Shown here: piece after piece, positions 1 to 64,000 of the stretch
How positions within the stretch are numbered: position 1 is the first letter of the stretch
How the letters are laid out: each line of letters begins with the position of its first letter
Assembly (NCBI GenBank): GCA_038827615.1
Contig: JAWBNK010000002.1
Location: 62,001 to 126,000, forward strand
Reading direction: 5' to 3'
DNA: 64,000 nucleotides
Source of the DNA: Thermosphaera sp.
GTDB lineage: Archaea; Thermoproteota; Thermoprotei_A; Sulfolobales; Desulfurococcaceae
Notes under the pieces: generated by a model
Told to the model about the DNA's origin: nothing
Databases searched by the model: none
Seen by the model: the letters and a program-made list of their open reading frames with translations, nothing else
Translations under genes and position numbers: made by a program

Positions 1-63
1 GTCGTTGAATCCACGATGCCGGTGAGGCTGAGCCAGAGGCCTCTGCCCTCCTACAAGCAGTAG
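1..63 (+). CDS. C-terminal end of a gene cut by the window edge
   Basis: An open frame runs in from the left edge without a start and ends at the TAG at 61-63. The last twenty codons are visible and include the segment VVESTMPVRLSQRPLPSYKQ. That is too short to assign a family. The composition is like the host and the downstream gene lies in the same direction. It could be a chance frame, but uninterrupted coding up to a stop just before a promoter-like AT-rich spacer makes a real gene end likely. Confidence 0.4.
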   Translation, partial: VVESTMPVRLSQRPLPSYKQ

Positions 64-134
64 GCGCCCAGGCTTCTACCCGTTCAATCACATTATTAAA
101 CGCTTGCACGACATTATTTTTGAAAGGTGGAAGC

Positions 135-326
135 ATGGGGTACTGGTTGCTGAAGTGCAGGGAGTGCGGCGTTGAGTGGAGCCTCCTCGTGAGCTTCCCG
201 CTTAGGAAGGAGTTCAAGCAACTATACCACTACTGCCCCAGGTGCGGCAGGAACACCTTCCACGACATACTGGACTACAGGGAGGAGGATGACTTCACTT
301 CCCCCACTCAAGCCTCAAGTAGCTAG
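135..326 (+). CDS. small zinc-ribbon protein
   Basis: A protein of about 63 residues with two CxxC knuckles (CREC near residue 8 and CPRC near residue 34), which should bind one zinc. The role is unknown; such lone ribbons in archaea are often nucleic-acid or ribosome associated. I chose the ATG at 135 because GGTGG lies 5 bases upstream; an in-frame TTG at 120 is less likely. The last 32 bases overlap the convergent gene that ends at 295, so the Ser/Thr-rich tail is encoded inside the other gene's terminus. Confidence 0.65.
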   Translation: MGYWLLKCRECGVEWSLLVSFPLRKEFKQLYHYCPRCGRNTFHDILDYREEDDFTSPTQASSS

Positions 327-1566
327 ACCGCTCCACGCCGGATGCCTTGATCAGTTCTTCATGAACCATCTTGTGCCTCGAGTAGGACAAGTGGAGCTCG
401 TACAAGTGCATCGCCGGGCAAGCAACGCATCCAATCCTGGTGAAGCCCTGATCGTACAGCGGATTCAGCCGCACACCCCTGGAGTACAGGTATATTTGGA
501 CTAGAAGCCTGGTCCAATCCTTAATGGGCAGGGCCCTCTTGACCCCCGGAATCAGCGGGTTATACCCGATCCTCGGCGTCCTCGCCCGGTTGAAGCTCTC
601 GTAATCCCTCGCCCCGTCAAGGTAGACTGCGACCCCGCTTCCCCTGTAGAACTTCTTCAGCGGCTCCAGCTTCAGGATCCTCGTGCACCACCTGTCCTCC
701 ACGCTCATCAAGCCCTTCTCCCCCACCAGGCTGAGCACGTCGACGCTCGGCTTCAACACTACTAGCTCCACCCCGAGCTTAGATGCTACTTCCTCAGCAT
801 ACTTCAAGCTCTCGGGGAACTCTAAGCCCGTGTCGCTGTACACTGCTAGGACCTTCTCAGCCCCCAGTGCTTCAACCGCAAGGCTCAGCACCGCAGTAGA
901 GTCTGCCCCGCCGCTGAAGGAGACGGGGATCTTACGGGATTTCTGAACGCTTCCGTAGACCCTCTTGATGAAACCCTTCGCCTCGCCCGCCTTATCCTCG
1001 ACGACCTCTCTGTTCAGCTCGACCAGGTCCTCAATCCTTCCGGGAGGAAGCATCCTGAAGCCCCGGGGGGCTACGTCCTTGATCTTTACGCGTCCCAGGC
1101 CTCCGTTGACTCTCCTCCCAACTCCAACATGCCTCCCCATTCTAACGAGGACCATGCGAGCCTTCAGCGGGCAGTCGGGCGGGAGGGCTACGTACTTACC
1201 TTTAACATGCCTGCTGGGCTCCAGCTCGCAGGCCGGAGCACCCAGGGACTCGAGCAGGCTGCCGAGAGCCCCAGTTGGCGATAGAACCCAGCCCTCCCTT
1301 AAATCATAGTACGCGACGCCCAGCCTCAGTGCGCTCGCGTGGAATTCGAAAGCATAGTCTACATGGCTGCTCCATGAGGGAGCCCTGTGGAAGATTAGGA
1401 GCTCCCTTTCGAGGTCGAGTTTGAAGTCGAAGTACTTTTCAACCAGCGCGGCTACGAGCCTCCTCTCCCAAGCGCCGGCGAGCCAGACATCCCTGGTGAT
1501 CCTCCAGCCTCCTTTCCTGCTTAAAACTGGAACAGACGGCGTCTTAGACCACGATAAGTACTCCAT
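295..1566 (-). CDS. PAPS-reductase-like PP-loop protein with N-terminal accessory domain
   Basis: This 423-residue protein belongs to the adenine-nucleotide alpha-hydrolase superfamily. The PP-loop SGGADS is at residues 218-223, RWCT at about 292-295 recalls the PAPS reductase/FAD synthetase fold, and a late CxxC (Cys380, Cys383) is present. The first 200 residues form an extra domain seen in archaeal members, probably RNA-binding or PUA-like. Archaeal proteins of this architecture are annotated as PAPS reductases, but the real substrate is usually unknown; sulfur transfer or tRNA modification are alternatives. It stands alone, divergent from the epimerase and convergent with the zinc-ribbon gene. 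Confidence 0.8.
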   Translation of the reverse strand: MEYLSWSKTPSVPVLSRKGGWRITRDVWLAGAWERRLVAALVEKYFDFKLDLERELLIFHRAPSWSSHVDYAFEFHASALRLGVAYYDLREGWVLSPTGALGSLLESLGAPACELEPSRHVKGKYVALPPDCPLKARMVLVRMGRHVGVGRRVNGGLGRVKIKDVAPRGFRMLPPGRIEDLVELNREVVEDKAGEAKGFIKRVYGSVQKSRKIPVSFSGGADSTAVLSLAVEALGAEKVLAVYSDTGLEFPESLKYAEEVASKLGVELVVLKPSVDVLSLVGEKGLMSVEDRWCTRILKLEPLKKFYRGSGVAVYLDGARDYESFNRARTPRIGYNPLIPGVKRALPIKDWTRLLVQIYLYSRGVRLNPLYDQGFTRIGCVACPAMHLYELHLSYSRHKMVHEELIKASGVERSSYLRLEWGK

Positions 1567-1676
1567 CTGCGAACACTCTCGGGCCTGCCGCAGCTCTTAT
1601 TAAACGCCCCCGTTAAAGTGAATGAGTGTTCCGGTTTTAATTATTGATCAACCATAATGTGGATCAGGTGTTGCCT

Positions 1677-2648
1677 TTGAACCACGTACTGGTCACCGGC
1701 GGCGCTGGCTTCATAGGGAGCCACTTAGTCGACTACTTGTTGAGCAAGGGTTACTCGGTCAGAGTAGTGGACAACTTGAGCAGCGGGCGCTTAGAACATG
1801 TTTCAAGACACCTGGGGAACAGGGACTTCCAGTTCGTGAAGGGGGATTTGAAAAACAGGGAGACGGCGCTAGAGGTCGTCAGAGGCGTTGACACCGTCTT
1901 CCACTTGGCCGCCAACCCCGAGGTGAGGCTGAGCACTACCGAGCCCGAGGTGCATTTCAACGAGAACCTTCAGGCCACCTTCAACCTGCTCGAGGCCTGC
2001 AGGAGGCAAGGAGGCGTTGAACTATTCGTGTTCGCGAGCTCGAGCACCGTATACGGCGACGCCAAGGTTCTACCGACTCCCGAGACCCATGAGGTAAAGC
2101 CTATAAGCGTCTACGGTGCTTCTAAGGCTGGTTGCGAAGCGCTGCTCTCCTCCTACGCTCACCTCTACGGTTTCAAAGGAGTATCACTGCGATACGCCAA
2201 CATCGTGGGGGAGAGGCTGAGGCACGGAGTCATCTACGACTTCATCCTCAAGCTGATGAGGAATCCCTTGGAGCTCGAGATACTGGGCGACGGCTCTCAG
2301 AGGAAGAGCTACCTCTACGTGAGGGATGCTGTCGAGGCAACGGTCACGGCGGCCGAGAAGTCTGGGGAAAACTACGATTGCTTCAACATCGGAAACGATG
2401 ACTGGATTACAGTGAAAGAGATAGCTGAGATCGTCTCGAAGGCAATGGGGGTTAACCCAGTATTCAAGTACGTGTCCACCGTCAGGGATGGGAGGGGGTG
2501 GCCGGGGGACGTCAAGTTCATGCTCCTCAGCATTGAAAAGATCAGGAGGCTGGGCTGGTCGCCGAGGCTCTCCAGCAGGCAGGCCGTGGAGGAGACGGCT
2601 AGGGCGCTTGTCCGGGAGATCGCCTCAGACCGCCGCCCGCCCCGCTGA
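1677..2648 (+). CDS. NAD-dependent sugar epimerase/dehydratase
   Basis: An extended short-chain dehydrogenase of the UDP-glucose 4-epimerase/dTDP-glucose dehydratase type, using bound NAD to epimerise or dehydrate a nucleotide sugar. Counting from TTG 1677, the glycine-rich motif GGAGFIG is at residues 8-14, and the catalytic pair is Tyr146 and Lys150 in YGASK, with SSSTVYG upstream. I prefer TTG 1677 because GGTG lies 6 bases before it and the Rossmann strand then begins at once; in-frame TTG 1644, GTG 1659 and TTG 1671 are also open. The likely role is supply of sugars for S-layer or pilin glycosylation. The substrate cannot be read from the sequence. Confidence 0.88.
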   Translation: MNHVLVTGGAGFIGSHLVDYLLSKGYSVRVVDNLSSGRLEHVSRHLGNRDFQFVKGDLKNRETALEVVRGVDTVFHLAANPEVRLSTTEPEVHFNENLQATFNLLEACRRQGGVELFVFASSSTVYGDAKVLPTPETHEVKPISVYGASKAGCEALLSSYAHLYGFKGVSLRYANIVGERLRHGVIYDFILKLMRNPLELEILGDGSQRKSYLYVRDAVEATVTAAEKSGENYDCFNIGNDDWITVKEIAEIVSKAMGVNPVFKYVSTVRDGRGWPGDVKFMLLSIEKIRRLGWSPRLSSRQAVEETARALVREIASDRRPPR

Positions 2649-2677
2649 TCATTCGCGTTCTCAGGGGGATAGCGCTA

Positions 2678-4762
2678 TCACACTAGTTGGAGAAGAACCA
2701 GGACCAGCCTCGTGGCGGTGCTGGCCGCGTAGGCTACGGTAAGCATCGTGGCGATCGACAACGCCGTTACCCTGAGGCTCCTGGTCTCCGAGTATATTGC
2801 CGACAGCGTCGCCAAGCAGGGCACGTAGAGGACTATGAAAACGCTTAGTGGGACCAGCTCCGCGTCGGTTAAACCCGCCGCCAGTGCAGCCTGCTTAATG
2901 GTAGCCGCGCCCGATATGACTAGGAGGGATGAAATGAACAGCTCTTTCGCGAAGAACCCTACGAGGAGTCCGAATAAGACTATCCATGCCGCCTCGCCCG
3001 TGATCCCTATCGGTCTCAGCGAGGGTGCGAGGAGCCTCGAAACAGCTGCAGCTATGCTGCTGGATGGGTCCAGGGTTGGCTGAAGCCCCGGGGTCGTGTG
3101 CGTCAGCAACCAGATGATCACGCTTGCCGAGAAGATGATCACGCCGGCCCTCTTTATGAAGTGCTTCAAGTCGCTCCAAGTCATCCACCAAACCACCTTC
3201 GGTATGGGCTTGTGCAGGGGAGGGATCTCCAGGAGTATCTCAGGGCTCCTACCCCTTGGCTTGTCCTGTAGCCTGTACAACGCGTAGTTCACGGCAACGA
3301 ATACTATGAAGGACGCTAAGTACCCGGTGATGATTAAGAGGCTGCTGGAGAAGCTCGTCAGGGCGGTCGACATCGCGAGCAGGACTATTAAGCGGGCCTG
3401 GCACGGGATGAACGGTAGCGTTAACGTGAGCCTTAGTTTCTCTCTGAAGCTGATGCTGGCCCTCGTGGCCAGTATCGCTGGGACGTTGCATCCGAGAGAT
3501 AGGGTCAGCGGGAAGATCGATGCACCGGATAATCCTATCTTGGAGGTCAAGTAGTGCGCTCCGATGGCCATTCGCGGGAGGAGGCCGCTGTCCTCGAGGG
3601 AAGCTAGGACTGCGCTAACCACGAGTATCAGGGGGATGAAGACTAGGAGCGCTCCGACTCCTCCCACTACTCCTTCAGCTATGAAGGAGGCTGCGAACGG
3701 GTTTTCAATGGATGACTCGATAATGCCCTGTAAGGTCGATAAAGCCTTATCCAGCAGTCCCGAGACGCTGTACTCCTCGACGATCACAGCCGCTTCCTCG
3801 TAGCCTAACGCCTCGAGCAGGGCGTTGAGGGGGAAGCCCGTGTTCAACGCGAAGACTGCGAGGAACATTGCCAATATGATGGAGATGGTGACAAAGGGCC
3901 CCGCGATGGGGTTGTAGAAGAACTTGTATCTCGAAGCCCGCTCTTCAACTCTGCGCTTTACTATTGCCGCGCTGGTTAGTTCGAGAATGAAGTGGAAGCG
4001 TTTCGAAGCGATCAGGGCTGCTAGATCCCTCCCCAGCATTCTCGAAGCCTCACTCCTCACCTCTCTGATCTCCCTTAGGACTTCCTCACCGGCTTCCCCG
4101 GCGATCCTTTGCTCGAGCTCTGGGTCTCCTTCGAGGAGCCTTAAGGCGAGCCATCTCAAAGGGTAGTTGGTCAGCCCTTTATGCCTTGCCAGGGTCTTCA
4201 GGATGGAGTCTATGAATGGTTCAAGCTCCCCGTAGTCCAGCTTGAGCGTTCCAGAGGGCGGGGTCTTCGAGGAGGCTGTTTCAATTATCTTGTCCAGTAG
4301 ATCCTTCAAACCCTGCTCGCAGACCGCAGAGGTGGGTACCACCGGCGCCTTCAGCCTGCTCTGGATCAACCCGTAGTTTATGTGTACTCCGTGGGAGTGG
4401 GCTAGGTCGGTCTTTGTGAAAGCTATTATAACGTTGCCGGCGAGCTCGAGGGTTTCAACGGCAAGGTAGAGGGTTCTCTCCGGGATCAACGCGTCCACGA
4501 GGACCACGACCACGTTTGGCTCGCCGCTAAGTATGTAGTCTCGCGAAAGCTTCTCCTCGAAAGTCGTCGCGGAGAACCCGTATATGCCCGGAAGGTCTAC
4601 GATGCGGATATCCCATCCCTTATGCTTGACGAGTCCTTCAATCCTTTCCACCGAGGTGCCTGGCCAGTTCGCGATCCTCGTCTCGCCGCCCGTTAAGGCT
4701 TTGAAGAGCGTTGACTTCCCGACATTCGGCTGGCCCACGAGGGCTACTCTTATCTCGGCCAC
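2678..4762 (-). CDS. feoB: ferrous iron transporter FeoB
   Basis: A 694-residue Fe(II) permease. It has an N-terminal GTPase domain: G1 GQPNVGKST at 10-18, a G3 DLPGIYG and a G4 TKTD. A helical spacer follows, then a membrane domain of multiple helices with the Feo core signature around GCNVPAILATRA and the second gate region. It imports Fe2+ across the cytoplasmic membrane, driven or gated by GTP. The ATG at 4762 overlaps the end of feoA by 13 bases, so the two genes are co-transcribed and probably translationally coupled. The length is normal for archaeal FeoB and all key motifs are present. Confidence 0.97.
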   Translation of the reverse strand: MAEIRVALVGQPNVGKSTLFKALTGGETRIANWPGTSVERIEGLVKHKGWDIRIVDLPGIYGFSATTFEEKLSRDYILSGEPNVVVVLVDALIPERTLYLAVETLELAGNVIIAFTKTDLAHSHGVHINYGLIQSRLKAPVVPTSAVCEQGLKDLLDKIIETASSKTPPSGTLKLDYGELEPFIDSILKTLARHKGLTNYPLRWLALRLLEGDPELEQRIAGEAGEEVLREIREVRSEASRMLGRDLAALIASKRFHFILELTSAAIVKRRVEERASRYKFFYNPIAGPFVTISIILAMFLAVFALNTGFPLNALLEALGYEEAAVIVEEYSVSGLLDKALSTLQGIIESSIENPFAASFIAEGVVGGVGALLVFIPLILVVSAVLASLEDSGLLPRMAIGAHYLTSKIGLSGASIFPLTLSLGCNVPAILATRASISFREKLRLTLTLPFIPCQARLIVLLAMSTALTSFSSSLLIITGYLASFIVFVAVNYALYRLQDKPRGRSPEILLEIPPLHKPIPKVVWWMTWSDLKHFIKRAGVIIFSASVIIWLLTHTTPGLQPTLDPSSSIAAAVSRLLAPSLRPIGITGEAAWIVLFGLLVGFFAKELFISSLLVISGAATIKQAALAAGLTDAELVPLSVFIVLYVPCLATLSAIYSETRSLRVTALSIATMLTVAYAASTATRLVLVLLQLV

Positions 4763-5022
4763 TTCCCACCCTCCCCGAGGACGGCTACTCTTATCCTCCT
4801 CGCCAACCCCCTCCCCACCGCAACCTCCACGCCCATAACCCTCAGTATGACTGGACCCCTCCCATTGTTCACGAGAACCTCGAGGGTGGAGCCCGGCACA
4901 ACCCCCATTTGATACATCCTGTAGACCCAGCCGCCCCTCCCCTCGAAACCCAGCACTCTGACAACCTTCCCCTCCTCAACAGCATCGAGAGTCAGCTCGC
5001 CGCCGAGCAACGTTAGGGACAC
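4750..5022 (-). CDS. feoA: FeoA SH3-like partner of FeoB
   Basis: A 90-residue cytoplasmic FeoA-family protein. It starts from the typical Leu/Val-rich strand, contains the family pattern L.GFEGRGG..YRMYQMGVVPGSTLEV, and ends in a basic tail. FeoA is needed for FeoB activity in studied systems and resembles an SH3 adaptor. It is the first gene of the feoAB operon. The promoter and a candidate operator lie just upstream at 5061-5088. Confidence 0.93.
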   Translation of the reverse strand: MSLTLLGGELTLDAVEEGKVVRVLGFEGRGGWVYRMYQMGVVPGSTLEVLVNNGRGPVILRVMGVEVAVGRGLARRIRVAVLGEGGKWPR

Positions 5023-5060
5023 CTAATAAAACTCTAACTAGAGAATAAAATGTAGCAGGC

Positions 5061-5088
5061 TTTTATACGCAGTGTTAGGGCATCTAAC
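5061..5088 (-). promoter_or_regulatory. feoAB promoter with adjacent inverted repeat
   Basis: Read on the minus strand, a TATA element (TATAAAA, 5061-5067) lies about 40 bases before the feoA start codon, giving a short leader. Directly upstream is the perfect 5-bp inverted repeat GTTAG-ggcat-CTAAC (5074-5088). The half-sites resemble those of DtxR/IdeR-type metal regulators, which would suit iron control of feoAB. The TATA call is reasonable; the operator is inference. Confidence 0.45.
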
Positions 5089-5179
5089 CCCCCAGCTTTT
5101 CCCAGCCGCACCATAGCAGTCGTGAAACGACCCTGAAATACAGGTCTAAAGCTACACGTCACCCTGATAAATAGTAGGG

Positions 5180-5398
5180 GTGGTTGTAACGGGGTTGAAG
5201 GAGGGTTGGCGAGTGCTCTTATTATTCCTGATAATTGGAGCAATGTATATCGGCTTCATGCTGGCTACGCTGCCCGAGATGACGAAGGAGCAGCTGCTCA
5301 ATATAGTCTTTTACTCGTTTGTTAACTTGTTCATCGCTGTAATGCTTTACCTCGTTGTGAGGAGCCTGCAGGGGCCAGACATTCGTCGCGACGAATGA
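5180..5398 (+). CDS. small two-helix membrane protein
   Basis: A 72-residue protein, or 67 if TTG 5195 is the start. It has two hydrophobic segments (about residues 11-29 and 42-61) joined by a short loop with acidic and Lys residues, and a charged tail. I recognise no family. Starts are uncertain: GTG 5180 or TTG 5195, with GGGGTGG around 5177-5183. It is divergent from feoAB and could share regulation, but nothing shows a link to iron. Confidence 0.5.
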   Translation: MVVTGLKEGWRVLLLFLIIGAMYIGFMLATLPEMTKEQLLNIVFYSFVNLFIAVMLYLVVRSLQGPDIRRDE

Positions 5399-5584
5399 TC
5401 TCGTGAAAGAATATGGTGTGAATTCGAGATGGGGGCAGTGACGGTCAACCAGTCTCGCGAGGGCTGGGAAGGCGTATTGCGCGTGTGATACGTGTTCACC
5501 GTAGCTGAGTTCATGGCTGGCGAGCCTTAGGCAACGGTTTTCAGGAGCCCTGAGAGTCTTAGAGCCGGCTCCAGGCTACTGCTT

Positions 5585-5597
5585 CAAAGTTTTAAAC
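5585..5597 (+). promoter_or_regulatory. BRE/TATA promoter of a leaderless transcript
   Basis: CAAAG (5585-5589) followed by TTTTAAA (5590-5596) matches an archaeal BRE plus TATA box. It is centred about 30 bases before the GTG at 5623, so transcription should start at or next to the start codon. This fits the lack of any ribosome binding site there. Confidence 0.5.
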
Positions 5598-5622
5598 CCT
5601 GGAGAAAACATAATATAATGCA

Positions 5623-5913
5623 GTGAAACCCTTGGAGGAGCACCAAGCAACGAACCATCCTGGCGAGAGGACGCGAAACACGCTGAAGAATACCGAGGAA
5701 ATCGTTGAAACGGTTGAGAAGCTGGTCAGGCAAGCCGTTCTAGAGGCGCAAAAGGAGCCTGCTGAGAAGCTTAGGCAGATGGAGGAGAGGCTCAAACACC
5801 TTGAAGAAAAGTGTGCACAGTTAGAGGACCAGCTCCAAGCCCTGACCAAACAAGTGAGGCAAGTCGAACACATCGCTAGGGTCGCTAAGACCTGGGCTAG
5901 TCAAGCCCTCTAA
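5623..5913 (+). CDS. small coiled-coil protein, unknown function
   Basis: A 96-residue soluble protein, strongly charged. From about residue 25 to 90 it carries a heptad pattern of Leu/Val with Glu, Lys and Gln, so it should form one long coiled coil. The GTG start has no Shine-Dalgarno sequence but sits 30 bases after a clear TATA box, so the message is probably leaderless. No family is recognised. The composition is ordinary for the genome. Confidence 0.6.
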   Translation: MKPLEEHQATNHPGERTRNTLKNTEEIVETVEKLVRQAVLEAQKEPAEKLRQMEERLKHLEEKCAQLEDQLQALTKQVRQVEHIARVAKTWASQAL

Positions 5914-6446
5914 AATCTGAACTCCACTTGACCCGGTGGCGCAGAATACATGAATCCCCTGTTTGCTATAAGCGAGGTTTAAAACCACATCTTGAGGAAA
6001 AACAATGAATTGAGGCTCAGAAAAAACGCTAAAGGCATCACAAGCCTGCTCCGCTTTTCGCCTGGGAACAGTGAGCGTGAAGAAGAGTTCGAAAAGATAT
6101 ACTGAACGAACTTTCGACAAGAAAATGCGTGTGTGGTAAAAATTTCCCCACTACCGGTTCTGCTACAACAGTAGACGAATTGGAAGCCAACTTCAGCATA
6201 AATGTCGCAAACTCCTTTTGCACCGGTTAACAGGTGTTCACATCCTGGAAGCTGTTTAAGGTTAAATCCGCTCTCGAATTAGTGACACATAAACTCTTGG
6301 GTTTTCACAAGAAGACTGCGCGAAGCCCTTCCCGACAATCAATTCGGCTTGGAGGATTTGGATGAACTAACAAGCCCATTCTCATCCCCACACATGCCCT
6401 AGAGCCGGAGATAATTTAAAAATAATAAGGGAGAAGCTGGAGCTGT
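5914..6446 (+). pseudogene. gene-free stretch with remains of decayed reading frames
   Basis: No intact gene is present in these 530 bases. Residual frames look coding-like: 6004-6102 reads as a Lys/Arg/Glu-rich peptide ending in TGA; 6160-6228 gives a second piece in another frame, ending in TAA; and 6304-6402 gives a third, back in the first frame, ending in TAG. This pattern of same-strand fragments split by stops and shifts suggests one or more broken genes, perhaps mobile-element debris. The family cannot be named and chance is not excluded. Confidence 0.3.
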
Positions 6447-7283
6447 TCAGCTAAATATTTCTTCAATTTCTTTTAAAGAATCATACCAAGCTCGTATCTT
6501 ATTAATTAATTTTTCAACAAATGCTGAGTCAAGCTCTTCTTTACCATATTTTTTAATATATCTACTTACCAACACGGCATCTCTTTTGATTAATTCATCA
6601 AGCCTTCTGGCTTCCTCATCATCAAGCTTGTCTTTCGCATCAAATTCTATGCGGAGTTTGACCCTATCAGGTTCTCTTAGATAATTAACTTGAACGTTTA
6701 GATTTCCTACTTTGAGATTTATGGGAAGCTCTATATCATCCGTCATCAATCTGTATAGAGTAGATCCTACCGTGGTCAAGAATACTCCCTTGTCATTTGA
6801 TCGAGTGAACGCGTTGAGGGATATCGTCATCAAGTAGTCCGAGGCTTCGCTCAAGAATATGTTAGTGATATCTATAGAGCGTATCTCCTTATTCTCATAG
6901 TCTACCTGGTATAGAGTGGTTTTCGCTCCAAGAATGTTTTGAACAGCTAGGGCTAGATAGTATGCTAGGGCTATGCCATCGCCATCCACGGCATCCGTGA
7001 TCACTCTAGCCTCCCTGCACAGCACACTCTCTCCAGTAATGCCCTTATACGTCCTCAAATTATCGAATACTTGTCTAAACACATCAGCATAGTGATCTAC
7101 TCCTTTACCGAACTCTATTCCTCTAATTAAAACAAATGTTGGAGATACAACAATATTGTTTTCAACATCTCTGGCTATTAATACTCTGACATTGATGCTT
7201 TTAGGATCCTCCAGGTCCATGAAGTTCTGAAATATAACCCATTCGTTACCTATGAAGAAGAAGCAGAGGGAATCCCTGCTCAT
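6447..7283 (-). CDS. unknown protein of an AT-rich island
   Basis: A 278-residue protein with no signal peptide or membrane helix and no motif I can name. The N-terminal two thirds looks alpha/beta with many Asp and Asn; the last 70 residues are charged and helical (DDEEARRLDEL and following). Codons are AT-rich (ATA, AAA, TTA) and unlike the neighbours. The ATG at 7283 overlaps the stop of the gene at 7280 by four bases, so the two are translationally coupled. Acquisition by transfer is likely. Confidence 0.65.
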   Translation of the reverse strand: MSRDSLCFFFIGNEWVIFQNFMDLEDPKSINVRVLIARDVENNIVVSPTFVLIRGIEFGKGVDHYADVFRQVFDNLRTYKGITGESVLCREARVITDAVDGDGIALAYYLALAVQNILGAKTTLYQVDYENKEIRSIDITNIFLSEASDYLMTISLNAFTRSNDKGVFLTTVGSTLYRLMTDDIELPINLKVGNLNVQVNYLREPDRVKLRIEFDAKDKLDDEEARRLDELIKRDAVLVSRYIKKYGKEELDSAFVEKLINKIRAWYDSLKEIEEIFS

Positions 7284-7714
7284 GCCTCGTTCACCGCACC
7301 AATTAACTTAGCTACTTTCTCCAATTTTTGCCTTGCATCCTTTAATACTTTCGCGGTATCCTCGCCTACAAGCTGTTTACTAACTATGTAATCAATTAGT
7401 GGAACTAATTCCGATACCCTATTATTCCTAGCAAGTATTGAGTATATTATCTCGTATGCATCTCTTACGATGCTTGGATCCCCTGTTTTCTTCACTATCG
7501 CATCGTATATTCTGAACGCGTTTATCAGCAACACCTTGCCACGCTTATCTCCAGCCTCAGTATTCACGGCTCTCAGCCCTAAGACTATTGCGAAAACCAT
7601 TTGAGACGGGTAATCCTTAAGCGTTTTCAAAGCCTTATCCAGAAGCCCCTGGTTCTTCAATACGTCGCCACCGTATTCATACAACTCAATAGCCAACTTC
7701 TGAATAGATATCAA
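7280..7714 (-). CDS. helical protein of the AT-rich island, 5' end uncertain
   Basis: About 144 residues, almost entirely alpha-helical, with repeated Leu/Ala patterns reminiscent of TPR- or HEAT-like helix pairs. No family is recognised. The TTG at 7714 has a poor start context (GAGGGA touching it). The same frame stays open upstream to the TGA at 7793-7795 and reads plausibly as protein (residues STLSSIIGEEAYESF precede the start), but contains no ATG, GTG or TTG further out. The gene may therefore be truncated at its 5' end, or may use a non-standard start after GGTGAGGAGG near 7742-7751. Confidence 0.55.
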   Translation of the reverse strand: MISIQKLAIELYEYGGDVLKNQGLLDKALKTLKDYPSQMVFAIVLGLRAVNTEAGDKRGKVLLINAFRIYDAIVKKTGDPSIVRDAYEIIYSILARNNRVSELVPLIDYIVSKQLVGEDTAKVLKDARQKLEKVAKLIGAVNEA

Positions 7715-7792
7715 TCCCTCAATCGAGCCGATAAAACTCTCATAAGCCTCCTCACCAATGATCGAGGACAGCGTGGAGTTTTCTCGAAGCAG

Positions 7793-8791
7793 TCAGGTGG
7801 GGTTGAGAGTGAGAGGTTGAAGCTCGAGGAATTTTTCTGGTGATTCTTCGTGGGGGAGGTGTCCAACGTTCTCCATGATTATTAGCGTGGAGTTGACTAG
7901 ATTGCTGAGCTCGATGCTCGATTGCAACGGGACTATTTCATCCTTGTCCCCGTGGATTATGAAGACCGGTTTGCTCAGATTTCCCAGGGATTTCGCGATG
8001 TCGGGGAAGTCGCTGTACTTGAGGATCCAGTAGAGCCCTTTATCCCAGTTTCTTGCCTTCAATGGGTGTTTATAACCCTCGACCACGTCGCTGGTGAGCA
8101 GTGTTTTATTGTACCAGGCCTTGTAGAGGATTTGCTCGAGCTGGCCGACGAAGCCTCTGACGAGGAGGGGGCCGTACTTGTCCGCCAGCGGGATATTGTA
8201 CAATAATTGCTCATACCACTGTCTTATCCTCGGCTTCCACGCCGGAGCGATCAAGATGATTGAGTCGACCATCTCCGGGTGCTTCAGTGCGAAGAGGAGC
8301 GCCAGCCCTCCCCCGGCCGAGTGACCTATGATGACGGCTCTCGAAACGTTGAGCTTCAACAGGAGCCTGTAGGTGAGCTCGACAACCCCTTCACTAGTGT
8401 AGGGGTTGTAGGGCGTCCTCCCCGGCTCCACCCTCTCGGTTAAGCCGAAGCCGGGCCTGTCGAAAGCTATGACCCTGCCCATTGAGGAGAGGTTACCGAT
8501 TATGCATCTCCACGAGAAGACGCTCGCCCCGAAGCCGTGGAGGAGGACGAAGACCCTGTCACCGGAGCCCTCCTCGATGTAGTGTACTTTAAACCCATCT
8601 ATCTCCGCGAACCGGCTGTTCGGGAAGGCTAATTCCTCGACGGGGCTTCCCACTTCGGGTATAGGAATCACTGCTAGAACGGTGACCACAATTAGCAGGG
8701 AGGTGATTATCTTGCCCTTCCTCGTCCCCAGGAAGCCTCGGATCCTCCCACTCAAGTTCATCGAGGGAAAACCTCCGCGAAACGGTTTCAC
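7793..8791 (-). CDS. membrane-anchored alpha/beta hydrolase
   Basis: A 332-residue protein with a basic N-terminus, one hydrophobic segment (about 28-43), then an alpha/beta-hydrolase domain facing outside. It has the oxyanion motif HGFGAS at 85-90, the nucleophile elbow GHSAGG with Ser158, an acid in HGDKDE (Asp282 or Asp284) and His311 in NVGHLPHE. This is a complete triad, so an esterase or lipase-like activity is expected; the substrate is unknown. In-frame Met11 is an alternative start. Its stop codon lies in the same frame as the following AT-rich ORF. Confidence 0.88.
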   Translation of the reverse strand: MKPFRGGFPSMNLSGRIRGFLGTRKGKIITSLLIVVTVLAVIPIPEVGSPVEELAFPNSRFAEIDGFKVHYIEEGSGDRVFVLLHGFGASVFSWRCIIGNLSSMGRVIAFDRPGFGLTERVEPGRTPYNPYTSEGVVELTYRLLLKLNVSRAVIIGHSAGGGLALLFALKHPEMVDSIILIAPAWKPRIRQWYEQLLYNIPLADKYGPLLVRGFVGQLEQILYKAWYNKTLLTSDVVEGYKHPLKARNWDKGLYWILKYSDFPDIAKSLGNLSKPVFIIHGDKDEIVPLQSSIELSNLVNSTLIIMENVGHLPHEESPEKFLELQPLTLNPT

Positions 8792-8809
8792 GCGAGACCG
8801 GGGAATACC

Positions 8810-9049
8810 TTACAGTTTCTTAACCCTGGCCTTCTCCCTTCGCGAGAGAAAGTCCTCATACTCCTCCACTATCTTTCTAACGTAGGGCTTCAACTCCTCC
8901 GGGGGCACTCGCTCGATTAGAGCCTTGAAGAAGCGCGAAGCACACCTAGAGCTGTGGAAGCTGATGGTTAGATCACCGTATTTCAAGACGATTCCCTGTC
9001 CAGCTGGAAACGGCCTGCCGCACACCACGCACTTATGCTTTACACTCAC
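8810..9049 (-). CDS. TRASH/L24e-like zinc finger protein
   Basis: A 79-residue protein with the pattern CxxC (CVVCG) followed about 24 residues later by HSSRCASRFF. This is the treble-clef arrangement of the ribosomal L24e/TRASH group, which binds one metal ion. The C-terminal half is a charged helix with a Lys/Arg tail. It may be a metal-sensing or RNA-binding protein. It overlaps the 3' end of the gene starting at 9755 by 17 bases, so the two are probably co-transcribed. Confidence 0.68.
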   Translation of the reverse strand: MSVKHKCVVCGRPFPAGQGIVLKYGDLTISFHSSRCASRFFKALIERVPPEELKPYVRKIVEEYEDFLSRREKARVKKL

Positions 9050-9755
9050 TCAAACCAGCCTCTTTCAACCTGTCGACAAGCCTCCCCGTTTCAAGAGTGT
9101 AGAGTCGGAGCTTCATGCTCTTGTTCCTGAGGCTCCTCAGCTCGACGAACTTCCTATCGGGCTCGGGAACGAAGCACAAGTCCTCGGTGAACCCGACGTA
9201 CTGCCTCCCGTCCACCATTACTCCCTTCTTGTATACTTCGAACCCTATTCTAGCGAAGAGGAATGTCTGCATATCGCTCCCCCTGAACAACAAATACCTC
9301 AACCCCTGCATGACGCCGAAGAAGAAGGTGTACATTCCTATGAAGTATATGAACCTCAAGACGACCTCGTTCTCAGTGTACTGGCTGGCGAACTCCACTA
9401 TGAAAGGACCTATCGACGCCTGGTAGAGGCTCCAGAGTATGAATACGAAGAAGAGGAGCATGAAGTTCAACATCATCATCGACATCTGCTTCTTCAGCTC
9501 TGCGTTCAAGTACTTGTCGTACATCATAGCGTTCATGGGATTGGACTCCTTGAACAACGGCGACCCGAGCTCGCTCTTCGGAGGCGGCTTCATGCTGCGG
9601 CTGGTGAGCTTGAACATTACGGCCATGAACACTATGAAGTAGACTAGGAAGAAGGCGAAAGCCCACTGAGGCACTACCGCTGAAACCAGCGCGAATAGAA
9701 CCATGGATAATGCTTGAATGATCCACATAGTCTTGCGGGGTGGTTGACTCATCAT
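9033..9755 (-). CDS. integral membrane protein, DUF2208-like
   Basis: A 240-residue protein with hydrophobic segments near residues 12-50 (two helices), 91-112 and 130-150, then a cytoplasmic C-terminal domain of about 80 residues rich in Arg and Glu. A Met-rich loop (KKQMSMMMLNFML) lies before the third helix. It resembles the archaeal DUF2208 membrane family by general architecture; I assign that with caution. It shares an operon with the zinc finger gene downstream. Confidence 0.62.
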   Translation of the reverse strand: MMSQPPRKTMWIIQALSMVLFALVSAVVPQWAFAFFLVYFIVFMAVMFKLTSRSMKPPPKSELGSPLFKESNPMNAMMYDKYLNAELKKQMSMMMLNFMLLFFVFILWSLYQASIGPFIVEFASQYTENEVVLRFIYFIGMYTFFFGVMQGLRYLLFRGSDMQTFLFARIGFEVYKKGVMVDGRQYVGFTEDLCFVPEPDRKFVELRSLRNKSMKLRLYTLETGRLVDRLKEAGLSECKA

Positions 9756-9831
9756 CTCGGAGCACCGTTAGCCATGCCTGATTTTGGCTCCTTATGAATT
9801 ATATTAACCAGCCTAATAAATAGTGAGTAAT

Positions 9832-9886
9832 GTGATGATGAATCGCCACATAACGGATCCGTGAAGAAGGTCCGTGTTTCTGAAGA
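9832..9886 (+). ncRNA. box C/D guide sRNA (candidate 1)
   Basis: Ordered boxes: C RTGATGA (9832-9838, or ATGATGA at 9835-9841), D' CGGA (9854-9857), C' GTGAAGA (9861-9867) and D CTGA (9880-9883). Using the second C box, both guide spacers are exactly 12 nt and the D'-C' gap is 3 nt, the compact archaeal geometry. The D guide AGGTCCGTGTTT (9868-9879) is complementary over 11 nt to AAACACGGACC, a highly conserved 23S/28S rRNA segment as I recall it. By the D+5 rule it would direct 2'-O-methylation of the A in AAAC-A-CGG. The D' target is unknown. Confidence 0.8.
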
Positions 9887-9908
9887 CCACTACACTTACG
9901 CCCTGCTT

Positions 9909-9964
9909 CAGCGATGAAGAAGAAAAGAGCGCGGATCAGTGACGAAGTTATCCCCGGCTGAGCT
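9909..9964 (+). ncRNA. box C/D guide sRNA (candidate 2)
   Basis: Boxes: C GCGATGA (9911-9917, one mismatch), D' CGGA (9932-9935), C' GTGACGA (9939-9945) and D CTGA (9958-9961). The D'-C' gap is 3 nt and the C'-D spacer is 12 nt. The D guide AGTTATCCCCGG (9946-9957) pairs over 11 nt with CCGGGGAUAAC, the conserved 23S rRNA stretch next to the peptidyl-transferase loop. Predicted methylation is on the third G of GGGG (about E. coli G2446). It follows candidate 1 by 25 bases in the same direction, so both may be processed from one transcript. Confidence 0.78.
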
Positions 9965-10042
9965 CCCTTAATGCCTGCTGGACACCGATCATTAGCCAGA
10001 ATATAAGCCGGCCGCCTAGTAATGAATTAGTGGTGAGCGGGC

Positions 10043-10525
10043 TTGAGAAGCAGCAAGCTGTTCCTCAGCATGATCATAGACGTCCAGCCAGGATGGGTTT
10101 CGAGAACCGAGAGAATGCTCAGGGAGAAGGGCTTCAAGACAAGGCTGACTCCCCCGTCGACGATAAACGCTTTCAAAACATACGAGTCCGTGAGCCCGGA
10201 TGATATCGCCGCCGACGTTAGAGGCGCGCTGGAATCCGCTCGTTCATGGAGGGCCGCGTGCCTCGAGTACTGGCTGGTGATCGAAGCACAATGCCCCTGC
10301 CCCAACAGGAAGGCCTGCTTCGAAAAAGTAGGTGAAACCGTACTCCACGTTTACTGCGGCGGGAAGAATCGAGTGAGCCTTCGAGTAGTCAACGCCAGGA
10401 GCCCTCCTTCAGACCCTTCAAGCATCCCGAGAAGCGTTTTAAAGCTGTGCGTCGAGCCCGAGGGGTTGCAGGACTCGATGGGCAAGGTATTAAATATCGT
10501 TAAGACATTGAGTAGTTTGAAGTGA
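10043..10525 (+). CDS. unknown 160-residue protein with Cys cluster
   Basis: A soluble alpha/beta protein that I cannot assign. The N-terminal half (SMIIDVQPGWVSRTERML) looks like a ferredoxin-fold strand-helix. Mid-protein is a Cys cluster, CPCPNRKAC with a nearby YCGG, that could bind metal. TTG 10043 is chosen because GGTGAG lies about 6 bases upstream. It ends convergently with the DUF72 gene. Composition is host-like. Confidence 0.65.
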   Translation: MRSSKLFLSMIIDVQPGWVSRTERMLREKGFKTRLTPPSTINAFKTYESVSPDDIAADVRGALESARSWRAACLEYWLVIEAQCPCPNRKACFEKVGETVLHVYCGGKNRVSLRVVNARSPPSDPSSIPRSVLKLCVEPEGLQDSMGKVLNIVKTLSSLK

Positions 10526-10633
10526 TGAACGCCCTATCCATTTCGAGCATCCGTGATGAAGAACGTCGAACCCTGGCTGACTCATACTGCCGGGGAGAAT
10601 CGTTCCCGGCTTGATCGTTAAGCCTCGAGCTCG

Positions 10634-11398
10634 CTACTCCACTGCTCCCCCGAGCACGCGCGCCGATAACTGCTTAAACCTGGATGCATCATCCAGCATC
10701 CTCACATTGTTGAACATCACGTAAGCCTTGCTGAACTCCGCGTTCCGCAGAAGGAGAGACAGCTCCTCGAGGTCCTTGTCCGTGTAGACGTAGGAGTAGT
10801 TCACCTCGCCCCTCCCCAGCCCGTGGAGCCTAGTGTACAGGATGTCGCTACTGTACGCTGGGCGAGCTCTCAGCAGGTCGACCACGTGAATAACTCCGTG
10901 CTCGCTGAGCAGCTCCCCTAGGATAGGCGCCCTAGCCCACTCGCCCCGGGGCTCCCACCCATACCTCACCCGAGTGGTCATCGAGACAGCGGTCTCGAAG
11001 AACTCGTCAACCCACTTGACAGCCTCCTCGTTGAAAGGCATGCTCCCGGGGGTTTGAAAAACTATGATGACTGCTCCAAGCGCCTCCGCTACCTCGATAG
11101 TCTTCTCCAACGCTTCAATATTCTCCCTGCTGGGCTTCAGGAAGCCGTAGTTGCTTGGGTCTCCGCCCAGCTTCTTCTTCATCCTCCTCCACGTGGGCGA
11201 TGAGGAAGGATGCGTTATAACCTGCCAAGCCTTTACCGTGAACTCAAACCCCTCCGGCGCTTCCCTCCTGAGGCCGGAGGCCCATTCAACGCTTGGCAGG
11301 TCGTAGAACGTGTTTTGAAGCTCGACTGTTTTAAAAACCTTATAGTATTTCGACCGGGCTGTTGGGAATCCGCAACAACCCACTTTAACAGTCTTCAT
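10634..11398 (-). CDS. DUF72 family protein
   Basis: A 254-residue TIM-barrel protein of the DUF72 (YecE-like) family. It starts with VGCCGFP, then has the ELQNTFYDLPS segment, the EFTVKAWQVITHP motif, and late segments YTRLHGLG and YVMFNNVRMLDDA. These are the conserved blocks of the family, whose biochemical function remains unknown. It lies 13 bases downstream of the AbrB-ACT gene on the same strand and is probably in one operon with it. Confidence 0.88.
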   Translation of the reverse strand: MKTVKVGCCGFPTARSKYYKVFKTVELQNTFYDLPSVEWASGLRREAPEGFEFTVKAWQVITHPSSSPTWRRMKKKLGGDPSNYGFLKPSRENIEALEKTIEVAEALGAVIIVFQTPGSMPFNEEAVKWVDEFFETAVSMTTRVRYGWEPRGEWARAPILGELLSEHGVIHVVDLLRARPAYSSDILYTRLHGLGRGEVNYSYVYTDKDLEELSLLLRNAEFSKAYVMFNNVRMLDDASRFKQLSARVLGGAVE

Positions 11399-11411
11399 AG
11401 TACGTTAAACC

Positions 11412-11825
11412 TTATTCAACCGACATGTAGTTTGCTTCAACGCTTCTAACAGGCTCCAGCTTCTTCATCTCATCGGCGACAATGCTTGGCTCCCCCCACT
11501 CGGACTTAGCCAAGTCAACTATCATCTCGCACTCTCCGAGCTCCTCCCTCTTCAGCACTGTGCACCTAGTCGAAATGATGTCTATGTTGTGCTGAGCCAG
11601 GAACTTGGTGAGCTCGGCCAGCACGCCCGGGCGGTCCTCAACCACCAGTTTAACCCTTATCAGCTTGGCTGCGACTGGTATTGGAAGAAGCTTCAGCTCC
11701 TTCTTATCCTTATCCGCTACTATTAGAAGGTACATCCCCTCTCTAATATCCAGGATCTCCCTGACAGCCATCGGAATTGTAACCCTACCCTTTGAATCAA
11801 CCTTAACTAATTCTTCGATCTTCAT
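11412..11825 (-). CDS. AbrB-type DNA-binding protein fused to ACT domain
   Basis: A 137-residue regulator. Residues 1-50 form a SpoVT/AbrB swapped-hairpin DNA-binding domain (VDSKGRVTIPMAVREIL), and residues 55-135 an ACT ligand domain (KLVVEDRPGVLAELTKFLAQHNIDIIST), which usually binds an amino acid. It is probably an amino-acid-responsive transcription factor; neither ligand nor target can be read here. It precedes the DUF72 gene. Confidence 0.88.
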   Translation of the reverse strand: MKIEELVKVDSKGRVTIPMAVREILDIREGMYLLIVADKDKKELKLLPIPVAAKLIRVKLVVEDRPGVLAELTKFLAQHNIDIISTRCTVLKREELGECEMIVDLAKSEWGEPSIVADEMKKLEPVRSVEANYMSVE

Positions 11826-11897
11826 CGTCCACCCCTTTCATTGTTAATTTGTTTAAGCACGTTTATAATAATATCTCTAATCCCACACTAATCCCAA

Positions 11898-12728
11898 TCA
11901 AATAGCAAACGGTATCGTGGTCAAAACCTTCACGCCTTGATCCTCGAGGCGCATCTTCCACGCCTCGCCCAACCCCAGGATGGCTATCACGTCGACTATC
12001 TCTGCTCTCGACTTGTTGAGCAGGTCTAGCACGCTGCTCAAAGTCCTTCCCGAGTAAACCACGTCGGCGATGACCAGCACTTTATCCTTCCTCCCCACGA
12101 GATCCCTGTCTAGGTAGAGCATTTCAATCTCCTTGGGACTCCTCATAACCATTGTACTGTAGTACTGGACGCCGGGGTAGCTCTTACGCTTGATAAGTAT
12201 CACCGGCGCGTTGAACTCCGTCGACAGGAATGAAGCCACCGGCAGGACCGCCTCGGCCGTAGCTATGATCTTTGTTACCTCCTTACCGGTCAGCTCGAGT
12301 AGGAGCATCACCGACAAGAGCCTGCTTATGTACGGGTCCTTCAAAACCCTGAGCAAGTCTATTATCGGGCTCTTCTCCCTTTCAACAAGCTCCTTGATGA
12401 AAAAGCCGATGTCTATCGACAAGGCTATCTTCGCTAGAATGCTTGCCGCCTGCTCGAAACTGGGTATTATGGAGCCCCTGGCGTATCTGCACAGTACCGA
12501 CTCGGGGATCCCGGTTAGCTCGTAGAGGTCCTTGTAGGAGAGATTCGGCTTCAAAAGCCTCAGCAACTCGTTAGCCATCAGCCTCATCTTCATCCTGTCG
12601 GCTTTGCTCCGCGAGTACGTTTTCATAAGCTTTCCAGCTATGTCTTCGATCTCCTTCTCGCTGGGCTTCCTAACGATAAGCACCCTGCCTGTTTTAACCC
12701 TGAACATTGTTTCACCATGGTTAAGCAA
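11898..12728 (-). CDS. GfcR-like regulator: HTH plus phosphoribosyltransferase domain
   Basis: A 276-residue protein. Residues 45-105 contain a helix-turn-helix (NLSYKDLYELTGIPESVLCRY), and residues 145-275 a type I phosphoribosyltransferase fold with the PRPP loop VLVIADVVYSGRT at 217-229. This architecture is that of archaeal GfcR/PyrE-like regulators, which control sugar or nucleotide genes. ATG 12707 (Met8) is an alternative start. An AT-rich promoter region lies just upstream. Confidence 0.82.
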   Translation of the reverse strand: MLNHGETMFRVKTGRVLIVRKPSEKEIEDIAGKLMKTYSRSKADRMKMRLMANELLRLLKPNLSYKDLYELTGIPESVLCRYARGSIIPSFEQAASILAKIALSIDIGFFIKELVEREKSPIIDLLRVLKDPYISRLLSVMLLLELTGKEVTKIIATAEAVLPVASFLSTEFNAPVILIKRKSYPGVQYYSTMVMRSPKEIEMLYLDRDLVGRKDKVLVIADVVYSGRTLSSVLDLLNKSRAEIVDVIAILGLGEAWKMRLEDQGVKVLTTIPFAI

Positions 12729-12766
12729 GTATTTTTAAAATGCTTATATAAAAATTTAAACATGCA

Positions 12767-12820
12767 GGGATGAACGGGGTTTTAAGTACTGAGCGGTGAG
12801 GAGAAACCCACGCGTTGACC
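12767..12820 (+). ncRNA. possible box C/D sRNA (candidate 3)
   Basis: C-like GGGATGA (12767-12773), D' CTGA (12789-12792), a 3-nt gap, C' GTGAGGA (12796-12802), a 12-nt guide (12803-12814) and a D-like TTGA (12815-12818). A TATA-like stretch (TTATATAAAAA, about 12743-12753) sits 20-25 bases upstream. C and D each depart from consensus by one base and I could not name a target, so this is weaker than candidates 1 and 2. Confidence 0.4.
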
Positions 12821-12897
12821 AATCCCCGCTCGCTCCTCCTTTTATCAACAAATATAATCGTGGACCGGGATGGAAAGTAGTGTTGGAGCGGTGAAGC

Positions 12898-13320
12898 ATC
12901 ATAGAGTACTCGATCGATGAGAAGCTGTTGAGGATGGGCGTTCCCAAGGATTTGTTGAGAGATGCCGCGTCGCAGGCCCGCGAACTCGGAGCGGACTACG
13001 CTAGGGTTTGCGGCGAGTGCGAGGGCGTAAGGCTGTGCCTCCTATTGAAGCTGGTCCTCGTGGACGAGTCCTACAGGGTTGAGCCGGTTGGGCTCTCAAT
13101 ATTGATGCCCCCTGAAACCGTTCTGGACGAGAAGATCGCTCAGTTTTTAAAATACACGGAGATCATACGGAGCCGTGGAGGCAGAGTGGAGTTTTTCATT
13201 GGGAAGACGTACTGGCCCGGGGCGTACGGGGTGGCCTGTAGAAGCGGGGGCTTGGCCAATGCTTCAATAGAGATCCCCGAGCCCGAGGAAGTAGTGTTGT
13301 ACGAGGAGGATGAGGCATGA
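12898..13320 (+). CDS. unknown protein preceding the XPB helicase
   Basis: About 130-141 residues, unknown family, alpha/beta, with CGECEGVRLC in the first third (possible metal site) and an acidic tail. The first regular start is TTG 12928. However, the frame is open back to 12895, reads IIEYSIDEKLLRMGVPKDLL, and GGAGCGGTGA ends 3 bases before ATC 12898, so an unusual ATC or ATA start is plausible. Its TGA overlaps the ATG of the helicase (ATGA), which implies translational coupling and perhaps a shared job. Confidence 0.65.
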   Translation: MIEYSIDEKLLRMGVPKDLLRDAASQARELGADYARVCGECEGVRLCLLLKLVLVDESYRVEPVGLSILMPPETVLDEKIAQFLKYTEIIRSRGGRVEFFIGKTYWPGAYGVACRSGGLANASIEIPEPEEVVLYEEDEA

Positions 13321-14969
13321 TAGTATTGAAGACCCGGAGGTGGATCAGCGATGATGCTTTCAAAGAGATCCTGAGAATCGCAGAGTACTCCGGCGTCGAA
13401 AACGGGGAGAAAAGGTTTGCTCTGAACGTCGAGAAAGCGGTTCGAAACGGCTACGACTACCAGGACGTTATAGAGTTGATCAAGGAGCATCAACTAGAGG
13501 TTGAGGGGAGCATTGAAGATTTGAAGAAGGCTTTTGAAGCATATGCTCCGCTAGTCGAGTGGGACAGCGTAACGGGCTATGTGAAGCTGCACGTTCCATG
13601 GCCCGTCTTCAACAAGGTTAGGCCAGTCCTGGGCGAAGCCGGGGCGAGGAGAGCCTCTTCAAGCGACGCGGGCATCGTATACAGGATCCCGCCGTACAAG
13701 CTGGCGATCGTCCACTCCAAGCTGAGCAGTCTAGGCGTCGAGCTCAGGGACCCGGGGAGGCTCCTAGAGGACAAGCTCCTCCCCCTGAAGCCTGAGCTGT
13801 CGAAAATCTCCCTTAGAGAATACCAGCTCGAAGCCCTCGACAAGTGGAGAAGCAACAATCACCAGGGAATAGTGGCTCTGCCGACCGGCTCAGGGAAAAC
13901 CCTGATTGGAGTCGCGGCTATAGCCTCGACGGGTAGGAGGAGCCTCGTGATAACGTTCACCAGGGAGCAGATGTTCCAGTGGAGGGACGCCATTCTCAAG
14001 GCGACTAATATTCCATCATCGATGATCGGCGTGATCTATAGTGAGGAGAAGAGGCTTGCCCCGATAACCATTACTACTTATCAAAGCGGGTTCAGGATTA
14101 TCAACGAGCTCTCCCCGCTCTTCGACCTTCTAATAGTCGACGAAGTCCACCACCTGCCCGCGGACAAGTTCAAGCACATAGCGGTCCACAGTATAGCGAA
14201 GTACAGGCTCGGCTTATCCGCTACGCCGTACAGGGAGGACGGGAGGCATGAGGAGCTCTTCCCCCTTCTAGGCGGAATAATCTACCATAAGACCCCGGCC
14301 GAGCTCTCGGTGATGGGGTATTTAGCAAGGTACCGTGTCTACACGGTGAAGGTGAGGCTCAAGGGGGAGGAGCTGGAGCAGTACAACTCGCTGAGGAGGC
14401 TCTACTTCAAGCTCGCTAACGGGAGGGATTTCAAGAAGGTATTGGAGGACGCGATGAGGGGGGACCCTAGGGCGAAGGAGGCTTTGAAAATACACAGCCA
14501 GATGAGGATGATGCTGGCTAAATCCGAGGCCAAGATAGACAAGGCCGTCGAAATAGCGTTGGATGAGTTGAAGAAAGGGGGGAAGATAATAGTCTTCACG
14601 CAGTACGTGGAGCAGGCTGAGGAGCTCAGCAAGAGGCTTGGAGCCTACTTGCTAACGGGCGAAGTACCCCCCTTGGAGCGCAAGAGGATACTGGAGGAGT
14701 TCAAGGCCTCTCCGAAGGGAATACTGGTGGTGACAACGGTGGGCGATGAGGGATTAGACATCCCGGACGCCAACGTTGGAGTAATGGTGTCGGGAACCGG
14801 GTCCCGCAGGCAGTTCATACAGAGGCTTGGAAGGCTGCTGAGACCTAAGCCTGGGGGAGAGGAGGCCCGCCTCTACGAGATCGTCCTCGAGAAAACCCCT
14901 GAGGAGTATCAGTCCAGGAAGAGGAAGACGTCAGCTCTCGACCTGGGCGAGGACGACTTCGCATCTTAG
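13317..14969 (+). CDS. XPB/Rad25-type DNA helicase
   Basis: A 550-residue superfamily 2 helicase. An N-terminal damage-recognition-like region (about 1-160) precedes Walker A PTGSGKT at 189-195, the DEVH box near 275, and SATPYRED near 300-307, where RED is the XPB signature motif. The C-terminal RecA domain contains GDEGLDIP and QRLGRLLRP. XPB unwinds DNA in transcription and repair. The usual archaeal partner nuclease Bax1 is not adjacent; instead the unknown gene at 12898 precedes it with a start-stop overlap. Confidence 0.88.
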   Translation: MIVLKTRRWISDDAFKEILRIAEYSGVENGEKRFALNVEKAVRNGYDYQDVIELIKEHQLEVEGSIEDLKKAFEAYAPLVEWDSVTGYVKLHVPWPVFNKVRPVLGEAGARRASSSDAGIVYRIPPYKLAIVHSKLSSLGVELRDPGRLLEDKLLPLKPELSKISLREYQLEALDKWRSNNHQGIVALPTGSGKTLIGVAAIASTGRRSLVITFTREQMFQWRDAILKATNIPSSMIGVIYSEEKRLAPITITTYQSGFRIINELSPLFDLLIVDEVHHLPADKFKHIAVHSIAKYRLGLSATPYREDGRHEELFPLLGGIIYHKTPAELSVMGYLARYRVYTVKVRLKGEELEQYNSLRRLYFKLANGRDFKKVLEDAMRGDPRAKEALKIHSQMRMMLAKSEAKIDKAVEIALDELKKGGKIIVFTQYVEQAEELSKRLGAYLLTGEVPPLERKRILEEFKASPKGILVVTTVGDEGLDIPDANVGVMVSGTGSRRQFIQRLGRLLRPKPGGEEARLYEIVLEKTPEEYQSRKRKTSALDLGEDDFAS

Positions 14970-14977
14970 AATGCTTT

Positions 14978-15661
14978 TCACTCACGGGATCCAGCGGCTA
15001 AATCAGTTATCAACCAGTGAATCACTCTCCAGAAGCCGGGGCATGCCTCCTTGCCCGGCACCTTTGCCAGAAGCATCTTCTCGTCGAAGCGTGCTTCCAC
15101 CAGCGGGACGTAGTCTCCGCTCTTCACGCCCAGGAGGATGACCCCTCCCCGGGCTAAGCCCTTACCCCGCACCTCCCCAACCATCCTCGACTCCGAGAAG
15201 TCGATGTGCCCTGCCAGCCCGGCCAAGCTAGTGTAGATGTAGTCGGCGGCGGCAACCCTCTCACACTCGATGCTTGCCTCTGACGCCTTCACACTCCAGT
15301 CGGAAACCCTCAGCTCCCCGAGCGACTCGAACTGCTTCAGCAGGCCTGACAAGTGAGCAGGGCTGACCGTGGAGTAGTCGAGCCATGAATCCTTCCGGTT
15401 CACGTAGTACTGCAGAACGTGTTTCTCAGCAACTAGGACGCCTGCATCCCCTTGCTCCGGGGGAATTATCACGGTGAAAGGTGCTACGGCAATTTGAACG
15501 CCCTCTCCTCGGAGATCGACCAGCGTGTAGCCGGGGCGCCGGACAACGTGGACGATTCCAATACCGCTTCCCGCTAGATCATCCAGAAAGGATGTGAAAC
15601 CCCCGTAGTCGAGGCTGAAAGGCTCTATGAGTACGGAGTTCTTGAAAACCCTGGGCATCAC
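14978..15661 (-). CDS. unknown 227-residue protein
   Basis: A soluble protein with no recognised family, no signal peptide and no membrane helix. The sequence looks alpha/beta; conserved-looking stretches are LIEPFSLDYGGFTSFL at the start and CPGFWRVIHWLITDLA at the end. It ends 8 bases from the convergent helicase gene. Codon use is like the neighbours, so it is probably a lineage-conserved gene. Confidence 0.6.
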   Translation of the reverse strand: MMPRVFKNSVLIEPFSLDYGGFTSFLDDLAGSGIGIVHVVRRPGYTLVDLRGEGVQIAVAPFTVIIPPEQGDAGVLVAEKHVLQYYVNRKDSWLDYSTVSPAHLSGLLKQFESLGELRVSDWSVKASEASIECERVAAADYIYTSLAGLAGHIDFSESRMVGEVRGKGLARGGVILLGVKSGDYVPLVEARFDEKMLLAKVPGKEACPGFWRVIHWLITDLAAGSRE

Positions 15662-15742
15662 TCTTTACCATTAGGAGGTGGTTTGTAATGAATGATTTGA
15701 TGAAATATTTCTAGAAAAACACTGTTTAGCGTTTAAACCCGT

Positions 15743-16033
15743 TTACTCCTTAACCTTCAATTTGACCTCGATGATGCTGACTCTGGTCTCCTTGCCCTGC
15801 GGGTTGGTGACGGTTTGGCTGCCGATCTTGATGTCCTCGACCTCGACCTTGCCCGGTAGGAACCTGTTCCTGATTATTTCAACGGTGTCAACGGCTTTGC
15901 TGATGGCTCTTCCCCGGGCCTTGATGTATACTTCTTTTACTCCCTGGTGTACCAGGGTTAATACAGCTATCACGTAGTTCATAACGGGTTTCTTTCCAAC
16001 TAAGACTGTGTTTGCACTCTGTGGTTGCGCCAT
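15743..16033 (-). CDS. albA: Alba chromatin protein
   Basis: A 96-residue DNA/RNA-binding protein of the Alba (Sso10b) family. It has [17 protein letters not shown] with the Lys pair at the acetylation/DNA-contact site, then a beta-alpha-beta core ([24 protein letters not shown]) and the C-terminal hairpin. Alba dimers coat and bridge DNA. A second alba lies at 19793-20074 on the other side of reverse gyrase, a striking grouping of DNA-topology genes. Confidence 0.96.
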
Positions 16034-16173
16034 ACTTCACACCCTATGGGTTTGTTTATACTGGATTAAGTAATGATTACTCTGCTACTATAAAAACCTT
16101 TCCATCCCGGTAATACATGACCCCTCCTTTTAAAACATTCCCGCATTGAGCATTCGTTTACTGAGGATGAAGA

Positions 16174-19100
16174 TTGACGCCTGCTTTAAACCCATTGTAC
16201 AAGAACTCATGCCCTATTTGCGGCGGAGACGCTACCTCGAGGGATTTAGAAGAGAATGGGAGATGTGGAAAATGCAGTAGTGGTTTAAACGATTCCCTCA
16301 ACATCTTCTCCCTTAGCAAGATAATGGAGGATGAAGCAAGGGATTTCGAAGCCTTCTTCAAGACGGTGACTAGGGGGCTTACTCCATGGGGGGCCCAGAA
16401 GACCTGGGTTAAAAGAATACTATCAGGGGAGAACACTGTCCTGATAGCTCCTACAGGAATGGGTAAGACAACCCTCCTCGTAGCCTACGCCGTGTTCGCT
16501 AGTACGAGGGGGAAGAGAGTACTCTACGTTACTCCTACGCGGGCTCTCGGAAAGCAGATATACTTGAGGATCGTGGAGAACGCGGGGGGAACCCGGGGAA
16601 TAGTGTTCTATGACTCAGGGCTTTCGAAGAAGAAGAAGGCGGAGTCGATGGAGCTGATATCTAGAGGGGAGTTCAAGATACTAGTGATAACGAACAGCTT
16701 CCTAGGCAGGTATTTCGAATTATTGAGGAGGCATGAATACGACGTCGTAATCGTGGATGATGTCGACAGCTTGCTGAGGAGCGAGAAGAACATTCTAAGG
16801 CTCTTATTCCTGCTGGGCTTCACCGAGGGGGTCGTTGAGCTGGCGAAGAAGAGGCATCAGCTTCTCTGGAAGATCCTGGTCAACAAGAGCTTAAACAACG
16901 AGGAGTCCTATTCAAACTACATCAAGGAGTACTTGAATCTTGACTTGCAGATCGAGACAGCCGTTAAGAAGATGAAGCGGAGGCAACTAGTAGTCGCTTC
17001 AGCCACCGGTAGGATCAAGGGCTTGATGGGGAGAGTGCTCAAGGACCTGCTCCACGTGGATGTATCGGGGATTACCATCTACGGAAGGGACGTCTCAGAC
17101 TCCTACGTTGCGGAGAGATTTGAAAACATCGCTCAAGAGCTTGCGGGAGTTATCGAGAAGCTGGGGCCTGGGGGGATTATTTACACCTCCCCAAGGCATC
17201 CCTTCAAGCAGATGCTCGTGAAGGCTTCCGAAGACTTGAGGAAAATCCTCGAGGGGAAAGGCTTTAAGACAGCCGAGGCTACTCCCCAGGGGGTTTTGAA
17301 GCTAGTCAGCAAGCAGGTCGATATTCTATTAGGGAGCGCGAGCTACTACGGATCCAGCGTCAGGGGGATCGACGCTCCCCAGAGCATAAGGTACGTTGTA
17401 TTCCTTGGAACACCCGTCTTCACCGTTGACCTGGAATCATTCCTTTCAAACCCCAACATGCTTGCCAGAGTCCTTATTGAGCTGGCTGAGAAAACCGGTG
17501 TGAAAGCTCACAGAGAGAAGGCGTTCAGCGTTAGGCGGCTGGTCTACTTCTTAAGTCCCGGTGAGACGAGGCTTTTGAAGAACGTGTTGAACGGGAGGAT
17601 ACCTGAAGATGCTATTAGAGGTTTTGAGAAGCTCTACAACAAGTACATCGAGCTTAAAGCGATCTACGCTGAAGCTCTGGAGGAGCTTAGGAGGCATCTC
17701 GACAGAGTCGGGGTCTTGGAGGTTGGATCCATTACTTTACTGAGGAGCCAGAAGAACTATGTCGCGATAATCCCGGACGCCATGACCTACATTCAGGCGA
17801 GCGGTAGAGTAAGCAGGCTTTTCAACGGACGCATGACGCACGGCTTATCAGTGATCGTTGAAGACCCCTCGCTCATCAACCTGGTGAAGGGTCTAGAGCT
17901 GAAGCTGAAAATGATCAACAGGGACATCGGCTTCAAAGAGCTCAGCGGGATCGACCCCTCCAGGGAGAAGGAGTTGATCGATTCAACGAGAAGCGGGAGG
18001 GGTGAGTGGTCCATAAAGTACAGGAGCGTGCTCGTAGTAGTTGAATCCCCAACTAAGGCTAAAACGATCGCCAGGTTCTTCGGGAAAGCGGTTTCAAGGA
18101 GGATCGGGGATCTAAACATTTATGAGATACCGGTCAAGCTCGGCGACGAGATCGTTGATTTAAACATATCTGCGACTAGGGGCCACTTGTACGATCTAAC
18201 CACCGACCCCACGGTTGATAATTATGGAATAATCGTCGACGCCGGCTCGATCACGCCCGTGTACGATACTATCAAGAGGTGCAGAGTGTGTGGAACACAG
18301 TTCACACACGAGTCGATGTGCCCCAGGTGCGGGAGCCTGGTCTTCTCCGACCAGAGGAGCGTTGTGAACGCCCTGAGGAAACTGGCCAACGAAGTAGACG
18401 AGGTATTGATCGCCTCGGACCCTGATATCGAGGGTGAGAAAATTGCTTACGACGTGTACCTGGCGGTATCGCCGGTTAACAAGAACGTGTGGAGGATCGA
18501 GCTCCACGAGATAACTCCCCAGGAGTTCGCCCGGGCCCTCGAAAAGAAGAGAAGCATCGATAAGAACAGAGTCCTCGCGGAGATCTACCGTAGGAGCTTG
18601 GACAGGCTCGTGGGCTTCAGCCTCAGCCAAGACCTGTGGGCCAGGTTCGGTAAGAGGCATCTCGGCGCGGGGAGGGTTCAAACCCCCGTGCTCGGCATGA
18701 TCATCGACAGATACGTTGAATACGGGAGGAGCAAGTGCAGGAGGATAGAGCTTCTGCTGGATGAGCCCTTGTCAATTAAGTATTCAACATGCATCGATCC
18801 AGGCTCAGGCCTGGCAGAGAAGGCCAAGGCGGCGGATAGGATAATCTTGAGGAAGGAGGCCGAGGAGGTCGTCGAGGTCTCGCCGAAGCCACCCTACACG
18901 ACGGATGAATTCCTCGCGGACGCTGCGAGAAGGGGGTTACCCGTAAACTTGGCCATGAAGATTGCTCAAGACTTGTTCGAAGCAGGCTTGATAACTTATC
19001 ACAGGACTGATTCAAGATACATAAGCGCGGCAGGCATCTCGATAGCTCTGAAATATCTCTCGTCCAAGGGGTTGAGAGACCTCTCCAGCCCGAGCCACTG

Positions 19101-19809
19101 GGGGGAGCCTGGCGCTCACGAAGCAATTCGCCCGGTATACCCCTTTGACTCCGACGACTTGATGAAGGCGTTCACCGAGGGCTTGATACCTCTAACCATA
19201 CCCTTAACCGGCTTACACTACAGCGTTTACGACATGATTTTCAAGCGATTCATAACCAGCCAAATGAAGCCCTTCAAGGCCGTTAAAGCGAGCTTCAGCT
19301 TGTGGGTAGGAGACTCTAAGCTAGGCGTTTTCGAAGCCTATACCAGGATCATCGAGGATGGTTTCAACAAGGTAGCAGGCGTGAGGATCCATGAAAGTCT
19401 AGCCGGCATCGAAGAAGCAGCGGTGGGAGTGAGGGAATTCAAGTCGTCAATGTCGAGTAGGACGCCCTTATTCTCAGAGGGAGATCTGGTCACTCTAATG
19501 AAGAAGGTTGGAATAGGTAGGCCCAGTACTTATTCGAAAATCATCTCCAGCATCGTAAGGCACGGGTACGTCTTAAAGTCGAAGAAGAAGTTTAAGCTGA
19601 TACCAACTAAGACCGGGGTTGAAGTCTACAAGTATGTTTCCACGAACTACCCGGGGCTAACCTCGGTGGAGTTGACTCGGAGAATGGAAGAGATGATAGA
19701 TGAGATTTCAGCTGGCAGGCTTGACGCCGCCGAAGTCATATTGGATTTAATGCGAGCGTTAAGCGAGAAGAAGCTTGTGAAGCCGGAGACGATCAGTATT
19801 TCTTTCTGA
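16174..19809 (+). CDS. rgy: reverse gyrase
   Basis: A 1211-residue ATP-dependent type IA topoisomerase that introduces positive supercoils, a hallmark of hyperthermophiles. It has an N-terminal zinc finger (CPIC...CGKC, 13-34); Walker A PTGMGKT at 93-99 and VDDVDS in helicase domain 1; a helicase-like domain 2; a Toprim domain beginning VVVESPTKAKTIARFF near 620; a second zinc finger CRVC...CPRC near 704-720; and the catalytic Tyr942 in TYHRTDSRY. The TTG start follows GAGGATGA by three bases. The last 17 bases overlap the convergent second alba gene. Confidence 0.97.
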   Translation: MTPALNPLYKNSCPICGGDATSRDLEENGRCGKCSSGLNDSLNIFSLSKIMEDEARDFEAFFKTVTRGLTPWGAQKTWVKRILSGENTVLIAPTGMGKTTLLVAYAVFASTRGKRVLYVTPTRALGKQIYLRIVENAGGTRGIVFYDSGLSKKKKAESMELISRGEFKILVITNSFLGRYFELLRRHEYDVVIVDDVDSLLRSEKNILRLLFLLGFTEGVVELAKKRHQLLWKILVNKSLNNEESYSNYIKEYLNLDLQIETAVKKMKRRQLVVASATGRIKGLMGRVLKDLLHVDVSGITIYGRDVSDSYVAERFENIAQELAGVIEKLGPGGIIYTSPRHPFKQMLVKASEDLRKILEGKGFKTAEATPQGVLKLVSKQVDILLGSASYYGSSVRGIDAPQSIRYVVFLGTPVFTVDLESFLSNPNMLARVLIELAEKTGVKAHREKAFSVRRLVYFLSPGETRLLKNVLNGRIPEDAIRGFEKLYNKYIELKAIYAEALEELRRHLDRVGVLEVGSITLLRSQKNYVAIIPDAMTYIQASGRVSRLFNGRMTHGLSVIVEDPSLINLVKGLELKLKMINRDIGFKELSGIDPSREKELIDSTRSGRGEWSIKYRSVLVVVESPTKAKTIARFFGKAVSRRIGDLNIYEIPVKLGDEIVDLNISATRGHLYDLTTDPTVDNYGIIVDAGSITPVYDTIKRCRVCGTQFTHESMCPRCGSLVFSDQRSVVNALRKLANEVDEVLIASDPDIEGEKIAYDVYLAVSPVNKNVWRIELHEITPQEFARALEKKRSIDKNRVLAEIYRRSLDRLVGFSLSQDLWARFGKRHLGAGRVQTPVLGMIIDRYVEYGRSKCRRIELLLDEPLSIKYSTCIDPGSGLAEKAKAADRIILRKEAEEVVEVSPKPPYTTDEFLADAARRGLPVNLAMKIAQDLFEAGLITYHRTDSRYISAAGISIALKYLSSKGLRDLSSPSHWGEPGAHEAIRPVYPFDSDDLMKAFTEGLIPLTIPLTGLHYSVYDMIFKRFITSQMKPFKAVKASFSLWVGDSKLGVFEAYTRIIEDGFNKVAGVRIHESLAGIEEAAVGVREFKSSMSSRTPLFSEGDLVTLMKKVGIGRPSTYSKIISSIVRHGYVLKSKKKFKLIPTKTGVEVYKYVSTNYPGLTSVELTRRMEEMIDEISAGRLDAAEVILDLMRALSEKKLVKPETISISF

Positions 19810-20074
19810 CGGTTATGGCGATGTACGATTTGAACCTTCCCTTGAACCTATCGCTCCCTATCTCGACTTTAACCAGTTCAACACTATCCCCGAGCCTCGA
19901 AGTCAGCGCGTTGTAGACGTCGACGGCCTTACTTATGAAGACGCCGCTCCCCTTCAACACTACTTGATTACTCCCCTCCTGGAACACGAGGATCGCCTCG
20001 AACACGTAGTCTTCAACGGGTTTACCGCCTACGTTGATCAACCTGGCTTCTTCCACTTCACCCACCATAAACAT
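19793..20074 (-). CDS. second Alba-family protein
   Basis: A 93-residue Alba paralogue. The family core GGKPVEDYVFEAILVFQ and GSGVFISKAVDVYNALTSRL is evident, but the Lys pair of the first Alba (GKKPV) is replaced by GGKPV. In Sulfolobus the second Alba forms heterodimers that change chromatin compaction, and that is the likely role here. It overlaps the 3' end of reverse gyrase tail to tail. ATG 20068 is an alternative start. Confidence 0.9.
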   Translation of the reverse strand: MFMVGEVEEARLINVGGKPVEDYVFEAILVFQEGSNQVVLKGSGVFISKAVDVYNALTSRLGDSVELVKVEIGSDRFKGRFKSYIAITVRKKY

Positions 20075-20130
20075 TGAAATGAGCTACCGCTATTAAATAT
20101 TACTCTCGCAGGGAGAGTCTAGGCGATTCA

Positions 20131-20505
20131 TTTGAAACCGAAGGGTGGAACCGGGGGGTTATCGCTGAGATAAACATCATTCAAACCCCCACCCCTCCAA
20201 TTCACCTCCAGGACAGCGCTTCCAACAATTCAACATTTTTTTCAATAGTAAGAAATTAGAAAATAATAGTTCGGAAAATTAATCTTCATTATACAAACTA
20301 TATTTTTCAATTGATATTAACCAGTTATTCTCAAATTAGCTTTTTAGAGTTGAAGCAAAGGGGTGTGGGGGTTTAACCCGGCTTCTCCAGGGGATAGAGT
20401 TGAAATATTTGGGTGGAACTGGGGGGTTATCTCTGGGGGTTCGGTCCAGGCCCTCCACCTGTTCGAGGTGAAACCGAGCCGTTAAACCCCCCAGTTCAGC
20501 ATGGG
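20131..20505. other. candidate replication origin: AT-rich core flanked by G-tract repeats
   Basis: A 460-base gene-free spacer. An AT-rich block (about 20222-20345) is flanked by an inverted G-rich pair: CCCCCACCCC at 20186-20195 and GGGGTGTGGGGG at 20360-20371. Outside this are ORB-like elements: GGGTGGAACCGGGGGGTT (20143-20160), GGGTGGAACTGGGGGGTT (20411-20428, followed in both by ATC-CTG), and an inverted GAACTGGGGGGTTTAAC (complement of 20480-20496). A GAAACCGAAGGG motif also precedes the first copy. Dyad-plus-G-string elements around an unwinding region are the layout of Orc1/Cdc6-bound archaeal origins. No orc1/cdc6 gene is in this window. Confidence 0.55.
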
Positions 20506-20536
20506 GGTTAAGAGGGCGTCTATACTAATATTACAT

Positions 20537-20850
20537 GGGGGCCGGGACCCCGTTCACGCCTCCCTCCGGGGGGTGAGGAAACTCCGCGCACCCCGTGGCA
20601 GTGCGGCCCCGTAAGGGGCACGGGCAGTCCCCGTGGCAACGGCACAGAAACGATACGGCCGCGGCTGGATGGCTCTGATGCGGCTAGGCCCCCGGCGACG
20701 GGGGTTTTAAACCGCTGAGGACGGCTGCGGACGCGTTGAAACGGCCGCCCCGCACGGTGCAAGGCCTGGATCCGGTGTGAGGGCCACGCGACCGGTGGAG
20801 GCCGCTTAGACGAATACGGGTTTACAGAACGCGGGTTATGTCCCGGCCCC
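20537..20850 (+). ncRNA. rnpB: RNase P RNA
   Basis: A very GC-rich, highly structured region. The ends pair as helix P1 (GGGGCCGGGAC at 20538-20548 with GTCCCGGCCCC at 20840-20850). The conserved GGGTGAGGAAACTCCGC (20571-20587, CR-I), ACAGAAACGATA (20644-20655) and CGAATACGGGTTTACAGAAC (20811-20830, CR-V) are present in order. The length of about 314 nt fits archaeal type A RNase P RNA, the catalytic RNA that trims the 5' ends of pre-tRNAs. It ends two bases before the convergent tsr3 gene. Confidence 0.93.
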
Positions 20851-20851
20851 T

Positions 20852-21397
20852 CTAGCAGGGAGGGTTTTCACCCCAGTATTCTCTCACGATGCTTTCTAGC
20901 TCGCTGGCGCTCGATGCTCTCGAGTAAGAGCCGAGGAGTTCAGCGTTGAGGTCGTGGAACGTCCCCATCCACTTGAACAATCCCAGAAGCCCCCTGTATG
21001 TTTCCGCGAAGCCGGTTATGTAGGCGGCTGCGGCAACGGCTTCCACGCTGGACAGGATGCACGGCTTTCCGTAGTTCACGGGGTTTCCCGGGAGCAGCGG
21101 CGGCAGCTTCAAGTGCAGGCCCTTCACTCTCTTAAACTTCTCGGGGCCGAGGATCTTCCAGCTAGCGTCGACGACTAGTACCCCCCTTTCCTCGACGATG
21201 CTCCTGTGCCAGGGTCCGAGGTAGTCCTTGCTGAAGGGGTTGAGGACGATTAACCCTGGCTTAACGGTCCTCGGGTCCACCGGCTTGGCCAGCCCTGCTT
21301 TAACCATTTTCAAAGCTGTGTTTTTAACCGGGTCGTCTTCATAATATATTATAGTGTAAATCCTAATGTCTCCCGTCCTCCTCGCTCTTAATCCCAT
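20852..21397 (-). CDS. tsr3: Tsr3-family rRNA aminocarboxypropyltransferase (DUF367)
   Basis: A 181-residue member of the Tsr3 family. It has the blocks DPRTVKPGLIVLNPFSKDYLGP, VVDASWK and LPPLLPGNPVNYGKPCILSSVEAVAAAAYITG. Tsr3 transfers the aminocarboxypropyl group from S-adenosylmethionine to a hypermodified pseudouridine of small-subunit rRNA. The fold is of the SPOUT type and acts in the cytoplasm late in ribosome assembly. It is transcribed toward the RNase P RNA. Confidence 0.92.
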   Translation of the reverse strand: MGLRARRTGDIRIYTIIYYEDDPVKNTALKMVKAGLAKPVDPRTVKPGLIVLNPFSKDYLGPWHRSIVEERGVLVVDASWKILGPEKFKRVKGLHLKLPPLLPGNPVNYGKPCILSSVEAVAAAAYITGFAETYRGLLGLFKWMGTFHDLNAELLGSYSRASSASELESIVREYWGENPPC

Positions 21398-21466
21398 ATT
21401 AATGGTTTTAATCTCATTAGAAATATTTATTACTTGGAGTCGTCAAATACTAACATGGTGGAGTGA

Positions 21467-21727
21467 ATGGCGAAGTCAGCCGCAATAGTATTGATACAGA
21501 CCGAGATCGGCGCCGAGTCCAAGGTTTTAGACGAACTATACAAGATCCCGGAGGTCAAGGAGGCCTACGTAGTATATGGTACTTACGACGTAGTCGTCAA
21601 GATTGAGGCCGATGCATTGGAGAAGATAAGGGAGATAGTTACGAATCACGTCAGGAGGCTCCCTGATATAAGGACAACGGTTACCATGATCATTGTGGAG
21701 GAGAGGATAAAGTCCCCGTCCAGTTGA
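21467..21727 (+). CDS. stand-alone Lrp/AsnC effector-binding (RAM) domain
   Basis: An 86-residue protein consisting only of the Lrp-type ligand domain: AAIVLIQTEIGAESKVLDELYKIPEVKEAYVVYGTYDVVVKIEA, with no helix-turn-helix. Such single-domain proteins form ring oligomers and bind amino acids. They may modulate full-length Lrp regulators. A TATA-like TTTATTA sits about 35 bases upstream. Confidence 0.9.
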   Translation: MAKSAAIVLIQTEIGAESKVLDELYKIPEVKEAYVVYGTYDVVVKIEADALEKIREIVTNHVRRLPDIRTTVTMIIVEERIKSPSS

Positions 21728-21804
21728 GGATGCTTAACCATAAGCTTTTTTTCCTCAAACCCGGTTTAAACGGTTCTTCCCAAGGATTCATCGTTGAGGG
21801 AGAG

Positions 21805-21910
21805 TGGACCGGCCGGGATTTGAACCCGGGTCCTCCGCCTCTCTCCGACCTCGGTTCCGCCCCTTAAGGCCATGCAAGGGCGGCGCTCTTCCAGGCTGAG
21901 CTACCGGCCC
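21805..21910 (-). tRNA. tRNA-Ala (UGC) with 32-nt intron
   Basis: The minus strand folds as a tRNA of 74 nt once a 32-nt intron (21841-21872) is removed from the standard 37/38 position. The acceptor stem is GGGCCGG/CCGGTCC, the D arm GCTC...GAGC, the anticodon stem CCGCC/GGCGG with loop CTTGCAA (anticodon TGC), the T arm CCGGG TTCAAAT CCCGG, and the discriminator A. CCA is not encoded. The intron is typical of archaeal bulge-helix-bulge splicing. A TTTTAAA element near 21937-21944 is at the expected promoter distance. Confidence 0.95.
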
Positions 21911-21961
21911 TCTAAGACTGATTTATAACTACACAGGGGTTTTAAATGTGGATAGGAGGAG

Positions 21962-23053
21962 CTACCGGGTAATCCTAGCCGTCTTCAACTCCTCGAGGAG
22001 GCTCCTGGCGTCGGGGTCGCTGTAAATCCTCGCCCTAATATTGTCGAGGAGCTTGTTGAGAGCTGAGGCAGTAGCCTTCTTCAAATCCAGTGGATGGAGT
22101 TTTCCCTCGCTGTAGAGTTTCTCGAGAACGCTGTACTCCTCGATTATCAATGTTCCACCGTACTTCTCGGGCCGCTCGACCACTAGTTTGAAACCGGGCT
22201 GCTGGAATAAGAGGTACTTGTTTATCTCTAAGACAGGGTTGAGCTCGGCCGCCCTAGGCGGGCAGTACGCCTTCATGATCTTGGATTCAACCGACTCCGG
22301 CTCCTCGTGGACGAACACGGCCGTCTCAGGCTTGCTCTTGCTCATCTTTGCTTGAGCAGCTATTTCATCGGCTTCAATGCCTGCTTCCATCCTCCCGGGC
22401 CCCTGGAGTCCCGTAATTATTGGAGTGTGGATCGCCACGGGCTTCCTCAGCCCCAGCTTCTCGGCGACATCCCTCGCGAGCATGTGGGCCTTCCTCTGAT
22501 CCGTTCCCCCCATCGCGATGTCTAGGTCGAGGTAGAATATGTCGGTAACCTGCATCAACGGGTATACGAGCTTGGAGAAATCGGTCTCGCCTTCTTCAAC
22601 CCTCCTCCCCATTATGGTCAGCGCTCTTTTCACCCGGGCGAGGCTGACCTGCTTGGCTGACTTAAGCAGGAGGGCCCAGTAATCCTTATCGCTTGCCAAG
22701 TCCTCGGCGTCCACGAACTTAACCCTGCCGGGCGGCACCCCGATGGCCTCCAGGACGACTCTGGTGTAGCGCGCAGCCTTTCTGATCAGCTCGAGGCTCC
22801 CGCCGAGCTTATCGTTGATGTAAGCGTGCCAAGTGGCTTCCAGCAGGTAGAAGTCCACTCCCGCTTCAACCAGGTCCCTGACTTTGAACATCCAGACAAG
22901 CCATCCAACGTGCACCAGCCCGCTGGGCTCGAACCCGAGGTAAGCCCTGGGCTTCTCCTTCTCCGCGAGGACTTTCTTCAACTCATCCTCAGTGACTACC
23001 TCGGCAAGGTTCCGGGTCACAAGCCTGTACCTATCCTCGAGGCTCAAGGACAA
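21962..23053 (-). CDS. tyrS: tyrosyl-tRNA synthetase
   Basis: A 363-residue class I synthetase of the archaeal/eukaryal type. It has AYLGFEPSGLVHVGW (HIGH-equivalent HVGW), a tyrosine-binding region YPLMQVTDIFYLDLDIAMGGTDQRKAHMLAR, and KMSKSKP. It charges tRNA-Tyr. The length is normal for Crenarchaeota. The gene lies between tRNA-Ala and the candidate H/ACA RNA, all on the minus strand. Confidence 0.96.
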   Translation of the reverse strand: MSLSLEDRYRLVTRNLAEVVTEDELKKVLAEKEKPRAYLGFEPSGLVHVGWLVWMFKVRDLVEAGVDFYLLEATWHAYINDKLGGSLELIRKAARYTRVVLEAIGVPPGRVKFVDAEDLASDKDYWALLLKSAKQVSLARVKRALTIMGRRVEEGETDFSKLVYPLMQVTDIFYLDLDIAMGGTDQRKAHMLARDVAEKLGLRKPVAIHTPIITGLQGPGRMEAGIEADEIAAQAKMSKSKPETAVFVHEEPESVESKIMKAYCPPRAAELNPVLEINKYLLFQQPGFKLVVERPEKYGGTLIIEEYSVLEKLYSEGKLHPLDLKKATASALNKLLDNIRARIYSDPDARSLLEELKTARITR

Positions 23054-23115
23054 CCCTCTCCTCCTTCTTCAAATCCTCTATTATCCGGGAGATTAATTAA
23101 TAAGTTCTGGAACAG

Positions 23116-23196
23116 TGTCCCCCACCCCTAACACCCGTGGTCATCGAGGCCGCGCGGCTCGGCTTCCACGGGCTCTTAAAGGTGGGAGCGGGGCTG
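23116..23196 (-). ncRNA. candidate H/ACA guide sRNA
   Basis: On the minus strand: a lower stem CTCCCACCTT/GGGGTGGGGG (23179-23188 with 23119-23128, 10 pairs including wobbles), an internal pocket TAAGAG and TGTTA (23173-23178, 23129-23133), an upper stem CCCGTGG/CCACGGG (23166-23172 with 23134-23140), then an apical GC helix with GAA/TGA-type elements resembling a K-turn. The strand then runs into ACA (23116-23118). The pocket top is 15 nt from ACA, the spacing needed for pseudouridylation. A TATA box lies about 25 bases before the 5' end. The target was not identified. Confidence 0.6.
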
Positions 23197-23210
23197 TCGT
23201 AGTCATATTT

Positions 23211-23220
23211 GTTTAAAAAC
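23211..23220 (-). promoter_or_regulatory. TATA box for the candidate H/ACA RNA
   Basis: GTTTTTAAAC on the minus strand ends about 20 bases before the first base of the predicted H/ACA hairpin. It lies between the end of that RNA and the end of the upstream hydrolase gene, so it can only serve the RNA or tyrS. Confidence 0.5.
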
Positions 23221-23231
23221 CAAATTAATCC

Positions 23232-23918
23232 TTACGGGTACGGGAACACCTCGCCCGGCTTCAAGACGACTACCTTGGACTGAGTCCTCGACTCCACGAG
23301 TTGCTTGAAGGCGAGCGGGTCAGCTTTTATCAGCGGGAACGTGTTATAGTGCATTGGGATAACGTACTTGGGCTTCAACAGCTCCACGGCTTTAGCTGCC
23401 TCCCTAACCCCCATTGTGAAGTGCCCGCCTATTGGTAGGAGCGCGATGTCGGGGGCGTAGAGTTCTCCTATGAGCTCCATCTCGCTGAACAAGCCGGTGT
23501 CCCCTGCGTGGTAGACGGCCAGATCGCGGCCCCTGACCACGACCCCGACTGGAACCCCCCGGTTGCTGCTGTGAAGCGCTGGAGTTAAGACCACTTCAAC
23601 ATCCGGGATGGCGAGGGGGCCGCCGATGTTGCCTCCCACCGCTCTAACTCCTTGCTCCTGCGCGAACAAGCTTATCTCGTATACTCCGACAACTGGGGCT
23701 CCGGTGTGCTTGGCTATTTCTATAGCGTTTCCCAAGTGGTCTCCGTGGTCGTGGGTCACTACTATGTAGTCTACTCTTCTCTCAGCGTAGTGGGATGTTT
23801 TAACCGGGCTCAGCGGGTTTTCAACCCAAGGATCTATGAGGATGGTCTTCTCTTTGTCGTCGAGGCCTGTTAGGATTACTTCGAAGAAGCTGTGGCCGAG
23901 GTATTTGATGAACCCCAT
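23232..23918 (-). CDS. metallo-beta-lactamase-fold hydrolase (UPF0173)
   Basis: A 228-residue metal-dependent hydrolase. It begins with IKYLGHSFFEV, carries the zinc motif THDHGDH near residues 53-59 and a later His in LLPIGGHFTMG, and has HAGDTGLF and IPMHYNTFP. This pattern marks the UPF0173 (YtkL-like) group, whose substrate is unknown. All metal ligands appear intact. It is monocistronic and divergent from map. Confidence 0.9.
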   Translation of the reverse strand: MGFIKYLGHSFFEVILTGLDDKEKTILIDPWVENPLSPVKTSHYAERRVDYIVVTHDHGDHLGNAIEIAKHTGAPVVGVYEISLFAQEQGVRAVGGNIGGPLAIPDVEVVLTPALHSSNRGVPVGVVVRGRDLAVYHAGDTGLFSEMELIGELYAPDIALLPIGGHFTMGVREAAKAVELLKPKYVIPMHYNTFPLIKADPLAFKQLVESRTQSKVVVLKPGEVFPYP

Positions 23919-23988
23919 TCAACACACCATGTTATCTTATTGTTTAATACTTGGAAAAATCTTTATCTCATAGCGGGAGGGGTTTCCA

Positions 23989-24891
23989 GTGGTCTCGGAT
24001 GAAGAGTTGAGGAAGCTTTTGAAGGCGGGCGAGATAGCTAGGAGGGTTAGGGAGGAGGCGGCGCGGGTTGTTAAGCCGGGCGCTAGGTTGATAGATGTTG
24101 CAGAGCACTTGGAGAACAGGATAAGGGAACTAGGGGGTTCCCCCGCCTTCCCGATCAACATCGGGATAAACGAGGTAGCTGCGCACTACACCCCGCTGCC
24201 CGGTGATGCTTCGATAATACCGGATAACTCCGTGGTTAAGATAGACATTGGGGTCCACGTGGACGGACACATAGCTGACACTGCTACCACGCTGTGCTTC
24301 AACCCCGTCGCCGAGGGCCTGGTTGAATCGGCCCGCAGGGCTCTTGAAAGAGTAGTGGAAGTATTCAAGCCCGGTGTTAGGGCATCGGAGATCGGCAGGG
24401 TCGTCGAGGAGACTATTAAGGGCTACGGCTTCAAGCCTATCAGGAACCTGAGCGGTCACAGCATATCAGCCTACACTATTCACGCGGGACTCAGCATTCC
24501 AAACTACCACGACTTTCTCGCAAGGTTCAAGCTGGAGCAGGGAGTCTACGCCGTCGAGCCCTTTGCGACCAACGGGGCGGGATTAGTGAGGGATTTAAGC
24601 TTGAAGACTATTTACGCCTTGAAGCAGGGGCGCAGGGCTAGGCTACCGCCCGTCTTCTCGAGAATCTACGACGACATCTACGGGGAGAGGAGGACCCTGC
24701 CGTTCACCGAGAGATGGTATTCTCGGCTGGCCTCCTCCCTCGAGGGCTTGAGGAACGCTCTAGCCGTGATGGAGAGGAACAACCTCCTCATCTCCTACCC
24801 TGTTCTCGTTGAGAGGGAGAAGGGGCTTGTAGCACAGTTCGAGCACACTTTCATCGTCCTCGAGAAGGAGGTAGTAGTGACTACTCTCTAG
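23989..24891 (+). CDS. map: methionine aminopeptidase, type II
   Basis: A 300-residue cytosolic dimetal peptidase that removes initiator Met. Visible motifs are IGINEVAAHYTP (His near 67), VKIDIGVHVDGHIADTA with the two Asp ligands, LSGHSISAYTIHAG, an EPF segment, and the C-terminal QFEHTFIVLEKE with the last Glu ligand. The insertion between the last two motifs marks type II. GTG 23989 is the start; no better one is seen. Convergent or shared regulation with neighbours is not evident. Confidence 0.95.
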   Translation: MVSDEELRKLLKAGEIARRVREEAARVVKPGARLIDVAEHLENRIRELGGSPAFPINIGINEVAAHYTPLPGDASIIPDNSVVKIDIGVHVDGHIADTATTLCFNPVAEGLVESARRALERVVEVFKPGVRASEIGRVVEETIKGYGFKPIRNLSGHSISAYTIHAGLSIPNYHDFLARFKLEQGVYAVEPFATNGAGLVRDLSLKTIYALKQGRRARLPPVFSRIYDDIYGERRTLPFTERWYSRLASSLEGLRNALAVMERNNLLISYPVLVEREKGLVAQFEHTFIVLEKEVVVTTL

Positions 24892-24959
24892 GTTTTTGCA
24901 TATGTTTTTAAATGACTATTTAACTTCTAGAGATTGAGAAGCAGGTAGAGTGGGAAAGT

Positions 24960-26054
24960 ATGGATGGAGATTCGGCATCCCTAATCATGCAGTTGATTTG
25001 GCTCGTCTTCTTCTTCCTCATAATTACTGGTTTAAACCAGAAGATTCAAACCAGGATCTGGATCCTGGACATCAAGACGAAGCTCAACGTGATAATGTCC
25101 CTGGTCGAGGAGGATAGGCGTCGCATAGCCAACATGCTGAGGAACCTGGGGGTTTCAGCCCCCGACGTGTTGATCAACAGGGTTGTAGAGTTCTTCACCA
25201 TAGAGCCCGTGTCGCTCGAGCCCACGGACATAATCAAGAGGCTCGACCACTTGGTGAGGACGACCGACGAGTCCGTTAAGAAGATGGTTGAGTCAACTAT
25301 TCCGCACGTCGGCAGGTATGAGAAGACGCTGATCGAGTCTAGCTTGTCGATAGTGGGCGCCTTGAACACCATCTACAAGATCGTGAGGCACTACCTGCTT
25401 ACCGGCGAGAGGGAGAACAACTGGATCCTCATAATGCAGCTACAGTTTCAGATGCCGATGATCATGAAGATCGTCAACACTTACCACGAAGCCCTGGACG
25501 CCTTCACCACGGGTAAGCCGATCGGCGATGCAGCCGGCCCCTTAACCGTTCACAGGTTGATCGAGAACGGGCAGGTGGTTTCGAGAAAGGTTATCGATGA
25601 GACCAGCATCATAGAGCTCTACTACAAGGATAGGAGGGTCTTCGTGGTCAAGGCTGAGGGGCCTGGTAGCAATGTCGGACACCCCGGTGCAGTCTTGAAC
25701 AAGCTTGTGGAGGATTTGAAGGGGAGCGTTGACTTGATAGTAACCATTGACGCCGCCTTGAAGCTCGAGGGCGAGGAGACGGGCTCGATCGCCGAGGGCG
25801 TTGGAGCAGCCATAGGTGACCCGGGCCCCGAGAAGATAGCCATTGAGAGGGCGGCCTCCAAGTACAATATCCCGCTGAGGGCCCTCGTTATAAAGATGGA
25901 TTTAAGGGAAGCTATAACCGTGATGCGCAAGGAGATTTTCGAAGCATGCTATAAGGCTCACAAGTATGTCGACAAGATCATAGAGGAGGAGACGAAGCCG
26001 AAGGCCACGGTAATAGTGGCCGGAATAGGCAACACGATGGGGGTGCCCGGTTAA
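24960..26054 (+). CDS. DUF1512 membrane-anchored protein
   Basis: A 364-residue crenarchaeal protein. It has one N-terminal membrane helix (about residues 8-24), then a cytoplasmic domain containing RRRIANMLRNLGVSAPDVLINRVVEFF, a long helical region, and a C-terminal alpha/beta domain (LIVTIDAALKLEGEETGSIAEGVGAAIGDPG and GIGNTMGVPG). I assign it to DUF1512; the function is unknown. Its stop codon overlaps the start of the zinc-ribbon gene by one base, so the two form an operon. Confidence 0.82.
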   Translation: MDGDSASLIMQLIWLVFFFLIITGLNQKIQTRIWILDIKTKLNVIMSLVEEDRRRIANMLRNLGVSAPDVLINRVVEFFTIEPVSLEPTDIIKRLDHLVRTTDESVKKMVESTIPHVGRYEKTLIESSLSIVGALNTIYKIVRHYLLTGERENNWILIMQLQFQMPMIMKIVNTYHEALDAFTTGKPIGDAAGPLTVHRLIENGQVVSRKVIDETSIIELYYKDRRVFVVKAEGPGSNVGHPGAVLNKLVEDLKGSVDLIVTIDAALKLEGEETGSIAEGVGAAIGDPGPEKIAIERAASKYNIPLRALVIKMDLREAITVMRKEIFEACYKAHKYVDKIIEEETKPKATVIVAGIGNTMGVPG

Positions 26055-26335
26055 TGCCTGATGGAGTCGACGCGTACAGCTTGTTCCTCATAGCGATAAC
26101 GATTCTACTAATAGCATACCTCATCCTCGACACCTTCATGAGGAAGCCCAAGAAGAAGGAGTACGTTACGAGAGAGCTCCTGAAGTGCGCTAAGTGCGGG
26201 CTCCAGGTGGAAAGGGAGTTCGAGCCCGGGGACTTCATAGGGTTAGCCAAGGACAAGTGCCCCAAGTGCGGCGGAGAGCTGAGAGTAGAGGGAATATACT
26301 CGGTTGAGAAGGAGAAAGTTTTAAAAGCCCAGTAA
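26054..26335 (+). CDS. membrane-anchored zinc-ribbon protein
   Basis: A 93-residue protein with an N-terminal membrane helix (about 9-28), a basic stop-transfer stretch, then a cytoplasmic zinc ribbon with CAKC and CPKC knuckles (about 45-48 and 70-73). It is coupled to the DUF1512 gene by a one-base overlap, so the two probably act together at the membrane. Function unknown. The promoter of the 5S rRNA gene lies inside its 3' end. Confidence 0.8.
   Translation: MPDGVDAYSLFLIAITILLIAYLILDTFMRKPKKKEYVTRELLKCAKCGLQVEREFEPGDFIGLAKDKCPKCGGELRVEGIYSVEKEKVLKAQ
26319..26326 (+). promoter_or_regulatory. TATA box of the 5S rRNA gene
   Basis: GTTTTAAA is placed 27-34 bases upstream of the mature 5' end of the 5S RNA, inside the last codons of the preceding gene. 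The spacing fits archaeal rRNA promoters. Confidence 0.5.
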
Positions 26336-26352
26336 ACCTATTGATTGACTAG

Positions 26353-26483
26353 GACCCCCGACCCGGCCATAGTGGCCGGGCAACACCCGGTCTCGTATCG
26401 AACCCGGAAGTTAAGCCGGCCACGTCAGGGTGGCCGTGAGGTCCGCGAGGCCTCGCAGCCGCCCTGAGCTGGGATCGGGGGTC
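26353..26483 (+). rRNA. rrf: 5S ribosomal RNA
   Basis: The ends pair as helix I (GACCCCCGA with TCGGGGGTC). Inside are the archaeal 5S landmarks: GCCGGGCAACACCCGGTCTCGTATCGAACCCGGAAG-type loop B/C sequence, the TAAGCC segment, and a long arm with GAGGTCCGCGAGGCCTC. It is about 131 nt, at the long end for Crenarchaeota. It stands apart from 16S/23S, as is usual in this phylum. Confidence 0.95.
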
Positions 26484-26665
26484 TTGTCCTCACATGTTAC
26501 GATTCAAGCTGGTTAAGGGGCCCCTGGGGTTTAGCTTCTAGCAACCGGGCGGCCGGCATATCTACTTATGCGGACGCGGGGATCACGTGCTCGGGGGCCG
26601 GCCAGTATTAAGCGATCCTGGAGGGTTAAACATATTAAGGATTTCTGCGAAAAGTATTTAATGGC
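26484..26665. other. GC-rich spacer with possible RNA structure
   Basis: No ORF is supported. A 7-bp inverted pair GGCCGGC/GCCGGCC (about 26551-26557 and 26597-26603) encloses a GC-rich segment, and GGGGCCCC at about 26518-26525 is self-complementary. It could hold a small RNA or simply the 5S trailer and terminator. The last 45 bases are AT-rich and contain a TTAAACATATT element, likely the promoter of the next gene. Confidence 0.3.
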
Positions 26666-28600
26666 TTGATGCTCTTGAGTCACGCTTCAGGCCGGAATAC
26701 ATTGTTGAAAAGCCCCGTCACCCTAGTCCTCATCACCGCGGCGGCCACGTTGATCATCACAGGATTCTGCCTCTACGTCTACGACCTCTACGCAAGTCGT
26801 GGAAGCATTGTGAACACGACAACCACGCCCCCGTTGCCGGGGGCCGGGCCGAACACTCTCTACCTGTACGAGAAGACAGGCGACGCGGACTTCGCGTTGA
26901 AGTATGGGAAGCCGCTGGACGGGGATGGGGTAATGGATGAGAACGAGCATGTATACAATAATATCCTGATCAAGGTTAAAACGCTCATCGACCAGGGGGC
27001 GGAATGCCTGGGGCAACACCTACTAGAGTATGCTGGAGACGGGGTCGTGGAGGTAGACGAGCTTGTTGAAGCGCTCAAATCCATAGATTTCTTTGAAAAA
27101 CTAGCCTCCCACGCCCAGGTAATCGCTCATGTAGACTATGCCTTCAACCTCTCTCTGAGGCTGGAACTAGTGGATAAGCGGCCATCCCAGGAGACCCTGT
27201 TCACCATAGTCAACTATGCATTAGCAGTTAAAACCCTCGACGCGCCGGAGGAGCTCGACAACCTCAAACTGCTCATCAACGCGATTGAAACCATGAACGC
27301 TAGCAAGCTATTAGACTTCAACCCGATAATAGTGAGAGATAATCTCAACAGGAGCGTAGAGATCTTTAAAGATCCAAATATTCCTGGAGAAGTTTGGATA
27401 ATGGCTAGGCACTTAGGTTTAACTCCTTATGTTTTAGATCATCCGGAAACTTGGTTTTCTTTCAATGCGAAAATTAGGCAAAACTATATGGACATATTTT
27501 ATAGATTAGCAATATTAGGTGAAATTGAATGGTCGCCACCAATTCTAACTTTTTCTGAAAAACATAGCTTAGATAGTAAAGAAGCTTGGGATGTTATTAT
27601 TCAACAATGGAATTACTATTGGTATTCTACTCCTCAAGCAGGAAATATAACTCAAAGAATTACAGTATTTCCTTGGTATGATTCTAAAATCCAAGAAGAA
27701 TGGATTCCAAATGAAATAGATAGAAAAATTGCAAATCTTGTGTTTTGGCAATTGCCATTGTATTATTATAAAAGAGATGGTGAACTTATAACTGGAGTAG
27801 AGGCTATGAAACAGTTTATTAGTGATATGGAAGAGTTATACCCAAAAATTATTAACGATTATTTGGAAAAAGGGTGGGAAATGAGGACTTTCCATGACAT
27901 GGACTTTAAAACTTTTTACGGTCATTGGCTTTTAGATAGGGGAGTTTATGGTTTAAGATATACAGTAAGTGAATGGATTGGAGTTAATGATATGCTTAAT
28001 TGGTGGGTACCTGGAGCTGGATCTTGGGAAAAAAGCGTATGGATTGCTTCTATGGATACAACAAAAAATGGAGCAGACAACATTATACAAAGGTGGAAAT
28101 ATGGAGATCTAATTAAATGGCTTTTTACTTACAGTCTAGGTTGTGCTGATGGCTCAAAGGATGTAGGTGAATTCATAAACATATCTAACCAAGGAAATAG
28201 AAATTTCAGAGCTTTTGGAATACCGTTTATTGCTGAAGCTCATTTTTCTGGCCATTATATTGGAAGTGGAAATAATTTACAAACAGCTCATGGCTATGAA
28301 CCAGCAGTTTTCGGCTTGCCTCAATATTTAATAGAAGAGTTGAAGGGAAAGGCGATTATACTGCCAGGAAATGGTTACGCGTTTCTTTCATCACCAAATG
28401 GATTAAGAAGAGATATAGAAATAGGAATGTATGATAAAAGAGAGCCTAATTTAAGATATGTTGATATAGTGTTTATATTAAATCCTCTTCATTGGAATAG
28501 AAATTATTTTTATTACTGGTATAAGAGTAATAACTTCTGGTATGGTATATCTTTAAGGGCAGATAATTATTATCCTTCTCCTACTTCCTCCGGTAGTTAA
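26666..28600 (+). CDS. secreted or membrane-anchored protein with mosaic composition
   Basis: A 644-residue protein, start TTG 26666 or ATG 26669. A hydrophobic segment at about 18-40 serves as signal or anchor; the rest should be outside the cell. No family is recognised; the C-terminal 400 residues are very rich in Trp, Tyr and Asn (for example QQWNYYWYSTP). The first 700 bases use host-like GC-rich codons; from about 27370 the gene turns sharply AT-rich (about a third GC in sampled lines) until the stop. The frame is intact through the junction. It looks like a recombinant between a resident gene and a foreign or divergent allele. Confidence 0.75.
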   Translation: MMLLSHASGRNTLLKSPVTLVLITAAATLIITGFCLYVYDLYASRGSIVNTTTTPPLPGAGPNTLYLYEKTGDADFALKYGKPLDGDGVMDENEHVYNNILIKVKTLIDQGAECLGQHLLEYAGDGVVEVDELVEALKSIDFFEKLASHAQVIAHVDYAFNLSLRLELVDKRPSQETLFTIVNYALAVKTLDAPEELDNLKLLINAIETMNASKLLDFNPIIVRDNLNRSVEIFKDPNIPGEVWIMARHLGLTPYVLDHPETWFSFNAKIRQNYMDIFYRLAILGEIEWSPPILTFSEKHSLDSKEAWDVIIQQWNYYWYSTPQAGNITQRITVFPWYDSKIQEEWIPNEIDRKIANLVFWQLPLYYYKRDGELITGVEAMKQFISDMEELYPKIINDYLEKGWEMRTFHDMDFKTFYGHWLLDRGVYGLRYTVSEWIGVNDMLNWWVPGAGSWEKSVWIASMDTTKNGADNIIQRWKYGDLIKWLFTYSLGCADGSKDVGEFINISNQGNRNFRAFGIPFIAEAHFSGHYIGSGNNLQTAHGYEPAVFGLPQYLIEELKGKAIILPGNGYAFLSSPNGLRRDIEIGMYDKREPNLRYVDIVFILNPLHWNRNYFYYWYKSNNFWYGISLRADNYYPSPTSSGS

Positions 28601-28659
28601 ATCGTTAAACAATTGGAGCGTGTTTGAACTATAATCGCATCATACCTTAATGGTGGAGG

Positions 28660-28800
28660 GTGTTTTTCGCTGCGCCCGCTGTTTCGGGGCGGGCTCAGGT
28701 ATTGCGGCGGTAGAACACTGGGGTTTGCTACTTGTAAATATGTGGGAGACGTGGATGCAGTTGCACGTGATGGCTTGCTCCACGAGTGTTCGAGGTGAGG
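28660..28800 (+). pseudogene. possible remnant of TnpB (IS200/IS605 OrfB) C-terminus
   Basis: One frame gives RCARC (28666-28680), like the first CxxC of the TnpB zinc finger. Another frame gives GFATCKYVGDVDAVARDGLL (28731-28790), close to the usual C-GY-GDRD-AA-N-L end of TnpB. The two halves need a frameshift and one Cys is lost. No rest of the element is present. It lies just after the foreign-looking half of the preceding gene. The call rests on a short resemblance. Confidence 0.35.
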
Positions 28801-28866
28801 GGTAGGGCGGCTTTGCAGCCTTGACGGCCTTGGTTGAACGAGCGTCGACGGAGGTTCTCCCGCTTT

Positions 28867-29139
28867 TTAGGATGGGTTATCCGGCTTGAAGTGTTTCCTG
28901 GCCCTATATGCTAATGCAAGATTGACGGCCGCTATCACCGCTAGGATTGCCGCGAGCACTGCTAGGATTGGGAGGACTTGCTCGCCCCCGATCCCCCAGC
29001 ATATAGGTATTACCAGTATGATTATGCATCCCGCGAAGCCCGCGCTCCAGCCGGGCGCTGAAGCGGCTGTCAACACCGCTGTAAGCGTGATGAGGAGTCC
29101 GGCAACTATGAGTAGGAGGCCTAGGCTGGAGGTCTTCAA
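28867..29139 (-). CDS. small membrane protein, DUF131/TIGR00304-like
   Basis: A 90-residue protein with three predicted membrane helices (about 6-27, 33-50, 56-77) and a basic C-terminus. The central GCIIILVIPICWGIG resembles the conserved loop of the TIGR00304/DUF131 archaeal family. It overlaps its upstream neighbour by 4 bases (ATGA), and the two are probably paralogues in one operon. Function unknown. Confidence 0.65.
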   Translation of the reverse strand: MKTSSLGLLLIVAGLLITLTAVLTAASAPGWSAGFAGCIIILVIPICWGIGGEQVLPILAVLAAILAVIAAVNLALAYRARKHFKPDNPS

Positions 29140-29387
29140 CGCTGGATCCCTATGGCGAGTATTAGCAGGGCTATGAGGAACACGGCCGTCGCCAGGAGTA
29201 GGATTAACCCGATCTTTTTCGAAGTGGCTACGAGGATGGGTATGGGCCCTATCATCACTAAACCCCCTGCTTCAACCCTGCCCTCCCCGCGCTCCTCGCG
29301 GGCGGCTGAAAACATTAAGACTGCGAAACCAGCTATGATCAAGGCTAACCCTATTAAAATCATCTGGAAAGCGTCCAAACCCGGCAC
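29136..29387 (-). CDS. small membrane protein, DUF131/TIGR00304
   Basis: An 83-residue membrane protein with two hydrophobic helices (about 8-26 and 58-80) around GGLVMIGPIPILVATSKK, the family signature I recognise for TIGR00304 (DUF131). It is the first gene of a two-gene operon with the protein at 28867. Function unknown. Confidence 0.75.
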   Translation of the reverse strand: MPGLDAFQMILIGLALIIAGFAVLMFSAAREERGEGRVEAGGLVMIGPIPILVATSKKIGLILLLATAVFLIALLILAIGIQR

Positions 29388-29442
29388 CCGTATGGGTTTA
29401 TACCCTGCCGAGCTAATATGGTTTTCCAGAGGGGTTTAAACC

Positions 29443-29745
29443 ATGTCCCGTGAAATCATCCGCGTGAAGGAAGTCGAGGCAGGCGGGAGAAAGTATCTCG
29501 GAATCGAAGTAAGCCTCCCCCAGTCTCCCCCGCTCATCGTGATAGCGGGCAGAACAGGGTTCGCAATGTGCGGCCTCCTCGACGTATCGGCTGCGGAGAA
29601 GAAGGGCCTCGTAGCGGTCAAGGTCCCCGGAGTCAGCTCAGTGGAGGAGATGCTCGAGAAGGAGGTAGCGGAGGCCACCTCCAAGGCTGAAGCCCTAGGG
29701 GCGAGGAAGGGGGCCAAGCTGAGGGAAGTGCTGGAGTACTTGTAA
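29443..29745 (+). CDS. DUF1805 protein
   Basis: A 100-residue protein of the DUF1805 (YunC-like) family, with GIEVSLPQSPPLIVIAGRTGFAMCGLLDVSAAEK near residues 20-53. Function unknown. It is separated from pyruvate kinase by a single base, so the two are co-transcribed. The ATG follows an AT-rich GTTTAAACC element by a few bases, consistent with a short leader. Confidence 0.82.
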   Translation: MSREIIRVKEVEAGGRKYLGIEVSLPQSPPLIVIAGRTGFAMCGLLDVSAAEKKGLVAVKVPGVSSVEEMLEKEVAEATSKAEALGARKGAKLREVLEYL

Positions 29746-29746
29746 G

Positions 29747-31162
29747 GTGCTTGGAGCTTTGAAGCCGAGGGTCAAGCTCATCGCCACGATCGGGCCGAGC
29801 AGCGGGGATTACGATACGATCAGGAGAATGATCCGCGAGGGCGTATCCGGTTTCAGGATCAACTATGCCCACGGAAGCGAGGAGGTCTGGAGCAACTACG
29901 TCAAGATGGTGAGAGACGCGTCGAGCGAGCTCGGCGAGCCAGTCTCCATAATAGGCGACCTCCCCGGCCCCCAGGTGAGGTCGGGTGAGTTCGAGGAGTT
30001 CGCTGTTAAAAAAGGCGAAACCCTGAGGCTGGTGCACGAGCCCCCGAGCCTTGAGAAGGGGTTGATACCCGTAGCAGTGCGCGAATTATTCTCAACTCTC
30101 GAGCCCGGGGACATCGTGCTCTATGGTGATGGCGAAGTCTCCTTCAGGGTTCTCTCCGTCGAGGAGGATTCTTCAACCGTGATCGTCTTGAACGATGGAG
30201 TAGTCAAGCCCCGCAAGAAAATAGTCGTCCAGGGCAAGGAGGTCGGGCTCCCCATGCTGGGCGACAAGGATGTGAGGATTCTAGACCACGCGGTCTCCAA
30301 CCGCTTGACATACCTTGCGCTCAGCTACGTGAGAACCCCCCGGGATGTCGAGCTCGTCAGAAGCCTGCTCAAGCCCAGGGAGCACTCGCTCAGGATCATA
30401 GCCAAGATAGAGACGAGGTCCGCGTACTTGAACCTGAACGGGATTATCGAGTCCTCGGACGCTGTCCTCGTGGCGAGGGGCGACCTAGGGCTTCACTTCC
30501 CGCTGGAGGAGGTCCCGCTCATACAGAAGAACATCGTGTCAGCATCCAACTCGCTCGGGAAGCCGAGCATCGTCGCCACGCAGGTCATGGAGTCCATGCT
30601 GAGCAATCCGAGGCCGAGCAGGAGCGACGTGGTGGACGTCTACAACTCGGTGTACGACATGGTGGACGCGATCATGCTGACCAATGAAACAGCGGTCGGC
30701 AAATACCCTGTTGAAACGGTGAAATGGGCTAAGAGGATCATTGAGACAGCGATATCTCGGCAGGAGAAGCCGTCCGTGGAGAAGTATAGGAGGGTTGGTA
30801 ACACCCTCGTTGAGAAGTATGCGAACGGGCTGCTACTTCTCGCGGAGAGCTTGAACGCTAAGATCCTCGTCTACACTAGGGGCAACACGGTTCCACCCTT
30901 GATCTCGAAGCTCAGGCCCCTCGTGCCCGTCTACATCGGGTCTTCTTCGAAGACGATCGCCGAGGCCTTAGCCATCTACTACGGGTTGAACCCCGTGAGC
31001 CTCGAGGAGATGGGGGGCGACGCGAGCTATGAGAAGGGAGTCGAAGCCCTCTATGTTTCTCTGAGGAGAAAAGGGTTGATCAGTATTGGCGACATCGTTG
31101 TAAAAGCCTATGTTAAATCGGGCACCGGGGTTCACGAGATAATCGTGGAGGAGGTCAGGTAG
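29747..31162 (+). CDS. pyk: pyruvate kinase
   Basis: A 471-residue glycolytic enzyme converting PEP and ADP to pyruvate and ATP. It begins RVKLIATIGPSSG, contains FRINYAHGS, the active-site region IIAKIETRSAYLNLNGIIESSDAVLVARGDLG, QVMESML and MLTNETAVGKYP. The C-terminal regulatory domain is present. The GTG start directly follows the DUF1805 stop. Together with tpiA and the FBP aldolase/phosphatase nearby it forms a central carbon metabolism cluster. Confidence 0.97.
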   Translation: MLGALKPRVKLIATIGPSSGDYDTIRRMIREGVSGFRINYAHGSEEVWSNYVKMVRDASSELGEPVSIIGDLPGPQVRSGEFEEFAVKKGETLRLVHEPPSLEKGLIPVAVRELFSTLEPGDIVLYGDGEVSFRVLSVEEDSSTVIVLNDGVVKPRKKIVVQGKEVGLPMLGDKDVRILDHAVSNRLTYLALSYVRTPRDVELVRSLLKPREHSLRIIAKIETRSAYLNLNGIIESSDAVLVARGDLGLHFPLEEVPLIQKNIVSASNSLGKPSIVATQVMESMLSNPRPSRSDVVDVYNSVYDMVDAIMLTNETAVGKYPVETVKWAKRIIETAISRQEKPSVEKYRRVGNTLVEKYANGLLLLAESLNAKILVYTRGNTVPPLISKLRPLVPVYIGSSSKTIAEALAIYYGLNPVSLEEMGGDASYEKGVEALYVSLRRKGLISIGDIVVKAYVKSGTGVHEIIVEEVR

Positions 31163-31166
31163 TTAG

Positions 31167-31269
31167 AGCCGCCGGCGGGATTTGAACCCGCGTCCACCGG
31201 CTGTCCAGCGACCTCGGTTGAAGAGGGCCGATACGAGGCCGGCGCTCCACCGGGCTGAGCTACGGCGGC
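31167..31269 (-). tRNA. tRNA-Thr (CGU) with 29-nt intron
   Basis: The minus strand folds into a 74-nt tRNA after removal of a 29-nt intron at 31203-31231. The acceptor stem is GCCGCCG/CGGCGGC, the D arm GCTC...GAGC, the anticodon stem CCGGC/GCCGG with loop CTCGTAA (anticodon CGT), the T arm GCGGG TTCAAAT CCCGC, and the discriminator T. It ends 5 bases from the convergent pyruvate kinase stop. A TTTTTATAAAC box (31294-31304) lies 25-35 bases upstream. Confidence 0.95.
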
Positions 31270-31322
31270 TCTATAATGGTTTAGGGTGAAGGCGTTTATA
31301 AAAATGTTAAAAAAGCCTGAGG

Positions 31323-32018
31323 CTATTGTTGAACAGCTTTCAACGCGTTCAACGCCATATCCTTCATGACGCTGTAGGGGTCCTTCGCCTTCACGATTCC
31401 CGACGCGACCAGGACTCCGATGGTTCCGAGCTTAATAGCCTGGTAGACGTCGTCCCCGGTCGATATCCCCGCGCCCGTTAATACTAGTACTTCCTTGTTA
31501 ACGCTCCTTATCAGGGAGACGCTGTTGGTTATGACCTCGGGCTTCGCCTTGCTGACGCTGACGCCGGTCCCTATCAGCTCAGGGGGCTCCACGGCGATCA
31601 TATCGGGCTTCAGCAACGCTATCGCGGCGCCGGTCTCGGGGACGTCCGCGCATGCCAGCGTCTTCAACCCGAGCCTCCTAGCCTTGTTCACTAGCATGTT
31701 TATGTCGGCTATCTTCAACCTGTGCTCGCTGTGGTTCAATATCACTCCGTGAACCCCCGCCTCCTTCAACCCCTCCAGGGGGATGTAGCCGGTTGTAGCA
31801 CCGGGTTCAACCGGGTCCGCGTGCTGAGCAAACACCTTCACGCCGGAGCCCTCGACCTCCTCCAACACCCTGTAGATCTCGGTGAACGGGGGCGCGAGGA
31901 CTACTTCAACGCCCGTCTCCTCCCACACTCTCCTAGCGTCCCTGGCTATCCTCAGGGCGTTCTCGCCGAAGCTGTGCGGGTGATACGCCTTGTAGTTCAC
32001 CGCTATTATAGGCTTCAA
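31323..32018 (-). CDS. tpiA: triosephosphate isomerase
   Basis: A 231-residue short archaeal TIM. It has NYKAYHPHSFGENA with the substrate Lys, the His block LNHSEHRLK, the catalytic Glu in VEPPELIGTG, and the phosphate loop GAGISTGDDVYQAI. It interconverts DHAP and glyceraldehyde-3-phosphate. It lies 50 bases downstream of the FBP aldolase/phosphatase gene on the same strand, so a gluconeogenic operon is likely. Confidence 0.97.
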   Translation of the reverse strand: MKPIIAVNYKAYHPHSFGENALRIARDARRVWEETGVEVVLAPPFTEIYRVLEEVEGSGVKVFAQHADPVEPGATTGYIPLEGLKEAGVHGVILNHSEHRLKIADINMLVNKARRLGLKTLACADVPETGAAIALLKPDMIAVEPPELIGTGVSVSKAKPEVITNSVSLIRSVNKEVLVLTGAGISTGDDVYQAIKLGTIGVLVASGIVKAKDPYSVMKDMALNALKAVQQ

Positions 32019-32068
32019 TCAAGACACCCTCGACGAGGTATTGGATACGGGTTTACGGTTTTGAAAAA

Positions 32069-33214
32069 CTAGCCTGAGAGCAGGTCGCTGTGCTTCTTAA
32101 CTACTTTAGCCTCCTCAGTCTTCACGAACCTATCCTTCAGCTTCTCGAGGACTGAGGGCAGGGTTGTGTACTCCATTTCCTCTGGTCCAAGCCTGTGAGG
32201 CATGAAGGGACCGTGCCTCCTCATGTACTCGGCTATCGTCTCCGCGAGCCTCCTGGTCTCGTCGAAGGCTACGTCGTCGAACAAGTCTACCGGACCTATC
32301 AGCCTGCCGCGGGAGATGTTCCATCCGAGGGCGATCAATCTCGGGGGTCCGTCAAACCTCGTCACCTTGGCATACCTCATTGGAACAGGCATTAACGGAC
32401 CGTGATGCGAACCCCTCATCCACCCTGCTACGAGGTGCGGGAAGCTGAAGGGCTCGAGGACTTCTCCGACGGCGGGGAGGCCGTGTTGCGCTCGGACAAT
32501 GGCTACGGGGTCGTCCTTGCCGACGTATCTTCCAGCGGTGAGGTTGAGCCTTTCAACGCTCACCACGGCGGCTAGCAGGTTGTCCGACTTCCTGTAAACT
32601 CTCCTCACAATGTATCTGCCCGGGGTGCCGATTAGCGCGAGGACATCGTATGACTCCTCGGGGGTCTTCATCAAGACGCTCCTCCCCTCGAACACATCGT
32701 ATACTTCGAACACGAATCCATCGTGCATCTTAGGGTCAATGACTAGTCCAGCGGTGTTGAAGGGGTCTGCGAAGATCTTGTAGATGGGCATGTTGAAGGC
32801 TCCGGGCTCGGTCTTGTCGGCGTGGAAAGTTATAACGGGCTCAGCCTCCCTCTCCTCCATTTCGAGCTCGGCGACGCCGGGACCCATGCCCCTGACGTTG
32901 CCTGAGAAAGCCTCGCTCAGCAGGTCCTGCCCGGCGGCGTAGAGCTTTAAATCCCTTGCAACCTTCGTGGCGGACTTGAAAGCCTCCCATGCTAAGCCGT
33001 GTATGTCCGGGTGGTCTACGCCCTTCTTATGCGTCATGATCAACTGGATGTCGTCCCCAACGTGCGTCACGTAGAAGTCGATTATCACGTCCTTCTGCTT
33101 GGCTTCAGCGAGGACCTTGGTGGCGGCGGCCAATTGATCGGGGTGAGGCATGTGGTGTCCAGCAACGCTTCCAACGTCTGCTTTTATAATGGATAAGGTG
33201 ATTTTATCTCCCAT
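32069..33214 (-). CDS. fbp: bifunctional fructose-1,6-bisphosphate aldolase/phosphatase
   Basis: A 381-residue FBPA/P, the archaeal one-enzyme route from triose phosphates to fructose-6-phosphate. It begins KITLSIIKADVGSVAGHHMPHPDQL with metal-binding Asp and His, and has GDDIQLIMTHKKGVDHPDIHGLAW, FHADKTEPGAFNMPIY and GSHHGPLMPVP. The length is standard. Its presence indicates active gluconeogenesis in a heat-loving archaeon. AT-rich promoter sequence fills the 88 bases upstream. Confidence 0.97.
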   Translation of the reverse strand: MGDKITLSIIKADVGSVAGHHMPHPDQLAAATKVLAEAKQKDVIIDFYVTHVGDDIQLIMTHKKGVDHPDIHGLAWEAFKSATKVARDLKLYAAGQDLLSEAFSGNVRGMGPGVAELEMEEREAEPVITFHADKTEPGAFNMPIYKIFADPFNTAGLVIDPKMHDGFVFEVYDVFEGRSVLMKTPEESYDVLALIGTPGRYIVRRVYRKSDNLLAAVVSVERLNLTAGRYVGKDDPVAIVRAQHGLPAVGEVLEPFSFPHLVAGWMRGSHHGPLMPVPMRYAKVTRFDGPPRLIALGWNISRGRLIGPVDLFDDVAFDETRRLAETIAEYMRRHGPFMPHRLGPEEMEYTTLPSVLEKLKDRFVKTEEAKVVKKHSDLLSG

Positions 33215-33302
33215 GATTACACCGTTTTAAAGTATTGGTTAAAGGATTAATAAACGTGAATTTACAATCTTTTTAAATTATTTTAAATAAATATTTAAAT
33301 CG

Positions 33303-35111
33303 TCAATCGGGAACGTAGTACTCGCCCCTGGATTTCTGCTCGCGGTCCAACACGGATCCCGGCTTGTTTATTCTAGGGCGGCCCGTCTCGCTGTCTTTTC
33401 TAACGGTTATTGAAAGATTCATCAACAAAGTGTTGAATCCCTCCCTAATCCCTAGCGTCTTGCTAGCGAACCCCTCAACAGAGGGTCTTCCAGTGAAAAC
33501 TATCATTTTATCGCTGATGTAGTTTTGAAGCATGAGGTCGTGCTCCACGACTATTGCAGTCTTCCTTTTCTCTTCGATGATCTTCCTTATGACTTTCGCA
33601 ATGATTATCCTCTCCTCGACGTCCAGGTATGCCGAGGGCTCGTCGAGGAGGTAGAGGTCTGCCTCCCTTGCCAGGGAGGTTGCCACGGCGAGCTTCTGGA
33701 GTTCCCCGCCGCTGAGCTCTTCGATCCTCCTGTCGAGCATTCTATTTAGCCTCAGCTTCCTGATCAGCTCGTTGTACAGCCATGAAGCCGGGTTCACGGC
33801 TTCGCTGGAGGCATTCCTGAGGGCTTGGGACACTGTTTCCTCGGCGAAAATCCTCGGCGAGAGCTCTTGGGGTTTAACGCTTACCTTGCCGGCTGATATC
33901 AGGACTTCTCCTTCAACAGGTTTCAGCTCGCCGCTTAAAAGCTTGATGAAAGTCGACTTTCCAACGCCGTTGGGCCCGAGAATCCCGAGAACCTCGCCCG
34001 GGTAGGCTTCCCCCTCCTCCACAACGAGCTTGAACCCCGAGGAAGGGTATTGAAAGATCATCCTCTCCCATTTGAGGACAGGGTATTCGGACTCCTCGAA
34101 GCGCTTCTCAGCCACCTGTATTCTGAACCTCACGGCTTCCGGCCGTATCCGCATGTTCTCGGCTGGGAGGTACCCGTTTAAATAGTGGTTTATGCCGGCT
34201 CTAACCCCGTAGGGCTTCGACGCTATCCCGTAGACCCCCGGCTCACCGTACACGACTACGACGTTGTCGCTTATGTAGTCAAGTATCATGAGGTCGTGCT
34301 CGACCACGACCACGTAGTTCCTTGATGCATCGGTGAACTCTCTTATAGCGTCTGCAACCCTAATCCTCTCTCTCACGTCGAGGTAGCTGCAGGGCTCGTC
34401 GAAGAAGTATGCGTCGGCGTTCTTCAACAGGACTGCGGCCACGAGGAACTTCTGTAGCTCTCCCCCGCTCAGCTCCGAGACCTGGCGGTCGAGAAGGCTC
34501 TTCAAGTTCAATTTTTCAACAACTTCGTTTAACAATCCTCTTTCATCAGCCCTCGTTAAAAGGTCTTTAACGCTCCCCTTCACAACCCTTCTCACCGCTT
34601 CGATATACTGGGGTTTTACAACGCTCTTCAACGAGTTGCTCGCTAGGCGTGAGAAGTAGGTTTGTAGCTCCGTGCCCTTGAAGGCTTTTATCACGCTGTC
34701 CCAGTCGGGCTCGCTCGCGTAGTTTCCGAGATTGGGCTTCAGTTGCCCTGATAATATCTTGATGCTCGTTGTCTTCCCGGCTCCGTTCTTCCCGATTATC
34801 CCGAGTATTCCCCCCGTCTTGGGGACGGGGAGACCGTATAGCTTGAACATGTTTTCCCCGTAGCGGTGAACCAGTTGCTTCTCGAGCTCGTCGGGCACGT
34901 TGACGACTGATATGGCGTTGTACGGGCATTTCTTAACACATATGCCGCATCCAATGCACTTGTCCTCGAAGATGATCGAGTGGGTTTTATCCTCGCTTAG
35001 GTCTACGGCCTTAGTCTTCCTCGTCCTGTTAACAGGGCAGAATCTAATGCACTCCAAGCTACACTTATCGGGTTTACAGTAGTCCCTTTCCACCACCGCA
35101 AGCCTGGTCAT
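33303..35111 (-). CDS. ABCE1/Rli1 ribosome-recycling ATPase
   Basis: A 602-residue soluble twin ABC protein. Two 4Fe-4S clusters are formed by Cys motifs between 12 and 63 (CKPDKCSLECIRFC and CIGCGICVKKCPYN). NBD1 has GKNGAGKTT at 107-115 and LSGGELQ; NBD2 has GPNGVGKST near 380 and LSGGELQ; hinge segments are present. It splits ribosomes after termination. All catalytic motifs are intact. Confidence 0.97.
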   Translation of the reverse strand: MTRLAVVERDYCKPDKCSLECIRFCPVNRTRKTKAVDLSEDKTHSIIFEDKCIGCGICVKKCPYNAISVVNVPDELEKQLVHRYGENMFKLYGLPVPKTGGILGIIGKNGAGKTTSIKILSGQLKPNLGNYASEPDWDSVIKAFKGTELQTYFSRLASNSLKSVVKPQYIEAVRRVVKGSVKDLLTRADERGLLNEVVEKLNLKSLLDRQVSELSGGELQKFLVAAVLLKNADAYFFDEPCSYLDVRERIRVADAIREFTDASRNYVVVVEHDLMILDYISDNVVVVYGEPGVYGIASKPYGVRAGINHYLNGYLPAENMRIRPEAVRFRIQVAEKRFEESEYPVLKWERMIFQYPSSGFKLVVEEGEAYPGEVLGILGPNGVGKSTFIKLLSGELKPVEGEVLISAGKVSVKPQELSPRIFAEETVSQALRNASSEAVNPASWLYNELIRKLRLNRMLDRRIEELSGGELQKLAVATSLAREADLYLLDEPSAYLDVEERIIIAKVIRKIIEEKRKTAIVVEHDLMLQNYISDKMIVFTGRPSVEGFASKTLGIREGFNTLLMNLSITVRKDSETGRPRINKPGSVLDREQKSRGEYYVPD

Positions 35112-35228
35112 AATCCACCGCCTTCCACGTCTCCGCCGGCCTCCTTTAGTCTAGAGGAGCACTCAGCCCCGGATCCAAGGCTATTTGTTCAAGCCACCTA
35201 TAATAGGATTTGAAAACCTATTTTATAA

Positions 35229-35288
35229 TTGATGAAGAATGGTGACGGCTCTGAACTCAATCGTGATGAGGAAGCATAATAGCTGATT
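35229..35288 (+). ncRNA. box C/D guide sRNA (candidate 4)
   Basis: C TTGATGA (35229-35235), D' CTGA (35251-35254), C' GTGATGA (35263-35269, perfect) and D CTGA (35283-35286). The C'-D spacer is 13 nt, C-D' 15 nt, and the D'-C' gap 8 nt. A CCTATAATAGG element at about 35197-35207 sits near -25. The guides read complementary to CUAUUAUGCUU and AGCCGUCACCAU; I could not match these to rRNA or tRNA from memory. It lies in the spacer after the TFS-like gene, on the opposite strand. Confidence 0.6.
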
Positions 35289-35626
35289 TAATCTCCCTCA
35301 CCGGCTTCTCCTTCCTCGGCTGCGAACTCCTCGAGGAATATTTCATAGTACTCTTGGAGCATCTCCCTCTCCTCGGGAGTGAGGCCCGAGGCCTTGCTCT
35401 CAGTGGCCTTCGCAGTCACGACCCTCTTGCTCGACTCAACCTGGTATTTCAAACCATATTTCTCCAAGTCCTTCTTGGTCGCCTTAACCTCGTAGCCGCA
35501 CCTGCTACACTTGAAGAACACTTCATTATCCTTCTTAACAGGCATCATGGGTCCGCCGCATCTCGGGCAGAACTTTACCACGTAATTCACCACGTGATTC
35601 TTGACTTCTATTATTGTTATTTTCAC
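35288..35626 (-). CDS. TFS/RPB9-like zinc-ribbon protein lacking the catalytic C-terminal ribbon
   Basis: A 112-residue protein. Its N-terminal part, VKFCPRCGGPMMPVKKDNEVFFKCSRCGYEV, matches the N-terminal ribbon of archaeal transcript-cleavage factor TFS/RNA polymerase subunit M. The second half is a charged helix with an acidic tail, with no second zinc ribbon and no DE dipeptide needed for RNA cleavage. It may be an RNA-polymerase-associated protein without nuclease function. A GTG closer to VKFC is a possible start. Confidence 0.72.
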   Translation of the reverse strand: MKITIIEVKNHVVNYVVKFCPRCGGPMMPVKKDNEVFFKCSRCGYEVKATKKDLEKYGLKYQVESSKRVVTAKATESKASGLTPEEREMLQEYYEIFLEEFAAEEGEAGEGD

Positions 35627-35727
35627 CGCATTATAAAGATTTCTAATCCCCGCCGACCCTTACTCGGTGAAACATTTTAAAACCCGCTTACAATATGGTA
35701 TGTGATAGTTATCAAGCGGTGATGCTT

Positions 35728-35931
35728 ATGGGTAAGATAAGGATTAGAGTCGTGAAGAGAACAGCTAGGGAACTACTGGAGAAGTACCCGGATTTATTTA
35801 CACGAGACTTCGAGCAAAACAAGACCCTGGTCTCCAGGCTCGTTGAAACACAGTCCAAGAAAATGAGAAACCTCGTAGCCGGCTACGTCACCCACCTCGT
35901 GGCTGTTAAGGAGAAGAAGGCTAAAGCCTGA
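35728..35931 (+). CDS. rps17e: 30S ribosomal protein S17e
   Basis: About 67 residues: MGKIRIRVVKRTARELLEKYPDLFT and the helix region TKKLVSRL-like LVSRLVETQSKKMRNLVAGYVTHL. It matches archaeal/eukaryal S17e. ATG 35728 is chosen over the TTG/GTG region at 35695 because GGTGAT lies 4 bases upstream and the family begins MGK. It is followed 11 bases later by the Cgi121-like gene. Confidence 0.95.
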   Translation: MGKIRIRVVKRTARELLEKYPDLFTRDFEQNKTLVSRLVETQSKKMRNLVAGYVTHLVAVKEKKAKA

Positions 35932-35942
35932 GAGGCCTGGTT

Positions 35943-36446
35943 TTGCAGGCTTCAAGCTCCTCAAGCGTAGATTTCTCCGCCTCCACTGGGGAGGGAGGCT
36001 TCCTCCTGAGGATCAGCGGAGTCGAGTTGAAGCTTTTCATATACAAGTGTGTTAAGAAGCGTGGAGACCTCGACGAGGAGCTGGCCGCGAGGAAACTCTC
36101 CCCCGACAAGCCCGTGACAATCCTCCCCGCGTCCATGCTTAAGACTCCTCTCCAACTGTTTCAAGCAGCGGCGCACTACGTGATTTACAGGGAGGAGCTC
36201 TCCAGGTTTAAGAACAAAGGGCTCCTCCTGTTGCTCCTTGCAACGGGTCACACGCAGATTAACGAGCTGGTAACCGACCTGAGAAGGCACTACGCGGTAA
36301 GCAACGACTACTTCGTCATATCGCTCGGGGACGAGGGCTTCGATAAAACAGGGTGCGTGGGCTTCAAGGATTATGATTTGAGCCTTGACGAGGAATCTTA
36401 CAATATTCTGGCAAAAAACGTTAGTAGTTTGTTATCCCTGCTGTAG
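35943..36446 (+). CDS. KEOPS subunit Cgi121-like protein
   Basis: A 167-residue protein. The middle part (AAHYVIYREELSRFKNKGLLLLLLATGHTQINELVTDLRRHYAV) resembles Cgi121, where a helix and an LL-x-a-GxxQI segment are conserved; the late FVISLGDEGFDK fits too. Cgi121 recruits tRNA to the KEOPS complex for t6A synthesis. TTG 35943 follows the S17e stop by 11 bases, so it is co-transcribed with a ribosomal gene. The Ser-rich first 15 residues may not be translated. Similarity is by eye only. Confidence 0.6.
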   Translation: MQASSSSSVDFSASTGEGGFLLRISGVELKLFIYKCVKKRGDLDEELAARKLSPDKPVTILPASMLKTPLQLFQAAAHYVIYREELSRFKNKGLLLLLLATGHTQINELVTDLRRHYAVSNDYFVISLGDEGFDKTGCVGFKDYDLSLDEESYNILAKNVSSLLSLL

Positions 36447-36448
36447 CT

Positions 36449-36544
36449 CTACCACTCCTCTTCCTCCCACTCTTCCTCCCATTCTTCCTCTTCTTCCCAC
36501 CACTCCTCTTCCCATTCCTCCTCGAACCAGACCAAGCCCTGCAC
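36449..36544 (-). CDS. 31-residue Glu/Trp microprotein
   Basis: A tiny ORF, GTG start, TAG stop. After MQGLVWF it is built only of Glu and Trp: 18 Glu and 7 Trp in 31 residues, in runs of EEEW type. GGAG lies about 11 bases upstream and a TATTTAAAA element (minus strand TTTTAAATA, about 36582-36590) is at promoter distance, with no other gene to serve there. The alternation of codons GAG/GAA argues against a simple DNA repeat. Function unknown; an acidic tail mimic or nucleic-acid mimic is possible. Confidence 0.5.
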   Translation of the reverse strand: MQGLVWFEEEWEEEWWEEEEEWEEEWEEEEW

Positions 36545-36625
36545 CTCGCTTATTATCTCCTGTTAAAAATTGGTTGGAACCAGGTATTTAAAACTATGTT
36601 TCGAAAACAAGCCGGGAGGAACGAT

Positions 36626-37876
36626 TCAGGAGAGCTCGTTGAACGTTAAAACCACTAGGTCGCGGGGCTTGTCATCAACGTTGCCGAGCCTCGCTCCAAC
36701 GACAACCTTAACGTTTTTCTCTGCAGCCGCGCTCACCAACCTTTGAGTTATAACGCCGTCTACAAGTACTCCGTGGATGCTTCCCGGTTGCGCGCTGTCT
36801 ATTTCATTGAATATTTCTCTAGCGGGGATCCTCTTCAACGGGTTCCAGTTTTGATCATAGATTACTGCCTCGAGAGTCCCATATAAAGCCTTGACCTCCT
36901 CGGCTATCCTACCCGGGAGGACGATGACCTCCTCCTTCTCGACCGGCGGAGGCGGTTGCGGCGGAGCCTCCTCTCTAGCCTCCACCGGCTTCGCCTCGGC
37001 CGGGAGCTTGTGGAGCTTCTGTTGCACCTGGAGCAGGTGTTGAGCCTCCTTGCTACCCTGCTTGGCGAGGTTGTTCAAGTAGTCGAATACGCTTACGCTT
37101 TTAGACAAGGCCTCTTCCACTTCCCTCCCGGTCAGCTCTTCTACCTCCCTGCCAGCCGGCGCTCTAGCTATGGAGTCTACCTTAAGGTTTCTCAGGACTT
37201 CCTTCAGTATCAAGTCTCCGCCGTGGTCTCCGTCGACGAAGAGGACGATCTTCTTGGTTTCTGCAAGCTTCTTCAAGGTCTCGGGGACTTTTCTCGCTCC
37301 CCCGATCGCTATGACGTTGTTAATCCCGTACCTAAGCAGGTTTATTACGTCGGCCCTTCCCTCAACCAGTATTAAAGTGTCCGACTTGTCGACGTCGGGC
37401 CCGGCCGGCAACTCCTCTGGACCATAGCTAACCGGCTCCGGAGCTCTAAGCATTTCCTGAATACTCTTTATGATCTCCCTGACGTCCGGGGCCTTCTCCT
37501 TGCTCCACTTCCTCAGTATTTCCTCGGCCCTCTCCATGATCTTCTTTATCTTCTCAAGCCTCAAGTCAACGATGTCGACAATCCTCAGCGAAGCATCATA
37601 GGGTCCAACCTTGTCAACGCTCTCTATTAATGCTGCGAGGAGAGCGGTTTCAACCCTGTCCAGGTTGCTTGGTATGAGGATTTCTCCAAGGGTTTTGCTC
37701 CCCTGGATCTTTGTGTTGACTTGAATCCTCCCTATCCTACCCTTGTCCTGGAGCTGGCGGAGGTCGAACTGATCGCCGAGGAGTCCCTCGGTTTGACCGA
37801 ATATTGCGCCGACGATGTCGTGCTTCTCGACAACGCCGTCTATCTCTATCCTCGCCTTTATCAAATACTTGCTCAT
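36626..37876 (-). CDS. dnaG: archaeal DnaG-like primase/exosome subunit
   Basis: A 416-residue protein with the Toprim domain: DTLILVEGRADVINLLRYGI near 168-187, GGARKVPETL, and LFVDGDHGGDLI near 213-224. An N-terminal helical domain (residues 1-160) and a C-terminal alpha/beta domain flank it, with a Pro/Glu linker (EEAPPQPPPPVEKEE). Archaeal DnaG is mostly an RNA exosome cap protein with poly(A) affinity and can show primase activity. The length is normal. Confidence 0.95.
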   Translation of the reverse strand: MSKYLIKARIEIDGVVEKHDIVGAIFGQTEGLLGDQFDLRQLQDKGRIGRIQVNTKIQGSKTLGEILIPSNLDRVETALLAALIESVDKVGPYDASLRIVDIVDLRLEKIKKIMERAEEILRKWSKEKAPDVREIIKSIQEMLRAPEPVSYGPEELPAGPDVDKSDTLILVEGRADVINLLRYGINNVIAIGGARKVPETLKKLAETKKIVLFVDGDHGGDLILKEVLRNLKVDSIARAPAGREVEELTGREVEEALSKSVSVFDYLNNLAKQGSKEAQHLLQVQQKLHKLPAEAKPVEAREEAPPQPPPPVEKEEVIVLPGRIAEEVKALYGTLEAVIYDQNWNPLKRIPAREIFNEIDSAQPGSIHGVLVDGVITQRLVSAAAEKNVKVVVGARLGNVDDKPRDLVVLTFNELS

Positions 37877-37960
37877 TTAATCACCTATTGCCCCTGGTTA
37901 AAGGATTTATCAATACCGTATAATAAGACTATGTACTCGCGCATTGACTGCATTAAAAAC

Positions 37961-38149
37961 CTAGACAATCCTAACCCTGTTTACCTTCTTATTAGCCCAC
38001 GAATATCTTCTCATTCTCTTGCTACGCCCATAGCCGCATGCAGCACAGTATCCTTTCGAGACATTGAAGCTGTGTCTCCCGCACCTCCTGCACCTAATGT
38101 GCGTCTTACCCCTGCTCTTCTTGCCCATGCTTGATGTTCCCTTGGTCAA
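37961..38149 (-). CDS. rpl37e: 50S ribosomal protein L37e
   Basis: 62 residues: [20 protein letters not shown] start, zinc finger [22 protein letters not shown], and a basic tail. It is the standard length for archaeal L37e. The TTG start is preceded by GGTGG 7 bases away and matches the conserved MTKGT opening. It follows the Lsm gene by 14 bases, a conserved archaeal pair. Confidence 0.97.
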
Positions 38150-38163
38150 TTAGACCACCTTCA

Positions 38164-38400
38164 TCACTCAGTTATAGGTGATATGAACACTACGGTGTCT
38201 CCTCTTATCACAACCGTGCCCAGCTTCCTAGTATCTCCTCCCTCTTTAATCTCCTCCACGTCATCCAGCACGATGTTTAAGTGCTGGTCGTAGCTCCTGA
38301 GCTTTCCGCGAAGGGTTATATCGTCTTTAATCTTGATCAAGACTATGTTTCCAATGTTTTCCTCGAGCATCTTGTGCGCCGTCTCGCTCAATACCCGCAC
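38164..38400 (-). CDS. Sm-like protein (Lsm/SmAP)
   Basis: A 78-residue protein with the Sm1 motif (NIVLIKIKDDITLRGKLRSYDQHLNIVLDDVEE) and the Sm2 motif (GTVVIRGDTVVFISP). It assembles as a ring that binds U-rich RNA, acting in tRNA and sRNA metabolism. It is operon partner of L37e. Confidence 0.96.
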   Translation of the reverse strand: MRVLSETAHKMLEENIGNIVLIKIKDDITLRGKLRSYDQHLNIVLDDVEEIKEGGDTRKLGTVVIRGDTVVFISPITE

Positions 38401-38489
38401 CTCAATCGCTAATGCTTAACGAATCTACATGTTTAAAATACTTGGTATCCTTAAATACTTAGCGATCAACTTGTTAAACGTGGTTTTAA

Positions 38490-38975
38490 ATGGTGAAGAG
38501 ATACCCTTTGTCGAAAAAAGAGCGCAGGAAGCTGTGGGAAGAGCTATCGTATATGGGGGATTTTAGTATCAGTGATGAAGCGCTAGTGGAATACTACCAG
38601 GATGAGAACGGTGAGAGAATACTCGTGAACGGTGAAGCAGCCTTCTTCAAGCTCGGGGACAAGTGGATACCTCATTTAAGGTTCGTCTTGAAGAATCTCG
38701 ATGCATTAAGCCTCCCGAGGATCCTCGTGGACAAGGGGGCGATGCAAGCACTGCTTAGGGGGGCGGACTTAATGGCGCCGGGGATTAAAGCCATTGAAGG
38801 AGCCTTCAGAGAGGGCGACATCGTCGTGATCTGCGAGTTCGAGTCCAGGAAGCCTTTCGCCATCGGGAGAGCCCTGGCCCCGTCCGACCCGATCACTAAG
38901 GGCGAGTTGAGGAGGGGAAAGGTTGTCGAGAACATACACTACTTCAACGACGAGTTCTGGAGGCACGGCCCCTGA
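38490..38975 (+). CDS. PUA-domain RNA-binding protein (MCT-1/Tma20-like)
   Basis: A 161-residue protein. The N-terminal helical part (KRYPLSKKERRKLWEELSYMG) precedes a C-terminal PUA domain: ILVDKGAMQALLRGADLMAPGIKAIEGAFREGDIVVICEFESRKPFAIGRAL. Such proteins bind rRNA or tRNA; the eukaryotic relatives MCT-1/Tma20 act in translation re-initiation. TTTTAA abuts the ATG and a TATA-like TTAAATACTT lies about 35 bases upstream, so the mRNA is probably leaderless. Confidence 0.87.
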   Translation: MVKRYPLSKKERRKLWEELSYMGDFSISDEALVEYYQDENGERILVNGEAAFFKLGDKWIPHLRFVLKNLDALSLPRILVDKGAMQALLRGADLMAPGIKAIEGAFREGDIVVICEFESRKPFAIGRALAPSDPITKGELRRGKVVENIHYFNDEFWRHGP

Positions 38976-39055
38976 GGCCGCGGCCACCATTAACATTTAA
39001 AACGTGTCTAAATATAGGTTAGAAACCTGGATTAAACGAGAAAAAGGTGAGCAAT

Positions 39056-39763
39056 ATGCCTTTCAACCCTGGAGACTTCATACTAGTAGAGTATGTCGTA
39101 AGGATTAAGGAGACCGGGACACTGCTCGACACCACCGACCAGGAGTTAGCCAAGAAGGAAAACATCTACGAAGCAGACAAGCTCTACGGTCCATCCCTAG
39201 TAGTCCTTGGCAGAGGATGGATGAACGAGCTCGTTGAGCAGGAACTCATGAAGATGGATGTGAACGAGGAGAAGGAGATCGAAGTGCCGCCTGAGAGGGG
39301 CTTCGGCGAGAGGGATTCGAGCAAGGTGAAGACTTTCAGCTTGAAGGAGTTTCAGAGGAGGGGGTACAGCTTAAACGTTGGAGACGTCGTGGAGGTCGGC
39401 GGAGTCAAGGGCGTGGTTAAAAGCATAAGCGGGGGTAGGGTGGTGATCGACTTCAACCACCCGCTGGCTGGGAAGACCCTGGTCTACAAGGTGAAAGTTG
39501 TGGGCAAGATCGAGGACTTCAAGGACAAGGTTAAAGCGCTCGCGTCGAGGCACTTGTCGATAGTGAGCAACGATATCGACGTCTCCTATGATGAGGGAGA
39601 GAAGAAGTTGCTCGTGGGTATACCGGGGAAGTACTTGTCTAGGAGGGAGCTCAACTACTCTAAGATATCCCTAGCCACAGACTTGTTCGACCTATTCAAG
39701 GATGCTGTCGAAAAACTAGTGTTCCAGGAGACGCTGTCGAGGACGATGCCCGAGTCAAGCTAA
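39056..39763 (+). CDS. FKBP-type peptidyl-prolyl isomerase (SlyD-like)
   Basis: About 235 residues. It has an FKBP domain with the inserted flap typical of archaeal long FKBPs: [57 protein letters not shown] and [22 protein letters not shown] further 80-residue C-terminal domain follows. It is a cytosolic folding helper. ATG 39056 is chosen because GGTGA ends 5 bases upstream; GTG 39047 is inside that site. It overlaps the end of the convergent egsA gene by 4 bases. Confidence 0.92.
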
Positions 39764-40824
39764 ATGACTCCTGTCTCCCTAGCCAGCTTGTAAGCGGCTT
39801 CACGCGTTAAACCCTTTTCCCCCAGTATCGTGTATCTATCCGGCCTTATTGAGTGCGCCAGCGTTAGTGCTTCAACTATCTTCTCCGGCTCAACGCCTAG
39901 TTCGTAAGCATTAGTTGGCAACCCCACTTTCTTCAGGACTCTCCTAACTCTCCTCCACGAGGAGTCGCCGTGTAGGTAAAGCATCATCACTGTCCCGAGG
40001 GCGACCTGCTCCCCGTGGAGGGCCTTCCCCGGCGCCACTATGTCGAGGGCGTGGCTGAACAAGTGCTCGCTACCGCTTGCGGGCCTGCTCGAACCAGCTA
40101 TGCACATCGCAACTCCAGCGCTAACTAACGCTTCAACCAGGATCCTTATGCCCTCGAGGCTTCCGCTCGCTATTATTTCATGGAATTTCAACACGTGTTT
40201 AGCGCTCATCAACGCCAACTGCGCGGCATACTCTCCATAGTATTCTCCCCTGAGCCTGTGGGCGAGGGCCCAGTCTTTAACTGCGACCAGCTTGCCGACC
40301 AAGTCGCCGAATCCAGCGAGCACAAGCCTCCTGGGGGCTTTGGCGATTACCTCGATATCAGCGATCACGGCGTAGGGGGTTTTAGTGTATATGCTCGTCG
40401 GCTTCCCAGTCCCCTTGAGGCTTGCGAAGGGGCTCGCGATCCCGTCGTGGCTTGGAGTTGTTGGAATGCTAACCATGATCGAACCTGTCTCCTTGGCCAC
40501 GTATTTTGCAACGTCGATAACCTTGCCCCCTCCAACCCCTATGACCGCGTCAACTCGTCTCTCCCTCGCTTTCTCAGCGATAACCTCCGCAGTGGACACC
40601 ATGGCGTTAGGAGCCCTCCACACGTACACGTCCCTGCTCGCCCTCAAAGCCTCGTCAACTCTTTTTCCAGCCAGCTCGTAGGTTAGCTCGCCGGTTATCA
40701 GCCCCACTTTTCCAACCGAGGAAGGGAGTAGTTCAACCACCTTATCTATTACTCCATGCCCCACGATCACCTTCAAGGGGAGGGTTATCTCGTGAATGTT
40801 GTGCAAGACATCATCCTCCAGCAC
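39760..40824 (-). CDS. egsA: sn-glycerol-1-phosphate dehydrogenase
   Basis: A 354-residue NAD(P)-dependent enzyme that makes sn-glycerol-1-phosphate from DHAP, the first step of archaeal ether lipids. [15 protein letters not shown] (nucleotide site, 96-110), [17 protein letters not shown] with Asp127 as metal ligand, and [12 protein letters not shown] plus the late LHGEQVALG with His ligands are all visible. It is divergent from psmB across a 62-base spacer that contains an inverted repeat. Confidence 0.96.
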
Positions 40825-40843
40825 TGCGAATGATATATTTAAA

Positions 40844-40873
40844 CCCGCTTAATAATCCTCAATAATAAGCGGG
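40844..40873. repeat. inverted repeat in the egsA-psmB divergent promoter region
   Basis: CCCGCTTA (40844-40851) and TAAGCGGG (40866-40873) form a perfect 8-bp inverted repeat with a 14-base AT-rich spacer. It lies immediately after a TATATTTAAA box (about 40834-40843) on the psmB side. It could be an operator or an mRNA hairpin in the psmB leader. Confidence 0.45.
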
Positions 40874-40886
40874 AGACGGTGGCGTT

Positions 40887-41507
40887 ATGGAGAAGGCTGT
40901 TTCAAAGACTACGACGGTTGGACTTATAGCCGGGGGTTACGTGGTCCTTGCAGCGGATAAGAGGGCTACTGCTGGTCCAATGGTGTATCATAAGCGCGTG
41001 AAGAAGATAATGGAGATCACGCCTTACTCGGCGATGACTATTTCTGGACTAGTGGCGGATGCTCAGTTCATTGTCGAGAACGCTAAGTTCATTGCGAAGG
41101 AATACGAGGTTAAGATGGGCAAGAAAATCACCATAGACGCGCTGGCGAATAGGATATCCCTGATCCTATCAGCCTATCTCAGGTATTCACCATTCATAGT
41201 TCAGCTTCTGCTTGGAGGAGTCGATGATGAGGGAGCTAAGCTTTACTACATGGACTTGTACGGTAGTGTTTCGAGAGAGAAGTACATGTCCACCGGTAGC
41301 GGCTCCCCAGTAGCATTCGGCGTCTTAGAGCAGGGGTATCGGGATGGTATGAGCCTCGAGGAGGCCAAGGAGCTCGCCTTCAAAGCTGTTTCCTCAGCAA
41401 TCATGAGGGACAGCTTCACTGGTGAAGGAGTCGACATCTTGGTCATAGGTCCTGAAGGGGTTTTCGAGGAGACCAGGTTGTTCAAGAAAACCATTACAAC
41501 GGTTTAA
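40887..41507 (+). CDS. psmB: 20S proteasome beta subunit, catalytic type
   Basis: A 206-residue Ntn hydrolase subunit. A 7-residue propeptide precedes TTTVGL, so Thr8 becomes Thr1 after processing. Counting from it, Asp17 (in AADKRA) and Lys33 (in VKKIME) are in place and GSGSPVAFG gives the usual Ser129 region. All catalytic residues are present. A second beta gene without Thr1 lies at 53581, so this is the active partner. RBS GGTGG precedes the ATG. Confidence 0.96.
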   Translation: MEKAVSKTTTVGLIAGGYVVLAADKRATAGPMVYHKRVKKIMEITPYSAMTISGLVADAQFIVENAKFIAKEYEVKMGKKITIDALANRISLILSAYLRYSPFIVQLLLGGVDDEGAKLYYMDLYGSVSREKYMSTGSGSPVAFGVLEQGYRDGMSLEEAKELAFKAVSSAIMRDSFTGEGVDILVIGPEGVFEETRLFKKTITTV

Positions 41508-41606
41508 ACGTGGAAACACTTATAAGCTTGTTTTAATATGTTTTCCATCGCTGACGCCTAATAGTAGTTTTCTAAGCTCTTTAAACCGTGAAGAAAGGGA
41601 TGAATT

Positions 41607-43562
41607 GTGAAAATTGATAAATCAGTGTTAAATAGGAATAAGATTGCCCTACTCGAGAACATCGTGAGGGAGATTCCACCGGAGCTCCAACTATCCAACA
41701 TAGAGTTTGAAGGACCCTCAATAGTAGTTTACGTTGGAAACAGGAAAGCCATAAGCGAGCACTTGGACCTGGCCCAGAACATCGCGAAGAAGGTTAGGAA
41801 GCGAGTCGTGATAAGGGTTTCAACGAACTCCCGCCTCTCGGTCGAAGAGGCTAAGAAAAAGATAATCGAGATAGCCCCTAAGGAGGCGGGCCTCGATCCC
41901 AACGGCATATACTTCGATGAGACGAGCGGCGAGGTATGGGTGAAGGTTGAGAAGCCGGGTCTCATAGTCGGCAGGGGCAACTACGTTAGACACAGGATTC
42001 TAGCCGAGACCGGGTGGAGGGCGATACCGATGAGAGCTAGCCCGCTGGAGTCTAAGGTGCTCAGGGAGGTAGTAGCCGGGACTTTGAAGCAGAGCGAGTA
42101 CAGGCTTGAATTCCTCCGCAGGCTCGGCGACAGGATTCACAGGGATGTGATATTCAGGAACAACTATGTCAGGATCACTGCTCTAGGAGGCTTCAGGGAG
42201 GTTGGAAGGTCTTCGATACTCGTGGAGACCCGGGAGAGCAGGCTATTGCTGGACATGGGGATTAACACCGGCGCCATGGAAGACCCCTTTAGAGCGTACC
42301 CGTTCATCGACGTTGACTCCTTAAAGCTCGAGGAGTTGGACGGCGTTATCGTGACTCACTCGCATCTGGACCACGTAGGGCTTGTGCCGATACTGTACAA
42401 GTATGGTTACAAGGGACCATTATACGTGACTAAGCCTACTAGGGAGCTCATGATAGTGATGCTTAAGGACTTGATAGAAGTATCGAGGAGGTCCGGGAGA
42501 TACCTCCCGTTCTCCGAGAAGGATTTGTCGACGATGATACTTCACACGATAACGGTTGAGTATGATGAGGTTACCGATGTCGCCCCCGACGTAAAGCTCA
42601 CGATGTATAATGCGGGCCACATACTCGGCTCAGCCATAGTCCACCTGCACGTTGGCATGGGCTTGCACAACATCGTCTACACTGGCGACTTCAAGTATGC
42701 TTCGACCAGGCTCCTCGACAGAGCCAACACCGAGTTCCCCAGAGTTGAAACCCTCATCATGGAGTCAACCTATGGCGCAACCAGGCAGCAGAACAGGCTT
42801 GAGGCTGAATCCGAGCTCGTCAATATTGTGAAGAAAACCGTGGAGCGCCAGGGGATCGTCCTGATACCGGTTTTCGCGGTTGGAAGGGGGCAGGAGATCA
42901 TCTTGATACTGAATGAAGCAATGAAGAACGGCTCGATACCGAAGCTCAACGTATACGTCGAGGGGTTGGTCAACGAGGTGACAGCTATCCATACCCAGTA
43001 TCCCGAGTACTTGAGCAGGGGTATTCGAGAAGCAATCTACCGTGGTGAGAACCCGTTTGTGGAGGATTGGTTGAATATTATTGAGTCTGGAGTGGCGAGG
43101 CCGGACATAGTCGAGGATCGTCCCTCGGTGATCATAGCTACGAGCGGCATGCTCACGGGCGGGCCCGCAGTAGATTACCTCAAGCTGTTGGCCAGCGACC
43201 CTAGGAACAGCCTCGTCTTCGTAGGTTACCAGGCCGAGGGCACTCTGGGCAGGAAGATAAGGGACGGCATGAGAGAGCTTTCAATGGTTGTTGACAACAA
43301 GGTTGAAGTAGTCAAGATCGGTCTCGAAGTCTACAGCATAGACGGGTTCAGCGGTCACAGCGACCAGGGCGAACTGGTGAGGTATGTTCAGAACATTAAG
43401 CCTAAGCCGAGGAAGATCATCCTAAACCACGGGGAGGCCGCAGCGATCGATACTTTAGCCAAGCTTCTCAGGAGAGTGGTTCAATCCCCCGGCTCGGGCT
43501 ACAACTCGCCCCCCGACATCTATGCGCCGTCGAACCTGGAGACGGTCCACTTGACGGGTTAA
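41607..43562 (+). CDS. aCPSF1 KH-domain beta-CASP ribonuclease
   Basis: A 651-residue archaeal CPSF. Residues 1-175 hold two KH-like domains. The metallo-beta-lactamase part starts GGFREVGRSSILVE, with THSHLDHVGL near 249-258, GHILGSA and TGDFKY. The beta-CASP part has MESTYG, VFAVGRGQE, IATSGMLTGGPAV and the final GFSGHSDQGEL and LNHGE. In archaea it cleaves U-rich 3' ends to terminate transcription. GTG start. All metal ligands are visible. Confidence 0.96.
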   Translation: MKIDKSVLNRNKIALLENIVREIPPELQLSNIEFEGPSIVVYVGNRKAISEHLDLAQNIAKKVRKRVVIRVSTNSRLSVEEAKKKIIEIAPKEAGLDPNGIYFDETSGEVWVKVEKPGLIVGRGNYVRHRILAETGWRAIPMRASPLESKVLREVVAGTLKQSEYRLEFLRRLGDRIHRDVIFRNNYVRITALGGFREVGRSSILVETRESRLLLDMGINTGAMEDPFRAYPFIDVDSLKLEELDGVIVTHSHLDHVGLVPILYKYGYKGPLYVTKPTRELMIVMLKDLIEVSRRSGRYLPFSEKDLSTMILHTITVEYDEVTDVAPDVKLTMYNAGHILGSAIVHLHVGMGLHNIVYTGDFKYASTRLLDRANTEFPRVETLIMESTYGATRQQNRLEAESELVNIVKKTVERQGIVLIPVFAVGRGQEIILILNEAMKNGSIPKLNVYVEGLVNEVTAIHTQYPEYLSRGIREAIYRGENPFVEDWLNIIESGVARPDIVEDRPSVIIATSGMLTGGPAVDYLKLLASDPRNSLVFVGYQAEGTLGRKIRDGMRELSMVVDNKVEVVKIGLEVYSIDGFSGHSDQGELVRYVQNIKPKPRKIILNHGEAAAIDTLAKLLRRVVQSPGSGYNSPPDIYAPSNLETVHLTG

Positions 43563-43575
43563 ACGGGTGGTTTCA

Positions 43576-44097
43576 ATGCCTAGGAGGGTTTTAATGCCCG
43601 GGAGGTTTCAACCGTTTCACAATGGACACTATTACGCGATGAAGAGCCTTCTCGAGGATTTCGACGAAGTGGTTCTAGCGATTGGTAGCGCTCAGGAGGG
43701 CTTCACGTGTCAAAACCCCTTCACGGCTGGGGAAAGGCTGGAGATGATCGACCTCCTCCTGAGGTCTGAGGGATTGAGGAGCAGGGTTTGGCTGATACCT
43801 GTGCCGGATTTGAGGATGCCGCTAGCCTGGACCGCTCACGTTCTCTCGATGGTTCCCAGGGTCGAGGCAGTTGCATCGGGCAACCCTCACGTGCTCTACA
43901 TCTACGAGTGGGCGGGTTTTAAGACGATTAAGCTAGCGCTTCACGAGCCGTTTAAATACAACGGCTCCAGGATAAGAAGGTTGATGCTCGAGAACGGCGA
44001 CTGGGAGAGCCTGGTTCCAAGCATTATAGCCGAGCACGTTAAGAGCCTGGGGGGCGTGGAGAGGGTTAGAGCGGTGTGCGCTGATGGAGTACATTGA
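43576..44097 (+). CDS. nicotinamide-nucleotide adenylyltransferase
   Basis: About 173 residues. It has the nucleotidyltransferase opening GRFQPFHNGHYYAMK (HxGH-type), then IGSAQEGFTCQNPFTAGERLEMI and the C-terminal YNGSRIRRLML in place of ISSTxxR. It makes NAD from NMN and ATP. ATG 43576 is favoured over GTG 43567 because GGGTGG lies 6 bases upstream. It overlaps rtcA by 14 bases and follows aCPSF1 closely, so the three form an operon. Confidence 0.94.
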   Translation: MPRRVLMPGRFQPFHNGHYYAMKSLLEDFDEVVLAIGSAQEGFTCQNPFTAGERLEMIDLLLRSEGLRSRVWLIPVPDLRMPLAWTAHVLSMVPRVEAVASGNPHVLYIYEWAGFKTIKLALHEPFKYNGSRIRRLMLENGDWESLVPSIIAEHVKSLGGVERVRAVCADGVH

Positions 44098-45157
44098 GGT
44101 TGACGGGAGCTTCGGGGAGGGAGGGGGACAGATACTAAGATACTCGCTAGCGCTCTCATCGCTCACAATGAAGCCTGTCAGAGTCTACAACATAAGGGCG
44201 AGGAGGAGCAACCCCGGGCTGAGGCCCCAGCACTTAGCCGCTGTCAAAGCGCTCGCCGAGGTCTCGGGCGCGGAGGTCAAGGGCGCCGGCGTTGGGAGCA
44301 CGGAGGTGTTCTTCAAGCCGAGGAGGAGAGCTCACGGAAGGATTAACATAGATGTTGGGACGGCGGGAAGCGCATCCCTAGTCATTCAGGCAGTGCTTCC
44401 GGTCCTGTTGTACGCCCCGGGCTGGTCGATCCTCACGGTTAAAGGGGGGACGGATGTCCAGTGGAGCCCTCCGATCGACTACATGTCAAGGGTTTTCGCC
44501 CATAACATTAAGCACCTTGGAGTCGAAGCAGACGTCAAGCTGGTGAAGAGAGGGCACTATCCAAGGGGAGGCGGGGTCGTGGAAGTCTTCGTGAAACCTG
44601 TCAGGGAAGCGTTGAAGCCCGTAGACCTCGTGAAAAGGGGGAGACCTCTGAAAGCCGTCGTGGTGAGCCACTCGGTTAAACTCCCCAGGCACGTGGCGGA
44701 GAGGCAGGCCTCCACCGCTTCAATCCTGGTGGAGAGGGTAATCGGGGTTAAGCCTGAAGTGGTGCTTGATGTTCCGCCCCCCGAGAGGGACGACCACCTT
44801 GGACCTGGGAGCGGCGTGCTCGTCTACGTTGAGGCTGAACCGTGGGTGAGGTTGGGCGGGGATTCCCTCGGCGAGAAGGGAAAGCCTGCTGAGAGAGTCG
44901 GCGAGGAAGCTGTTAGGAGGCTGGTTGAGGACTACGAGACGGGTTTGGCTTTCGACAGGCACATGGGGGACATGATTATTCCTTACTTGTTTCTCGCTGA
45001 AGGGACCAGTAGGATCGGTGTGTCGAGAATTACATCGCATTTGACCACGGCTCTCGAGATATCCAAGCTGTTCTTCCCTGATGCTGAGGCAAGGATTGAA
45101 GGGTCTGAGGATGGACCGGGGATTGTAGAGGTCAAGAGCCCCGGCTTCCAGCCTTAA
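44084..45157 (+). CDS. rtcA: RNA 3'-terminal phosphate cyclase
   Basis: A 357-residue RtcA. It opens IEVDGSFGEGGGQILRYSLALSSLT, then RSNPGLRPQHL, PRGGGVVEV, and DRHMGDMIIPYLFLAEGTSRI with the histidine that carries AMP. It converts RNA 3'-phosphates to 2',3'-cyclic ends using ATP. It overlaps the upstream NMN adenylyltransferase gene by 14 bases and the convergent Nog1-like gene by 26 bases at the 3' end. Confidence 0.95.
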   Translation: MEYIEVDGSFGEGGGQILRYSLALSSLTMKPVRVYNIRARRSNPGLRPQHLAAVKALAEVSGAEVKGAGVGSTEVFFKPRRRAHGRINIDVGTAGSASLVIQAVLPVLLYAPGWSILTVKGGTDVQWSPPIDYMSRVFAHNIKHLGVEADVKLVKRGHYPRGGGVVEVFVKPVREALKPVDLVKRGRPLKAVVVSHSVKLPRHVAERQASTASILVERVIGVKPEVVLDVPPPERDDHLGPGSGVLVYVEAEPWVRLGGDSLGEKGKPAERVGEEAVRRLVEDYETGLAFDRHMGDMIIPYLFLAEGTSRIGVSRITSHLTTALEISKLFFPDAEARIEGSEDGPGIVEVKSPGFQP

Positions 45158-46145
45158 GCCATTCCACCAGCATGTTTCTCAGGGCCTGGAGGTTTAAACC
45201 GGTCAGGGCGGATATCGCTAAGGGTTTAACCCCTGTCTCCTTTTCAACTCTATCCGATACTGCCTGGAGGACTTCGGGGGGTGTGGCGTCAGCCTTGTTT
45301 AAAGCCACGGCTAGGGGCTTGCCCTCGAGGAGCTCCACGACTTCCCTGTAAACGTTCAACTGCTCCTCGATACTGTAGTAGGCTGTCGGCGTGGGGTCGA
45401 AGAGGAAGAGGAGGCGGTCCGCTAAGTATTTCACGGCAAGCACAGCCCTGTTCTCCACGATATTTCTCACGTTCATAGGCCTGTCGAGTATGCCCGGAGT
45501 GTCTATGAGGACTATCCTACCGTATGGTTCAACGATCAAGTGTCCAGCGATGATGTTCTTGGTTGTGAAGGGGTACAGCCCTATCTCCGGCTTCGCGTTG
45601 GTGAGCCTCGATATCAGCGTGGACTTGCCGACCTGGGGCATCCCCGCGATTATCACCCTCAAATCCCCTGATACATCCGGCATTTTCGAGAGAGCTATGG
45701 AGATGCTCCTCACCGTTGAGAAGACGCCCCGGTTCCTCTTGTATACTGAAATAATTCTCCCAACCCCTCTCCTGAAAGACTCCCTCTGCTCCCTGCTGCT
45801 AGCAGAGGATCTCAACTCACTCCTGGTCTCCAGGTAGATGTTTCTGGCAATCCTCCTCAGGGCTTCGATTCTTCTAGCGGTGTTAAGAGGGTCTTGTCCT
45901 GTCTCGAGCTTGAACAATTCCCTGTGGAAACCCCCCAGTTTCAACACAGTCTTAACGACTCCCTCAGCTGTAGCTAGCTCGTTGTCGACTAGCTGATAAC
46001 ATGTTGAAAGCTTCTCTAGAAGCCTCTCTCTTTGTGTTCTTCCCCGCCCGCCGGCTTTTCCAGCAGATTTCACCCTCCTCTCAAGCATCCCCAAGAACTC
46101 GGCCGGGTCGTGGACCACGCTCCTTCTGAAATCCTCGGGCTTCAA
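45132..46145 (-). CDS. Nog1-like GTP-binding protein
   Basis: A 337-residue Obg/HflX-superfamily GTPase of the Nog1 type. It has a long N-terminal helical domain (about 1-160) with many Arg, then G1 GMPQVGKSTLI near 168-178, KPEIGLYPFTTKN (G2), DTPGILDRP (G3), LNKAD (G4) and SALTG (G5). In eukaryotes Nog1 acts in 60S assembly; the same is likely here. It ends inside the convergent rtcA terminus. Confidence 0.9.
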   Translation of the reverse strand: MKPEDFRRSVVHDPAEFLGMLERRVKSAGKAGGRGRTQRERLLEKLSTCYQLVDNELATAEGVVKTVLKLGGFHRELFKLETGQDPLNTARRIEALRRIARNIYLETRSELRSSASSREQRESFRRGVGRIISVYKRNRGVFSTVRSISIALSKMPDVSGDLRVIIAGMPQVGKSTLISRLTNAKPEIGLYPFTTKNIIAGHLIVEPYGRIVLIDTPGILDRPMNVRNIVENRAVLAVKYLADRLLFLFDPTPTAYYSIEEQLNVYREVVELLEGKPLAVALNKADATPPEVLQAVSDRVEKETGVKPLAISALTGLNLQALRNMLVEWLKAGSRGS

Positions 46146-46185
46146 CTCAACCCTTAATGATGAAATGTTTAAAACAACTTATAGA

Positions 46186-46794
46186 TTAATGCACCAGCTC
46201 CTGGGAAGGAAGGGCTTGACTAATCCTTGACGAGAGGTTTTTAACGATCCCGTGGAGCCTCCTATAGTTCGTATCGCTGATGTTGAATACTTTCGTGATC
46301 TCCTCGGGCCCAGGGGTCTTCCCAGTCTTAACTCTTACTGAGAGCATGTATGCTAGAGCGTACTTGCTCCTCTCACTCCTCGAGAGGAGGGCTGGGTTGA
46401 GCTTCTCTATGAGCGTTAACCCATTCCTCACGTCATCCCAGTACCCGTTGGCCTCGATGTTCTCGACGGCTTCGATCGACGCCTTAGACTTTATGGTTTT
46501 AACAAACCTTTTAGACGATAAGACCGCGTCGTAGTCGACTATGAGCCAAGGCCTATTCCGGATCTTTTTCTCAGCCATTTTGAAAAGCCTCATGTTCAAC
46601 GAGTAGTTCTCCGACACTATCTTCCTCGCGTGACGCCTTCTCCTGGATGGAGGCTCGGGCTCCTTCTCGAAGCTTGCAACGGTATCCTCGAGAATGCCTT
46701 CTACTACGAGCCCGCACTTACTGCAGACGACGATTCCTTCGCGATAATCCCAGACGAGGGGACTCCCGCAAGAGGGGCATGAAGGGCTCTCCAT
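46186..46794 (-). CDS. TFIIB-type zinc-ribbon protein, shortened
   Basis: A 202-residue protein. The N-terminal ribbon CPSCGSPLVWDYREGIVVCSKCGLV is that of TFB/TFIIB. The rest carries at most one cyclin-like helical repeat instead of two; a basic patch (SRRRRHARK) follows the ribbon. It may be a TFB3-like accessory factor rather than the general initiation factor. It lies 40 bases upstream of the Nog1-like gene on the same strand. Confidence 0.72.
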   Translation of the reverse strand: MESPSCPSCGSPLVWDYREGIVVCSKCGLVVEGILEDTVASFEKEPEPPSRRRRHARKIVSENYSLNMRLFKMAEKKIRNRPWLIVDYDAVLSSKRFVKTIKSKASIEAVENIEANGYWDDVRNGLTLIEKLNPALLSRSERSKYALAYMLSVRVKTGKTPGPEEITKVFNISDTNYRRLHGIVKNLSSRISQALPSQELVH

Positions 46795-47131
46795 TACCTA
46801 TGCATCTCCACTTATTTCTCTAGTCTAAAACCTCCCAATAGATGGAGAGAGTAGGGTGAAACTAATCCTAAGCCAGTAAAACATCGAGCCGCTGCAAGGA
46901 TGACGCGCATCCAGGCGTTAACCAGCCTCTCGCAACCCCTCCAGACAACAAGTCCCGAAGCAGGTGTTGACCGCCGCGTCAACGGTTCGAGCGTTAAAAC
47001 AAAAGCTTCACACAATCCCGTGGAATGGTAGAGTAATGGAGATCGAATAGGATTTAAAACTTAAAAGTATAAGATTTAAACTATAAAATATTTAAAATTT
47101 ATATAGGAAAATTCTGAAAACAATAAAATAT
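46795..47131. other. gene-free spacer
   Basis: No gene is supported. The left two thirds are GC-rich and contain short hairpins (GGATGacgcgCATCC at about 46893-46907; TTGACcgccgcGTCAA near 46967-46982), which could mark a terminator or RNA. The right third (47045-47125) is extremely AT-rich with several TTTAAA/TATAAA elements and is the likely promoter of the secreted protein gene at 47132. Confidence 0.45.
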
Positions 47132-48757
47132 GTGAGGAATATGATACGACGGGGCTTATGGTGGGATTACATGTTGTTGTCGCGTGGGAGATTAGTCCCC
47201 GCCGCGATAATCCTCCTCATCATTATGGCGGGCCTGCTGTTGACGATCAACTCCATGGGCGAGACCCCCGGAATATACCTCGGCCTCAAATTATATGAAG
47301 TAAACGCTGAGAAGAACGAAGTCGTCGACGTATCATACCTGCTCGACGACCCGAGCACTAGAATGTATATAGAAGTCGAGGCAATCGCTCCCCCGGGTTC
47401 CGGAAGGGATTTCGTACTGCTCTACAAGTCTTACGTCAAGGCTGCGAGAAACGGCTTCATTCCTCTAGAGGGCTTGTTGGAGGTAGCGAGGAAGTGGGTT
47501 TCAACGATTCAGGAGCGAGGCGGGCGCGTTGACAAGACATTCTCCGGGCTCGTCATTAGAATCATGATCGTTAATCAGAGTACTGGAGAATTTCTATTCC
47601 AAGCCTACGACTCCATCTCATACATGCCCGCGGAAATAGTCGGCGGGAAATCTCTCAGCATAACACTCCACTTGTCTAGCGGGTCGATGAAGCCAGTCCT
47701 AGTCGAGTCCCAGTACGCTTCAAGCCCTTCGAAAGCCCCGGGCTTCATTCAAGTAGCTGGTGCTGAGCCGATCGGAGGATCTCCATATAGAGAGCTGGTG
47801 CTGGAGATTACGCCGGAGAAAATAATCTCTCAACTCCCGAGTAGCTACTTCCAGAACGTTAGTGGTAGGGTTTTCGTGAGGACTCCCGTACTGATCGTGT
47901 CAAATAAATACACTATTAGCGGCACGATAAGCGCTAGCATCAACATCGACACGGGGTCAGGCAGAGTGGGCATATACCCGTCCTTCACAAGCGGTGAGAT
48001 ACTGAATAAAATACTGAACGGAGTAGCGCCCTCTGTGACGCTTTGGAAGGGCTCAGGGTTCACGTGGGGAGGCGGATACTACTCCTTCGGCTACAGCAAT
48101 ATTATTCCACCTAGCACCGACTGGTGGGTTTGGATCTGGGCTAGGCCTGTTTTAAGAGTGTTTAAGGTTTACAATAGCCTCGGAGTTTACGTGGGCGATG
48201 ATGTTGAAGCGGTTGTGGTGGACGTCTACACTACGGGGTTGTCGATCAATGGCGGTGCAGAGTATGGTCTGCCTCACCAATCACTAATGGATATGTTTCT
48301 CAGCGGAACCGAGCTGAGACAGCTATATATTCCGGAAACCCATGCAAGCGATGGAGCACTCTCTCCTGGAGAGTTCATAACTCTGAAGCACGTGTTTGGA
48401 CACTATGATTCATGCGGAACTAATTTCGAAATCGGAATACCCGCTGGCTCAATCGCGGCTCGCGGAGTCTGCGCTCTTCTCGGGCTTCCAACTGGCGGCG
48501 CGGCGTGTGTTGCCGCGACTGCTTTCGCGTCAGCGCTTCAGCTATCAATATCTATTGAGGGAGAATCGACTACAGTGCAAGGAAATCTCGTTAACCACGG
48601 CGATCATTCATGGGTTGCGAACGACTATAACGTAGCCGAGCACGTCTACATTCGAACCGGTAAATACCAGTATAAAGTGGACCCGCCATGGTGGTGCTTC
48701 TGGTGCTCTCCATGTTACTACAGAGTTCCAGCAGGAATATACTTTGAATTCAGTTAA
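47132..48757 (+). CDS. membrane-anchored secreted protein with Cys-rich tail
   Basis: A 541-residue protein of unknown family. A basic start and a hydrophobic segment at about 21-40 anchor or export it. The following 350 residues are beta-rich with Ser/Thr and Tyr, as in archaeal surface proteins. The C-terminal 130 residues differ: a Gly/Ala-rich hydrophobic stretch with Cys (CALLGLPTGGAACVAATAF) and a final CFWCSPC. Paired Cys suggest disulfides outside the cell. It stands in an accessory block, with a strong AT-rich promoter region upstream. Confidence 0.7.
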   Translation: MRNMIRRGLWWDYMLLSRGRLVPAAIILLIIMAGLLLTINSMGETPGIYLGLKLYEVNAEKNEVVDVSYLLDDPSTRMYIEVEAIAPPGSGRDFVLLYKSYVKAARNGFIPLEGLLEVARKWVSTIQERGGRVDKTFSGLVIRIMIVNQSTGEFLFQAYDSISYMPAEIVGGKSLSITLHLSSGSMKPVLVESQYASSPSKAPGFIQVAGAEPIGGSPYRELVLEITPEKIISQLPSSYFQNVSGRVFVRTPVLIVSNKYTISGTISASINIDTGSGRVGIYPSFTSGEILNKILNGVAPSVTLWKGSGFTWGGGYYSFGYSNIIPPSTDWWVWIWARPVLRVFKVYNSLGVYVGDDVEAVVVDVYTTGLSINGGAEYGLPHQSLMDMFLSGTELRQLYIPETHASDGALSPGEFITLKHVFGHYDSCGTNFEIGIPAGSIAARGVCALLGLPTGGAACVAATAFASALQLSISIEGESTTVQGNLVNHGDHSWVANDYNVAEHVYIRTGKYQYKVDPPWWCFWCSPCYYRVPAGIYFEFS

Positions 48758-48924
48758 CAGCTGAACCACTTTTTTACGATCCTCAGGGTACAGCGGCCCC
48801 TCCAAGCCATGAGCACTGCGAGTTCGCGGCCTCTATGAAGCTATACGTCTCTTCGATCTCGTGGACATGGTGAACTTATTCGATAACTGGGTGAAGCGTC
48901 CGTGTGACACTGAGTTTGCTGAAC

Positions 48925-49908
48925 TCACAGTTCGAAGTGGGATAAGCACAGGGAGACCAGCATGATCAGTGCTGAATACGCTAGCATAGCCTTGAATACA
49001 TCGCTCCGTGTCTCGGGGAATTCCCTACCCGTAATTTTTCTCGAAGAATGCGCTAGGATTTTCAAGATCGGTCTGGGTAGCGGGATCATAAAGGGGGTTT
49101 GACCAGCGTATTCTAAGTATTTTGTGCTCAACTCTCTCCTCAGCTTAACCTCCTCCAGCAGTGCTATAGTTATGATCAACATGGTGGTTATGAGCCAGGG
49201 TAATCCGGGCATCGGCGGGGCCCATCCTCTCCCGCTCTCGGCCGTGCTTGCAAGCGAGAAGAATCCGTAGCTCCATACAATGAATCCCAGGTATTGGGGA
49301 TGCCTACTATACTTGTAAACTCCGTGAAGGCTAAGCTTCTTGCATACTAGCCTGTCGTAGATCCAGGTTGCCGAGCTCACTGTGAATATTGAGAGACCCG
49401 TTATCATGAAAGCGAAGCAAATCGGCACAGTGAATTCCCAACTCGTGTTCGAGACGAGCAGGCTCGCCGTGCTGGATGCTAGGAAGTTGAGGATCTTCAA
49501 CGGCAGGTGAGTGATGAACCCTAGTCTTATGAGGATCTCGGAGTCTATAAAAGGTATCCACAAGAATCTCAACACTCCTACTCCTGCTAGGAAGAACATT
49601 GTAAAGGCGAAGTAGCCTATGACTGGTAGGTACAGGATTATCGAGCCTAGAAGGGCTATTTTCAACCTGTCAGCGATGAAACCAACTATTATTACAGTGA
49701 AGACCAGGGCTAAAGAAAAGTATCCTAAAACCCTTAGGCTGGCCTCAGCCTCCTGGCATCGGGGAAAATCGGACAGTAGTATGCAGTCGGGCGAGATCCC
49801 GAGCATCCATTTGTTCAGCAACCTAATGATTTCTGTAAGCGCGAAAGTAATAGCATAAGCGAAGAACACGGAGAAGACGAGAGAGATGATTAGCACGAGT
49901 TTTCTCAA
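48925..49908 (-). CDS. ICMT/PEMT-like membrane methyltransferase
   Basis: A 327-residue polytopic membrane protein with about seven to eight hydrophobic helices. The motif YKYSRHPQYLGFIVWSYGF (about 212-231), followed by a conserved EEVKLRREL, marks the isoprenylcysteine-carboxyl/phospholipid methyltransferase superfamily. The methyl acceptor is unknown; a lipid or small molecule is likely. TTG 49908 is preceded by GAGGTGT. It is flanked by secreted proteins. Confidence 0.8.
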   Translation of the reverse strand: MRKLVLIISLVFSVFFAYAITFALTEIIRLLNKWMLGISPDCILLSDFPRCQEAEASLRVLGYFSLALVFTVIIVGFIADRLKIALLGSIILYLPVIGYFAFTMFFLAGVGVLRFLWIPFIDSEILIRLGFITHLPLKILNFLASSTASLLVSNTSWEFTVPICFAFMITGLSIFTVSSATWIYDRLVCKKLSLHGVYKYSRHPQYLGFIVWSYGFFSLASTAESGRGWAPPMPGLPWLITTMLIITIALLEEVKLRRELSTKYLEYAGQTPFMIPLPRPILKILAHSSRKITGREFPETRSDVFKAMLAYSALIMLVSLCLSHFEL

Positions 49909-50221
49909 CCGAACACCTCGAGAGACCGATTTAGCTAATACGTATTCCCCATATAAATAGTCTCGAGATCAATTATGAGGTAGAACGGTACTTCATTCAT
50001 GAGGCAATTGAGTAATGGATAGGGACTGGTGAGGTGTTGTGTTAAGCTTGTCCCGAATTAAGTACTACTTACTACTCCCTTGACAGCTTGAGTTAGTAGC
50101 GTCATCTTCTATCTAAATTACTGTGTTCATCTTCCATAGTTACTGTAGATTCGTAAGCGACTAACTCGTAAGAAAGTGCTTGAAGGTGAAAAGCGGGGTA
50201 AAAAGTTAAGGTTTTTAACGT
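49909..50221. other. gene-free spacer
   Basis: No ORF or RNA is supported. An 8-bp inverted pair (GAGTTAGT 50090-50097 and ACTAACTC 50160-50167) is 62 bases apart and probably chance. Promoter-like ATATAAATAG (about 49952-49961) may serve the methyltransferase gene. T-rich tracts near 50200-50220 may end the next gene's transcript. Confidence 0.4.
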
Positions 50222-51769
50222 TCACACTGGGTGAATTATGAGTACACAGTTGTTGTTGATAAAGTCGAGCAGTGTCTTATAGTACTCCTGTGTAGCCCTG
50301 TCCTGCAAGCTCAGGGCATTTATAGAGTTGTTCACGATTTCGTTGATCGTTGTGAATGTATCATTGTAGTAGACAACGTTGCTTCCATTTACGTATCCAT
50401 ACTTCAAGTTTAACAACGTAGCTATTAGCTGTTGCGTGAGAGCTGTTTTCATATCGCCATAGACCGAGGTTGTTAAGTAATTCGCGATTTCCAATGGACT
50501 CGTAAAGCTCGTGTTCAAGGCCTGGTTTACATAGTTCACGTCTTCTCCTCCTATCCTCGTGGCCCAGGTTCGAGCCTTCTTGTCGTAGAGAGACCAGCTC
50601 CAGTATCCTTTGCTCTTCGCGCCTGTCAACTGAACTAGGCACACGAATCCGAAGTCGTTACCGGGATATGTGTAGCCTTCCTCGACAATTATCTCATAGT
50701 ACTCGGGAGTTGTTGATTCAACTAGTAAGCATTCATAGCAGATTGGCTTGTGAACTACGGTTTTGTATGTTTTAGAAGCGTCTACGCTGAAGTAGTAGTG
50801 TCCTGCTTCGTTAGTGTACGTGGATGCTAGATAGACCCAGCCCTGATCATCGTCCCACAAGTATAGATCTACTTGCACGTTCCATATGGGAGTATCTCCT
50901 TCATTGTATACTCCGTCGAAGTTGTTGTCCCAGAAAACTATGCCACTTATCGTTGAAGCCCTAGGTAATTCTTGATAAATCTCAACAGTCCATGTAGAAG
51001 ACTGTCCTGTTTCAACAATTATCGCAGTGTTCTCGTGGACGTAGTAGTCTCCTCTCGAAGCATCGTAGTTAAATTCAACTATGTATGATACCTGGCTTGT
51101 CGCGGTGAACGTCCACTCATATCCATTGGAATCCTGAACGTGTACTTCGTCGTTGACGTAGATGATGGTCATGCTTGAGGTCGTTGTAGACGGGCTTGGA
51201 CCGAAGGGCTGTCCCAGCCAGCCGCTGTGGTTTAGAATAGTCACGTTGCCAGTGAGTTTGAAATAAGCCGTGTTCCAGTAGTCTTCGGGAACAGGTATCG
51301 AGAAGTAATATATTACTGTTTCACCGGGATATATTACCGGGTATGATGAAACATCCACAGGGTAGTCGTTAATGATCTGGTTTTTCCACGGTGGATTGGC
51401 ATACACGTCAATACTTATCGACAAGCCCTCTGTTGCTATATCGCCTCCGTTTGTCACGCTCACATATCCTTCAAGACTGTATTGACACTCTGGTTCAAGT
51501 TTCTCAACGCTCACAGCGTATTCGACGTAGACTACTGGACTACTCGGCGAGAGATAGATATTTGTCGCGTTAGCAGTCTTCTCGATACTCCACGGATATG
51601 TGCATCGATATACGGGAGTCGCCTCAATATACGCTGAAAGAGTTGTTCCAGCCTCTCCTCCAGCCACCGAAAACGCGGTCATTGGTGCTAGCGTACTGAG
51701 TAGAATGAATGAGAATAGAATAATAGATTTCAATATCTTTAACACTATTGTAATTATAATACACCTCAT
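50222..51769 (-). CDS. secreted surface protein with SdrD-B-like and GYW-type domains
   Basis: A 515-residue secreted protein. A signal peptide occupies about 1-35 (hydrophobic, ending near AFSVAGG). Residues 40-265 are beta-rich. About 272-345 reads SGIVFWDNNFDGVYNEGDTPI...VYLASTYTNEAGHYYFSV, an SdrD-B/prealbumin-like fold with DxNxDG calcium-type residues. From about 386 the KGYWSWSLYDKKA segment and following helices (LTQQLIATLLNLKYG) resemble the GYWK-type C-terminal domain of some bacterial secreted proteins. No C-terminal anchor is seen. The function could be adhesion. Confidence 0.7.
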   Translation of the reverse strand: MRCIIITIVLKILKSIILFSFILLSTLAPMTAFSVAGGEAGTTLSAYIEATPVYRCTYPWSIEKTANATNIYLSPSSPVVYVEYAVSVEKLEPECQYSLEGYVSVTNGGDIATEGLSISIDVYANPPWKNQIINDYPVDVSSYPVIYPGETVIYYFSIPVPEDYWNTAYFKLTGNVTILNHSGWLGQPFGPSPSTTTSSMTIIYVNDEVHVQDSNGYEWTFTATSQVSYIVEFNYDASRGDYYVHENTAIIVETGQSSTWTVEIYQELPRASTISGIVFWDNNFDGVYNEGDTPIWNVQVDLYLWDDDQGWVYLASTYTNEAGHYYFSVDASKTYKTVVHKPICYECLLVESTTPEYYEIIVEEGYTYPGNDFGFVCLVQLTGAKSKGYWSWSLYDKKARTWATRIGGEDVNYVNQALNTSFTSPLEIANYLTTSVYGDMKTALTQQLIATLLNLKYGYVNGSNVVYYNDTFTTINEIVNNSINALSLQDRATQEYYKTLLDFINNNCVLIIHPV

Positions 51770-51948
51770 TATTATATATTCTAACTTCCCTTTTTAAAAA
51801 TAACTAAATGTTGTTTGCTAAATAAACGCTATTCCTCAAATTTTTACTGTCGTATAGTGCATCCTGTATGGTTTAGTGCTTTTCTCCAGCTCATGGAATT
51901 GTTTGAAACAAAATGTTTTTAAAGGGTTCGCGCTCCTTCCAAATAAGA

Positions 51949-53064
51949 ATGGAATCCCTCTTGTATAGCTTCTCATCTTCTAATAAAGAATTTATTCCCA
52001 AGCAATTACTACTTACGTATGAGCAAACGATCGACTATATAATCAAGTATTTTTTCAACACATTGTTTGTTAAGACAGGCCTAGCGGGTAGCGAGATCCT
52101 TGACTTTAAGGTTCATCTTCACCCTGTAGATATGGATGAGTGTAGTATCCTGCCGGAAAGTGTTGCATCTGTGCTGAATCACTGTAGCGACGTGTGTGGG
52201 CAGTACGACTTTGAGAAGGGAGAGATGAATATTTTTCTCGGGTGCTTAGGCCGGGGTTCAGTGAGGAGATTGCGTTTCTTGGAAATCCCATTGGACGAAT
52301 ACACTGTATTCCACTTGATTATCCACCACTTGCAGGCAAAGGCTCCTGGGCTTACAATGTTTCAAGCCGGTAATCCGTACACGAGCGGCGACGAGGTGAT
52401 GTTGCAATTCCTGGAGTACTCTCGCGAGGTTGAAGCTGATTACTTGGCGAGAATTCTTCTATGCTTGTCCGAGGAGGGGAAACTCGGCATCGATCACCAT
52501 AACAGGCATCTCAAACACTTATGGAAGCCGCTGAGGAACGTTGTCACCCAGATCCCGGATCCATACGAGGAAAAGATATTCTCGAAGGCTGAGACGCCCG
52601 CTGGACCGATATACCTGGACGGCATCTGCCACAACCCGTTTGGGTGGCTGTCTTCTAGAATAGTAGGGGCCGGATTCAAGCTCGTGTTTACGGAACCAGT
52701 TGACATTGATTTGAAGAGACTCAACAAAGTGACTGTAAAGTATAACGCCCCGGGAGCACGTGTTGTGTTTAATGTGGATGGTTACTCGGTGGCGGCCGAG
52801 GCTAGCCTGGTCTATATCGGGGAAGAATACATGCCTGAGAAAAAATACAGCAGTATAGATGAACTGCAGCAATTATTAAGCCGTGTCAAGGGGCAAGCAC
52901 AACTCCCGCCTGGTCTATGCGATCAAAGTAGGAGATATTACGTGATCCCGTTGCCAAAAATTGAGTGGTCATCATCAGATCGGAGAACCCTTACACTCCA
53001 GTTGAGCGAGTTCAAAATCCCAGTCAGCGGAAGACTCTGTAATGAAATCGATGATATTCGTTAA
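51949..53064 (+). CDS. degenerate zincin-like protein, unknown function
   Basis: About 371 residues from ATG 51949 (ATG 51913 is also in frame). Around residues 118-170 the pattern FHLIIHHLQ...YSREVEADYLARILL mimics a gluzincin (HExxH with downstream ExEAD), but the Glu of HExxH is Leu (His122-Leu-Ile-Ile-His126) while Glu160 and Asp164 remain. So metal binding may be kept and peptidase activity lost. The C-terminal half is beta-rich. There is no signal peptide. It lies in the accessory block next to surface proteins. Confidence 0.6.
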   Translation: MESLLYSFSSSNKEFIPKQLLLTYEQTIDYIIKYFFNTLFVKTGLAGSEILDFKVHLHPVDMDECSILPESVASVLNHCSDVCGQYDFEKGEMNIFLGCLGRGSVRRLRFLEIPLDEYTVFHLIIHHLQAKAPGLTMFQAGNPYTSGDEVMLQFLEYSREVEADYLARILLCLSEEGKLGIDHHNRHLKHLWKPLRNVVTQIPDPYEEKIFSKAETPAGPIYLDGICHNPFGWLSSRIVGAGFKLVFTEPVDIDLKRLNKVTVKYNAPGARVVFNVDGYSVAAEASLVYIGEEYMPEKKYSSIDELQQLLSRVKGQAQLPPGLCDQSRRYYVIPLPKIEWSSSDRRTLTLQLSEFKIPVSGRLCNEIDDIR

Positions 53065-53438
53065 AACCCCCGTAATTCTCTCAAATAGTTTTTAATATGA
53101 TCTCGCAGCATCGAGGTCTTTTATGAATGACGATAGTTTTCCGATTCACGCGGTTGCCAAGGGTCTTGGGCAGCTTGCTCCATGAACCGGTAAAGGCGAA
53201 GTTATAGGGAAAAATTGTTGAAACATGCTTGATCCCCGTAGGTTATTCTCGTTTTTACTATAGCTTGCGATGCTCAATATCACTAACATGATCTCGTCCG
53301 GCCTTCTAATTGGGGAGGAACTTCTAGAAGGTAAAAAGCTACCGCTATCCCTCAACAAACACGCACGATATGGTGTTAACGTAGGAAGAGGTTTCATTGA
53401 AAACAGTCCGCTATCTACGGATAGCTACTTAGCAGTAA
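53065..53438. other. gene-free spacer
   Basis: No supported gene. A short open frame on the plus strand from 53270 runs straight into the antisense of tRNA-Arg and is rejected as a gene; its first 55 codons look weakly protein-like and could be a remnant. No sRNA boxes were found. Confidence 0.4.
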
Positions 53439-53513
53439 CGGGCCCGCCGGGATTTGAACCCGGGTCCTCCGGCTCCGCAGGCCGGCGCCCTATCCTGGCT
53501 AGGCTACGGGCCC
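53439..53513 (-). tRNA. tRNA-Arg (GCG)
   Basis: A 75-nt cloverleaf without intron: acceptor GGGCCCG/CGGGCCC, discriminator G, anticodon stem CCGGC/GCCGG with loop CTGCGGA (anticodon GCG), and T arm CCGGG TTCAAAT CCCGG. CCA is not encoded. A TTAAATAA box at about 53528-53535 lies upstream. Nearly identical to the tRNA-Arg at 56208. Confidence 0.95.
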
Positions 53514-53580
53514 TTTTTCACTATTTATTTAAGGATTAGGCTTTAATAGTGGTTTAAAAACCTGCTTCAGGGCTTCGGGT

Positions 53581-54189
53581 TCACTGGGTTAGAGCGTTCT
53601 TGAACAGGATTGTCTTCTCCTCGGCCCCCTTCCCGGTTATTTTAAGAATGTCTACGCCGTCCCCTGAGAGGACGTCTCTCTCGACCACTGTCTTCACGGC
53701 TTCGACGACTAGTTTCTCGGCGTCGTCCAGCGTGAGGTCTGGGGTGTACTTAGGCTCTATATACCCTAGGGCGAGCTGGGCTCCTGAGCCTAGTGCTGCA
53801 TACTTCTCCTCTATTAGGCTTCCAACGGGGTCGAGAATGTATAGTTGTGGACCGTTTTCATCGTATCCTCCCACGACGATCTCGGTTAGCATGGGGGCTA
53901 GCTTGTAGCTGTAGAGCACTACTGAGAGGAGCTTGGCAAGCCCTCTAACCCTTATCTCCCTTCCATGCTGGAGCTCGTAGTACTTCGCCTCCATCTCGAG
54001 CATTCTCCTCAAGATGTTTACATCTCCCATCAAGCCGGCAAACCCCACGCCCACGCGCGGGGTTATGGCGAAAACTTTCTTAACGTTGCGGCTTAGGACG
54101 AATCCGTCGTAAGTCAGCCTTTTCTCACTGGCTAAGACGACTCCATCGCGCGTCTTAACGCCTATGGCGGTGCCGGGCAACATGCTCAT
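53581..54189 (-). CDS. psmB2: 20S proteasome beta subunit lacking Thr1
   Basis: A beta-type subunit of about 202 residues. Aligning by Glu17 (ASEKRL) and Lys33 (NVKKVF) places Gly, in PGTAIGV, at position 1, with Thr at position 2, so the catalytic Thr1 is missing. GSGAQLALG and DGVDILKI are otherwise typical. It probably fills a structural or regulatory place in a mixed beta ring with the active subunit at 40887, as in other Crenarchaeota. Start ATG 54189 (GGGTGGAG 3 bases upstream) or 54183; the open frame extends to 54210. Confidence 0.9.
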   Translation of the reverse strand: MSMLPGTAIGVKTRDGVVLASEKRLTYDGFVLSRNVKKVFAITPRVGVGFAGLMGDVNILRRMLEMEAKYYELQHGREIRVRGLAKLLSVVLYSYKLAPMLTEIVVGGYDENGPQLYILDPVGSLIEEKYAALGSGAQLALGYIEPKYTPDLTLDDAEKLVVEAVKTVVERDVLSGDGVDILKITGKGAEEKTILFKNALTQ

Positions 54190-54271
54190 GAACTCCACCC
54201 TCGCTAACACAACTTAATGTTTAACGAGCAATTTATACGTACCGCTCCATCCGAGGGAGGTCTCCGACCCC

Positions 54272-54643
54272 TCAAACCTCCCTCCTCATCCTCGGCGTGA
54301 GGTATGAGAGGGCGAGCCCGAGCAGAATTAAGAAGATCAAGAGCGCGGACAGGATCATTAGGAGCGGTGAGCCAGTTAAGACATAACCCGCCACAACCAC
54401 GGCGATCACGGAGACCGTCAGGCCAGCCTCAAGCATCCTCCAATAACCATTCCTCGAAGACTTCTCAGCGATGACGTGGACAAGGTAGGAGAGAGAGCCC
54501 AGGATAAAAGCCAACCCTATCACGCCGGCTGAGACATCATGATCGAGGAGGAATCGGGCAGTCCATGCCGCGGCTAGAATAATTAATGCAAGAGGACTTG
54601 CGAAATCCCTCCAACTAGTCATGAAGCAGTCAACCCCCAACAA
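54272..54643 (-). CDS. small polytopic membrane protein
   Basis: 123 residues (or 116 from ATG 54622, which fits better as MTSWRDFASPL). Four hydrophobic helices (about 17-33, 38-56, 72-90, 94-114) and an Arg-rich end, so the C-terminus should be cytoplasmic. No family recognised. It precedes psmB2 in the same direction by about 80 bases. Confidence 0.65.
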   Translation of the reverse strand: MLGVDCFMTSWRDFASPLALIILAAAWTARFLLDHDVSAGVIGLAFILGSLSYLVHVIAEKSSRNGYWRMLEAGLTVSVIAVVVAGYVLTGSPLLMILSALLIFLILLGLALSYLTPRMRREV

Positions 54644-54755
54644 GTTTTAATTTGATCAGTACTGATTAAAAGTATTCCAGCAGAAACCCTTCCCAGCAAG
54701 GTTTAGAAGAAGCTTAACTCATTAGCAACACTGGCTTAGCTTAAAGGGTGGTGTG

Positions 54756-55736
54756 ATGAAGGGGCTGGTTATCGCTGGCTACGGGGGGCACGCGGGTTAT
54801 GCATACGCCGTATCCGTGGAGCTCGTTAAACGGGGAGTAGAACTCGACATCCTTCTTCCCCGCGGATACCGCTTCTTGGAGAGAAGGTTCGAGAAACTGG
54901 GAGAGATAATATACGCTACTCTCCCCCGCAAACCCCTCGAGCCCTTCCACAGGGGCCTCCACAGATGGTTCAAGGCCTTCGCGGAATCCCTTAGCCTAGC
55001 GCGGAGAAGCTACGACTTCGCCTTCGCCACAGGATCAAACTTCTCGATACCGGCATCCCTAACGCTGAAGATCCTGAGGAGAACCAAGGTTTACACTCTG
55101 GAGGCGGTTGACCGGGTTCTCAAGAGAACCAAGGCAGTAGGCATCCTCTATAAAACAGGTGCAACAGTCTTCCTCGCCTGGGAGGAGCAGTTAGAGATGT
55201 ACCCCCGTGGAGTAGTCGTCGGACCCATATACGAGCCACTCGTATACGAGCCTCGCAACGATGGATATGTTTTGATAACCACCGGTACTCTCGGTGCCGA
55301 GGAATTATTCGAGGCGGCAGTCGAGTTGGACGTGGAGAAAATGGTTGTTCAAACAGGAGATGTGGATCCCGCTCCATACGCGGCTAGGAAGCCAGGCTGG
55401 GTATTCTTCCAGTATACAGAAGACCTCTACAAGTGGATAGCCGGCGCTAGAATAGTAGTGACTCATCCAGGAATAACTGCTGCTACTGCAAGGTTTGCAT
55501 ACGGGAAACCAGTTGTCATCGCCTACACTAGGAGGCACTCTAAGATCTTCACTAGAAGAGAGGTTGAAGCCTTCGCGGAAAAATTAAACGCTGCCTTCCT
55601 CGACGAAGCCACACCGAGTAAACTCGCAGAAGCCCTGAGAGAAGCAGAGAACAGGAGAGTCCCCGCATACCCTAACGGTGCTGTCAAAATAGCTGAATAC
55701 ATTACAACCCCGCTAGGTCTAGCCCGGAGTGAGTAG
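54756..55736 (+). CDS. Alg13/Alg14-type glycosyltransferase (Agl24-like)
   Basis: A 326-residue GT-B enzyme. The N-terminal half (GYGGHAGYAYAVSVEL...FATGSNFSIPASLTLKIL) resembles Alg14/MurG-N, and the C-terminal half (VLITTGTLGAEELFEAA...ADARIVVTHPGITAATA-like, FAYGKPVVIAYTRRH) resembles Alg13/MurG-C. Crenarchaeal fusions of this kind, such as Agl24 of Sulfolobus, add the second GlcNAc in N-glycan lipid precursors. GTG 54753 is possible; ATG 54756 follows GGGTGG. It supports the surface glycoproteins found nearby. Confidence 0.78.
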   Translation: MKGLVIAGYGGHAGYAYAVSVELVKRGVELDILLPRGYRFLERRFEKLGEIIYATLPRKPLEPFHRGLHRWFKAFAESLSLARRSYDFAFATGSNFSIPASLTLKILRRTKVYTLEAVDRVLKRTKAVGILYKTGATVFLAWEEQLEMYPRGVVVGPIYEPLVYEPRNDGYVLITTGTLGAEELFEAAVELDVEKMVVQTGDVDPAPYAARKPGWVFFQYTEDLYKWIAGARIVVTHPGITAATARFAYGKPVVIAYTRRHSKIFTRREVEAFAEKLNAAFLDEATPSKLAEALREAENRRVPAYPNGAVKIAEYITTPLGLARSE

Positions 55737-55873
55737 TTGGCAAGCTCGTGCCGGAAACTAGTTGCAATCCTCGTGATGAAACAGCCTTCATCGAGGCATG
55801 TGGGCCCAACATATTCATGTTTAGGCACGTATTTATTAAATGGTAGTTGCGTTTAACCCGGGAGAGCGAGAGT

Positions 55874-56032
55874 GTGAAATCCAAGAAGAATATTCTCCAC
55901 GGAGTCTTAGGCGGAACATTCCTGATAGGGTTGGCGATGCTATTCTATTTCGACGAGTTTCGGCCTTGGATACTTGCAGTAATCGGTATCTTAGCCATAG
56001 GAGAAGCAGTAATAACCTATTACTCACAGTGA
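55874..56032 (+). CDS. small two-helix membrane protein
   Basis: 52 residues from GTG 55874 (the frame is open to 55847). Lys-rich start KSKKN, helix about 8-25, short DEFRP loop, helix about 30-48. No family recognised; similar short proteins are common beside archaeal surface genes. GGGAG at about 55859 may be the ribosome site. Likely real because the hydrophobic pattern is clean. Confidence 0.55.
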   Translation: MKSKKNILHGVLGGTFLIGLAMLFYFDEFRPWILAVIGILAIGEAVITYYSQ

Positions 56033-56207
56033 ACTCCTCAAAGAGGCGAGCTTATCTGATCCATCTCCAAGCGACTCGCCGAGCCAGGTTGTTTCAAACA
56101 ATAGTCAGAGGTTTAAGAGTTTCGTGATCATCTCTGAAGAATGCTCACTACTCAGAGAGCTCTTAAGCATTCATGATAACGTGAGATATTAATTATGTAC
56201 GCGCCAA

Positions 56208-56282
56208 CGGGCCCGCCGGGATTTGAACCCGGGATCTCCGGCTCCGGAGGCCGGCGCCCTATCCTGGCTAGGCTACGGGCCC
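56208..56282 (-). tRNA. tRNA-Arg (CCG)
   Basis: A 75-nt tRNA without intron. Same acceptor, D and T arms as the tRNA-Arg at 53439; the anticodon loop is CTCCGGA (anticodon CCG) and the variable region differs by one base. TATAAAGG at about 56311-56318 on the opposite reading serves as TATA box. The two genes form 75-bp near-identical direct repeats 2.7 kb apart. Confidence 0.95.
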
Positions 56283-56323
56283 CTTCTATGAATAATCTTG
56301 GGTTGGGCCTTTATAGAGTGTTC

Positions 56324-57376
56324 TCACATCACTTTCAAGCCTGACCCAGTGAGGATTAGTGCCGTCCTCTTCCCTCTCAGCGCATCAGCCATCTTTCGAA
56401 GCGCTGCTAGGACTATTGCTGATGTGGGTTCCACGGTGAAGCCCATCTCCCAGAGCTCCCTGGTTGCTTCCGCTATCTCGGTGTTGCCCACTAGGATTAC
56501 GTCTCCTTTTGCCTCCCTTATCTTCGAGGCTATTTCACTCAGCCTCGGCGGGTTCGGGACCATAACCCCGTCGGCAAGGGTCGATTCCTCCCCTTTCTCC
56601 TCATATCCCTTGACGGCCTTGAACACGGGCTGGACGCTGTAGCCTTGAACCCCGTAGATGACTGGTATTCTTTGAACCACTCCAAGCTTCACCAGGCTTC
56701 TAAACCCCTGGTAAACGCCTAGAAGCAGGGATCCCGAGCCAACGGGCAATATTATAGCGTCGGGGACGCCCGCCTCCTCGTATATTTCATACGCTATTGT
56801 CGTGAATCCTGTGGTGAAAAGGGGGCTCCAAGTATGAGCAACGTAGAAGTGATCCCGTGCGTACTCCAGAGCTTTAGAGGCTGCCTCACTCCTGTCAGAA
56901 GCCTCTACTACTATCCCGCCGAGTTTTCTCACAAGCTTCTTCTTACCTTCAGGCGCGGTCTTCGGCATTATGATGCGTGCTTCAAGGCCATATAATCTGG
57001 CAAAGAGCGCTACCGATATTCCGGTGTTACCGCTAGTGTCCTCTACGACTTTATCGAACCCCATTCTGTAAGCGTAGTAAGCAGCCAGCGCTGAGCCTCT
57101 GTCCTTGAAGCTACCGCTCGGGTTCAAGTACTCGAGCTTGAAGAATACTTCGACGCTGTTTAAAACCTCCCTTACTAGGGGAGTGCTCCCCTCCCCTCTT
57201 GTCTTATCAGGGGTGAAGGGGAGCATGGAGGAATACCTGAAGAGCCCGCGTCCGCGGGGCTCGAAACGGATTTCATACTCCAGCTCCAACGGGTGTTCGC
57301 AACGTGGGCATTTAAACAAGTATTGAGACCACAAGCTTGTCCTGAAGCCGCACCTTGGGCAACGCCACTCGGGCAC
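56324..57376 (-). CDS. thrC: threonine synthase
   Basis: A 350-residue PLP enzyme making threonine from O-phosphohomoserine. It has an N-terminal zinc ribbon (CPRC at 6-9 and CPRC at 23-26), then GSTPLVRE, NPSGSFKDRGSA with the PLP Lys91, DTSGNTGISVALFA, a GSGSLLLG phosphate loop and LTGSGLKVM at the end. The length is normal. An AT-rich promoter spacer separates it from the divergent S-layer gene. Confidence 0.95.
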   Translation of the reverse strand: MPEWRCPRCGFRTSLWSQYLFKCPRCEHPLELEYEIRFEPRGRGLFRYSSMLPFTPDKTRGEGSTPLVREVLNSVEVFFKLEYLNPSGSFKDRGSALAAYYAYRMGFDKVVEDTSGNTGISVALFARLYGLEARIIMPKTAPEGKKKLVRKLGGIVVEASDRSEAASKALEYARDHFYVAHTWSPLFTTGFTTIAYEIYEEAGVPDAIILPVGSGSLLLGVYQGFRSLVKLGVVQRIPVIYGVQGYSVQPVFKAVKGYEEKGEESTLADGVMVPNPPRLSEIASKIREAKGDVILVGNTEIAEATRELWEMGFTVEPTSAIVLAALRKMADALRGKRTALILTGSGLKVM

Positions 57377-57509
57377 ACGGGTCCCTCCCCACTAACTAAT
57401 ACAGCTAAGGCTTGAAAAACCTCTAGTCGACGGGCAACCCCTATTATATGATCTTTTCTCTATATATGGGAATGACCTCGCGCCCTCTCTCATGGGATTA
57501 GCAATTAAC

Positions 57510-57552
57510 TTATAACCTTGGGTTAATTAATATATAACGTGAACCGGGGTGA
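57510..57552 (+). promoter_or_regulatory. promoter and ribosome site of the large surface protein
   Basis: TTATAA (57510-57515) is followed about 25 bases later by the expected start of transcription, then GGGGTGA (57545-57551), which is 7 bases before TTG 57559. A second AT-rich box ATATATAA lies at 57528-57536. The strong site suits a highly made surface protein. Confidence 0.5.
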
Positions 57553-57558
57553 ACATGT

Positions 57559-60500
57559 TTGAAGAAGGTTATATCAGTATTATTAGTTATAGCCTTAATT
57601 GCTCCTTACCTGATGTTGATTCAACCGATTCAAGCGCAAGGCGTATCACTAGTATCAGTGACTCCCGACAGACCATACCTATATCCCGGGGAAGAAGTTA
57701 ACGTTACCATTCAAACATCAATCACCAACCTGAGAGTGACCGTGTTGCTCAGGCACACTTACAATGCAGAGATCGTCTACTACGCTAACACGACCGTTTT
57801 CCCTGAGCCAGGAGTATACAGCATTATACTGAAAGTCCCGCACGACCTGTTCGGCATCGGTGACACGACCTACCAGGTGTTGTGGATTCAGATAATAGCG
57901 GGAGCAGAGTCCCTGAGCCTTTACAGAGACCTATACCCCTTGATCACCGTCTATCCGGGTGTAACCACGATCCTGGACGAGAACGAATTGCCTACCAAGA
58001 TAACTGTAGCGGGCTACGGGTTTGAAGAGGGTGCAACCATATACGGGTTCTACATTGGAGAATACTACTACGAGCTCTTGGAGCCTGTTCAAACCAATTC
58101 GAGCGGTATGTTCGTGTCTGAATTCTACTTGATAGACGTCACTGGTTGGAGCATTCCAATGGGAGATTACGAAGTATATGCAGACAGCGACGCAGAGTTC
58201 AACGACTACCAGCACCCGGGCGTTTTGTCGATACATCCAATTGCGTTCATTCATCCCAGCGAGGGCTCCGGTTCTCCCGAAGAGCTCGCTGACATAGAGG
58301 TGTACGGTTTCGGCTTCCCAGCCAGCACTCAGGTGGCAAGTATTCAGCTATGTAGCGTTAATGATCCTTCAACATGCTACATATTCCCAATCGACGACTA
58401 TTCGACTGACCCAGACGGATTCCTGTACATATCGGATCTAAGCCAATACAACTATGCTTCGATACCGGGAGGAGTATACTGCTTGGTCGTGGAAACGGTG
58501 GACGGGGTATTCAAGTTCCCCAACGCTCTCTACTCGGTCTACCCGTACATTAGATTGATAGGTCCGGACGTTGTGCAACCCAATGAATACATATGGTTCG
58601 AGGCCTCGGGGTTCCAGCCGGGAGCAACGATTTCAGTATATCTCGACGGAGTCTTAATCACTCAAGTCGTGACCGATGAGAACGGCTTCGCTGAATTCTA
58701 CCTGCCTGTCCCGGAGTTGATTGAGGAGGGGCCTCACACCATATATGTCACGGACGGAGTATTCGAAGCATACTTCCAGCTGTCCTCGCCGTTCGCTATT
58801 ATCCAGCCGAGTCAAGTGTTCGGGAAGGATAGTGAAGTATACCACTTAACAATCTACGGGTATGGTTTCCTCGAGGGAACAGGAGTCTCTGAAGTATGGT
58901 TGTGCTCTACGACCTGCTACGTCTTCCCTATAGGAGACGTGTATGCAGATGACACGGGATTCATTCACATAGCTGAGCTCGGAAGCTACTTGAACACTAA
59001 CATGTCCCTGGGACAGTACAGATTGTTGCTAAAGCTTGACAACAACGGCGTGCTTGCTTCCTCATCGCACGTAAACGTTGAACCATTAATGGAGGTGTTG
59101 AGCGGTCCCAGCGTTAAGATAGGCGGGGAGATAACGATAGCTCTATACGGCTTCGCGCCAGGAGAGATGGTCGACGTATATTTAGCCGGTAGGCTGATAT
59201 ACTCTGACGCTGTGGACGTAGATGGTAATGCAACCTTCCATGTAACAGTACCCCTCGACATTCCCGGTGGACCTCAAGAACTCAAGGTCGTGGGAAGAAC
59301 ATCAGGTCCATTCTATGCTCAGAACACCACCATCTACATAGAGCCCAGCGCCTACTGGATTGTGCTCGACTACGAGCAAGAGCCGAAAGATTATCCGAGA
59401 GCATACGCCTCCTATAACGGCACTCAAATAGTTATCAACTACCCCACCGGCGAGACAGTGTACCTGGGAGACTACATTAGGGTGGAAGGATATGGTTTTG
59501 CCGCAAACGAGACAGTCGGGATCTACATCGGCAACTACCTAGTTGCCACCGTAAAAGCCGATGCATCAGGTAGGATATCTGTCGTGAAGTTAATCCCATC
59601 GATCCCTGGAGGAATCCACGTCGTGAGGGTTGAAGGCGAAGTGTCGGGCCCGATAACGGCCTCCTGGATGCTCGATGATGCTGTGACATCGCTAGAAGTA
59701 GAGGGCAGAATAATAGCTGCAGCATTAAACAAGAACGAGCCCACGCTAGAGGGCTCGGGGATAATAAGGCTCTACGGCTCTGGATTAAAACCCGGCACAG
59801 TCTTCAAGGTTGTCCTAGTCAACGGCACTGATGCATTAATGTTCTACGCTCCATACATTCAGACCTCGTGGCACGTCGATAGTGATGGCTTGCTCAAGAG
59901 TCTATACGGCTTCACCTCCCTCACAATACCTTTCTCCCAGCCCGGATTCTACGTAGTAACTCTATTCTACAAGGATCCAGAAGGTAATGAGTATTCAACT
60001 GATCTACCAGTACTAGTGATAATCCCGCTGGAGATAACTCAGAGGCTTGATGACATCGAGGCCAGGCTATCGGATATAGAAGCGCAGATAGCAACTCTTC
60101 AAGCACAGATAGATGCCTTGCTTGGGCAGTTGGAAGCACTCAATCAGACAATTACTCAAAGGTTGATCGACCTGCAGGGAATGATCGACGACTTGCAGGC
60201 ACAGTTGTCCTTGATTAACTCGACTCTCGCGGGCGATATCGCGTTGCTGGGGCAGAGAATATCGAGTCTCGAGTCAATGCTGGCTCAGCTCAGCCAGGAG
60301 CTCGATGCTCTCTCCTCACAGATAAGCGACGTTAACTCCACACTACTCGCTAGAATAGAAGACCTGCAGGAGAGGCTGAACAATGCTTTCTCAACGATTC
60401 AAGAATTATCCTCAAGGATTAACGAACTGGAGCAAGAGCTCGCCTCGCTGAGCAACGCCTTGAACAGCGTCTCCAGCAGTCTGAATGGACTTCAAACAAC

Positions 60501-60693
60501 AGTAGGAGACTTGAACAGTCAGCTGAACGCATTAGAGAATAAGGTTGACGATCTGTCAAGGAAGTTGGACGAGGCATCATCGACCGCCTCCACTGGTTAC
60601 TCGTTGTCGATAATTGCCCTGATATTTGGGCTAATAGGGGCGGCCATAGGAGTACTAGCATACACGTCTATAAGGGGCCTCAAAAAGCCCTAG
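57559..60693 (+). CDS. S-layer stalk-like (SlaB-like) surface protein
   Basis: A 1044-residue secreted protein. Signal peptide about 1-27 (ending IQAQG). Residues 30-825 are beta-rich and show repeated Ig-like modules beginning with forms of GYGF (for example VAGYGFEEGATI, VYGFGFPASTQV, IYGYGFLEGTGV, VEGYGFAANETV). About 830-1005 is a long coiled coil with I/L heptads (LDDIEARLSDIEAQIATL). One membrane helix at 1014-1037 and a KK tail follow. This matches a stalk that holds an S-layer canopy above the membrane. Many NxS/T sites fit N-glycosylation. Confidence 0.82.
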   Translation: MKKVISVLLVIALIAPYLMLIQPIQAQGVSLVSVTPDRPYLYPGEEVNVTIQTSITNLRVTVLLRHTYNAEIVYYANTTVFPEPGVYSIILKVPHDLFGIGDTTYQVLWIQIIAGAESLSLYRDLYPLITVYPGVTTILDENELPTKITVAGYGFEEGATIYGFYIGEYYYELLEPVQTNSSGMFVSEFYLIDVTGWSIPMGDYEVYADSDAEFNDYQHPGVLSIHPIAFIHPSEGSGSPEELADIEVYGFGFPASTQVASIQLCSVNDPSTCYIFPIDDYSTDPDGFLYISDLSQYNYASIPGGVYCLVVETVDGVFKFPNALYSVYPYIRLIGPDVVQPNEYIWFEASGFQPGATISVYLDGVLITQVVTDENGFAEFYLPVPELIEEGPHTIYVTDGVFEAYFQLSSPFAIIQPSQVFGKDSEVYHLTIYGYGFLEGTGVSEVWLCSTTCYVFPIGDVYADDTGFIHIAELGSYLNTNMSLGQYRLLLKLDNNGVLASSSHVNVEPLMEVLSGPSVKIGGEITIALYGFAPGEMVDVYLAGRLIYSDAVDVDGNATFHVTVPLDIPGGPQELKVVGRTSGPFYAQNTTIYIEPSAYWIVLDYEQEPKDYPRAYASYNGTQIVINYPTGETVYLGDYIRVEGYGFAANETVGIYIGNYLVATVKADASGRISVVKLIPSIPGGIHVVRVEGEVSGPITASWMLDDAVTSLEVEGRIIAAALNKNEPTLEGSGIIRLYGSGLKPGTVFKVVLVNGTDALMFYAPYIQTSWHVDSDGLLKSLYGFTSLTIPFSQPGFYVVTLFYKDPEGNEYSTDLPVLVIIPLEITQRLDDIEARLSDIEAQIATLQAQIDALLGQLEALNQTITQRLIDLQGMIDDLQAQLSLINSTLAGDIALLGQRISSLESMLAQLSQELDALSSQISDVNSTLLARIEDLQERLNNAFSTIQELSSRINELEQELASLSNALNSVSSSLNGLQTTVGDLNSQLNALENKVDDLSRKLDEASSTASTGYSLSIIALIFGLIGAAIGVLAYTSIRGLKKP

Positions 60694-60738
60694 GTTTTCA
60701 AGATAAATGTTTTTTCCCTGAGAATCACCTATCCGCTA

Positions 60739-61722
60739 CTACCTTACTTTTCCCCACAGCCTTTCGTGCACGACGCCATAGATTACTAGTATTGAAGTGA
60801 AGACAAGGGGCAGGGCTAATCCGAGCAGGTTTGGCTGAGTCTTCCCGTCGTAAAAGCTTAAAACATAGTAACCAATCCTGGAAGAATTCAATTGTTTCTC
60901 GGAGAAAACGAGTATCTTCAAGTAGCTATTCTCGGTATCTTCACTCTCGATGTAGAAGGCCGTGTAAACCTCGTTGTTATTCGACACGAGGAGCCTTGAA
61001 GAATTAGCTCCTCCTGCTCCAGCTTCAACGTAGACGAGGGTTGGAAGCAAGACTGAATCGTTACCGGGAGTGAACCATATGCGTACAAGGCTTTTCTCCG
61101 GGATATTGGTGACAGTTATATTGTAGACGTACTTGTATAATTCCAGGCTCGAAGCGTTTCCTAGGGGTAGTTGAACGTATAGGAGATCTTGGAAAGCATA
61201 CTCTTTAATAGGGTACTCATATGCTCGATAGCCTAGAGTCGACCCCTCGGCAATATATGGTACCAGCGAGAGGATTGGGACAAGCGTTATGACTAGGAGA
61301 ACCAGGGTCTTCAGGACAATGTTTTCTTGACGCGACGACTTTTTCGCTCTGATCTCCAATAGGATGGCGTTGATTAAAACCAGAGCAGTTACTAGTAGCA
61401 CGTACGAGTTGAACCCCCTGGTGGCAACGATGGCATATCCTGATTCAACCTTGTCCAAGTAGATGTGAGAGACCAGCCCGTTAACCACTAGGGTGTTGGA
61501 GTAGTTTGCGTACTCGCTTCCTAGGTCATATATTCCAATACCGATCGACGTCTTCCAATAACCCGTTATTGATTTTGGAGCATCTAGTGGAAGGATCCAA
61601 GTATATGATGATTGATAATCGGTTATCAAAACCCATGCGGCCGCGATCAAAACAACTATTAAGTAAATCGCGAGGAACAATCTTCCAACGTTAATAGACA
61701 CGGTAATGGTGCCCATATACAT
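60739..61722 (-). CDS. membrane protein with extracellular loops, unknown
   Basis: A 327-residue protein with membrane helices near 12-33, 104-124, 136-157 and 300-320. The segments between (about 40-100 and 165-295) are beta-rich and carry NxS/T sites, so they should be outside. Family not recognised. ATG 61716 is an alternative start. It lies between the S-layer stalk-like gene and another surface gene and may belong to the cell envelope. Confidence 0.65.
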   Translation of the reverse strand: MYMGTITVSINVGRLFLAIYLIVVLIAAAWVLITDYQSSYTWILPLDAPKSITGYWKTSIGIGIYDLGSEYANYSNTLVVNGLVSHIYLDKVESGYAIVATRGFNSYVLLVTALVLINAILLEIRAKKSSRQENIVLKTLVLLVITLVPILSLVPYIAEGSTLGYRAYEYPIKEYAFQDLLYVQLPLGNASSLELYKYVYNITVTNIPEKSLVRIWFTPGNDSVLLPTLVYVEAGAGGANSSRLLVSNNNEVYTAFYIESEDTENSYLKILVFSEKQLNSSRIGYYVLSFYDGKTQPNLLGLALPLVFTSILVIYGVVHERLWGKVR

Positions 61723-61804
61723 CCCAATTATCTATGTCGGCGAAGGGCTAAATAGTTTCGCATAACACACTCATTCATCAACAGGGGACTCATTCAGGAG
61801 CCGT

Positions 61805-63001
61805 ATGAAGTCCCTCAGCACTATCGTTGGAGGATACTTAGTGCTTGTGATCATGGTTTTAATGCTCTCCCAGCTCATATATGCCTACAATACTGGAGTA
61901 GAGTCTTGGAGGAGGATTCATGAGACGTGGATCGAGGAAGTATCCGCTACGGTTAATCCGCCGCTGCTAAGCCTCAGGTTGATGGGAGAGGAACTCTACC
62001 TCATTGTTAAGACTCCCCAGCCGGTGGTTGTCGAAGCGGTTTTTAAGGAGGTAAGCGGGGTTAGGACGATCACTAAAGTATCCATGCTCGTGAGAGATGA
62101 GGCGAGCTTCCCATTGAACTACACGGGAGCCTCGTTTAGAACAGGAGTCATCGTATCAGGAGGAGTACTGGTGTATTACGTGCCCTGGAGAGATCCCTGG
62201 TTGCGCGACGCTCCGGCAGAGATAATTGGTAGAACCACTATAGATGACGACTTGGTAAATTATTTGAGAAAGCAAGCAGGGGGAAACACTGCTCTAACCC
62301 TGGGTTGGCTGGGCTATAAGATCGGCCTGGGGATAGTGAACTATACTAACGTAGGGTCAAGCTTTGAAACCCTGGTCGAGAAGGGGCCCATCCAGTGCTA
62401 CCAGACTATTCCAACCCCGTATACCTGCACAGTCAGCTTGTTGCAGAATTATGGATGGATGAGCTATGGAGAACTGCCGAGCAAGCCCTACTACTCGTTC
62501 GTAACATACGATGGGGTTCTGGCGGATGCGAGATCCATTGTTTTAAGCAACGATGTCTTGTGGTTAAATATGACTTTTCTCAGCCAACATCTCAGTCTGC
62601 AGGGTGGGCAGTTCTATGCTCAAGTTTTCAGGGTTGCCAGAGTAGTCCGGGATCTACAAGCCTCCTTCCAAGTCAACGTCTCCATAGCGAACACTACTGT
62701 TAAGTCTAGAATAATGGTCACGGCATACATTTATGAGCCGAGAGTCAACCTTATGCAACCCGTCCTCTTAGACCTTTCAAGCATAGGGTCCACGGGCCCC
62801 GAGCCATGGGTAGCGAGGATCGTGGTCGACGCGCTGCCCCAGGGCGTCGTGAGGCTTGACTCTGCCTTCAGCCTCACGATCGATTTAACCCGGTACGGGC
62901 TTGAAGAGGCGATAGTGGTTTACGGGGTGGAATTGGTTTGCACTCTCCTCTCCAGCACCACTGCCCTGGTCTACGTATCGGGGCTAGCTGAGACGGGATA
63001 A
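61805..63001 (+). CDS. membrane-anchored surface protein with pilin-like N-terminus
   Basis: A 398-residue protein. It starts MKSLSTIVGGYLVLVIMVLML, a short basic head followed by a hydrophobic helix as in class III signal peptides or a simple anchor; no typical KG cleavage site is clear. The rest is beta-rich, with several NxS/T sites and a few Cys, and should be extracellular. Family not recognised. GGAG lies 5 bases before the ATG. Confidence 0.65.
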   Translation: MKSLSTIVGGYLVLVIMVLMLSQLIYAYNTGVESWRRIHETWIEEVSATVNPPLLSLRLMGEELYLIVKTPQPVVVEAVFKEVSGVRTITKVSMLVRDEASFPLNYTGASFRTGVIVSGGVLVYYVPWRDPWLRDAPAEIIGRTTIDDDLVNYLRKQAGGNTALTLGWLGYKIGLGIVNYTNVGSSFETLVEKGPIQCYQTIPTPYTCTVSLLQNYGWMSYGELPSKPYYSFVTYDGVLADARSIVLSNDVLWLNMTFLSQHLSLQGGQFYAQVFRVARVVRDLQASFQVNVSIANTTVKSRIMVTAYIYEPRVNLMQPVLLDLSSIGSTGPEPWVARIVVDALPQGVVRLDSAFSLTIDLTRYGLEEAIVVYGVELVCTLLSSTTALVYVSGLAETG

Positions 63002-63006
63002 AGGAG

Positions 63007-63540
63007 TTATTTGGGAACTACTTTTTTACCCTTACGTTGCGGGATTATCCTGAGCCTTCCTCCCTCGTGCTCAAAACTGAGCTCTCTCCCCTGGTAGTAC
63101 CTGTCTAGGAAGATTGCCAGCGCAGCTATCTCGGAGTGGGGCTGGTTTCCGATCGCGACATTATAGTCTGCAACCTCGTAGAAGAACCTCGGCACCTTGG
63201 AAGCACCTATCACGATCAGCAGGTCTCCCGCCGCGCGCTTAATCTCGTCCAGCGCTTCATCCACGGGTAGCCCGTACATCGTCAAGTGAACCACTATTCC
63301 ATGCTTCTTCCAATCTAGTGCGTATTTGAAGGAGTTGACCCCCATCTCGAAGTGGAGCCTGCCGCCCCATATGCTCAGAGTCTTCTCCAACGCCTCCCTA
63401 ATCTTCTCATCAACCACGTCCCCTAGAATGAACCCGTTCGCCCCGAACGCCCTGGCCACCAAGAGGGCGTGAGTGGTAACCCTCTTATCCCTCTGCGGCC
63501 TATGCCCGTATCTCAGTACGTATATCTTCTTCTCGCTCAC
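63007..63540 (-). CDS. trm56: tRNA (cytidine-56-2'-O)-methyltransferase
   Basis: A 177-residue SPOUT methyltransferase of the aTrm56 family: VLRYGHRPQRDKRVTTHALLVARAFGANG at the start, VHLTMYGLPVDEAL, and the knot region LLIVIGASKVPRFFYEVADYNVAIGNQPHSEIAALAIFLDR. It methylates C56 of the T-loop, a modification common in archaea. GTG 63540 overlaps the stop of the upstream hflX gene (GTGA). Confidence 0.95.
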   Translation of the reverse strand: MSEKKIYVLRYGHRPQRDKRVTTHALLVARAFGANGFILGDVVDEKIREALEKTLSIWGGRLHFEMGVNSFKYALDWKKHGIVVHLTMYGLPVDEALDEIKRAAGDLLIVIGASKVPRFFYEVADYNVAIGNQPHSEIAALAIFLDRYYQGRELSFEHEGGRLRIIPQRKGKKVVPK

Positions 63541-64000
63541 TTCTTCAACACCTTCCTCAAGCTCGCCTCCACCGTTAGAATTAGCTCATTCATGTTAATG
63601 TTTTTCTCGGCGGAGACGGGTATTATACTGTCCCCCGGGTCGTTTAAAGCCTTGGATAGCTTCTCAACGACTTCTCCAACCTTCTCTCCGCTTACAAGAT
63701 CGATCTTGTTCAACACGTATATGATCGGTTTTCCCTGGGAGCCTATTTTGGCGAGAATGCTTGAAGCGGTTTCTACCTCGCCGATGATCCTTTCCAGGGG
63801 CTTCGAGGTGTCTATAACATTCAATATCAAGTCCGACTCGGCAACCTCCTCCAGGGTCGCATAGAAAGCCTCTATTACCTCGGGGGGTAGATCCCTGATG
63901 AAGCCCACAGTATCGGTTACTACGGCTTCTATAGTGTTGAACCTTATCTTGTAGGACTTCGGGGTCAGGGTAGTGAAGGGCTCGGGACCCACGGGCTTAC
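63537..64000 (-). CDS. hflX: HflX-type GTPase, C-terminal part cut by window edge
   Basis: The visible 154 residues are the later part of the G domain: FTTLTPKSYKI (G2), VTDTVGFIRDLPPEVIEAFYATLEEVAESDLILNVID (G3 DTVGFIRDLP is the HflX signature), LNKIDL (G4) and VSAEKNIN (G5). HflX binds ribosomes and splits them under stress, including heat. The frame continues past base 64000, so the G1 motif and N-terminal domain lie outside the window. Confidence 0.93.
   Translation of the reverse strand, partial: KPVGPEPFTTLTPKSYKIRFNTIEAVVTDTVGFIRDLPPEVIEAFYATLEEVAESDLILNVIDTSKPLERIIGEVETASSILAKIGSQGKPIIYVLNKIDLVSGEKVGEVVEKLSKALNDPGDSIIPVSAEKNINMNELILTVEASLRKVLKK

Follow-up and report, generated by a model that had tools for sequence, protein, structure and literature searches.

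Archaeal box C/D sRNAs were reportedly described in 2000 by Omer and by Gaspin. Archaeal guide RNAs are said to evolve fast and to vary in their genomic surroundings. The locus considered here, in a window of 64 kb (the whole stretch of DNA that was analysed), raises the question of whether two such elements lying one behind the other are genuine guides for the organism's own 23S rRNA, and whether they belong together as one unit. Positions 9832-9963 very probably represent a dicistronic box C/D guide sRNA pair, predicted from sequence to be transcribed, processed and used for 2′-O-methylation of the 23S rRNA of the same organism. sRNA1 and sRNA2 are novel examples of a well-known class of RNA (reviewed in PMC7994747), and the pair is kept together across several related families.

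Box architecture of the two sRNAs

In both sRNAs the C, D′, C′ and D boxes follow in this order within ~50-60 nt (Table 1). The boxes themselves, the 3 nt D′-C′ gaps and the 12 nt C′-D spacers agree exactly with the original prediction. The C box of sRNA2 reads GCGAUGA against the consensus RUGAUGA, and several relatives have CCGA, CAGA or CGGA as the D box of this sRNA. A pattern scan for the strict C/D motif returned two places in the 64 kb window, sRNA1 and sRNA2 only, and none in 200 random windows generated by a first-order Markov model with matching dinucleotide composition. In each sRNA the D guide also matches the 23S rRNA of the same organism over 11 bp, with one G.U pair in the case of sRNA1; for a random 11-mer the chance of such an own-23S match, one G.U allowed, is about 0.5 %. 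Motif, own-23S match and conservation together exclude chance. Pairing with the own 23S rRNA, guide-target covariation and the conserved tandem bear out the assignment of both elements to the C/D sRNAs.

Table 1. Positions of the sRNAs, their guides and adjoining features in the window
Feature	Position	Strand	Remarks
Divergent DUF2208 membrane protein gene	9033-9755	-	Adjoins sRNA1 in 29 family-f1 loci retrieved
TATA-like element tatattaa	9800-9807	+	~28 nt upstream of sRNA1 C box
sRNA1, box C/D sRNA	9832-9883	+	GTGATGATGA-ATCGCCACATAA-CGGA-TCC-GTGAAGA-AGGTCCGTGTTT-CTGA; C GTGATGATGA 9832-9841, D′ CGGA 9854-9857, C′ GTGAAGA 9861-9867, D CTGA 9880-9883
sRNA1 D′ guide core TCGCCAC	9843-9849	+	Pairs with 23S GUGGCGA, LSU 704-710; N+5 = G704
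sRNA1 D guide GGTCCGTGTTT	9869-9879	+	Pairs with 23S AAACACGGGCC, LSU 678-688
sRNA1-sRNA2 spacer	9884-9910	+	27 nt, without TATA-like element
sRNA2, box C/D sRNA	9911-9963 (boxes 9911-9961; GC/GC ends)	+	GCGATGA-AGAAGAAAAGAGCG-CGGA-TCA-GTGACGA-AGTTATCCCCGG-CTGA (9911-9961); C GCGATGA 9911-9917, D′ CGGA 9932-9935, C′ GTGACGA 9939-9945, D CTGA 9958-9961
sRNA2 D′ guide	9918-9931	+	Orphan in the window; other targets in relatives
Frame GTG ACG AAG TTA TCC CCG GCT GAG CTC CCT TAA	9939-9971	+	Closed after ten codons in the window
sRNA2 D guide GTTATCCCCGG	9947-9957	+	Pairs with 23S CCGGGGAUAAC, LSU 2602-2612
Downstream ORF, 160 aa	10043-10525	+	Starts within sRNA2 in many relatives

The best Rfam match of sRNA1, and likewise of most homologues tested, is sR5 (RF01304). 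In the Rfam model search sRNA1 reached 36.8 of 40 bits (E 4e-7), which is below the curated cut-off, and its homologues L203 and L204 of family f11 exceed that cut-off (53.5 and 54.7, respectively). sRNA1 is related to sR5 and is not a member of it. sRNA2 scored 22.6 of 36 against sR17, also below the curated cut-off, and reached the cut-off of no Rfam family. Weak matches to the sRNA1 model elsewhere in the own genome (C1:590902-590954 and C1:183406-183443) are probably other C/D sRNAs.

Targets in the own 23S rRNA

The own genome (G000) is 1.36 Mb in size and holds one 23S gene; LSU numbering begins at the 5′ end of that gene, with limits set by Rfam. The D guide of sRNA2 forms 11 Watson-Crick pairs with CCGGGGAUAAC, the N+5 nucleotide being G2606, the equivalent of E. 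coli G2446 in the alignment. The predicted target is thereby matched exactly. The D guide of sRNA1 forms 10 Watson-Crick pairs and one G.U with AAACACGGGCC, and its N+5 nucleotide, A682, is aligned to E. coli A575. For this guide the site and the nucleotide hold, as G2606 does for sRNA2, but the own 23S reads AAACACGGGCC and not the AAACACGGACC that had been assumed, hence the single G.U. The exact target AAACACGGACC was absent from the own 23S region when both strands were searched.

The D′ guide of sRNA1 had gone unmentioned in the original prediction. Its duplex is with GUGGCGA, at a distance of 22 nt downstream from the D target; sRNA1 is accordingly a double guide with two sites that close, although the D′ duplex has just 7 bp in the own genome. 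Duplexes with own rRNA in which the N+5 nucleotide is paired were found for both D guides and for the D′ guide of sRNA1, and none was found for the D′ guide of sRNA2.

A scan of the own 23S, 16S, 5S and 44/45 tRNA loci gave no convincing target for the D′ guide of sRNA2; the best placed 7 bp matches to tRNA were on the antisense strand and were rejected. Among relatives this guide is lineage-specific, yet it addresses the same rRNA neighbourhood wherever a target was found. Variants include CUCCCAUCG in G019, UACCUCGAU in G053 and CGGGCAU in G023, of which UACCUCGAU would reach what we take to be the position of E. coli C2498. Several retargetings of the D′ guide inside the peptidyl-transferase region, with the D guide staying put, seem to be recorded in these loci (L008-L011, L016-L024, L176, L221).

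Guide-target covariation

For many of the relatives there is only a draft genome, in which the 23S gene is missing. Across the relatives, the D target of sRNA2 occurs as four rRNA alleles: CCGGGG, CCAGGG, CCGAGG and CCAAGG. The first pairs off with guide UUAUCCCC, and the second, in G020, with guide UUAUCCCU. From the alleles CCGAGG and CCAAGG of families f2 and f5 the guides UUAUCCUC and UUAUCCUU, respectively, were predicted, and a pattern search found both before CTGA, UUAUCCUC in G037 and G057 and UUAUCCUU in G063. In G063 the rRNA allele CCAAGG occurs together with its guide; the CCGAGG rRNA comes from G159 and guide UUAUCCUC from the congeners G037/G057, that is, from different species of one genus. 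The N+5 nucleotide is G in all four alleles. The D′ guide of sRNA1 follows its target as well, with GCCACGG for CCGUGGC in G005, GCCACUGC for GCAGUGGC in G018 and CGCCACAGCC for GGCUGUGGCG in G060. Coevolution of guide and target of the kind looked for in an archaeal box C/D sRNA is evident in the D guide of sRNA2 and the D′ guide of sRNA1.

The 23S genes themselves vary in length. That of G020 contains an insertion (L039, ~3600-4200) that resembles an rRNA intron and may hold a homing endonuclease frame, and the 23S gene is longer in several relatives.

A possible second site of the sRNA1 D guide

In the own 23S the D guide of sRNA1 also forms 10 Watson-Crick pairs with AACACGGACC, LSU 1526-1535, where the N+5 nucleotide is A1529. 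The chance that this guide is dual-target, serving AAACACGGGCC (A682) as well as AACACGGACC, a hairpin of domain III (A1529), is close to even but falls a little short of it. On this reading, pairing with A at the second site would explain the retention of the guide U, and the G.U pair that it forms at the first would be tolerated. The own 23S holds both matches (10 Watson-Crick pairs plus one G.U, and 10 Watson-Crick pairs). The site at 678 is AAACACGGGCC in every relative where it was retrieved, and in most of these the guide is still G.U-paired there. The guide reads GGUCC in 13 of the 14 genomes in which AACACGGACC is intact (G015 and G011 are exceptions to the overall pattern), and GGCUC or GGCCC in 7 of the 8 in which it is broken. 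The association between guide and state of the second site has a Fisher p of 0.0004 by genome and 0.01 by genus, values that are overstated since the genomes are related and hence non-independent. The guide switch is nevertheless separate within f1 (G020) and f8 (G053), and some relatives carry GGUCCGUGUUA, with 11 Watson-Crick pairs to the second site. The position of that site inside a stable hairpin speaks against its use, as does the D′ guide, for which no partner site was noted beside AACACGGACC.

Conservation of the tandem and its probable joint transcription

sRNA1 is conserved in 30 loci, and sRNA2 in 27 loci of its family. Covariance-model searches of 214 genomes of the order showed that the tandem order recurs in five families, f6, f8, f9 and f10 besides f1. 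MAGs of Desulfurococcales and of Staphylothermus are the named records that carry the tandem. Compared with archaeal C/D sRNAs as reviewed (PMC7994747), the window pair is distinguished by staying tandem over these five families. The two form a linked pair in which order and D-guide targets persist over several families, and the D guide of sRNA2 tracks four rRNA alleles.

Upstream of sRNA1 an A/T block is found at -30 to -24 in 29 loci, with -30 to -27 being 97-100 % A/T, and the spacers between the two sRNAs range from 7 to 64 nt in relatives. The simplest reading of these sequences is that sRNA1 and sRNA2 are on one transcript, and the originally suggested di-sRNA transcript gains support from the conserved TATA-like element and the short spacers. 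A promoter ~28 nt upstream of sRNA1 would most likely give rise to a single transcript, which would then be trimmed around two sRNPs. It is unlikely that each sRNA has its own promoter and that the two are neighbours only. Such an arrangement would suit G029, where ~750 nt lie between them, and G010, where they are on opposite strands, but in several genera the spacer, at 7-27 nt, has scant room for a promoter, and the order is conserved in five families. At the G010 locus (L183) sRNA2 is inverted relative to sRNA1, and a 188-codon frame runs out of sRNA2.

On the other side of sRNA1, a 79-aa protein with weak resemblance to ribosomal protein L24e (19 bits, cut-off 73) is encoded at 8810-9049 on the reverse strand, beside the DUF2208 gene throughout family f1.

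Predicted methylation guiding and comparison with known guides

Fibrillarin and Nop5 genes are encoded in the own genome, adjacent to each other (C1:917858-919323), and L7Ae, Nop5 and fibrillarin would be the protein partners of both sRNAs. With these, sRNA1 would direct 2′-O-methylation of 23S A682 through its D guide and of G704 through its D′ guide, both being nearby sites in domain II, and possibly that of A1529 too. The mark directed by sRNA2 would fall on G2606 (E. coli G2446), next to the peptidyl-transferase centre.

From our own reading of the sequences, A682 presumably corresponds to Am649 and G2606 to Gm2815 in yeast numbering. By local sequence, the A682 site resembles the target of eukaryotic U18 (yeast Am649, human Am1313) and the G2606 site that of snR38 (yeast Gm2815, human Gm4362) (PMC8817022, PMC5199042). 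U18 and snR38 are separate eukaryotic snoRNAs, and their likeness to the window pair lies in the target sites.

A chaperone role has been proposed for double guides whose targets lie close together (PMC4644070), and the two targets of sRNA1, 22 nt apart, fit that proposal. That the pair serves mainly in rRNA folding, methylation being a side effect or missing at one site or several, is nonetheless improbable, as the N+5 nucleotide is paired at three predicted targets in the own genome and the G2446 equivalent is G in all alleles.

Overlap of sRNA2 with a protein gene

An ATG or GTG, provided by the C′ box of sRNA2, shares its frame with the guide, and in many relatives the downstream gene opens with this frame. 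It stays open for at least 175 codons in 18/45 loci (MKKLSPSEP...); in these 18 the gene takes its start codon from the C′ box, and ‘MKKLSP’ is therefore encoded by the guide as well. Of the genes that start in sRNA2, those of L012 and L029 are homologous to the window ORF at 10043-10525, for which no Pfam or NCBIfam match was found. In the review of archaeal C/D sRNAs, 5′ overlaps with a gene are rare (7 %), and such overlaps reportedly lowered downstream transcription in a reporter test (PMC7994747). There the commonest location of the start codon is the guide or the post-D-box region; in the present loci it is the C′ box of sRNA2.

The idea that the 3′ half of sRNA2 is nothing more than coding sequence, conserved as the 5′ start of a protein gene (MKKLSPSEP), with its guide likeness a by-product, draws on the long open frames and the two homologous genes, but it is highly improbable and was rejected, given that a stop ends the frame after at most a few dozen codons in the window and most other loci with the guide letters kept, that guide changes compensate rRNA changes, and that sRNA2 has a complete C-D′-C′-D set. 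The persistence of the guide letters where the frame is closed indicates that it is the RNA which is under constraint. These loci, in which the frame is open or closed depending on the genus, are natural replicates of the rare 5′ overlap and bear on the effect of a guide RNA inside a gene's start region.

A broader proposal combines two elements: that 20-odd bases are double-read in many relatives, as a guide to the peptidyl-transferase loop and as first codons of an uncharacterised protein, which would tie protein expression to guide-RNP assembly, and that the sRNA1 guide is dual-site and tracks the presence of its second site. As a joint claim this is tentative and, on present weighing, doubtful.

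Other RNA genes in the window

Two tRNA genes on the reverse strand, at 21805-21910 and 31167-31269, were found by Rfam and not by ARAGORN; at 103-106 nt they have room for introns. Rfam also places an archaeal RNase P RNA at 20538-20850 and a 5S rRNA gene at 26359-26477, both on the forward strand, and the 5S rRNA gene is on a different contig from the 16S-23S locus.
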